Shown one piece after another: positions 1-37,549 of a stretch of DNA of 37,549 nt. The notes under the pieces are model-generated. The model saw nothing but the letters and a program-made list of their open reading frames with translations. It was not told where the DNA came from and made no database searches. Source of the stretch: Hyphomicrobiales bacterium (GTDB lineage: Bacteria; Pseudomonadota; Alphaproteobacteria; Rhizobiales; Beijerinckiaceae); contig JAFBAK010000357.1 of NCBI GenBank assembly GCA_019247795.1, positions 1 to 37,549 on the forward strand, read 5' to 3'. Position 1 is the first letter of the stretch. Every line of letters begins with the position of its first letter. A program made the translations under genes and the position numbers.

Positions 1-81
1 GTTGCGTTCGTCGCCTTCGCGGTGATGGAGGAACGTCCGCTGCGTGTCACGCGTCCGGGCGCTGCCTCGACGGCCGAGTAG
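1..81 (+). CDS. C-terminal tail of a probable MFS (DHA2-type) transporter, partial
   Basis: An open frame enters at base 1 and stops with TAG at 79-81, giving 26 residues. It begins with a hydrophobic stretch (VAFVAFAVM) followed by EERPLR and a short polar tail. A final membrane helix followed by an acidic residue and PLR is what I recall from the ends of DHA2-type drug/proton antiporters; this is a family resemblance, not a proof. The gene converges on the DUF6356 gene, with 42 bases between the stops. The rest of the gene lies outside the window. Confidence 0.4.
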   Translation, partial: VAFVAFAVMEERPLRVTRPGAASTAE

Positions 82-123
82 CGCTCGGCCGTTCGCCGAG
101 CCGCCCCGGATCGTGGGCTCGGA

Positions 124-396
124 TCAGATCGCGTAGTCGACGGAGGCGCGCACCTCGAGCGAAGGCGCGCTCGACGGCGACGGCGCGGCGCGCCGCGACA
201 TATTCGCGTACATTTTCTTGATTGCGCTCGAGGCCGTCGTTACGAACAGGAATGGCAGGAGTGCATGCACGAAGGCGGCACAAGACGCCGCGAAGAGCTT
301 CCCGGAATACGACATCGCGACCCCGAAATGATCGCCATAACTTTCGCCCACCGCATCCGGGTGGGAAGTGAAGAGGCTCTTGAGTGATTCGCCCAT
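124..396 (-). CDS. DUF6356 family small membrane protein
   Basis: Protein of 90 residues. The pattern of an N-terminal LFTSHPDAVGESY stretch, an amphipathic YSGKLFAASCAAFVHALLPF segment with one hydrophobic helix (about residues 28-50), then a basic TASSAIKKMY stretch matches the DUF6356 family of short alphaproteobacterial proteins of unknown function. The frame is open further upstream (to 516), but the ATG at 396 has GGAGGAG six bases ahead and leaves the usual family length, so I chose it. The last 25 residues are low-complexity (serine, alanine, arginine). It is divergent from the Lrp-type regulator with a 123-bp spacer, so that regulator could control it; this is inference only. Confidence 0.7.
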   Translation of the reverse strand: MGESLKSLFTSHPDAVGESYGDHFGVAMSYSGKLFAASCAAFVHALLPFLFVTTASSAIKKMYANMSRRAAPSPSSAPSLEVRASVDYAI

Positions 397-519
397 GTGC
401 GGCTCCTCCATCGATCGCGAGCGGAGATTGCGCTTGATCTGCCGAAAACGCATCGCCAAAAGCTGGCAATTTCTGAGGCGTTTTGGTAAATATGTCCCAC
501 GTAAATCGGCAAGCATGGG

Positions 520-993
520 ATGAAATCTACTCCACTCGACAGCACAGACAAACGTTTGCTCGCAGAGCTGCAGCGCGACGCGACTTTATCGCTCGATGAC
601 CTGGGCGAGCGGGTTGGTCTCTCCCGCAACAGTTGCTGGCGACGCGTAAGCCGGCTCGAGGAGATGGGCGTCTTCAAGGGGCGGGTGGCGCTGCTCGATC
701 CCGAGGCGGTGAATGCGAAGCTCACGGTCTTCATCGCGGTGCGCACCAGCCGCCACAGCGCCGATTGGGCCGAACGCTTCCGCGCCGCCGTGAAGGACAT
801 TCCCGAGATCGTCGGCGCCTTTCGCACCGCGGGCGAGATCGATTACATCCTGCAAGCGCGCGTGCCCGACGTTGCCGCCTATGACGCGCTCTATCAAAGG
901 CTCATCGCGCGCATCGACATGCTCGACGTCTCGGCGACTTTCGTGATGGAAACCATGAAAGAAACGACGGAAATTCCGCTCGGTTATATCTGA
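520..993 (+). CDS. Lrp/AsnC family transcriptional regulator
   Basis: Protein of 157 residues, the standard length for the Lrp/AsnC family. The N-terminal third (about 7-55) has the family pattern LDSTDKRLLAELQRDATLSLDDLGERVGLS followed by SCWRRVSRLEEMGV, a winged helix-turn-helix. The rest (about 63-150) is the RAM/AsnC effector and oligomerisation domain, with the G-x-x-D-Y turn in AGEIDYIL. Such proteins act as octamers or dimers that sense amino acids. The effector here cannot be read from sequence. ATG at 520 keeps the family N-terminus; its Shine-Dalgarno is weak. It is divergent from the DUF6356 gene, and Lrp-type regulators often bind their own divergent spacer. Confidence 0.9.
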   Translation: MKSTPLDSTDKRLLAELQRDATLSLDDLGERVGLSRNSCWRRVSRLEEMGVFKGRVALLDPEAVNAKLTVFIAVRTSRHSADWAERFRAAVKDIPEIVGAFRTAGEIDYILQARVPDVAAYDALYQRLIARIDMLDVSATFVMETMKETTEIPLGYI

Positions 994-1193
994 GTTCGCG
1001 ATGCTGTTGCTCTTCTGCAACTTGACGTTTTCTTTACCTTAACGAGGCACCAACGAACCGGGTCGTCGGCGAATGGCCGGATCAGCGCCCTTGTTTCGTC
1101 GCATTGTCAGCCGAGTGACTGGCGCGGGACAGGTCGGTGAGGTCGGCGCGGTCGGCACGCCTGCTCATGGGTCTTGTGAACGGATCGATTTCG

Positions 1194-1913
1194 ATGAATC
1201 CAGCCGATGTCGCGCAAACCGCGCTCCCAACCTTCGCCCCGAGCCTGTCGATCTGGACCCTCTTTTGGCAGGCCCACATCGTCGTCAAGCTCGTCATGAT
1301 CGGGCTCATCTTTGCCTCTGTGTGGTGCTGGGCGATCATCCTGAACAAGGCGCTGCTCTACAAGCGCCTCGCGCGCGAGATGGACCAGTTCGAGGATTTG
1401 TTCTGGTCGGGACAGTCCCTCGATGAGCTCTACCGGGATCTCGCGGAAACACAGCCGACCGGAATGGCCGCAGTCTTCCTCGCCGCCATGACGGAATGGA
1501 AGCGCTCGCTCGAGGGCTCAGGCAAGGCGTTCGGCAGCTTCGCGGGACGCGTCGAGAAGGTGATGGACGTCGCCATTCAACGCGAAACCGAGCGCCTCAA
1601 CAGGGGACTGATGGTGCTCTCCAACATCGCCTCTGCGGGGCCGTTCATCGGCCTCTTCGGCACGGTGTGGGGCATCATGAACTCCTTCATGGCGATCGCC
1701 GCCTCGAAGAACACGAGCCTTGCGGTCGTCGCACCGGGGATTTCTGAATCGCTGTTTGCGACCGCAATCGGTCTCGTGGCGGCCATTCCGGCTGTCATCG
1801 CCTATAACAGCTTCCATGCGCGCGTGCTGAATCTGCAGACCCGGCTCGAGGGCTTCGCCGACGAGTTCTCCGCGATCTTGTCGCGGCAGGTCGATCAGCG
1901 GCTCGCGGCCTGA
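1194..1913 (+). CDS. tolQ: Tol-Pal system protein TolQ
   Basis: Inner-membrane proton-channel subunit of the Tol-Pal constriction machine, 239 residues. It shows the MotA/TolQ/ExbB layout: a first membrane helix at about 31-50 (LVMIGLIFASVWCWAIIL), a long cytoplasmic loop, and two closely spaced helices after SAGPFIGLFGTVWGIM and near GLVAAIPAVIAY. The small-residue and threonine pattern GLFGTVWGIM and SLFATAIGLVAAIPA is the family's proton-path signature. The frame opens at 1137, but the ATG at 1194 (MNPADVAQ) matches alphaproteobacterial TolQ. It is first in the operon tolQRAB-pal-cpoB. The acyl-CoA thioesterase ybgC that normally precedes tolQ is absent. Confidence 0.96.
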   Translation: MNPADVAQTALPTFAPSLSIWTLFWQAHIVVKLVMIGLIFASVWCWAIILNKALLYKRLAREMDQFEDLFWSGQSLDELYRDLAETQPTGMAAVFLAAMTEWKRSLEGSGKAFGSFAGRVEKVMDVAIQRETERLNRGLMVLSNIASAGPFIGLFGTVWGIMNSFMAIAASKNTSLAVVAPGISESLFATAIGLVAAIPAVIAYNSFHARVLNLQTRLEGFADEFSAILSRQVDQRLAA

Positions 1914-1935
1914 AGTCGAGAGGGGTTCCGAGGCA

Positions 1936-2397
1936 ATGGCGGGGAAAGTTGCGGCGGCCCTGGCGGGAGCGAAAAGCTCGGGAAGGCGGCGCCGGCGTCA
2001 TCATTCGGCCATTGCCGAAATCAATATGACGCCCTTCATCGACGTGATGCTCGTGCTTTTGATCGTGTTCATGGTGACCGCGCCATTGCTCACGGCAGGC
2101 GTGCCGCTCGACCTGCCGCAGACCGGCGCCAAGGCGTTGAACGTCGAGAAGCAACCGGTGACCATCTCGATCGACGAGAACGGCAAGGTGTTCCTGATGG
2201 ACAAGCCGGTGGAGGACGCGGCGCTCTTGGATACGCTGAAAGCGATCGCGGCGAACGGTCCTGACGAACGCATTTACGTGCGCGGTGCCAAGCAGGTCGG
2301 ATATGGGCGCGTCGCCCAAATCATGTCGACGATCACCGCAGCCGGCTACAAGCGCGTCGCGCTCGTCACGGAGCCGGAGCCGGCGACGAGGAATTGA
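1936..2397 (+). CDS. tolR: Tol-Pal system protein TolR (ExbD/TolR family)
   Basis: Protein of 153 residues, a partner of TolQ that converts proton flow into movement of TolA. A short basic cytoplasmic N-terminus (GRRRRRHH) precedes the diagnostic EINMTPFIDVMLVLLIVFMV, one membrane helix at about 34-53 carrying the essential aspartate of FIDVM. The rest is periplasmic, with the ExbD/TolR core ending in YVRGAKQVGYGRVAQIMSTI. It starts 22 bases after tolQ and ends 12 bases before tolA, in an unbroken operon. Confidence 0.97.
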   Translation: MAGKVAAALAGAKSSGRRRRRHHSAIAEINMTPFIDVMLVLLIVFMVTAPLLTAGVPLDLPQTGAKALNVEKQPVTISIDENGKVFLMDKPVEDAALLDTLKAIAANGPDERIYVRGAKQVGYGRVAQIMSTITAAGYKRVALVTEPEPATRN

Positions 2398-2409
2398 GGA
2401 ACGGTTGAG

Positions 2410-3471
2410 GTGAAGATCGACTGGTCCGAGCCCGGCTTGCCGCTCTCCGCCGCCGCCCATGCGGCGCTGCTGGTCGTGAGCCTCATCGGGCTTTCCTCGG
2501 CTCAGCCTTTCGCCGATGCGGAGGAAACACTTCCGGTCGAAATCATCACCTCCGATCAGTTCAGCGCCATGACGAAGGGCGAGAAGACGGCGAAAGAGGT
2601 GCAGCCCGCTCCCAAGCCGCGCATCGACAAGGTTGCCGAGACCGAGCAGCTGAAGCCGACGCAAGGCGCGGACCCAACCGATGTTCCGACCCCTCCCGCG
2701 CGTGCCCCTGAAATCTCCGACGCAACCAGCGCGCCGCCCCTGCCGCCGACGCGTCCACCCGATCCGGTGAAGCCCGAGCCGAAGCCGGAGCCGCAGAAGA
2801 CGGCCGAGCCGCAAAAGCCGGAGCCGCCGAAGGTCGACGCCGAAATTCCGAAGCCGCCCGAAAAACCGCAGCCTCAGAAGCTCGCGAAAGCTCCCGATCC
2901 CCCAAAGGAGTTGGAGAAGCCGAAGCCGCAACCGCCGCAATTCGATAAGATCGCCCAGCTGCTCGAGCAGAAAAAGGTCGAGGAGCAGCCTAAGCCTGTG
3001 AAGCCTCCGGCCAAGGAGAAGGGCGAGCCGTCCTTCTCCACGAGCGCCATCGAGAAGCTATTGGTGTCGAAGGAGAAGCCGCAAGCTTCGGGCTCAGTCG
3101 GGGCGCAGTTGCAGAAGACGGCCTCGCTCGGCACCCAGACCGGCAACGCACCCAAGCTCTCGCCTTCGATGCGTGACGCACTCGCCGGGCTCCTGAAGGA
3201 TCAGGTGCAAAAGTGTTTCGATATTCCGCCCGGACTCGATGAGACCAAGATCCAGCAGGCACAAGTGCGTGTGGTCTTCAAGGAAGACGGCAGCTTGGCC
3301 GAGCGCCCACAAGTCGCAAGCTCGTCCTCCGACCCTGGTGTGCGCGCTGTGGCGGGCGCGCTGCAACGCGCCATCATGCGCTGCGCGCCCTACCAAATCC
3401 CGGCGCAATTCCTTCCGACCTTCAACGAATGGAAGGACACGCTCTTTACACCGCCCGAGTCCTTGGGATGA
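2410..3471 (+). CDS. tolA: Tol-Pal system protein TolA (TonB-like)
   Basis: Protein of 353 residues that links the inner-membrane TolQR motor to TolB/Pal at the outer membrane. The start is GTG at 2410, 12 bases after the tolR stop. Domains: a single N-terminal membrane helix (about 11-31); a long low-complexity proline/lysine/glutamate linker (about 50-220, with repeats such as KPEPKPEPQK and PEKPQPQK) that spans the periplasm; and a C-terminal domain (about 255-345) with two cysteines (KCFDIPPG and RCAPYQIP) typical of TolA domain III. Four bases separate its stop from the longest open frame of tolB. Confidence 0.93.
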   Translation: MKIDWSEPGLPLSAAAHAALLVVSLIGLSSAQPFADAEETLPVEIITSDQFSAMTKGEKTAKEVQPAPKPRIDKVAETEQLKPTQGADPTDVPTPPARAPEISDATSAPPLPPTRPPDPVKPEPKPEPQKTAEPQKPEPPKVDAEIPKPPEKPQPQKLAKAPDPPKELEKPKPQPPQFDKIAQLLEQKKVEEQPKPVKPPAKEKGEPSFSTSAIEKLLVSKEKPQASGSVGAQLQKTASLGTQTGNAPKLSPSMRDALAGLLKDQVQKCFDIPPGLDETKIQQAQVRVVFKEDGSLAERPQVASSSSDPGVRAVAGALQRAIMRCAPYQIPAQFLPTFNEWKDTLFTPPESLG

Positions 3472-3543
3472 GCGTTGCCCGTCATAGTCGGGCCGCATCT
3501 GAAGTCTAACCGAAACCGGCATTTCGATGAGCCGCAGCAAATC

Positions 3544-4842
3544 ATGACCCCATTCATTTCCCGACGCTCTCTCGCCCTCGGCCTTGCGGCGACCCCGCTG
3601 GTCGCCGCCGCCGCGCGGGCGGAGCTCATCGTCTCGCTCGATCGCGCCAATTTCCAGCCGATGCCGATCGCGATTCCCGATTTGCAAGGAGAGGGCGATC
3701 TCGGAGCCCGCGTCGCCGCGGTGATCGCCAACGACTTGCAGCGATCCGGCGTTTTCGCGCCGATCGACAAGAGAGCCTTCATCGACAAGGCGGTTTCACC
3801 CGATGTGATGCCGCAATTCGATTCGTGGCGGGCCATCAACGCGCAGGCCTTGGTGACCGGGCGGGTGCAGCGCGATTCGGCGCGCATGCACGCGGAGTTT
3901 CGCTTATGGGACGTCGCCTCCGGCGAGCAGGCGACCGGTCAGCAATACACGACCGACGCGAACAACTGGCGGCGCGTCGCTCATCTGATCGCCGATGCCA
4001 TCTACTCAAAGATCACGGGCGCCGGAGGCTTCTTCGATACGCGCGTCGTTTATGTCGACGAGACGGGACCGAAGCAGGCGCGCCGCAAGCGCCTTGCTCT
4101 CATGGACCAGGACGGCGCGAATGTCCGCTATCTGACCGAGGGCAACGAGCTCGTCGTCACGCCACGCTTCTCGCCCACGAGCCAGGAGGTCACCTATATG
4201 GCCTTCGCGTCGAATGGTGACGCGAGCGTGCGGCTCCTCAACATCGAGACGGGCCAGCGGGAAATCGTCGGAAATTTCCCCGGAATGACCTTCTCGCCCC
4301 GCTTCTCGCCGGATGGCGAACGTGTGGTCATGAGCCTCGAGCAAAGCGGCAACGCCAACATCTACACGATGGACCTGCGCTCGCGGGCCACGACAAGGCT
4401 CACGGACACGAGCGCGATCGATACCTCGCCATCCTATTCGCCGGACGGCTCGCAAATCGTCTTCGAAAGCGATCGCGGCGGCGCGCAGCAGCTTTACATC
4501 ATGGGATCGAGCGGCGGCCCCGCGCGCCGCATCTCCTTCGGCCAAGGCCGATATTCGACGCCGGTCTGGTCACCCAAGGGCGACTACATCGCCTTCACCC
4601 GCCAATCGGGCAATTCTTTCGGCATCGGCGTGATGAAGCCGGACGGTTCGGCGGAACGCATCTTGACCGAGGGCTTCCACAACGAAGGGCCGACCTGGGC
4701 CCCGAATGGGCGATATCTGATGTTTTTTCGAGACCAGGGCGGCGCCAAGATCTTCATGGCCGATGTCACGGGGCGGGTCGATGTCGCCGTGCCGACGCCG
4801 AGCTTCGGCTCGGATCCCGCGTGGAGCCCGCTTCTCGGCTAA
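3544..4842 (+). CDS. tolB: Tol-Pal system beta-propeller protein TolB
   Basis: Periplasmic protein of 432 residues that binds Pal and TolA. After the signal sequence there is an N-terminal alpha/beta domain (about 30-165), then a six-bladed propeller built of repeated units ending in FSPDG, YSPDG, WSPKG and WAPNG with D-x-x-x-x-R-L strands, as expected for TolB. The frame is open from a TTG at 3475, but the ATG at 3544 immediately precedes the export signal and is the better start. The signal contains SRRSLAL followed by a hydrophobic stretch and an ARAE cleavage site, which resembles a twin-arginine signal. A 255-bp gap follows before pal. Confidence 0.96.
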
Positions 4843-5016
4843 CCCGAGGGAAGAGGCGGTGCCAGGTTCTTACGCCGTGGCGCACATTCGCGTGAGCTTG
4901 CACGGATTTCGCGGCCGCGGGCCCGACGCGCCGCAAATTTGCCATTCACCCCTCGTTAACCCTGACGCCAAGTTTGGAGGCTCGGAAGCGTTTTCGGCAT
5001 TGGTCTAAGCTCTCAT

Positions 5017-5035
5017 CAAGGTTGATGGAACCTTG
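5017..5035. repeat. Perfect inverted repeat upstream of pal
   Basis: CAAGGTT and AACCTTG are perfect 7-base arms around a 5-base spacer (GATGG), in the 255-bp gap between tolB and pal, 62 bases before the pal start codon. No T-run follows it on the plus strand, so a simple intrinsic terminator is unlikely. It could be an operator, or a 5' leader or processing hairpin that sets pal levels apart from tolB. Confidence 0.5.
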
Positions 5036-5097
5036 GCTTAACCCGTGCCGGCTATGTGAGGCTCGATCGTAGCGTTCAATGGATCCGGAGGTCCGGC

Positions 5098-5595
5098 ATG
5101 CTTCATCTTCCCGTCTCGGCTCGCGCCGTGAAATTCGCGCTGGTCGTCGCGGCCGCCCTCGCCGCGTCCGCTTGCGCCAAGACAGGCGATGACCAATTCG
5201 GGGCGGGTGCGGGCGCGGGCGCTCCTGGCAGCGTGCAGGACTTCGCCACCAATGTCGGGGATCGCGTCTTCTTCGAGACCGATTCGTCCGAGCTGACATC
5301 CACCGCGCAGGCGACGCTGTCGAAACAGGCCGCCTGGCTCTCCCGCTACGCCAATTATTCGTTCACGATCGAAGGCCATGCGGATGAACGCGGCACTCGC
5401 GAATACAATTTCGCGCTTGGCGCAAGGCGCGCCCAGGCGACGCATGACTATCTCATCTCGAAAGGGATCTCGGCCTCGCGCATGCGCACCGTATCCTACG
5501 GCAAGGAACGCCCGGTCGCGACATGCGACGACATCTCATGCTGGTCGCAGAACCGGCGCGCCGTCACGGTGCTTTCCGGCGCTCCCGCTTCCTGA
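5098..5595 (+). CDS. pal: Peptidoglycan-associated lipoprotein Pal
   Basis: Outer-membrane lipoprotein of 165 residues that anchors the outer membrane to peptidoglycan and is pulled by TolA/TolB. The N-terminus is a lipoprotein signal ending in AASAC, with the lipidated cysteine at about residue 27. After a Gly/Ala-rich linker comes the OmpA-like peptidoglycan-binding domain: FETDSSELT, the diaminopimelate-binding block HADERGTREYNFALGARRA, and SYGKERP near the end. The ATG at 5098 has GGAGG six bases upstream, better than the GTG at 5056 in the same frame. It is the fifth gene of the Tol-Pal cluster. Confidence 0.96.
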   Translation: MLHLPVSARAVKFALVVAAALAASACAKTGDDQFGAGAGAGAPGSVQDFATNVGDRVFFETDSSELTSTAQATLSKQAAWLSRYANYSFTIEGHADERGTREYNFALGARRAQATHDYLISKGISASRMRTVSYGKERPVATCDDISCWSQNRRAVTVLSGAPAS

Positions 5596-5757
5596 GACGA
5601 AGCCGGCGCTCTCACTCTCCCGCTGCGCCGGCTTTCCGTCGTCGGGTCGCCCGATTCCTGCCGCGCTGTCGTTTAATGTGTCGTCGGGCCGCGCCCACGA
5701 GCCGACGAATTTTCTTAGGCGGCGCGGCGGTGATGGATGAGAAGGGGCTCCTGCGCC

Positions 5758-6771
5758 ATGATGCGTCCCGTGACGTTCGTCGCAATTCTTGCCGGCATGA
5801 CGGCCGGGCTCCATGCCCTCCCGACACACGCGCAAGACGAGTCGGATGTGGTCGTGCGCCTTTCCCAACTCGAGGCGCAAATGCGCCAAATGTCGGGGAA
5901 GATCGAAGAGCTGCAATTCCAGAATCAGCAGCTTCGCGATCAGCTCAAGCGCTTCCAGGAGGACACCGAGTTCCGTTTCCAGGACAGCGGCAAGGGGGTG
6001 GGTCCGGCAGCGAGTTCCCATCCACCGCCGGTGCATGAAAATTCCCCGCCGCCGCGTCAGATCGTGACGGCGCCGCCCGCCGCATCTCCGCCGCCCCTCG
6101 CGCCTGCGGCACCGACGCCGCGCGTGGCGACGCGCGGCGATGTCTTCAATCCCGAGGCTGATCCGAATGCCCCGGGCGCGCCGCGGCCTCTTGGTTCGCC
6201 GGATAGCGCCGCCCCCCCGCCCATGAGGCGCTCGGCGGTTCCGGGCTCCATTATGGAGCAGCCGGACGGAATTCCGGGTGATCCCGCGACCCCCCTCGAC
6301 ATCGCTGGCATCGGCAATCCTCCCGGTGCGCCGCAGGGACAGCCGCGGCAGCCCGAGACCTCGGTCGCCGCGACCGGCACCGATTCGGCCCGTTCCGATT
6401 TCGACAATGCCTACACTTACATCCAGCAGCACCAGTTCGAGCAGGCCGAAATGGGGTTCCGAAGCTTCCTGCAATCCCATCCGCGCTCGAAACTCGCGCC
6501 TGATGCGACTTACTGGCTTGGCGAGAGCTACCTCCAGCGAGCCCGTTATCGCGACGCCGCCGAACAATTCCTCAAGATCACGACGAGCTACGGCACATCT
6601 CCGAAAGGGCCTGACAGCATGTTCAAGCTGGGCGTCTCCTTGCGGGGGCTCGGCGCCAACGACCAGGCTTGCGCCACCTTTGCCGAGGTGGGACGAAAAT
6701 ACCCTTCCGCGCGTCCGGCTCTGCTGAAGGATGTGCAGCGCGAGCAGCAGCGCGCCAAATGCCCGAGCTGA
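5758..6771 (+). CDS. cpoB: Cell division coordinator CpoB (YbgF)
   Basis: Periplasmic protein of 337 residues that in E. coli couples outer-membrane constriction to peptidoglycan synthesis through TolA and PBP1B. Visible parts are a signal peptide ending THAQ; an N-terminal coiled coil (about 30-75, VRLSQLEAQMRQMSGKIEEL) that trimerises the family; a long Pro/Ala-rich linker (about 85-210), longer than in E. coli; and a C-terminal TPR domain (about 215-337) with AYTYIQQHQFEQAE, SKLAPDATYWLGESY and GANDQACATFAEV. The start at 5758 has AAGGGG ten bases upstream; an in-frame ATG at 5737 is possible. It overlaps tilS by 13 bases. Confidence 0.93.
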   Translation: MMRPVTFVAILAGMTAGLHALPTHAQDESDVVVRLSQLEAQMRQMSGKIEELQFQNQQLRDQLKRFQEDTEFRFQDSGKGVGPAASSHPPPVHENSPPPRQIVTAPPAASPPPLAPAAPTPRVATRGDVFNPEADPNAPGAPRPLGSPDSAAPPPMRRSAVPGSIMEQPDGIPGDPATPLDIAGIGNPPGAPQGQPRQPETSVAATGTDSARSDFDNAYTYIQQHQFEQAEMGFRSFLQSHPRSKLAPDATYWLGESYLQRARYRDAAEQFLKITTSYGTSPKGPDSMFKLGVSLRGLGANDQACATFAEVGRKYPSARPALLKDVQREQQRAKCPS

Positions 6772-7964
6772 GGAAAGCGGGGAAGCGCCGCAAAGCTTCG
6801 GCTCGGGGAGCCTTCACGCGCGAAAAGGACAAGCGACGGGTTGCGCCCGACCACCAGCCGCTCGGCCCGGACGAGGCAAAAATCCTTCTCCTGCCCTTCA
6901 TCGGCTCCGCTCAGTGCATTCTGCTCGCCGTTTCGGGCGGACCGGATTCTGTTGCCCTCATGCGGCTTTTCTCCATGGTCTCCAGGGATTGTTCCGGAAC
7001 CGAGCTCCGCGCCGCCACAGTCGATCACGGCTTGCGGGAAAATTCGCGTGCCGAGGCCGAAAAGGTAGGCACATGGGCCCGTGACTGCGGTGTCGAACAC
7101 CAGGTGCTTCGCTGGAAGGGGCGCAAACCCTCGACGCGCATCCAGGAGCGGGCGCGAAACGCGCGCTACGCGCTGCTCGATGCGAGAGCGCGGGACATCG
7201 GCGCGATGCTCCTCGTCACCGCCCACACGCTCGATGACCAAGCCGAGACGTTGCTGATGCGGATGGCGCACGGCTCGGGAATTGCCGGGCTTGCCGGCAT
7301 GCGCCGCGTTTCGGAACGAAGTGGGCTGCATCACGCGCGACCTTTCTTGAGCGTTCCCAAGGCACGACTGCTCGCCACCTGCCAGGCGAATGGCTGGGAA
7401 TTCGTCGAGGACCCGTCCAATGAGGATCCGCGTTTTGCTCGCGCGCGCTGGCGTCGCTTGGCCCCGACATTGGCAAGAGAGGGCCTCACGCCGGCGCGGC
7501 TTGCAAAGCTCGCGGAGCGTGCCGCCACCGTCGAGGAGGCGCTTCGACTGAAGACGGAGGCGGCTTTCGCCGCTGCGTGCCTCGAAGAAAGCGCGCGTGG
7601 CCTCGTCCTCGATATGGAACGGATCATGCGGCGCGAGCCGCGCGAGCTGGCTTTGCGCGTTTTGACCCTGGCCTTGAACAAGATCATGGGCGAACGTCCA
7701 AGCCCGATCCGGCTCGAGCGCGCAGAGGGCTGCCTCGACGCCTTGTCCACAGCCTTCGGCGCCCGCAAACCGCTGACGCGCACCCTGGGCGGTGCCCTTC
7801 TCGATTACGATGGCGCCGGGTGCCTGCGAGTGCGTCGTGAAGGCGCTCGCCGGCGAGGTCGAAAATTCGTGCAAAAGGGGCCGAAAGCCGCCGTTCCGGC
7901 TCGGGTCCGCAGAGCTCCTCAAGCAAATCAGAGTAACTCTATTGCATTATCGACGCTGGTTTGA
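6759..7964 (+). CDS. tilS: tRNA(Ile)-lysidine synthetase TilS
   Basis: Attaches lysine to C34 of the CAU-anticodon tRNA-Ile, changing it to read AUA; essential. The protein has 401 residues. The ATP pyrophosphatase P-loop SGGPDS lies at about 59-64 (AVSGGPDSVALMRLF), followed by the N-type core VDHGLRENSRAEAE, the RNARYALL stretch and TAHTLDDQAETLLMR, all characteristic of TilS. The C-terminal part is divergent. The start at 6759 lies within the last codons of cpoB, implying translational coupling; the frame extends to 6669 but that would bury it in cpoB. The order cpoB-tilS-ftsH is usual in alphaproteobacteria. Confidence 0.93.
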   Translation: MPELRKAGKRRKASARGAFTREKDKRRVAPDHQPLGPDEAKILLLPFIGSAQCILLAVSGGPDSVALMRLFSMVSRDCSGTELRAATVDHGLRENSRAEAEKVGTWARDCGVEHQVLRWKGRKPSTRIQERARNARYALLDARARDIGAMLLVTAHTLDDQAETLLMRMAHGSGIAGLAGMRRVSERSGLHHARPFLSVPKARLLATCQANGWEFVEDPSNEDPRFARARWRRLAPTLAREGLTPARLAKLAERAATVEEALRLKTEAAFAAACLEESARGLVLDMERIMRREPRELALRVLTLALNKIMGERPSPIRLERAEGCLDALSTAFGARKPLTRTLGGALLDYDGAGCLRVRREGARRRGRKFVQKGPKAAVPARVRRAPQANQSNSIALSTLV

Positions 7965-8004
7965 GGCGCGATTTCACTCTAAGGTCGGTCCGACCGCGCC
8001 TTGG

Positions 8005-8034
8005 CTTGGAAAGAAAGCGTCTCGCCCCTACATT
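8005..8034 (+). promoter_or_regulatory. Candidate heat-shock (sigma-32) promoter of ftsH
   Basis: CTTGGA at 8005-8010 and CCCCTACATT at 8025-8034 are separated by 14 bases, close to the RpoH pattern CTTGAA-N13-17-CCCCATnT. It lies in the 140-bp tilS-ftsH spacer, 70 bases before the ftsH start. ftsH belongs to the sigma-32 regulon in E. coli and other proteobacteria, which fits. A small perfect palindrome (GGTCGG-T-CCGACC, 7983-7995) sits just upstream of the -35. No transcription start has been shown. Confidence 0.55.
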
Positions 8035-8104
8035 AAAATTGCTTCGGTTGTGGTCGGCCCTCGTGAACGCGGCTGGAGCATCGCGCTAGAACAGATGTGA
8101 AGCG

Positions 8105-10027
<1,923 letters not shown>

Positions 10028-10029
10028 AC

Positions 10030-10695
10030 TCAGCGCCTGACGATGATCGCACTGGGCGAGCGCCGCTCTTCCCAGCCTCGACGTTCCAGCTCGGGCGTCT
10101 CGCATTCCTCTTCAGGATAGCCGATGCATAAATAGCCGATCAGCTTCCAGGCCGGGGGCGTGTCGAGGATCGAGGCGACGCGGGAAGGGTCGAGGATCGA
10201 CACCCAGCCGACGCCGATACCCTCGGCCCGCGCCGCGAGCCAGAGCGTGTGAATCGCGATCACGCCTGAGTATTCGATCATCTCCGGCATGGTGTGGCGA
10301 CCGAGACCATGCCCGTGCGTCGTCGCCCTGTCGGTGAACACGGCGACCTGCGTGGGGGCATCCACGAGACCGGCGAGCTTGAGGCTTGCATAAAGTCCGG
10401 CTTTCTCGGCCTTTTGCTCACGTAGCGCCTGCGCGTTGCAAGCTTCGAAGCATTCGCGGATGGCTACCCTCCTGACATCATCGTCGACGATGACGAAGCG
10501 CCACGGCTGGCTCAGGCCGACCGAAGGGGCGAGGCAGGCCGCATCGAGCAGGCGCTGCAACGCCCCGCTCGGAAGCGGAGATCGCCGAAAGTGGCGCACA
10601 TCGCGCCGCCATCTGAAGAGTTCGTGAAGCTTCGCGCGGAAGCTCGGATCGAAGTCGGGCGCGATATTTCCTGAGCGTTGGAGCTCGGCTCTCAT
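10030..10695 (-). CDS. bluB: 5,6-dimethylbenzimidazole synthase BluB
   Basis: Flavin-destructase of the nitroreductase fold that converts reduced FMN and oxygen into 5,6-dimethylbenzimidazole, the lower ligand of cobalamin. The 221 residues carry the BluB signatures RRDVRHFR, the [13 protein letters not shown] stretch with the conserved aspartate-less flavin loop, [16 protein letters not shown], and [21 protein letters not shown] near the C-terminus, then [22 protein letters not shown]. These distinguish it from general nitroreductases. It overlaps the ruvA stop by ATGA, so it is translationally coupled to ruvA, and occupies the place where ruvB normally lies. It implies aerobic or microaerobic B12 lower-ligand synthesis. 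Confidence 0.93.
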
Positions 10696-11312
10696 CGGGC
10701 GAGCTCCCTCAGCCCGAGCTTGATGAGCTGCGACGCCGCCGGGTTCTCACCCGCCGCCTTGAGCGCGACCGCGACCGCGGCGCTCGCCTGGGGTGGCGCG
10801 TAGCCGAGATTGGTGAGGGCGGAGATCGCGTCGGCGACAGGCTGCGGCAAGCCGGCCCTGGCCTCGACCGCGCCCGCGAGCCTCGCGACGAGCGGATCGA
10901 TCGGCGCGAAAGCGGGCGCCTTGTCCTTGAGCTCTGTCACGAGACGCTCGGCGAGCCTGCCGCCCACGCCGGTCGCGCGCTGCAGCTGCGCCTTGTCGCG
11001 ACTGGCGACCGCGCTCGCAAGCTCTCCCGGGTCGAGCGTCGACAAGATGGCGAGCGCGACCTTCGCGCCGACACCTTGAACCGTCTGCAGAAGTCGAAAC
11101 CATTCCCGCTCCGCCTCCTCGCGAAAGCCGAAGAGGCGGATTGCGTCCTCGCGCACTTGCGTCTCGATCAAGAGAGAAACCTCGTCCCCGGCCCGGGGCA
11201 GGGCCTGGAGGCTGCGCGATGAGCATTGGACGAGGTAGCCGACGCCGCTCACGTCGAGGATGACGAAGTCCTCCCCGTAACTATCGACGACGCCTCTGAG
11301 CTTGCCGATCAT
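10692..11312 (-). CDS. ruvA: Holliday junction branch migration protein RuvA
   Basis: Tetrameric protein of 206 residues that binds four-way junctions and loads RuvB. It begins [28 protein letters not shown], the OB-fold domain I, with the family motif [12 protein letters not shown] at about 75-85. Two helix-hairpin-helix motifs follow ([16 protein letters not shown] and [18 protein letters not shown]). The flexible linker leads to domain III (about 160-206), which contacts RuvB and reads [16 protein letters not shown]. The frame is open to 11354 but the ATG at 11312 gives the canonical MIGKLRG start. RuvB is not encoded next to it; bluB follows with an ATGA overlap. Confidence 0.97.
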
Positions 11313-11439
11313 ATCAAAGGGTTCCCGCGGCGCCGTCGAGTCGCACTCATCCATACCGGATTTCGCGGCCGAAAAGCGAGTTTGCGGCTCAGATTGTTGG
11401 GGCGCTGGACATTATATGGCACATTCACCCATGAGTGGG

Positions 11440-11820
11440 ATGAAAGAGCCAGCCAGAAAAATCTCCGTCGCGTTTTACCGAACTGCGTCTGGCGAAGAGG
11501 TTGTCCGGGACTGGCAGAAGATCATGAGAAGGAGGAGACCTCCTGGCGCCGAAGGGCTTTCGACACTCGATGAGTGGCTCGAGGAAGATGGCACGCGCGA
11601 AATCTTTCAGGATGTGGCAATAAAAGAAGTTCTGGCCTGGCAGATTTTGGAAGCCATGAAGGCCGAGGGGCTTTCACGCGAGCGTATGGCCGAACGCATG
11701 CATACGAGCCGCTCCCAAATTGGCCGCTTGCTAGATCCCAACGACGGCAACGTAACCCTTTCCACGCTACAGCGAGCGGCCGAACTTCTCGGACGTAAAG
11801 TCAGCGTTGAACTGGTTTAA
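11440..11820 (+). CDS. HigB-type toxin N-terminal remnant fused in frame to an XRE-family antitoxin
   Basis: A 126-residue frame. The first about 28 residues (KISVAFYRTASGEEVVRDWQK) resemble the start of Gp49/HigB-like RelE-fold toxins. After a short basic junction (RRRRPPG) the rest resembles the partner antitoxin: STLDEWLEEDGTREIF, then a Cro/C1 helix-turn-helix in QILEAMKAEGLSRERMAERM and MHTSRSQIGRLLDP, ending TLQRAAELLGRKVSVELV. The middle and end of the toxin are missing. I read it as an internal deletion that fused a two-gene toxin-antitoxin pair; the toxin is surely dead, while the DNA-binding half may be intact. The start is uncertain (ATG at 11416, 11431, 11440 or 11524). It sits opposite in strand to the ruv genes around it. 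Confidence 0.65.
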   Translation: MKEPARKISVAFYRTASGEEVVRDWQKIMRRRRPPGAEGLSTLDEWLEEDGTREIFQDVAIKEVLAWQILEAMKAEGLSRERMAERMHTSRSQIGRLLDPNDGNVTLSTLQRAAELLGRKVSVELV

Positions 11821-11861
11821 CCCTCTCCCGACCATCGCACGGAATAGGAACACCATTCGTT

Positions 11862-12350
11862 TCACGCACCGCCACGTGCTCGATGGTGGGCATGGGTAAT
11901 GGCGACCGCAAGCGCGTCAGCCGCGTCGGCCGCGGGCGGGTCGGCCTTGGGGAGGAGGACGCGGATCATGGCTTCGACCTGATGCTTCTCGGCATGTCCG
12001 ACGCCGACGACCGTCTTCTTGATGAGGTTCGCCGCGTATTCGGCGACCGGCAGGCCGAGCAGCGCCGGGACGAGAAGCGCGACGCCGCGGGCTTGGCCGA
12101 GCTTCAGCGTCGCCCGCGCATCCTTGCTCACGAACGTCTCCTCGACCGCAGCTTCGCGTGGGGCGTGCTCGGCGATGATCGCGCTCAAGCCCTCGTGCAA
12201 TTGCAGCAGCCTTTCGGCGAGCGAACGCTTCTCGCTGCTCGTGACGACTCCGCAAGCGATAAAGGAAAGCCGCGTCCCCTCCACGGCGATGACGCCCCAG
12301 CCGGTTCGCCGCAAGCCCGGATCGAGGCCGATCAGGCGCAGATCGCGCAG
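11862..12350 (-). CDS. ruvC: Holliday junction resolvase RuvC, apparently CTG-initiated
   Basis: Endonuclease that cleaves Holliday junctions symmetrically, here 162 residues. The catalytic carboxylates are visible: aspartate in [12 protein letters not shown] (residue 10), glutamates in AVEETF (70-71), and aspartates in [11 protein letters not shown] (142 and 145). KHQVEAMI, near the end, is also typical. No ATG, GTG or TTG occurs in frame upstream of the first catalytic aspartate before the stops near 12370; the TTG at 12314 would delete it. The CTG at 12348-12350 follows GGAGG by exactly six bases, within the end of yebC (stop 12352-12354), so I place the start there. It is cotranscribed with yebC. 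Confidence 0.88.
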
Positions 12351-12351
12351 C

Positions 12352-13098
12352 TCACCCCTCCATCTTCGTCATCAGCGTGTCCGAGATCTCGAAATTCGCA
12401 TAGACCTTCTGGACGTCGTCATTGTCCTCGAGCGTGTCGACGAGGCGGATGAGCTTCTCGCCGCTCTCATCATCGACCGGCACGGTGTTTTGCGGACGCC
12501 AGGCAAGCGTCGCCTTGCGGGGCGGGCCGATTTTCGCCTCGAGCGCTTTCGCGGTTTCGGCGAGATCCTCGGCCACGCAGATGATCTCGTGCCCGTCGGC
12601 CGTCGATGACACGTCGCTCGCGCCCGCCTCGATCGCCGCCTCGAGCATCGCCTCTTCGCTTGCGGCTTTCGCGTCGTATTCGATGAGGCCGATGCGCTGG
12701 AACATGAAGGAGACGGCGCCGGATTCCGCAAGATTGCCGCCGCTCTTGGTGAAATAGGAGCGGATCTCGGAGGCGGTGCGGTTGCGATTGTCCGTCAAGG
12801 CCTCGACGATGAGTGCGACGCCGCCCGGTCCATAACCCTCGTAACGGACCTCGTCGTAGTTCTCCGCGTCGCCGCCTTGCGCCTTCTTCACGGCGCGTTC
12901 GATATTGTCCTTCGGCATATTCTCGGCGCGCGCCGCCTGGATCGCAAGGCGAAGACGTGGGTTGAACGCCGGATCGGCCTGGCCGATCTTCGCCGCGACG
13001 GTGATCTCGCGGGCAAGCTTTGCGAAGAGCTTGGCGCGCACCGCGTCCTGCTTGCCCTTGCGGTGCATGATGTTTTTGAACTGGGAATGCCCGGCCAT
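12352..13098 (-). CDS. yebC: YebC/PmpR family protein (transcription or translation factor)
   Basis: Protein of 248 residues of the YebC/TACO1 family, which has been described both as a DNA-binding regulator and as a factor that relieves ribosome stalling. The N-terminus [17 protein letters not shown], the stretch [24 protein letters not shown] and the block [28 protein letters not shown] are diagnostic. ATG at 13098 (MAGHSQF) is preceded by GGAG; a TTG directly before it is in frame but not needed. The yebC-ruvC-ruvA order is ancestral in proteobacteria. Its stop region carries the Shine-Dalgarno of ruvC. No obvious truncation. Confidence 0.95.
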
Positions 13099-13257
13099 CA
13101 AGGTCTCCGGCTGGCTGGAACCGCAATGATGCTGAAGGCTGCGCTTATAAGGCAGGCATGGGCGCGAACCAAGGCTCGGGACCCAGGCTCGCGATCAAGG
13201 TGACATGGCCTTTGGAATATGGGCTTTACCCATTTTTTAACCATAAGCACCGCTTAA

Positions 13258-14487
13258 ATGGCGCCCATGCCGAATACCATCTCTCGCCTGCGATTTCGTC
13301 CCTTTGACGCTCTCCTTTTGGGAGCGGTGGCCCTCATTGGTCTTGCTTCGGGTCCGGCTCGCGCCGAACAGGATTTCGGCGCCTGTCTCGAAAGCATGCG
13401 GGCCGATGCGACGGCGAAGGGGGTGTCTGCCGCGACGTTCGATGCGCAGTTGCGCGGTCTTTCTCCAGACAGGACTGTGCTCGACTTGCAGCAGGAGCAG
13501 CCGGAGTTCAAGACGCCGATCTGGGATTATCTGGCCGCGCTCGTCGACGATCAGCGCATCGCGGACGGTCGGGCCATGCTGGCGCAATGGCGTTCGACGC
13601 TGGATGCCGTCGAGGCGCGTTTCGGGGTCGATCGGCATGTGGTGGTCGCCGTCTGGGGCGTCGAATCCGATTTCGGCAAATCCATCGGCAAGCGACCTTT
13701 GATCCAGTCGCTTGCGACACTTGCGTGCTACGGCGAGAAGGCCTCGTATTTTCGCCACGAGTTGATCACGACGCTGAAGATCATCGACGACGGCAACGTC
13801 AACCCGGCGCACCTCGTGGGGTCGTGGGCCGGAGCCTTCGGGCATACGCAATTCATGCCTTCCACCTTCATGCGGCTCGCTGTCGACATGGACGGCAGCG
13901 GCAACCGCGACATCGTCGATTCGGTCCCAAATGCTCTCGGCTCCACCGCGAATTTCCTGCGCAAATCCGGCTGGACGACAGGGGAGAGCTGGGGATTCGA
14001 GGTCGTCCTGCCGGACGGATATCGCGGCCCTACCGGACGCGGTGCCAAGCGGCCATTTTCCGCTTGGGCTGCCGCCGGCGTCAGGCGGGCCGATGGTCGC
14101 GCCCTTCCGGCGGCAGGCACCGCAGGCCTCATCGTTCCGGCGGGGCGCGAGGGGCCGGCCTTTTTGGTGACCCATAATTTCGATGCGATCTATTCCTACA
14201 ACGCGGCCGAATCCTATGCGCTCGCGATCTCGCTTCTTTCCGATCGACTGAAGGGTGCGGGTCCGCTCGTCGGCACCTGGCCGACGAATGATCGGGGCCT
14301 CTCGCGAGCCGAGCGCAAGGAGGTCCAGGCCCTCCTGACGCAACGCGGCTACGATGTCGGCACACCGGATGGCGCCGTCGGCGCCAAGACGCATGAGGCG
14401 ATCAAGGCCTACGAGGCGAGGCTCGGCTTGCCGCCGACAGGCCGGCCTGGCGGTGTGGTGCTCGACGCCTTGCGCGCGGGAAGATAG
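13258..14487 (+). CDS. MltB-type lytic murein transglycosylase with peptidoglycan-binding domain
   Basis: Periplasmic enzyme of 409 residues that cleaves the MurNAc-GlcNAc bond with formation of 1,6-anhydro-MurNAc. A signal peptide (about 1-36, ending ARAE) is followed by the GH103/MltB domain: the catalytic glutamate is E136 in AVWGVESDFG, with TLACYGEKASYFRHEL and SWAGAFGHTQFMPSTF further on, and a YNAAESYALAI stretch near its end. The C-terminal 65 residues form a peptidoglycan-binding type 1 domain (LLTQRGYDVGTPDGAVGAKT-HEAIKAYE). No lipobox is seen, so it is probably soluble in the periplasm. The start could instead be the ATG three codons later. Confidence 0.92.
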   Translation: MAPMPNTISRLRFRPFDALLLGAVALIGLASGPARAEQDFGACLESMRADATAKGVSAATFDAQLRGLSPDRTVLDLQQEQPEFKTPIWDYLAALVDDQRIADGRAMLAQWRSTLDAVEARFGVDRHVVVAVWGVESDFGKSIGKRPLIQSLATLACYGEKASYFRHELITTLKIIDDGNVNPAHLVGSWAGAFGHTQFMPSTFMRLAVDMDGSGNRDIVDSVPNALGSTANFLRKSGWTTGESWGFEVVLPDGYRGPTGRGAKRPFSAWAAAGVRRADGRALPAAGTAGLIVPAGREGPAFLVTHNFDAIYSYNAAESYALAISLLSDRLKGAGPLVGTWPTNDRGLSRAERKEVQALLTQRGYDVGTPDGAVGAKTHEAIKAYEARLGLPPTGRPGGVVLDALRAGR

Positions 14488-14550
14488 CCTCGCGAAGTCC
14501 CTGACCGTCCAAGTCTCGTGAGTCTTGTGGGGTCGAGGGCAAACCGTGCC

Positions 14551-14596
14551 GAGCGCCGCTTCAGACTCGAGGTAAGGCGCTCCACCGGGGAGCGCC
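14551..14596 (+). promoter_or_regulatory. Candidate RNA switch masking the PPK2 ribosome-binding site
   Basis: GGCGCTCC (14576-14583) pairs perfectly with GGAGCGCC (14589-14596) around the loop ACCGG. The second arm includes the GGGGAG Shine-Dalgarno of the PPK2 gene, whose ATG is at 14600. The same GGCGCTC can instead pair with GAGCGCC at 14551-14557, which would free the ribosome-binding site. Two mutually exclusive hairpins, one of them masking translation, are the layout of a riboswitch, thermometer or attenuator-like control; the trigger is not visible. Confidence 0.45.
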
Positions 14597-14599
14597 GCA

Positions 14600-15430
14600 A
14601 TGGATTACCGCAAAGAGTTCATCGTCAAGCCCGAGACCCCGGTGCGTCTCGACCGCATCGACACGCGCTTCACGGCTCTCGCGCTCGACAATCACGACAT
14701 CGACACACGCATCGAGAAGAACCGTGCCCGCATTGCCGATCAGCAATTGCGCATCTATGCCGAGCGGCGCCATTCGGTGTTGATCGTGCTGCAAGGTCTC
14801 GACGCGGCCGGCAAGGACAGCGTCGTCAAGCACATCTTCTCGGCGATGAACCCCATGAGCTGCACGGTCACCGCCTTCAAGGTGCCGACGCCGGAGGAGG
14901 CCGCGCATGATTTCTTGTGGCGCCATCACAAACGCGCGCCGGCGAGCGGCTGGGTCTCGATCTTCAATCGGAGCCACTACGAGGCGGTGCTGGTCGAGCG
15001 CGTGCACAAGCTGGTGTCGAAGAAAGTGTGGTCGAAGCGCTACGAGATGATCAACGCGTTCGAGAAGCTTCTGCACCGCCATCAAACGACCGTGATCAAA
15101 CTCTTCCTCCACATTTCCAAGGAAGAGCAGCTTCGCCGGTTCAAGGATCGGCTGGACGATCCCGACAAGCGCTGGAAGATCAGCGAGGACGATTACAGAG
15201 AGCGTGCCTTCTGGGCTGACTACATGAAGGCTTATGAGGACGCGCTCTCGAAGACCAGCACCGGGCGTGCTCCTTGGTATGTCATCCCGTCGGACCGCAA
15301 GCGCGTGCGCAATTTCGTGGCTTCGGAGATCGTCGCCGACACCCTCGACGAACTCAAGATCTCGCGACCGAAGCCGTCGGTCGACATCGAGATGATCCGG
15401 AAAAAATATCACGAGGCGCAGGAGTCCTGA
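14600..15430 (+). CDS. PPK2 family polyphosphate kinase / polyphosphate:nucleotide phosphotransferase
   Basis: Transfers phosphate between polyphosphate and nucleotides. The protein has 276 residues and a single PPK2 domain. Walker A is GLDAAGKDS at 66-74; the Walker B-like FNRSHYEAVLVERVHKLV block at about 121-138 and the lid stretch RFKDRLDDPDKRWKIS with DDYRERAFWADYMKAYE are family signatures, as is the terminal TGRAPWYVIPSDRK-RVRNF. The size and RFKDRLDDPDKRWK lid suggest the class that phosphorylates NMP/NDP, but class cannot be fixed here. Its ribosome-binding site is in a hairpin. The next gene begins at the base after its stop, so the two are coupled. Confidence 0.93.
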   Translation: MDYRKEFIVKPETPVRLDRIDTRFTALALDNHDIDTRIEKNRARIADQQLRIYAERRHSVLIVLQGLDAAGKDSVVKHIFSAMNPMSCTVTAFKVPTPEEAAHDFLWRHHKRAPASGWVSIFNRSHYEAVLVERVHKLVSKKVWSKRYEMINAFEKLLHRHQTTVIKLFLHISKEEQLRRFKDRLDDPDKRWKISEDDYRERAFWADYMKAYEDALSKTSTGRAPWYVIPSDRKRVRNFVASEIVADTLDELKISRPKPSVDIEMIRKKYHEAQES

Positions 15431-17488
15431 ATGAAGAGCCGGTGGTCGGAACCGGAGGCGAGGCGAGCCGTCGCCCATTATGCGGAACGCGGCATCGGCG
15501 AGGATCTCGCCTTGCGGACCTATTCGGCGCGGCTTCTCGGCGGCGACCGGCGGCTCGTCCTCCATGGTGGTGGCAACACCTCGGTCAAGACGTGCATGCG
15601 CGACGTCTATGGGGACGAGGTGCGCGTCCTTTGCGTCAAGGGAAGCGGTTGGGATCTCGCGACCATCGAACCCGAAGGTCATCCGGCCGTGCGCCTCGAG
15701 CCGCTCTTGCGCTTGCGCAGGCTCGACAAGCTTACCGACGAGGAGATGGTGAGCGTGCAGCGTGCCAACCTCCTCGACAGTGCCGCGCCGAATCCATCGG
15801 TCGAGACCCTGCTGCACGCTTTCCTGCCGCAAAAATTCGTCGATCACACGCATTCGGTTGCCGCGGTGGCGATTGCCGATCAGCCGGAAGTCGAGGAAAT
15901 CTGCCGGCGCATTTACGGCGAGCGCCTCGCTTGCGTGCCCTATGTTCTTCCGGGCTTCGGTCTCGCGAAAGCGGCGGCGTCCGCCTTCGAAGCCAATCCG
16001 GAAGTCGAAGGCCTGATGCTCATCAAGCACGGCATCTTCACCTTCGGCGCCACGGCGCGCGAAGCCTATGAACGCATGATCGAACTCGTGACGCTCGCCG
16101 AAAGTTACATCGCGGTGACCGCAAGGCCGCGCCCAAAGCCCCGGGAGCAGTCGCGACACCCGGCCACCGACGAAGCCGAATTATTGGCGGCTCTGCGAGG
16201 CATGCTGGGGAGTGCGGCGCAAGGCAAATGGCCGCGCCACTGGATCATGGATTGCCGCAAGGGGCCGGATATCGAGGCTTTCCTCGGCGATGACAAGCTC
16301 GCAGCATGCGCGCTGCGCGGCCCGGCCACGCCCGATCACATCATCCGCCTGAAAGGCAAACCGCTCCTGCTTCTCCCCGCGCGGTGCGGCGAGCTCAAGG
16401 CCTGGGCAGAAAAAGCGGCGCTGGCGATTGGGGATTATGCCGCCGAGTATGAGAATTATTTTCAGCGTCAAAACGCGCGCGCTGGCGGCAGGAAGAAAGC
16501 GCTCGATCCGATGCCCCGCATCATCCTCGTTCCCGGCGTCGGCATTGTGGGAATCGGCAAGGACAAGGCTGACGCAAAAATCGTGGCGGATCTGTTCGAA
16601 GCGGCCATGGCCTCGATGATCGGGGCCGAGGCGATCGGCCGCTACGAGCCTATCGGGGAGGATGACCAATTCGACATGGAGTATTGGTCCCTCGAGCAGG
16701 CAAAGCTTGGCAAGTCGGCACCCAAACGCCTGGGCGGCCATGTCGTCGTCGTCACGGGGGGCGCGGGCGCGATCGGCGCTGCGACCGCGACAGCTTTCGC
16801 GCGCGAGGGTGCGGAAATCGCGCTACTCGACATCGACTCGCAAGCGGTCGCCCGGATCGCGAAATCGCTGGGAGGCTCGGCGCTCGCGGTTTCCTGCGAT
16901 GTGACCGATCAGGGATCGGTCGCCTCTGCCTTCACCAAGGTCGTCGAATGTTTCGGCGGGGTCGACATCCTGGTATCGAATGCCGGAACGGCGCTGACCG
17001 GCATGATCGCCGAAATTTCGGACGAGATCTTGCGCCGAAGCTTCGAGATCAATTTCTTCGCGCACCAGAATGTGGCCCGCGAGGCTGTCGCAATCATGAA
17101 GCGGCAAAAGCTGGGTGGTGTGCTCCTGTTCAACGTATCGAAACAGGCGGTGAATCCGGGTCCGAATTTCGGCGCATACGGGACGTCAAAGGCGGCCCTC
17201 CTCGCGCTTGTGCGTCAATACGCGCTGGAGCACGGTGCCGACGGCATTCGCGCCAATGCGCTCAATCCCGATCGCATCCGCTCGGGCCTGCTCACGCCCC
17301 AGATGATCCAACAACGCGCCGCCACTCGCGGCGTCTCGCCTTCCGAATACATGGCGGGCAATCTCTTGCGCGAGGAAGTCACCGCGCAAGACGTTGCCGA
17401 TGCCTTCGTGGCTCAAGCTCTGATGCAGAAGACCACCGGCGATGTGATGACGGTCGATGGCGGGAACGTAGCCGCGATGATGCGGTAG
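15431..17488 (+). CDS. Bifunctional class II aldolase / short-chain dehydrogenase
   Basis: Fusion protein of 685 residues in the RhaD/YuxG-like group. Residues about 1-400 are a class II aldolase/adducin domain with zinc ligands in DHTHSVA (H139, H141) and KHGIFTFG (H200) and a glutamate at 125; FGGGN-like HGGGNTS at 46-51 binds phosphate. Residues about 436-685 are an NAD(P)-dependent short-chain dehydrogenase: TGGAGAIG at 442-449, SNAGT, Ser570, and Y583-x3-K587 in GAYGTSKAA. Such proteins process deoxy-sugar or hydroxy-aldehyde phosphates, oxidising lactaldehyde in the rhamnose case. The substrate here is unknown. AGGAG six bases upstream overlaps the PPK2 end. Confidence 0.9.
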   Translation: MKSRWSEPEARRAVAHYAERGIGEDLALRTYSARLLGGDRRLVLHGGGNTSVKTCMRDVYGDEVRVLCVKGSGWDLATIEPEGHPAVRLEPLLRLRRLDKLTDEEMVSVQRANLLDSAAPNPSVETLLHAFLPQKFVDHTHSVAAVAIADQPEVEEICRRIYGERLACVPYVLPGFGLAKAAASAFEANPEVEGLMLIKHGIFTFGATAREAYERMIELVTLAESYIAVTARPRPKPREQSRHPATDEAELLAALRGMLGSAAQGKWPRHWIMDCRKGPDIEAFLGDDKLAACALRGPATPDHIIRLKGKPLLLLPARCGELKAWAEKAALAIGDYAAEYENYFQRQNARAGGRKKALDPMPRIILVPGVGIVGIGKDKADAKIVADLFEAAMASMIGAEAIGRYEPIGEDDQFDMEYWSLEQAKLGKSAPKRLGGHVVVVTGGAGAIGAATATAFAREGAEIALLDIDSQAVARIAKSLGGSALAVSCDVTDQGSVASAFTKVVECFGGVDILVSNAGTALTGMIAEISDEILRRSFEINFFAHQNVAREAVAIMKRQKLGGVLLFNVSKQAVNPGPNFGAYGTSKAALLALVRQYALEHGADGIRANALNPDRIRSGLLTPQMIQQRAATRGVSPSEYMAGNLLREEVTAQDVADAFVAQALMQKTTGDVMTVDGGNVAAMMR

Positions 17489-17504
17489 GACCAGGAGGGT
17501 GCGC

Positions 17505-17960
17505 ATGGAGACGAAACAAAAGGGCAGCAACGACCCGCTTTCCGGGAACGCGCCGAACCCCGAAGCCTTGTCGCGAATATCGAGCTTCCACGCGCATATT
17601 TATTACGATCCCGCCGCGACGCGTGACAAAGCCGAGCGCTTGCGTCAGCTCGTGGCGGAGCGCTTCCTCGTGCGCAACGGCTCCTGGCATGATCTCCCCG
17701 TTGGGCCGCATCCGAGCGCCATGTTCCAGATCTCCTTTGCGAAGGAGGTATTTCCCAAAATCGTGCCTTGGCTGATGCTGAACCGTCTCGGGCTCACCAT
17801 CCTGGTTCACCCCAATACGGATCGGCCGCGAGACGACCATCTCAATCATGCGCTGTGGATGGGGAGCGTGCTGCCGCTCGACGCCAGCCATCTGCCACAA
17901 GCCGATGCGCCGGAGCCTCCGCTCGAACCGAACACGCAGCCTCATATCTCGCCTGAATAA
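17505..17960 (+). CDS. DOPA 4,5-dioxygenase family protein
   Basis: Small protein of 151 residues with the conserved pattern ISSFHAHIYYDP near the start, GPHPSAMFQISF in the middle and LTILVHPNTDRPRDDHLNHALWMG further on. The paired histidines (FHAHIYY, VHPN, DDHLNHALW) fit the small extradiol-type DOPA 4,5-dioxygenase family, known from betalain synthesis in fungi and from bacterial homologues of unclear role. The ATG at 17505 follows AGGAGG by six bases; the GTG at 17499 is a worse choice. It starts 16 bases after the aldolase/dehydrogenase and is probably in the same operon. A ring-cleaving activity is inferred from the family only. Confidence 0.8.
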   Translation: METKQKGSNDPLSGNAPNPEALSRISSFHAHIYYDPAATRDKAERLRQLVAERFLVRNGSWHDLPVGPHPSAMFQISFAKEVFPKIVPWLMLNRLGLTILVHPNTDRPRDDHLNHALWMGSVLPLDASHLPQADAPEPPLEPNTQPHISPE

Positions 17961-18084
17961 AGGACGATCGGGATCGGCGGGAAGCGGGTTTTCGAAGAGA
18001 TCTTGGTCGGGCAGAAAAGTCCGAGCATGGTGACGAGCGAGCATGAAGTCCGTCGTTCGCCAGGGGCGATCCGTATCCTTCCCC

Positions 18085-19452
18085 TCAGTGCAGCTTCACG
18101 CGCGGCTCGCCGCCCCCACGTGACAGGCTTCGCGCCAGGCTGCCGATGAGCGTCTTGGCGACCCCGTGCAGGGCAGTCTCATGCATCTTGTAGAGCGAGC
18201 GATACATGAGGCGCGCGAGCGCGCCCTCGACGAACAGGCCCTTGCCCAACAGGAAACCCATCAGATTGCCGACGGCTCCCAAGCGGCCGAAGGAAACAAG
18301 CGAGCCGAAATCGCGATAGACGAAGGGTTCGAGCGGCTTGCCCTCGAGCCGCCGCTTGAATTGGCGAAGAAGATGGGAGGCTTCCTGGTGCGCCGCCTGG
18401 GCACGGGGCGGCACCGGCTGCCTGTCGTGAGGTCTCGGGCAGGCCGCACAATCGCCGATGGCGAAGATGTCCGGATCGCGCGTCGTCTGCAAGGTGCTCG
18501 TCACCACGAGCTGATTGACGCGGTTCGTCTCGAGGCCATCAAGGTCGCGCAACACATCCGGTCCCTTGACGCCGGCAGCCCAGACGACGAGTTCGGACGG
18601 GATGGTCTCGCCACTCGCGAGTTTGACGCCGTCGGCGCACACCTCGCCGACCCGCGCCTTGGTGCGCACCTCGACACCGAGCCCCTTCAGAATTTTCAAG
18701 GTCGCGGCGGAGACGCGTTCGGGTAAGGCCGGCAAAATACGGTCGGCGGCCTCGACGAGGACGATGCGAATGTCCTTGTCGGGATCCACGTGATCGAGGC
18801 CGAAAGCCGCCACCTCGCGAGCCGTTTGATACAATTCCGCCGCGAGTTCGGTGCCCGTCGCTCCGGCCCCGATGATGGCAACGTGAAGCTGGCCGGGCCG
18901 AACAGGGCCGTCTTGCGATTGAGCTCGCAAGAAAGCGTTCACGAGCCGATGATGGAAGCGCTCTGCCTGCTCTTGGGTGTCGAGCGGGATCGCATGTTCC
19001 GCGGCGCCAGGGGTGCCGAAATCATTGTTGATGCTGCCGACCGCGATCACCAAAGTGTCGTAGCCGACGCTTCGTGCCGCGGTGATCTGCCGTCCTTCCC
19101 CGTCGAAGGTCGGGCCGAGATGCACGCTCTTCTTCGCGCGGTCGAGGCCGATCATCTCCCCATATCGGTAGCGGAAATGATGCCAATGCGCCTGAGCGAG
19201 ATAATTGAGCTGATGCTCGCTCGCATCCATGCTGCCTGCGGCCACTGCGTGGAGGAGCGGCTTCCACAGATGCGTGCGGCTCTTCTCGACGAGCACGGCG
19301 TCGGCGAGCCGGCGCTTGCCCAGCTGATCGCCGAGGCGCGTGACGAGCTCGAGGCCTGCCGCTCCGCCGCCGACCACCACGATGCGGTGCAGAGGCGTCG
19401 CGCGCCCCACGCTTCGTGCTTCGGTGGATGCGCGCGGCACGGCTACGGCCAT
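18085..19452 (-). CDS. ndh: Type II NADH dehydrogenase (NDH-2), FAD-dependent
   Basis: Non-proton-pumping NADH:quinone oxidoreductase of 455 residues at the cytoplasmic face of the membrane. Two dinucleotide-binding motifs are seen: VVVGGGAAGLELVTRLG near the start (FAD) and AIIGAGATGTELAAEL in the middle (NADH). THLWKPLLHAVAAGSMD, VVWAAGVKGPDVL and the FAD-contacting IFAIGDCA are characteristic, and PPRAQAAHQEASHL is the quinone-site block. The C-terminus (about 400-440) is the amphipathic membrane anchor GFLLGKGLFVEGALARLMYRSL. ATG at 19452 has GAGGA upstream. It may offer an alternative electron entry besides complex I. Confidence 0.9.
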   Translation of the reverse strand: MAVAVPRASTEARSVGRATPLHRIVVVGGGAAGLELVTRLGDQLGKRRLADAVLVEKSRTHLWKPLLHAVAAGSMDASEHQLNYLAQAHWHHFRYRYGEMIGLDRAKKSVHLGPTFDGEGRQITAARSVGYDTLVIAVGSINNDFGTPGAAEHAIPLDTQEQAERFHHRLVNAFLRAQSQDGPVRPGQLHVAIIGAGATGTELAAELYQTAREVAAFGLDHVDPDKDIRIVLVEAADRILPALPERVSAATLKILKGLGVEVRTKARVGEVCADGVKLASGETIPSELVVWAAGVKGPDVLRDLDGLETNRVNQLVVTSTLQTTRDPDIFAIGDCAACPRPHDRQPVPPRAQAAHQEASHLLRQFKRRLEGKPLEPFVYRDFGSLVSFGRLGAVGNLMGFLLGKGLFVEGALARLMYRSLYKMHETALHGVAKTLIGSLARSLSRGGGEPRVKLH

Positions 19453-19471
19453 GGGGCGGTCCTCAGATGAA

Positions 19472-19496
19472 GTCGGACGCACACTGTGCGTCCGAC
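19472..19496. repeat. Perfect 12-base inverted repeat between pnp and ndh
   Basis: GTCGGACGCACA and TGTGCGTCCGAC are perfect 12-base arms separated by a single base. It lies 20 bases upstream of the ndh start codon (minus strand) and about 100 bases downstream of pnp. There is no T-run next to it, so an operator for ndh or an RNA-processing/stability hairpin fits better than an intrinsic terminator. Confidence 0.6.
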
Positions 19497-19576
19497 GACT
19501 ATCTCGAAGCTGGCGTCGAGAGCCAGGCCAAAGGGAGCTGCGTCGCGCCTTGCGCGTCGCGCCGTCGATGAAGGAC

Positions 19577-19596
19577 GACGCGACGCGAATCGCGTC
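19577..19596 (-). terminator. Hairpin at the pnp stop codon
   Basis: GACGCGA and TCGCGTC are perfect 7-base arms around a 6-base loop that starts within the pnp stop region (19595-19597). It lacks a clear U-tract on the minus strand, so it may protect the 3' end or pause transcription rather than terminate it. Confidence 0.3.
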
Positions 19597-21757
19597 AGGC
19601 CGTCTGCTTCTGCGTCCGCTCAGCGTCGCGTTCGGCGCGCAGCTTCTCGGTGACGTCTTCGCCGGTCGCCTGATCGACGACCTTCATCGAGAGGCGCGTC
19701 TTGCCCCTGTCGTCCATGCCGAGGAACTTCACCTTCACCTTGTCGCCTTCCTTGACGACGTCCGTCACCTTGGCGACGCGGCGCGGTGCAAGCTCGGAGA
19801 TATGGACGAGCCCGTCCTTCGGTCCGAAGAAGTTCACGAAGGCGCCGAACTCCATCACCTTGACGACCGTTCCCTCGTAGATGTGACCGGGCTCGGGTTC
19901 CGACGCGATCGACTTGATCCAGTTGAGCGCCGCGGCGATCGACTCCTGATTGGCCGAGGCGACCTTCACCATGCCATCATCGGAAATGTCGATCTTGGCG
20001 CCGGTCTTCTCGACGATCTCGCGGATCACCTTGCCGCCCGAACCGATCACCTCGCGGATCTTGTCGACCGGGATCTGGATAACCTCGATGCGCGGCGCGT
20101 ATTGGCCGAGCTCGGCCCGGGCGCCGGTGAGCGCCTTGGCCATCTCGCCGAGGATATGCAGTCGCCCGTCCTTCGCCTGTGCGAGAGCCACGCGCATGAT
20201 CTCCTCGGTGATGCCGGTGATCTTGATGTCCATTTGCAACGAGGTGATGCCGGTGTCGGTCCCCGCCACTTTGAAGTCCATGTCGCCGAGATGATCCTCG
20301 TCGCCGAGGATGTCGGAGAGCACCGCGAAGCGCTCGCCCTCGAGGATGAGGCCCATCGCGATTCCGGCCACTGGCCGCCGCAGCGGCACGCCCGCATCCA
20401 TCATGGCCAGAGAGGAGCCGCAAACGGTCGCCATCGACGACGAGCCGTTCGACTCGGTGATCTCGGACACCAGACGGATGGTGTAGGGGAACTCGTGATG
20501 GGGCGGCAGCAATGGGTGGACGGCGCGCCAGGCGAGCTTGCCATGACCGATCTCCCGCCGGCCCGGCGAGCCCATGCGCCCGGTCTCGCCCACCGAATAC
20601 GGCGGGAAATTGTAGTGCAGCAGGAAGGTCTCCTTGCGCGTGCCTTCGAGCTCGTCGATGTATTGCTCGTCATCTCCCGTGCCGAGCGTCGCCACCACCA
20701 TGGCTTGGGTCTCGCCGCGGGTGAAGAGCGCAGACCCATGCGTGCGCGGCAAGATGCCCACCTCGCTCACAATCGGGCGAACCGTCTTCACATCGCGGCC
20801 GTCGATGCGTGCGCCATCATCGAGAATGTTCCAGCGAACGATCTTCGCCTGCAGCTCCTTGAACACGCCCGCCACTTCCTCTTTGGTGTGGCCGCCCGCC
20901 TCCTCGCCCTCGGGGAAGAAGTGCGAGTTGATCTTGGCCTTGATGGCGTCAACCGCGTTGTAGCGTTCCTGCTTCGCGGTGATCTTGTAGGCGGCGCGCA
21001 AATCTGCTTCGGCGAGCTCGAGCACCGCCTTTTCGAGAGCCGCATGGTCGGGCTTCACCACCTCGCGCGGTTCCTTGCTGGCCATCTCCGCGAGGCGGAT
21101 GATCGCCTCGATCACGGGCTGGAAGCCCGTGTGGCCGAACATCACGGCGCCGAGCATGACGTCTTCGGAAAGCTCCTTGGCTTCCGATTCGACCATGAGC
21201 ACCGCGTCTTGCGTGCCGGCCACCACGAGATCGAGCGCGCTCGCCTTCATCTGGTCGAGCGTCGGATTGAGCACGTATTGGCCGTCGACGTAGGCAACGC
21301 GCGCACCGCCGATCGGTCCCATGAACGGCACGCCGGAAATCGTCAGCGCCGCGGAGGCCGCAATCATGGCGACGATGTCGGGATCATTCTCGAGATCGTG
21401 GGAGAGTACGGTGATGATCACCTGCGTATCGCAGCGCCATCCGTCGATGAAGAGCGGCCGAATGGGGCGGTCGATAAGCCGCGAGACCAGCACCTCCTTC
21501 TCCGAAGGGCGCCCTTCGCGCTTGAAGAAGCCGCCCGGAATGCGTCCGGCAGCGAAAGCCTTCTCCTGATAGTTGACGGTGAGCGGCATGAAATCGACGC
21601 CGGGCTTCGGCGCCTTCGCGGCGACCACCGTCGCAAGCACGGCCGTGTCGCCATAGGTCGCAAGCACGGCGCCATCGGCTTGGCGAGCCACCTTGCCGGT
21701 TTCCAGGACGAGACGGCGCCCGCCCCAATCCAGCACTTCTCGTTGAACATCGAACAT
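19595..21757 (-). CDS. pnp: Polyribonucleotide nucleotidyltransferase (PNPase)
   Basis: Phosphorolytic 3'-5' exoribonuclease of 720 residues, part of RNA decay and quality control. The two RNase PH domains are clear (first: [15 protein letters not shown] and [20 protein letters not shown]; second: [17 protein letters not shown] and [20 protein letters not shown], holding the catalytic aspartates), joined by the helical domain. The KH domain is [20 protein letters not shown] and the S1 domain is [20 protein letters not shown]. The start at 21757 has GAGGA upstream. It lies downstream of rpsO, the usual order, separated by a 305-base leader rich in hairpins. Confidence 0.98.
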
Positions 21758-21836
21758 TGACCATCCTCATGGTTGGCCGGCGGGCGCGAAGCCATGAGCA
21801 AGATGGCAAGACGCTCTTCTTATCGCAGCGCCGCTC

Positions 21837-21889
21837 GGGATTCCGAAGCCGCGGAATTCCCGTTTCGGACGACGAGCCTGAACGGCTCG
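21837..21889 (-). promoter_or_regulatory. Hairpin pair in the pnp leader
   Basis: Two stems lie in the spacer before pnp: CGAGCC/GGCTCG (21873-21889, 5-base loop) and GGGATTCCG/CGGAATTCCC (21837-21861, one bulged base). In E. coli the pnp leader folds into a long stem that RNase III cuts and PNPase then uses for autoregulation. A similar role is inferred from position only. The rest of the 305-base spacer (21758-22062) shows no gene. Confidence 0.35.
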
Positions 21890-22028
21890 GCTCATCGACA
21901 CGAACATGCCCGATACGCGCGGAGCTTCGGGCCTGGCGCTAAAAAGCGTCCAACGATCCTGCCATGGCGGGCGTGGCCTGCCGGCGGGGTTCATCGCCCA
22001 CGATCCTCATGATGCGGGCGCAGCAAAA

Positions 22029-22053
22029 TCGACCTGCGCGCCATCAGGCGCGC
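22029..22053 (-). terminator. Rho-independent terminator after rpsO
   Basis: GCGCGCC-TGAT-GGCGCGC (read on the minus strand, 22036-22053) is a perfect 7-base stem starting 10 bases after the rpsO stop. A short U-run (ATTTTG) follows about 6 bases after the stem. The distance and length of the U-run are not ideal, so termination may be partial, allowing read-through into pnp. Confidence 0.5.
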
Positions 22054-22062
22054 GGGTCCTCC

Positions 22063-22332
22063 TCAGCGACGGATGCCCAGGCGCTCGATCAGCGTCTTGT
22101 AACGGGGCTCGTCCCTGTCTTTCACATAGTTCAGGAGCGAGCGTCGCTGCGAGACCATCTTTAACAGGCCGCGCCGTGAATGGTTGTCCTTCACATGCGT
22201 CTTGAAATGCTCGGTGAGATTGTTGATGCGCTCGGTGAGAAGCGCCACCTGCACCTCGGGAGAGCCTGTATCCCCCTTCTTAGTGGCATAGTCGGAAATG
22301 AGCGCACTCTTGCGCTCGGTCGCAATCGACAT
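22063..22332 (-). CDS. rpsO: 30S ribosomal protein S15
   Basis: Protein of 89 residues, the exact family length, that binds 16S rRNA and the platform of the small subunit. The pattern [22 protein letters not shown] and [20 protein letters not shown] is diagnostic. AAAGGA precedes the start by seven bases. It lies between truB and pnp in the usual nusA-infB-rbfA-truB-rpsO-pnp order. In E. coli S15 represses its own translation by an RNA pseudoknot; no equivalent is evident here. Confidence 0.98.
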
Positions 22333-22359
22333 CGGGAGTTCCTTTCTCGCGAGGGCCGC

Positions 22360-23352
22360 TCAGCGTCCCAGATTGAAGATGCGCGTCGGCCTGATCTCCG
22401 CTCCTTCCGCCTCGGCGAGCGCCACCAAGGCGCCTTCCGAAGTCACGCTGATGCGTCCCTGGAAGAGCGGGGCATCACGCCCGCGCAGCAGGACGATTTG
22501 GCCTCGGCGAAGCCGTCCTGCATCCGCCCGGCTCACGGCCAGCGCCGGGATGTCGTCCAGCGCGGTCGCAACGGGCAGTAATTCGCCGGCCAAGTTCCCT
22601 TCGCCAGCGGCGGCCTTATGGCGCAATTCAGTCAAATCGTCCAGCGAAATTGCATCTTTCTCGGAAAATGGCCCGACGTGAGTGCGCCGTAGCGCGCTCA
22701 CATGCCCGAAACAACCGAGCGCCCGGCCGAGATCACGGGCGATGGCCCGCACATAGGTTCCCTTGCCGCAAACCGCTTCGAAAACGCTCGTGTCGGATTG
22801 GTGCTCGACGATCACCAGCCTCTCGATGCGCACGAGGCGGGCTTCGAGCTCGACACTTGCGCCGGCGCGCGAGAGATCGTAGGCGCGCTCGCCGGCAATC
22901 TTGATGGCGGAGAACCGCGGCGGCGTCTGCCAAATCTCGCCGATGAAGGCAGAAAGCGCATCCGCGACCGAGGCTTGCGAGGGCCGAGCGTCGCTCGATG
23001 CGGTCACTGCGCCTTCGCTGTCGTCGGTGTCGCGCTCTTCGCCCCAGGCGACGGTGAAGCGATAGCCCTTGCGCCCATCCATGACGAAGGGAACGGTCTT
23101 TGTGGCTTCGCCGAAGGCGATGGGCAAGAGCCCGGAGGCCAGGGGATCGAGCGTCCCCGCGTGACCTGCCTTCTTGGCATTGAACAACCGTTTGGCCACG
23201 GCGACGGCATGCGTCGACGTCATGCCGACCGGCTTGTCGAGGATGAGCCAGCCATTGACCTCGCGCTTGCGCGGGCGCGCCGGTTGCGGCTCTCGGGAAT
23301 CGACCCTCATGCTCTCGCCGGAGCGGGAGCTTTCGCTGGCGCCCTCAGCCAT
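22360..23352 (-). CDS. truB: tRNA pseudouridine(55) synthase TruB
   Basis: Forms pseudouridine at U55 of tRNA. The protein has 330 residues. Signature blocks are [44 protein letters not shown] with the catalytic aspartate in GTLDP, and [15 protein letters not shown], plus [12 protein letters not shown]. The C-terminal part (about 250-330) is the small PUA-like domain, ending [11 protein letters not shown]. The start is not certain: ATG at 23352 overlaps the rbfA stop by 8 bases, which suits coupling; ATG at 23364 and 23310 are alternatives. The first about 30 residues are low-complexity. The longer open frame up to 23562 is inside rbfA and not used. Confidence 0.93.
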
Positions 23353-23776
23353 GGTTCCGGTCATCTTCAGCTTTTCGGTCCGACTCGAGATCGCGCCGCA
23401 CCTTCTCCGAATGGAGGAGAGCCTCGATTCGTGACGCCTCCTCGAATGTGTCGTCGTGGCGGAAGCGGATCTCCGGTGCGTAGCGCAGGTTGATGCGGCG
23501 CGCGATCTCTCCCTTGATGAAGCGCTTGTTGCGGTCGAGTGCCTCGAGCACGAGACCGACATCCTTGCCGCCGAGCGGTATCACATAGGCCGTGGCAAGA
23601 CGCAGATCAGGCGACATGCGCACCTCGGGAACCGTGACCGGATGATTTTCAAGCACATCGTCACGGACCTCGCCGCGCGACAAGAGCTCGGCGAGCGCGT
23701 GGCGCACGAGTTCGCCCACCCGAAGCGCGCGCTGGGAAGGGCCTCGCTCATGACGGCTGGGTTGGTGTCGTGCCAT
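23345..23776 (-). CDS. rbfA: 30S ribosome-binding factor RbfA
   Basis: Helps maturation of the 16S rRNA 5' end and is needed for growth in the cold. The protein has 143 residues, with KH-type RbfA features: [41 protein letters not shown], and [27 protein letters not shown] near the end. GGAGG precedes the ATG by seven bases. It overlaps truB by 8 bases. Its usual direct upstream neighbour is infB; here lepB lies between them. Confidence 0.95.
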
Positions 23777-23854
23777 CTTCTCTCCTCCGGAGTCGAACCG
23801 GAACCTCGATACTCGCGAAATCCGCTCGGGCCCGTTCGGGCCTTCGCGAATCCT

Positions 23855-24616
23855 TCATCGTATGCGCGCAAAAAATCGCGCCGGCCTCAATGCCGATGCC
23901 CATTCGGAGGGTCGGCGTGCCACGGGAAAATTCCAAGACCCCAAGACCACCTCGGCGCGGCCGATGAGATTCTCGGCCGGGACGAAGCCAACGCCGCCGG
24001 CGACAGCCGAAACGCGGCTGTCGAGCGAGTCGTCTCGGTTGTCTCCCATCAGGAAGACGTGGCCCGGCGGCACCACGAAGACGCGCGTGTCGTCGAGTGC
24101 GCCTTTCGACTCGAGCTTGAAGATCGGGTGCTCGCGGCCGTTCGGCAACATTTCCATGAAGCGTGCCGCGCCGATCTCACTGCCGTCCTCCTGTTCCACT
24201 TTTCCCTGGCCATCGCGTCGCAAGGGAAGCTCGGCGCCATTGATCCATAGGCGCCCCTCCCGCATCTGAATGCGGTCGCCGGGCAGGCCGATTGCGCGTT
24301 TTACATAGACCTGCCGTGGATCGCGCGGCAGTCGGAAAACCACCACATCTCCATATTCCGGCAAGCTTTCGAGCAAACGGTGCTCGGAAGAAAAACCGAG
24401 ATCTACCGGAAGCGAGTAGCGGCTGAATCCATAGGCGTATTTTGCAACGACCAGCTCATCGCCGATCAGAAGGGTCGGCTCCATCGAGCCCGAAGGCACA
24501 TAAAATGGCTGGGCCAAGACGGTTCGCGAAGCAAGGACGAGGGTTAAAGCGATTGCCGGTCCCTTCACGGCCGCGAGGACGCGGCGCACTCGGCTTTCGG
24601 GGCTTGCCCCAAGCAT
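23855..24616 (-). CDS. lepB: Signal peptidase I (LepB)
   Basis: Membrane-bound serine protease that removes signal peptides from secreted proteins. The protein has 253 residues. One membrane helix (about 15-32) leads to the catalytic block QPFYVPSGSMEPTLLIGD with the nucleophile Ser44; the general-base lysine is Lys106 in VYVKRAIGLPGD. GHVFLMGDNRDDSLDSR is the conserved box E, and VPAENLIGRA follows. GGAG lies six bases before the ATG at 24616; GTG at 24661 and ATG at 24628 are in frame but poorer. Its place between infB and rbfA is unusual, as it is normally elsewhere (near rnc/era or pssA). Confidence 0.93.
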   Translation of the reverse strand: MLGASPESRVRRVLAAVKGPAIALTLVLASRTVLAQPFYVPSGSMEPTLLIGDELVVAKYAYGFSRYSLPVDLGFSSEHRLLESLPEYGDVVVFRLPRDPRQVYVKRAIGLPGDRIQMREGRLWINGAELPLRRDGQGKVEQEDGSEIGAARFMEMLPNGREHPIFKLESKGALDDTRVFVVPPGHVFLMGDNRDDSLDSRVSAVAGGVGFVPAENLIGRAEVVLGSWNFPVARRPSEWASALRPARFFARIR

Positions 24617-24673
24617 CAGATGCTCCATTGCAGCAAATCTTCCGTTTCTTCTTTTGGGCACCTACGAGGATGA

Positions 24674-24721
24674 GCCGGAAAGGTGGAAAGCACCTTTCCA
24701 AAGGATCATGTTCTGATGATC
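24674..24721. repeat. Rhizobial-type palindromic intergenic repeat
   Basis: GGAAAGGTG-GAAAG-CACCTTTCC (24677-24699) is a perfect 9-base stem. It is followed by AAAGGATCATG and a second stem, GATCAT/ATGATC (24704-24721). The shape, a G/A-rich stem ending in CTTTTCC then AAAGATCATG, resembles a palindromic repeat I recall as scattered through rhizobial chromosomes. It lies in the 180-base gap between infB and lepB. Whether more copies exist in this genome cannot be seen here; no second full copy is in the window. Confidence 0.5.
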
Positions 24722-24796
24722 TTGATAATGGCTGCAGGCCGTCATGCTCGAATTCCGGAAGTCGGTAACAAACCCCCATAAGCGAGACGGCACGCC

Positions 24797-27529
24797 TCAA
24801 AGGGACCGCTTGACCTCTTCGACGCGATAGCATTCGATCACATCGCCCGACCGCATGTCCTGGTAGTTCTCGAATGACATGCCGCATTCCTGGCCGGCAC
24901 GCACTTCCTGCACATCATCCTTGAAACGCTTGAGCGTTGCGAGCTTGCCCTCGTGAATGACCACGTTGTCGCGGATGAGGCGGACATTCGCGCCCTTCTG
25001 CACCACACCGTCGGTGACGCGGCAACCCGCGATCTTGCCGATCTTCGAGACGTTGAAGATCTCGAGGATCTGGGCGTTGCCGAGCATGGTCTCGCGCAAA
25101 GTGGGCGCCAGCAAGCCCGACATCGCATCCTTCACGTCGTCAACCAGGTTGTAGATGATGTTGTAATAGCGGATCTCAATTCCGGCCTGCTCGGCCGCCT
25201 CGCGCGCTTCCTTGTGCGCGCGCACGTTGAAGCCGATCACCGCGGCACCGGATGCATTGGCGAGGATCACATCGCTCTCGGTAATGCCGCCGACGCCCGA
25301 ATGGATGACGCGCGCGCCCACTTCTTCGTTGCCGAGCTTTTCCAGCGCACCCGCGATCGCCTCCACGGAGCCTTGCACATCCGCCTTGACGACGAGCGGG
25401 AACTCCTTGCGGCCGGCCCCCGTCTTGAGATCCTGCATCATCTCCGCAAGCGAACCACGCGCGCCGGCCTGGCGAGCGACCGATCTCTCGCGCTTCTGGC
25501 GGGTGCGGTAAGCCGTAACCTCACGGGCGCGCGCTTCGTTCTCGACGACCGCGACCCGATCTCCGGCGTCGGGTGTACCGTTGAACCCGAGCACCTCGAC
25601 CGGTGTCGAGGGGCCGGCTGAAACAAGTGTCTCCCCCTTGTCATTGAGCAAGGTGCGAATGCGTCCCCACTCCGAGCCCGCGACGATGATGTCACCGCCC
25701 TTGAGCGAGCCGCGTTGCACGAGCACCGTCGCGACCGGCCCACGGCCACGATCGAGCCTTGCCTCGATCACCGCGCCTTCGCCGCTGCGGTTCGGGTTGG
25801 CCTTGAGGTCGAGCACCTCCGATTGCAGCGATACGCCTTCGAGGAGCTTGTCGAGGTTGATCTTCTTGGTCGCCGAGACCTCGACTTCCAGGACCTCGCC
25901 GCCGAGCGATTCCACCTGGATTTCATGTTGCAGAAGCTCGTTGCGCACACGGTCTGGCTTCGCGTCCGGCTTGTCGATCTTGTTGATGGCGACGATTATC
26001 GGCACATGGGCGGCCTTGGCGTGGCTGATCGCCTCGACCGTCTGGGGCATGACGCCGTCATCTGCCGCGACCACCAGGATCACGATATCCGTCACCTTGG
26101 CGCCACGCGCGCGCATTGCCGTGAAGGCGGCGTGGCCCGGCGTGTCGATGAAGGTGATCTTGCCGCCGAGCGGGCTCTCTACCTGATAGGCGCCGATATG
26201 CTGGGTGATGCCGCCGGCCTCTGCGCTCACCACGTCGGCCGAGCGGATGGCATCGAGCAACGAGGTCTTGCCGTGGTCGACATGGCCCATGATGGTGACG
26301 ACCGGCGGCCGCGGAGCGAGATCCTGCGGCTGGTCGGGCGCGTCGAACAGACCCTCTTCGACGTCGGATTCGGCAACACGCTTCACGGTATGGCCAAGCT
26401 CTTCGGCGATGAGCTGCGCCGTGTCGGCGTCGATCACGTCCGTGATCTTCAGCATCTGGCCTTGCGCCATCAGCAGGCGGATCACATCGACTGCCCGCTC
26501 CGCCATGCGGTTCGCGAGCTCTTGGATCGAGATCGTCTCCGGGACCGTCACCTCGCGAGCGATCTTCTCCTTCTGCTCGCCCGCGGAGCCTTTCATGCGC
26601 TGCTGACGACGGCGCTGGGCAGCGAGCGAACGCGTACGTTCCTCGTCGCTCGTCAGCGCGTTCGCCAAGGTGAGGCGGCCACGTTGCTTGTGATCTCCTT
26701 TCGGAGCCCTCGGAGCGGGTGCCGCCCGCGCTGCCCCTCCGCCTCCGGGGCGGCGGGGCTGCTGGCGAGGGCTTCCCTCCGTCTCGGGCAGGAGGGTACG
26801 GCGCGACGGCGTCGCGGCACTCAGTCCCGCACGTGCGGCGGTGCGCCCCGTACCGGCCGATCCGGCGCTGGCGGCCTGGGAGGCGGGACGCGGATCGAGG
26901 CGCGGAATTGGAGTTCCCGGCGCCCGGCTCGCCGGCGGAGGATCGCCAAAACGGCGTCGGGCCTCTTCTTCGGCTTTTCGTTTGGCCTGGTCCTCGGAGC
27001 GGCGTCGGTCTTCCTCCTCACGCTTGCGCTCGTCGGCCGCTTCGCGCTCCTTGCGCTCGACCTCGTCACGCGCCGCGCGAAGTCGCGCCTCCTCCTCAGC
27101 GTGCTTGCGCTCGTCCTCCTCGCGCCGGCGCGCCTCGGCAAGGGCGGTGCCTTGTCGATTCCGCTCCTCTTCCGTGAGGGTGCGAAGAACGATGCTCGCC
27201 TTTTGCCCAGCGCCGGCGGGACCGCGCGCCGTGGGTTGCGCGCTACCGGTCGAAGCGACGGAGGGCGCGGCCGAGGACGGGGTCGCGGACTTGGCACCGC
27301 GCGCCAGCGGGGCAGGGGCCGCGCGCTTTGCAGCGGGAGCTTGCGCGCCAGTCGCCTCGCGCGGTTCCACGCTCGTGCCGGTGCGCCGCTTGACCTTCTC
27401 GACGACGACCGTCTTCGAGCGGCCATGGCTGAAGCTTTGGCGCACGGTGCCCGTCTCGGGCCTTTTGATGCTCAACTTTCCGGTCGGCATGCTCAACGGC
27501 TTGTCGCCCGGCGTCTTAAGATCGCTCAT
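24797..27529 (-). CDS. infB: Translation initiation factor IF-2
   Basis: GTPase of 910 residues that brings initiator tRNA to the 30S subunit. A long low-complexity N-terminal region (about 1-330) has Ala/Pro-rich stretches and a charged helical block of RREEDERK-type repeats. The IF2_N domain (about 345-400, [21 protein letters not shown]) precedes the G domain with GHVDHGKTS at about 410, DTPGHAAF and NKIDKPDA. Domains II-IV follow, ending [22 protein letters not shown]. The start is ATG at 27529 (MSDLKTPGD), overlapping the ylxR stop by ATGA; the frame extends to 27634 within ylxR. It is part of the rimP-nusA operon. Confidence 0.97.
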
Positions 27530-28401
27530 ACAGACTTCTGTCCTGCGGCTCGATTCGCCCCGTTCGCGTCCCAACCTGGGAGCTCGCGGTTCAGATTGGC
27601 GTTGAGATTGCGGTTCTTTCGGGCGGCGCCGCAACGCTCGGCGCCTCCACTAGCGTGTTTTTCGATCAATTCAAAACGGTGAAGGCGCAGACACCTCGCC
27701 AAGGCGAAATCGCCGACCGGCGCCCGCAGCAAGGCTGCATGTATCACATGGGGGCGCCCCAACGCCAAATCCAGCTCCGACGAGGTGAAGCTGGCGATGA
27801 TTTCAGGTCCATCCACACCGGCGTCGCCGATGCTGACCGCTGAACTTCCGGCGCCCCGCCGCAACAGGCCGACAAGCTTCCTGCGTCCTTCCGGTGAACC
27901 GTCACTCGCCTCGATCAAGATCAGGACCTCACCTTTTTCGAGAGCGGAGCGTGTCTTCTCGAAGCCGGACGTCACCGCGCCCGCCTTGTTGGCCAGCGAA
28001 AGGGCCTGCAGCGCGTCCTTGCGCAGGAGAGCATCCACCTCATCGGCGAGATCGACGGGAACCGCGACTTCCTTCTTGAACGCCCGCGCAAAAGCTTTTC
28101 GGCGAGAAGCTTCGGCCACCCGGTCTTTGTTCGCGGTCACCCAGACTCCCCGGCCGGGCAAAGCGCGTCGGATGTCCGGCGTGACCACCCCTTGGGGCGA
28201 AAGGACGAAACGAATCAATTGATCGGGAGGCAGCAGCGCGCGGGTGACGATGCAACTACGTTCCGACTTGGCCCGCTTGGGCCCTCGTGCGTGCTCCGGT
28301 GGCGACCCTATGTCGCGGCCTTCCGGGCAAGCGCCATCACGCCCCGCCGCAGGGGCACTCGCGACACCACGCGATCCAAGCTCATGCGCATGTCGCGCCA
28401 T
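27526..28401 (-). CDS. ylxR: YlxR family RNA-binding protein (DUF448) with L7Ae-like domain
   Basis: Protein of 291 residues between nusA and infB, the usual place of ylxR. The DUF448 domain (about 40-120) includes [33 protein letters not shown] and [13 protein letters not shown]; YlxR in other bacteria contacts RNA or RNase P. A second domain (about 125-205, [34 protein letters not shown]) resembles the L7Ae/L30e fold and is common in alphaproteobacterial versions. The last about 50 residues are low-complexity. Start ATG at 28401 has only a weak Shine-Dalgarno; the first 40 residues are poorly conserved. The stop overlaps infB by ATGA. Confidence 0.85.
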
Positions 28402-28506
28402 GCCCGCATCCGTCCATCATCGCTCCAACTCGTCATTGCCCAAGGACCGGGAATGCCGACGGGAGATCATCGACATCTCTGATCGATCCAAGGCCGTCAT
28501 TCCCCT

Positions 28507-30117
28507 TCAGGACGCAGCGTCGGCCGCCGTTTCGCCACCCTCGCTCTCACTGGCCTGCGTTCCTTCGGCTTGCAACTCTATCCAACCGACGGCGACGCGT
28601 GCCGCCATGATCATGGCTTCCGCTTCTTCTCGGGAAATATCGAAGCCGTCGAGCGCGCCGGCGTGGCGGGTCGCCTGCCCATCCTTGCGCTCGGTCCAGC
28701 CGGTAAGATCGTCCGTGGCGCAGCCGGCGAGATCCTCGACGGACTTGATCCCATTCTCGCCGAATTTGACGAGCATCGCCATGGTGACGCCGTCGATGTT
28801 CAAGAGCGCGTCCTCGACACCGAGCTCCTTGCGCTTGGCATCGTGCTCGGCTTCGATCATCGCAAGATAATTGCGCGCCCGGCTCTGCAGCTCCTTCGCG
28901 GTCTCCTCGTCGAAGCCCTCGATCGAGGCGATCTCGTTCTCCTCAACGTGAGCGAGCTCTTCGATCGAGCGGAAGCCTTCTGAGGCGAGGAGCTGGCCGA
29001 CAGTCTCGTCTACGTTAAGGGCGCTGATGAACAGTGTCGAACGATGCTCGAATTCCTGCTTGCGCCGCTCCGATTCCTCTTCCTCGGTCAGAATATCGAT
29101 GTCCCAACCGGTGAGCTGAGAGGCGAGGCGCACATTCTGGCCGCGCCGCCCGATCGCGAGCGAGAGCTGCTCGTCGGGCACGACCACCTCGATCTTGTCG
29201 GAGTCTTCGTCGAGCACGACCTTGGCGACCTCGGCGGGTTGCAAGGCGTTGACGACGAAAGTCGCGACATCGGCCGACCAGGGGATGATGTCGATCTTTT
29301 CGCCCTGCAGCTCGCCGACCACCGCCTGCACGCGCGAGCCGCGCATGCCGACGCAAGCGCCGACGGGGTCGATCGATGAATCGCGCGAGATGACCGCGAT
29401 TTTGGCGCGAGAGCCAGGGTCGCGCGCGACCGCCTTCACCTCGATGATGCCGTCGTAGATCTCGGGCACTTCCTGACCGAAGAGCTTGGCCATGAAGAGC
29501 GGATGGGTGCGTGAGAGGAAAATCTGCGGGCCGCGCTGCTCGCGCCGCACATCGAGCACATAGGCGCGGACGCGATCGCCGGGCTTGAACGTCTCGCGCG
29601 GGATCAGCTCGTCGCGACGAATGATGGCTTCGCCGCGACCGAGATCGACGATCACGTTGCCGTATTCCACCCGCTTCACCGTGCCATTGACGATTTGACC
29701 GATGCGGTCCTTGAACTCGTCATATTGGCGATCCCGCTCGGCCTCGCGTACCTTCTGCACGATCACCTGCTTTGCCGATTGTGCGGCGACGCGGCCGAAC
29801 TCGAAGGGCGGCAACGGCTCGGAGATGTAATCACCGGCCTGAGCAGCGGGATTGCGCTTGCGGGCATCCTCGATGCTGATCTGGGTCGCGGGATTGTCGA
29901 TGGCGTCGGCCACGAGAAGATGCCGGGCGATCCGCAACTCGCCCGTCTTCGGGTTGATTTCGGCATGGATGTCGGTCTCGAGCCCATAACGCGAACGCGC
30001 GGCCTTGGCGATCGATTCCTCCATCGCCGAGATCACGATCTGCCGATCAATGAGCTTCTCGCGGGCGACGGCATCGGCGATCTGCAGAAGCTCCAGCCTG
30101 TTTGCGCTGACGGCCAT
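28507..30117 (-). CDS. nusA: Transcription termination/antitermination protein NusA
   Basis: Elongation factor of 536 residues that binds RNA polymerase and modulates pausing and termination. Domains: N-terminal RNAP-binding region (about 1-125), S1 domain (about 135-200, [21 protein letters not shown]), two KH domains (about 210-345, with [20 protein letters not shown] and [20 protein letters not shown]), then acidic C-terminal repeats with helix-hairpin-helix elements (about 360-510). It follows rimP by 16 bases and is part of the same operon. The 105-base gap to ylxR holds no obvious signal. Confidence 0.97.
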
Positions 30118-30133
30118 GGTTCATTCACTCCGA

Positions 30134-30817
30134 CTATTGATGTCGCATCATTCGTTGAGAATTCTGCGGGCGGCCATGAAAAGCGCGCTCCGCTCGTTCG
30201 GTCTTGGGTTGCGCCGGCTCTGCATCATGGCCGGAAGAAACTTGCTGGTTCGTTGCCCCGCGTCCGGCCCGCTTGCCGCGACGGAGAGCTTCCCGGATCA
30301 GCTCGTCGGTGAGCACGAGGCGGGCCTCGGCGATCTCCGCGAGCGGCAGAAGCACCTCAGCGTCCTCGCCTTCAGGCGCGTCGAGCCGCCGCAAACGCGC
30401 TCCCTCGCCCTCGAGTCCGACCAGCACTCCGTTGAAGCGCCTGCGCCCCTCGAGGGGCAGGGCGAGCTCGACTTTCGCGCGATGACCCGCCCAACGAGCA
30501 AAGTCGGACCGGCGCACCAAAGGACGATCGATTCCGGGCGAAGAGATCTCGAGACGATAGGCGCGCTCGATCGGATCCTCGACGTCGAGGATCGGCGAGA
30601 TCAAACGGCTCACCGCTTCACAATCTTCGACGCTCATCGAGCCGTCAGCCCGTTCGGCCATGATTTGCACGGTGCAGCCGGCCTCACCCGTGACCTTGAC
30701 GCGAACGAGACGAAAGCCCGCCGCCTGAACCGAGGGCTCAATGGCGGCGGCGACACGCGCCGCAAGACCCGTCTCGGCGACGAGGCGCGGCTCGGCAATT
30801 TCGCCTGCTTCTTCCAT
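30134..30817 (-). CDS. rimP: Ribosome maturation factor RimP
   Basis: Small-subunit assembly factor, 227 residues. The N-terminal half has the family pattern [46 protein letters not shown] and [20 protein letters not shown]; the second domain is an Sm-like barrel ([25 protein letters not shown]). The C-terminal 50 residues are an Arg/Gln-rich tail beyond the usual length. It is the first gene of the rimP-nusA-ylxR-infB operon and is preceded by a leader with a terminator-like hairpin. Confidence 0.94.
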
Positions 30818-30835
30818 TCAACGTCCGATCAAACG

Positions 30836-30867
30836 AAAAGAGCGCGGCCCCCAGCGGACCCCGCTCT
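30836..30867 (-). terminator. Terminator-like hairpin in the rimP-nusA leader
   Basis: On the minus strand AGAGCG and CGCTCT (6-base stem) enclose a second stem GGTCC/GGGCC (one G-U pair, loop GCTGG), separated by a G-G mismatch. The hairpin is directly followed by TTT, with rimP starting about 20 bases later. It lies downstream of the candidate promoter, so it would act inside the leader as an attenuator; NusA itself could be the sensor. This is inferred from layout. Confidence 0.5.
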
Positions 30868-30908
30868 CGATAAAGGTTTTCGATTGCACGCTGAAAAGCT
30901 TGAAGGTC

Positions 30909-30936
30909 AGATAATGGTCTTCTGCCCATTTGGCAA
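30909..30936 (-). promoter_or_regulatory. Candidate sigma-70 promoter of the rimP-nusA operon
   Basis: On the minus strand TTGCCA (30936-30931) and TTATCT (30914-30909) are 16 bases apart, about 92 bases upstream of the rimP start. The spacer between rimP and the next gene (30818-31131, 314 bases) otherwise contains the leader hairpin, a terminator at 31036-31062 and no tRNA gene that I can see. Confidence 0.45.
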
Positions 30937-31035
30937 GTGTTTCGCCTTAGGCCTACTTGGGGCCTGAGCTTTGATCGGCAATTTTCCTGTCTAGCGAATG
31001 TCCCACAAGGCTCGCTGAACTGCGCCATCGAAGCA

Positions 31036-31062
31036 AAGGCTCGACGGGTGCCGTCGAGCCTT
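31036..31062 (-). terminator. Intrinsic terminator downstream of the periplasmic protein gene
   Basis: AAGGCTCGACGG and CCGTCGAGCCTT are perfect 12-base arms around a 3-base loop. Read on the minus strand the stem is followed by TTTGCTT, and it lies about 70 bases past the stop of the upstream minus-strand gene, so it should end that transcript before the rimP promoter. Confidence 0.7.
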
Positions 31063-31095
31063 CATGTGTCTTCCCCTTGAGGCTCGCGCCGGAAT

Positions 31096-31138
31096 GCGGA
31101 TCACATTGGGCGCAGATCACATCATCGCAGATCACATC
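31096..31138. repeat. Three short direct repeats at a gene end
   Basis: GCGGATCACATT, GCAGATCACATC and GCAGATCACATC start at 31096, 31112 and 31127, with periods of 16 and 15 bases. The stop codon of the minus-strand gene (31132-31134) lies inside the last copy, so the repeat probably arose by local duplication over the 3' end of that gene. Confidence 0.5.
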
Positions 31139-31764
31139 GGTGGGGCGACACCGTTCTTGCCGAGTGTCACCGCTGCAGCCGTGTAGGTGCCGTCAGCCTG
31201 CTTTTGCGTCGTGGTGAAGACCGGCGTTCCCGGCTTGATATCGGATTTGTCGGCAGGCCCGAGCGTCACGATCGGAGTGTCTGGGCCAATCGTGATCTTC
31301 CGCTCGCCTCCCTTATAGGCGACCGTGATCACGGGGCCGGCAACGCTCTCGACGGATGAGCCCACCGTGCCATTGGTCATCATGCTGTCGGGCGTGAGGT
31401 CCCAAGCGTAGTCTCCCTCGCCCGTGCCGCGCAGGGCCTCGGGAAATACGAGCACTTCGAGCGCGCGAGAGCCGCCTTCCTTCGTGACTGACGCGGTGCC
31501 GATGAAGACGCCGGGCTTGACGTCGGCGGCGGAGGCCTTGACCACGGAGGCGACGCGGAAATTGTCGGCGAGCTTGATGGTGACATCCGCGCCTTGGCGC
31601 GTCTTCACTGTGAGCATCGAGCCTTCGAGCGAGACGACCGAACCGCGCACCCGGACGGTCTGAGTGGCTTGCGCGAAAGCGATCGACGAGCCGACAGCCA
31701 TTGTCGTCAAGGCGACGGCCATGGCGCAGGCGAAGGAGCGCGACATGATTGTGGAAAAGGTCAT
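31132..31764 (-). CDS. Putative exported protein with beta-barrel (DUF5666-like) repeats
   Basis: Protein of 210 residues. A signal peptide (about 1-31, ending AFAQ) is followed by TVRVRGSVVSLEGSMLTVKT and VTIKLADNFRVASVVKASAADVKPG, which look like one small beta domain. A second copy-like block is SVAGPVITVAYKGGERKITIGPDTPIV. The stretch FPEALRGTGEGDYAWDLTPDSMMTN is a feature I recall from uncharacterised alphaproteobacterial exported proteins. Function unknown; likely periplasmic. The frame extends to a GTG at 31797, but ATG at 31764 begins just before the signal peptide. It is divergent from the thioesterase gene across a 136-base spacer with a palindrome. Confidence 0.75.
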   Translation of the reverse strand: MTFSTIMSRSFACAMAVALTTMAVGSSIAFAQATQTVRVRGSVVSLEGSMLTVKTRQGADVTIKLADNFRVASVVKASAADVKPGVFIGTASVTKEGGSRALEVLVFPEALRGTGEGDYAWDLTPDSMMTNGTVGSSVESVAGPVITVAYKGGERKITIGPDTPIVTLGPADKSDIKPGTPVFTTTQKQADGTYTAAAVTLGKNGVAPPM

Positions 31765-31785
31765 CGTGGGCTCTCGGAATTGAGG

Positions 31786-31805
31786 GTTTATGTGCACGCA
31801 TAAAC
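31786..31805. promoter_or_regulatory. Palindrome in a divergent promoter region
   Basis: GTTTATG and CATAAAC are perfect 7-base arms around TGCACG, in the 136-base spacer between the exported-protein gene (minus) and the thioesterase gene (plus). A 20-base symmetric site at such a place suits a dimeric regulator; no regulator gene is adjacent. Confidence 0.35.
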
Positions 31806-31900
31806 ACCTGTGGCTCGCCGAAGGCGAGCGTTAAGGGCGCCAACGACGTGCACGATTGCGTGAGGTGGAACTCGAGAGCGAAACGCAAGGGAGGATCTCG

Positions 31901-32350
31901 ATGACGGCACCACAAGGCGGCAAAGACGGAGCTGATCCTCGGATTGATCCTCGGCTTTCCGAGCGCATCGATCGGCTGCTCATCGGCTCACCCGTGGCAT
32001 GCGCGCTGGGCATCACGTTGCACGAACTCGCCGTCGATCGTGCCGTGCTCAGCCTGCCCTTCAAAAAGGAGAATGTGACGGTCGAGGACATCGTGCATGG
32101 CGGCGTGATCGCTGCGTTCATCGATGTCGCCGGTGTCGCGGCGGCGCTCTCGGGCGCGGACTTCGAGACGCTGCGCGGCAGCGCGACGAGCTCATTGAGC
32201 ATCAGCTATCTCGCCCCCGCGAGGAGCGTGGCGCTGCGGGCCGACGCCTTGGTGCTTCGGCGTGGCCGTCGACAAGTGGTGATCGACGTGACGGTGGCGG
32301 CGGGCACGCTCGCGGTGGCGAAGGCGCTGGCCACGACCTCGCTTTTTTGA
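31901..32350 (+). CDS. PaaI/hotdog-fold thioesterase family protein
   Basis: Protein of 149 residues with the single hotdog domain of the PaaI group: LGITLHELAVDRAVLSLPFKKENVTVEDIVHGGVIAAFIDVAGVAAAL, where VHGGVIAAFID carries the HGG motif before the long helix. STSSLSISYLAPAR-type strands and VVIDVTVAAGTLAVAKALAT follow. Such enzymes hydrolyse acyl- or phenylacetyl-CoA; the substrate cannot be predicted. AGGGAGG lies six bases before the ATG at 31901; a GTG at 31856 is in frame but worse. No operon partner; parC starts 170 bases later. Confidence 0.85.
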   Translation: MTAPQGGKDGADPRIDPRLSERIDRLLIGSPVACALGITLHELAVDRAVLSLPFKKENVTVEDIVHGGVIAAFIDVAGVAAALSGADFETLRGSATSSLSISYLAPARSVALRADALVLRRGRRQVVIDVTVAAGTLAVAKALATTSLF

Positions 32351-32520
32351 CCTCTGCGGAAAGCCGAAGCATGTGGCGCACAAGTGATGTGGCGCGGCAC
32401 TTTCGCCCTCCACCGCGCGAGGCCTTGCGCGGGGACGCCTTCCGACATCAGATCTGGCCTCGAGCGAATCATCACCAGCCGGCGTTGTCTGCGAGCGCGG
32501 CGTGAGCGAAGGCTATTCTC

Positions 32521-34764
32521 ATGGGCAAGCCGATGAAGCCGCCGGAAGACGGCAATATCGAAAATGTCGACCTCAAGAGCGCGCTCGAGGAGCGGTATCT
32601 CTCCTACGCGCTTTCGACCATCATGGGACGGGCATTGCCGGATGCGCGGGACGGTTTGAAGCCCGTGCACCGACGCATCCTGCATGCGATGCGCCTGCTG
32701 CGCCTCGATCCGGGCGCGGCTTTCAAGAAATCTGCGAGCGTCGTCGGCGAGGTGATCGGCAAGTTTCATCCGCATGGCGATCAGGCCATCTACGACGCCA
32801 TGGTCCGCCTCGCTCAGGATTTCGCCCAGCGCTATCCGCTCGTGGACGGCCAAGGCAATTATGGATCGATCGACGGCGACAACCCCGCGGCCTATCGCTA
32901 CACGGAAGCGCGCCTCACCGAGGTCGCCCGCCTCCTGCTCGAAGGCATCGATGAAGACGCGGTCGACTTTCGCGATACTTACAATGGAGAGAACCAAGAG
33001 CCGGTCGTTCTGCCTTGCGCCTTCCCAAACCTGCTCGCCAATGGTTCTCAAGGCATCGCCGTCGGCATGGCGACCTCGATCCCGCCGCACAACGCAGCCG
33101 AGCTTTGCGATGCGGCGCTTCACCTGATCGAAAATCGCAAGGCGAAAACCGCCGATCTGTTGGCCTTTGTTCAAGGACCGGATTTCCCGACCGGCGGTGT
33201 GGTGGTCGAGCCGAAGGAAGCGGTGCTGCAAGCTTATGAGACCGGCCGCGGGAGCTTCCGCGTGCGCGCCCGCTGGGACAAAGAGGAGGGCGGCCGTGGC
33301 ACCTGGGTCGCAGTCGTCAGCGAAATTCCTTATGGAGTGCCGAAAGGCCGCCTGATCGAGCGCGTCGCCGAGCTCCTCGAGAACAAGAGGCTGCCGCTGG
33401 TGGCCGATCTGCGCGACGAGAGCGCCGAAGATGTGCGCATCGTGATCGAGCCGAGGAACCGATCGGTCGATCCGGCAGTGATGATGGAATCCCTGTTCCG
33501 CGTGACCGACTTCGAGAGCCGTGTCCCGCTCAACATGAATGTGTTGATGGGCGGACAGATTCCGCGCGTGGTCTCGCTCGCAGAGGTGCTTCTCGCCTGG
33601 CTCGATCATCGCCGAGAGGTTCTGCAGCGGCGCTCGCGCCATCGGCTTGCGACGATCGAGCGACGCCTCGAGATTCTCTCCGGGCTCCTCATCGTCTACC
33701 TCAATCTCGATGAAGTGATCCGCATCATCCGCCACGAGGATGATCCGAAGATCGAGTTGATGCAGGCCTTCACGCTCACAGAGGTTCAGGCGAACGCCAT
33801 TCTCGACACGCGGCTTCGCGCCTTGCGGCGACTCGAGGAGCTGGAGCTGAAGCGCGAATTCGATGCGCTCACGGTCGAGAAAGGCCAGATCGAACGTTTG
33901 CTCGGCTCGCCAGCGCGCCAATGGAAGGTCCTGGCCGCCGATATTCGCGAGATCCGCAAGGCCTTCGGCCCGGACACGAAACTCGGCAAGCGGCGTACGA
34001 GCTTCGACGACGCGCCGCCCGCGGCCGATGTCGATCTCGCCGAAGCGATCATGGAACGCGAGCCATTGACCTTCGTGCTCTCCGAGAAGGGCTGGGTGCG
34101 CGCCCTCAAGGGGCATGTGCAAGACCTCTCGGCGTTGCAGTTCAAAGGGGATGACGCGCTCAAGCTCTCCTTTCCGACCGAGTCCACCGCAAAGGTCCTC
34201 GTGCTCGCCTCGAACGGCAAGCTCTACACGCTCGACGTAGGCAAGCTCCCAGGCGGACGCGGCTTCGGAGATCCGGTGAAGCTGATGGTCGATTTCGACG
34301 AAGGCGCCGACGTCGTCACCGCGGTGCCCTATCGTCCCGGGAGCAAGCTGCTCGTCGCGGCGAGCGATGGGCGGGGCTTTGTCGCGTTGGCCGATGACAT
34401 CGTCTCGTCGACTCGAAAGGGCCGTCAGTTCTTGAATCTGCGTGCACCGGCGCGCGCCGCGCTTCTGGTGCCGGCCGACGGCGACCGCATCGCGGCGATC
34501 GGAGAGAATCGCAAGCTCATCATTTTCCCCATCCGCCAAGTCGCCGAGATGGGGCGCGGCTCCGGCGTCCGGCTGCAGCGCTATAAGAGCGGCAGTTTCT
34601 CCGATGCGCGCGTGTTCCGCCTCGACGAGGGTCTGACCTGGACCGATACGTCGGGCCGCACCTGGACCGTCGGCAAGGCCGATCTCAGGGATTGGCTGGG
34701 AAATCGGGGAGATGCCGGACGCCTGCCGCCAAAGGGTTTTCCGAAGTCCAATCGCTTTGCGTAA
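32521..34764 (+). CDS. parC: DNA topoisomerase IV subunit A (ParC)
   Basis: Catalytic subunit of 747 residues that decatenates daughter chromosomes. The winged-helix core shows [17 protein letters not shown], the quinolone-region [16 protein letters not shown] at 80-95, the active tyrosine Y127 in [10 protein letters not shown], and [17 protein letters not shown]. The C-terminal beta-pinwheel (about 500-730) has degenerate blades and no GyrA box, so it is ParC and not GyrA. At the E. coli Ser80 position it has Gln88, and at Glu84 it has Asp92. The region between the thioesterase and parC (32351-32520) holds no gene I can support. GAAGG precedes the start. Confidence 0.95.
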
Positions 34765-34905
34765 GCACCGGCCGGAAATGAACGCGTACATTATATATTA
34801 GGACGCGTCTTTGGTGTGCCCTCCCGCGGATGCGAGGTTTACGTCAGCATGTCCCGAGAGCGCGCGCGCCGGGCTCGGCTGGTTTCGCCTGTGAGGCGAT
34901 CGGGC

Positions 34906-34977
34906 TTGGACCAGGAGCGAGCCTTGAGCGAGAATAAAGTTTTGGGCGAGAATAAAGGTTTGGGCCAGGATCGGGCG
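34906..34977 (+). repeat. Four tandem 18-base repeats between parC and rpsT
   Basis: Units begin at 34906, 34924, 34942 and 34960, each starting TTG(G/A). The two middle units are nearly identical (TTG-GCGAGAATAAAG core); the outer two share CCAGGA. If translated in frame with the 34849 ATG they read LDQERA, LSENKV, LGENKG and LGQDRA, an 18-base unit that preserves frame. The 367-base parC-rpsT spacer otherwise holds an AT-rich patch at 34790-34803 and the rpsT promoter. Confidence 0.75.
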
Positions 34978-34998
34978 CCGTGCATCGAGCGCCGTGCA

Positions 34999-35027
34999 TT
35001 GACGCTGCTCCAGGCTGACACTATAAA
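34999..35027 (+). promoter_or_regulatory. Sigma-70 promoter of rpsT
   Basis: TTGACG (34999-35004) and TATAAA (35022-35027) are separated by exactly 17 bases, a close match to the housekeeping consensus, and lie 105 bases upstream of the rpsT start. It is the strongest promoter-like signal I found in the window, as expected for a ribosomal protein gene. Confidence 0.75.
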
Positions 35028-35131
35028 CCCGGCCTTCGGCGAAGACGTGCGCTCGGCGCGACTTCGCCTCATCCGCATCGTCAATTGAGAAGCGACCCTG
35101 TTCGGGCTCGACCTCACGTCAAGGAATTCCG

Positions 35132-35395
35132 ATGGCCAACACCACTTCGGCCAAGAAGGCTGCTCGCCAAGCCGTGCGACGCGCCGAGGTCAACAAGAAC
35201 CGTAAGAGCCGCGTGCGCACGCATGTGCGAAAAGTCGAGGAGGCGATCGCTTCGGGAGATGCCGCCGCGGCGCAAGCCGCGCTCAAGGCTGCCCAACCCG
35301 AATTGATGCGGGCCGCGCAAAAAGGCGTATTCCACAAGCGAACCGCTTCGAACAAGGTTTCGCGCCTCGCGGCGCGTGTGAAAAACGTCGGCTGA
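35132..35395 (+). CDS. rpsT: 30S ribosomal protein S20
   Basis: Protein of 87 residues, the family length, almost wholly helical and very basic. [38 protein letters not shown] is diagnostic, as is [17 protein letters not shown] near the end. AAGGAA lies five bases before the ATG. It is upstream of dnaA in the same direction, the arrangement typical of Hyphomicrobiales. Confidence 0.98.
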
Positions 35396-35614
35396 AGCTT
35401 CGCTCCGATCCCGACACGGCTATCCCGTCGCAAGCCGGTGTGACAATTTCCTGGATTCTGCACGTGTCGAACGGGGCGTCGTTCGCCGAAGCGTAGCGGC
35501 GCTGCACAAACGACACGCCAATCTCAACGCGGAATCGGAGCCGATCGGGCTCGCGACAGGGCCGCGAACATCGGCGCTATGGAACCCGATCCCAGCCTCT
35601 CCGTGGGTGTTGAT

Positions 35615-35623
35615 TTATCCACA
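35615..35623 (+). promoter_or_regulatory. Perfect DnaA box
   Basis: TTATCCACA matches the consensus DnaA box exactly. It lies about 700 bases upstream of dnaA. Confidence 0.8.
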
Positions 35624-35743
35624 GGCCCCGTCGCCGGGTCGCGCGCCGACACTTCGAGTGATGCGCGCTTCCGCTCAGGGAACAAGTGGGATTGCCACTC
35701 GCGTGAAGCAACCCTCAACTGAGGCGCGCAACCCGACCTCGAT

Positions 35744-35766
35744 CATGTTCCGGCTATATGAACATG
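35744..35766. repeat. Palindrome in the rpsT-dnaA spacer
   Basis: CATGTTC and GAACATG are perfect 7-base arms around a 9-base AT-leaning centre (CGGCTATAT). The GTTC-N9-GAAC layout does not match the alphaproteobacterial LexA site (GTTC-N7-GTTC), so the binding factor is unknown. It lies between the two DnaA boxes. Confidence 0.5.
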
Positions 35767-35857
35767 GAAATTTCAGTTGAGTCATGGGGTTGTCCGCCAA
35801 GAGTGGAAAGGCGGGGCGACAAGCCGTTTGCAACTGCATCGCGCGCCGGGCCGATGA

Positions 35858-35872
35858 TTAATTTTCGTTTAA
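35858..35872 (+). promoter_or_regulatory. Full CtrA-type site TTAA-N7-TTAA
   Basis: TTAA at 35858-35861 and TTAA at 35869-35872 are separated by exactly 7 bases, the consensus of the cell-cycle regulator CtrA. It is the only full site I found in the window and lies 15 bases before the second DnaA box. In Caulobacter CtrA silences the origin by binding such sites among DnaA boxes. Confidence 0.65.
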
Positions 35873-35887
35873 TGCGCTCCCCCCAAA

Positions 35888-35896
35888 ATATCCACA
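35888..35896 (+). promoter_or_regulatory. Near-consensus DnaA box
   Basis: ATATCCACA differs from the consensus only in the first base and has the full TATCCACA core. It is in the AT-rich patch next to the CtrA site. Confidence 0.55.
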
Positions 35897-36315
35897 GACT
35901 TGAATATGAAATATCCATGAGCCGCAACGGGTTGAGGAGCCGCAGCCGACGAAGCTTCGTGGGCCGCCGCCGACCTTGAAAACGAATCAGCGATGAGTGT
36001 TGCAAAACCGCAATTGCAGCGTTGCCGTCGAGATGCTTACGTGATGCGGCGAGAGGGCGGGCGGCGGCAGGCGTCATCGTCCAACGAAAAAACAAAACGG
36101 GCCTCGCCACCTGGAGTGGGCAATGACACTAATTGATGAACTGGGGATACTGCTCTCGTTTCCATGCTCACGTGTATTTTGTTCCTTGTATCGGAGTATC
36201 GCTAGGTTCGCGTAACGGCGTGAACTCCGTCTAGCTTCCGCTTGGCTTTCTGAATGTCCTGAACCGCCGCGTTTTTGGACCGATGCGTCTAATACGTGTC
36301 GGTGAACGGGAACGC

Positions 36316-37549
36316 ATGTCCGCAGCGAACCTCTTTGGCATGAGCGTGATGTTCGAAAACACTCTTCCGACCCGTGCTGGTGAAAAGGTCTCTCTCGGCG
36401 AACTCATGATGGAAAAGACGATCCGTCCAATCGCCGAACCGAGCCTTTCGGCTTCCGCACTCGGAGAGTTGTGGGAGCGGGTGCGGCGCAAGCTGCGCGC
36501 CGAACTCGGCGACGACGTGGTCGCAAGCTGGTTCGGCTCGCTCGAGCTCGCGAGCATCGAGGAAGGCGTGGCACGCTTGAGCGTGCCGACTCGCTTCCTC
36601 AAGAGCTGGATCGACACCCATTACGCGGAGCGGCTGCGCAAGCACTTTGCAGCAGACGGCAACGCGGTGAGTGTCGAGGTGAGCGTGCGCGGTGCTTCGC
36701 CGCAGCGAAACCCCATCATGCGCATCGGTGCCCGGCTCGCGGAAGGCGCGACTCCCTGCGAACTCAACGCCTCGCTGCGGCGTCCTCAGGCACGGGCTTC
36801 GATCGACGGTCGACAGGATAAGAGGCAATCGGAAATCGCGATGCCGCTCTCTGTCGCCGCGGCGCTCGACCGGCAACTGAACTTCGACAACTTCGTCGTC
36901 GGCCGATCCAATCAATTCGCCTGTGCGGCCGCCCGCAAGGTCGGAGAAACGGTGGGTGGCCAGGCGGTCTACAACCCTCTCTACATCCACGCGGCGGTCG
37001 GTCTCGGCAAGACGCATCTCTCGCAAGCGATGGCGCATTCTTGCGAGTCGCGCGGCATGCGGGCGCTGTATCTCACAGCGGATCGCTTCATGCATGGGTT
37101 CGTCTCGGCGCTGCGTTCGCAGACGGCGATCCAGTTCAAGGATCAGATGCGCAACATCGATCTCCTGATCGTCGACGACGTGCAGTTCCTGCAGGGCAAG
37201 ACCGTGCAGCAGGAGTTCTGTCACATCATCAACGCTCTCGCGGATCAACGGCGCCAGATGGTGGTTGCCGCCGACCGGCCGCCGAGCGAGCTCGAAGGCC
37301 TCGATGAGCGCATCAAATCCCGGCTGGCCGGAGGGTTATGCGTCGAGATCGGCGCCTTCGACGAGGAGTTGCGCCGGCGCATCCTCGAGCGGCGCATTGC
37401 CGCCGCGTGCGAGCGCGACCCTTGCTTCAAGGTGCCGCAAAACGTCATCGATTTCGTCGCCGCCTCAATCACGAGCAACGGCCGCGATCTCGACGGCGCG
37501 GTGAACCGGCTGATCGCGCATGTAAGCTTTGCCGGCGCGCATGTGACGC
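36316..37549 (+). CDS. dnaA: Chromosomal replication initiator protein DnaA, 3' end missing
   Basis: AAA+ protein that opens the origin. 411 codons are present without a stop; the gene leaves the window within domain III, and the DNA-binding domain IV is not seen. Domain I is ALGELWERVRRKLRAELGDD-VVASWF with RFLKSWIDTHY. The AAA core begins LNFDNFVVGRSNQFA, with Walker A AAVGLGKTH, Walker B LLIVDDVQFLQGK, sensor-1 VVAADRPPSEL, and RIKSRLAGGL carrying the arginine finger. AAVGLGKT in place of GGVGLGKT is a Hyphomicrobiales trait. The ATG at 36316 has GGGA upstream; ATG at 36283 or 36340 is possible. Confidence 0.93.
   Translation, partial: MSAANLFGMSVMFENTLPTRAGEKVSLGELMMEKTIRPIAEPSLSASALGELWERVRRKLRAELGDDVVASWFGSLELASIEEGVARLSVPTRFLKSWIDTHYAERLRKHFAADGNAVSVEVSVRGASPQRNPIMRIGARLAEGATPCELNASLRRPQARASIDGRQDKRQSEIAMPLSVAAALDRQLNFDNFVVGRSNQFACAAARKVGETVGGQAVYNPLYIHAAVGLGKTHLSQAMAHSCESRGMRALYLTADRFMHGFVSALRSQTAIQFKDQMRNIDLLIVDDVQFLQGKTVQQEFCHIINALADQRRQMVVAADRPPSELEGLDERIKSRLAGGLCVEIGAFDEELRRRILERRIAAACERDPCFKVPQNVIDFVAASITSNGRDLDGAVNRLIAHVSFAGAHVT

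Follow-up and report, generated by a model that had tools for sequence, protein, structure and literature searches.

A conserved cluster of DnaA boxes and a CtrA site upstream of dnaA in one genus of Beijerinckiaceae is probably a dnaA regulatory region, not the chromosome origin

Introduction

Two described systems of Caulobacter crescentus are closest to the locus reported here. One is the dnaA promoter region, which receives CtrA, DnaA, CcrM and GcrA inputs. Potential CtrA sites, DnaA boxes and methylation sites have been reported in this promoter, with CtrA suggested as an activator (PMC2217572), and the dnaA leader is 155 nt long (PMC4489657). The other is the Caulobacter-type oriC, which lies beside hemE and combines DnaA boxes with a CtrA site in an AT-rich patch.

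We analyzed a stretch of 37,549 nucleotides from a draft genome of a Hyphomicrobiales bacterium (Beijerinckiaceae; contig JAFBAK010000357.1), here referred to as the window. It carries a DnaA box, a CtrA site and a GANTC motif upstream of dnaA, and a long dnaA leader is plausible, so that the kind of arrangement is already known from Caulobacter; this likeness is one of described features rather than of aligned sequence. The locus differs from the Caulobacter dnaA promoter in that its sites are 460–730 bases distant from the start codon, the other genera of the family lack the arrangement, and the regulation is predicted. It also shares with the Caulobacter-type oriC the DnaA boxes and a CtrA site in an AT-rich patch. 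Unlike that origin, however, the cluster stands by dnaA with no parS nearby, has two boxes and one CtrA site, and marks no switch of replication polarity.

Results

The cluster in the rpsT-dnaA spacer

An earlier note, made from the letters of this DNA, had described a perfect DnaA box, a second box and TTAA-N7-TTAA upstream of dnaA. We found all three, placed and spaced as described, in the 953-base spacer between rpsT and dnaA. The main features are as follows.

35132–35395, + strand: rpsT (ribosomal protein S20), upstream neighbour, an 87-aa ORF
35615–35623, + strand: DnaA box 1, TTATCCACA, exact consensus
35858–35872, no strand: full CtrA site TTAA-N7-TTAA, TTAATTTTCGTTTAA, motif match
35888–35896, + strand: DnaA box 2, ATATCCACA, one mismatch to consensus
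36349–37549, + strand: dnaA, running off the contig end (ORF from 36283, 3' end open)

Box 1 is the sole exact TTATNCACA within the whole window, and TTAATTTTCGTTTAA is its single full CtrA site, none occurring in 100 shuffles. From the first base of box 1 through box 2 the cluster spans 282 bases, and box 2 starts 15 bases past the CtrA site, the distance that the note had given. Within the spacer, AT content over 40 bases peaks in the stretches that start at 35881–35885; they cover box 2 and sit just after the CtrA site. This AT-rich patch is modest (65% AT over 40 bases), and the strong boxes in the cluster number two.

As for rarity, the whole genome holds 10 TTAA-N7-TTAA sites in 4.95 Mb, or about 0.076 per window-sized stretch; the note had put the chance expectation at about 0.05. 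At least two NTATCCACA together with a CtrA site arose in none of 20,000 draws from a first-order Markov model of the spacer. The CtrA pattern read backwards, taken as a control, occurs 16 times genome-wide against the 10 true sites; the motif thus lacks genome-wide enrichment, and its significance must rest on conservation, rarity being insufficient.

Conservation within the genus

We aligned the rpsT-linked loci of the window genome and three genomes of the same genus (G001, G002 and G003). In all three, rpsT has a syntenic orthologue at 87–89%, and DnaA is 84–93% identical to the proteins of G002 and G003. Among the four species, box 1, both CtrA half-sites, box 2 and the GANTC are 100% invariant, as against 44% of the spacer. 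The sequence TTTATCCACA at box 1 is likewise invariant, while only 17% of the adjoining stretch is. The boxes are 273 bases apart in three species and 250–271 bases apart over three copies in G001, of which the rpsT-linked one has 271. Such conservation is strong evidence that the boxes and the CtrA site are under selection and are not chance matches.

Further conserved elements were found in the spacer.

35751–35812, no strand: conserved block (CGGCTATATGAACATGGAAATTT...TTGTCCGCCAAG), 65% invariant in four species, its neighbours 17–24%
35984–35988, no strand: GANTC, the CcrM methylation motif, invariably GAATC in the six dnaA upstream regions
36021–36045, + strand: candidate core promoter or operator with a GTCGAGATGCTTAC core, 76% invariant, including a 14-base invariant run
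36113–36127, + strand: ribosome-binding-like sequence with ATG, a possible short leader ORF (ACCTGGAGTGGGCAATGAC, 19 invariant bases)

We consider the 62-base block at 35751–35812 to be non-coding, since its reading frame is interrupted by indels between species in the alignment, which was read by eye. The conserved element near 36030–36045 could be a separate promoter; 36021–36045 contains no match to the sigma-70 consensus, and no sigma-70-like promoter was found at the box and CtrA cluster.

The start codon of dnaA is most likely the ATG at 36349, since ATGTTCGAAAAC is invariant in all copies; the in-frame ATG at 36316 falls out of frame in two relatives (alignment read by eye). The boxes then lie about 730 and 460 bases ahead of the start. 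Two other observations concern the interval between them and dnaA. An invariant GC-rich run, GGGCGGGCGGCGGCA, at 36055–36069 falls in the likely dnaA leader and is possibly a structural RNA element; no Rfam families were found in the window. The possible leader ORF occupies the region 36108–36213, and its encoded peptide is poorly conserved.

Three dnaA copies in a finished relative

Normally dnaA is a single-copy gene. The finished genome of G001 (an 8.2-Mb chromosome and two smaller contigs) contains dnaA in three intact copies, whose proteins are 96–99% identical.

C1:2281327–2282550 (L064)
C1:4443015–4444232 (L063)
C3:96000–97223 (L065)

One of them is linked to rpsT, one lies 2.2 Mb away on the chromosome and one is on a 336-kb replicon (C3). 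Box 1, the CtrA site and box 2 are kept before each of the three, with box 2 reading CTATCCACA in the second copy. The duplicated unit starts close to the rpsT 3' end and stops where dnaA ends, and a complete rpsT is absent at both extra copies. Because the sites retained in the duplicates are confined to that unit, the module belongs to dnaA and not to the locus. The extra copies are recent, as their identity of 96–99% indicates, so their independent evidence is limited.

These copies also bear on whether the cluster could instead serve, like datA or DARS, to titrate or reactivate DnaA and stand before dnaA by happenstance. In favour of such a locus, the co-oriented boxes are of high affinity, keep their spacing and lie far from the start codon, and they stay intact in the G001 duplicates despite the lost rpsT flank. 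However, there are two boxes only, the sites accompany dnaA upon duplication, and the CtrA site and GANTC point to transcription control; we therefore regard this explanation as unlikely.

The draft genome of the window itself holds a second, partial dnaA (G000:C172:14587–15390, L067), 88% identical and with a canonical downstream flank. Since both dnaA pieces carry canonical flanks, this one is probably from a related species whose contig was binned with this genome rather than a paralogue.

parS and KOPS polarity

The earlier note had left two readings of the cluster, an origin or CtrA/DnaA control of dnaA. Under the first, the main oriC of this genus would have been relocated from hemE to dnaA, with CtrA blocking initiation. 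The DnaA boxes, AT-rich patch and CtrA site do resemble the Caulobacter oriC, and the combination occurs at hemE in many relatives, whereas the hemE of this genus lacks a consensus copy of it (see below). The position of parS, however, speaks against relocation. It lies beside hemE and not dnaA in G001 and G002, 4–7 kb from hemE in G001, and is also close to hemE in several other finished genomes examined. In the window genome parS is on another contig (C339) with rho, gidA, parA and parB. The hemE/maf/rho/parAB neighbourhood of a hemE-type oriC is thus found elsewhere, and the site in the window is placed between rpsT and dnaA.

Replication polarity was read from G001. GC and AT skew over 83 sampled 20-kb stretches of this finished relative were too weak for placing an origin. 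Among 14,652 octamers in its sampled sequence, the most strand-biased, GGGGAGGG and GGGCAGGG, are variants of the KOPS motif; Azorhizobium uses GGGNAGGG in the same way, as KOPS (PMC2443382). We then compared candidate origins by 206 KOPS sites in G001, taking the terminus to lie near 7.08 Mb. Of these sites, 155 are explained by an origin at hemE (2.96 Mb), 145 by one at the rpsT-linked dnaA (2.28 Mb) and 144 by one at the second chromosomal dnaA (4.44 Mb), and relative to hemE the log-likelihoods of the two dnaA loci are −9.9 and −10.7. The best single switch point is at 2.65 Mb, 3.5 log units above hemE, which places the origin in the hemE-side interval and not exactly at hemE. Forward KOPS number 31 per Mb from the rpsT-linked dnaA to 2.886 Mb, about as few as in the left arm (36 per Mb) and fewer than to the right of hemE (62 per Mb in sampled sequence), which likewise speaks against an origin at dnaA.

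In the window, GGGNAGGG occurs five times forward and never in reverse, all towards dnaA, a small number from a fragmented draft genome. This suggests a fork that arrives from the left and moves in the same direction as dnaA. Were the origin at 35.6 kb, KOPS on its left should show a reverse bias, so these sites contradict such an origin, and no polarity switch is seen at the cluster. With only two good boxes in addition, a relocated main oriC seems very unlikely. The cluster is most likely not the chromosome origin, which in this genus maps near hemE.

The complete unit on C3 raises another form of the origin reading, namely that boxes, CtrA site and dnaA together serve as an accessory or dormant origin that supports secondary replicons, hence the copy on the 336-kb replicon. 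However, the main chromosome has a copy too, and KOPS polarity gives no preference to an origin there; we consider an accessory origin very unlikely. Thus, of the two readings in the note, control of dnaA gains from the conservation of the sites, their co-duplication with dnaA and the presence of CtrA and GcrA in the genome, and the origin loses by the parS beside hemE and by KOPS polarity.

hemE and dnaA across relatives

We looked for a full CtrA site in the 700 bases upstream of hemE in 30 relatives from across the order and found one in 15, frequently accompanied by DnaA-like boxes. None of the three same-genus species that have a hemE locus carries a full CtrA site or a consensus DnaA box in the stretch ahead of this gene. 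That stretch does hold weaker box-like sequences at matching places (TTATGCACC/G and TTATCGACA/TTATCGGCA), as well as a weaker box-like CGATTCACA in two of the three, and these are compatible with a weak-box origin. At dnaA, a full CtrA site is present in all four species of this genus versus 2 of 24 other genera of the family; among these 24, a perfect box is found in one, and a box and a CtrA site together in none.

In the draft assembly of the window genome hemE is absent (L092), though rho, gidA and parAB are present on C339. The missing gene is probably an assembly gap beside the predicted origin, and the region upstream of hemE was consequently compared in the sister species only.

Regulators and other CtrA sites

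The genome encodes GcrA and a single CtrA orthologue, 83% identical to Caulobacter CtrA. An intergenic TTAA-N7-TTAA and a CtrA orthologue in the same genome are thus both at hand, as for a CtrA-controlled promoter, and both conserved boxes upstream of dnaA, invariant in the four species, agree with DnaA autoregulation. Moreover, several of the other nine full CtrA sites precede ddl-ftsQ, rpoD, a Tad-pilus-like cluster and outer-membrane proteins (names from reading translations). Such putative targets are of CtrA type and fit a working CtrA regulon.

Discussion

Taken as a whole, the cluster is likely the regulatory region of dnaA and not the chromosome origin. We infer the binding of CtrA and DnaA, the sign of each effect and the promoter. 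DnaA on the two co-oriented boxes would autoregulate dnaA. Phosphorylated CtrA (CtrA~P) at the full palindrome between the boxes, next to box 2, would bring dnaA into the CtrA cell-cycle programme. The GANTC further downstream, probably methylated by CcrM, would add a replication-dependent input, probably via GcrA. The spacing from the CtrA site suggests one more element.

35886–35891, + strand: possible −10 AAATAT of a CtrA-dependent promoter, overlapping box 2

With this promoter, the CtrA site would cover the −35 and the putative −10 would overlap box 2, so that CtrA and DnaA may compete or cooperate, and a long leader would stretch from here to dnaA. The spacing between the putative −10 and the CtrA site is 2 bases shorter in G001. 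Several points count against dnaA control: about 730 and 460 bases to the start codon are far for classical autorepression, the cluster shows no sigma-70-like promoter, the extra dnaA copies of G001 are recent, and the arrangement is absent from the other genera of the family.

Possibly new here are two aspects, a shift of the CtrA/DnaA combination from hemE to dnaA that is specific to this genus, and the duplication of the combination together with dnaA. We tentatively propose, as a possible though doubtful account, that the point at which CtrA controls replication in this genus was transferred from origin to initiator gene. The origin at hemE would have lost its CtrA sites and consensus boxes, and dnaA would have gained a fixed box-CtrA-box module that travels with duplicated dnaA, including to a secondary replicon.

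Should CtrA act on dnaA instead of the origin, this would be a natural rewiring of the alphaproteobacterial cell-cycle circuit, with the same regulators at another control point. If true, it would allow a test of which way of coupling CtrA to replication, a block at the origin or a restraint on the initiator, is ancestral or sufficient, and the relative with three intact dnaA genes, each preceded by the module, would be a useful test organism.
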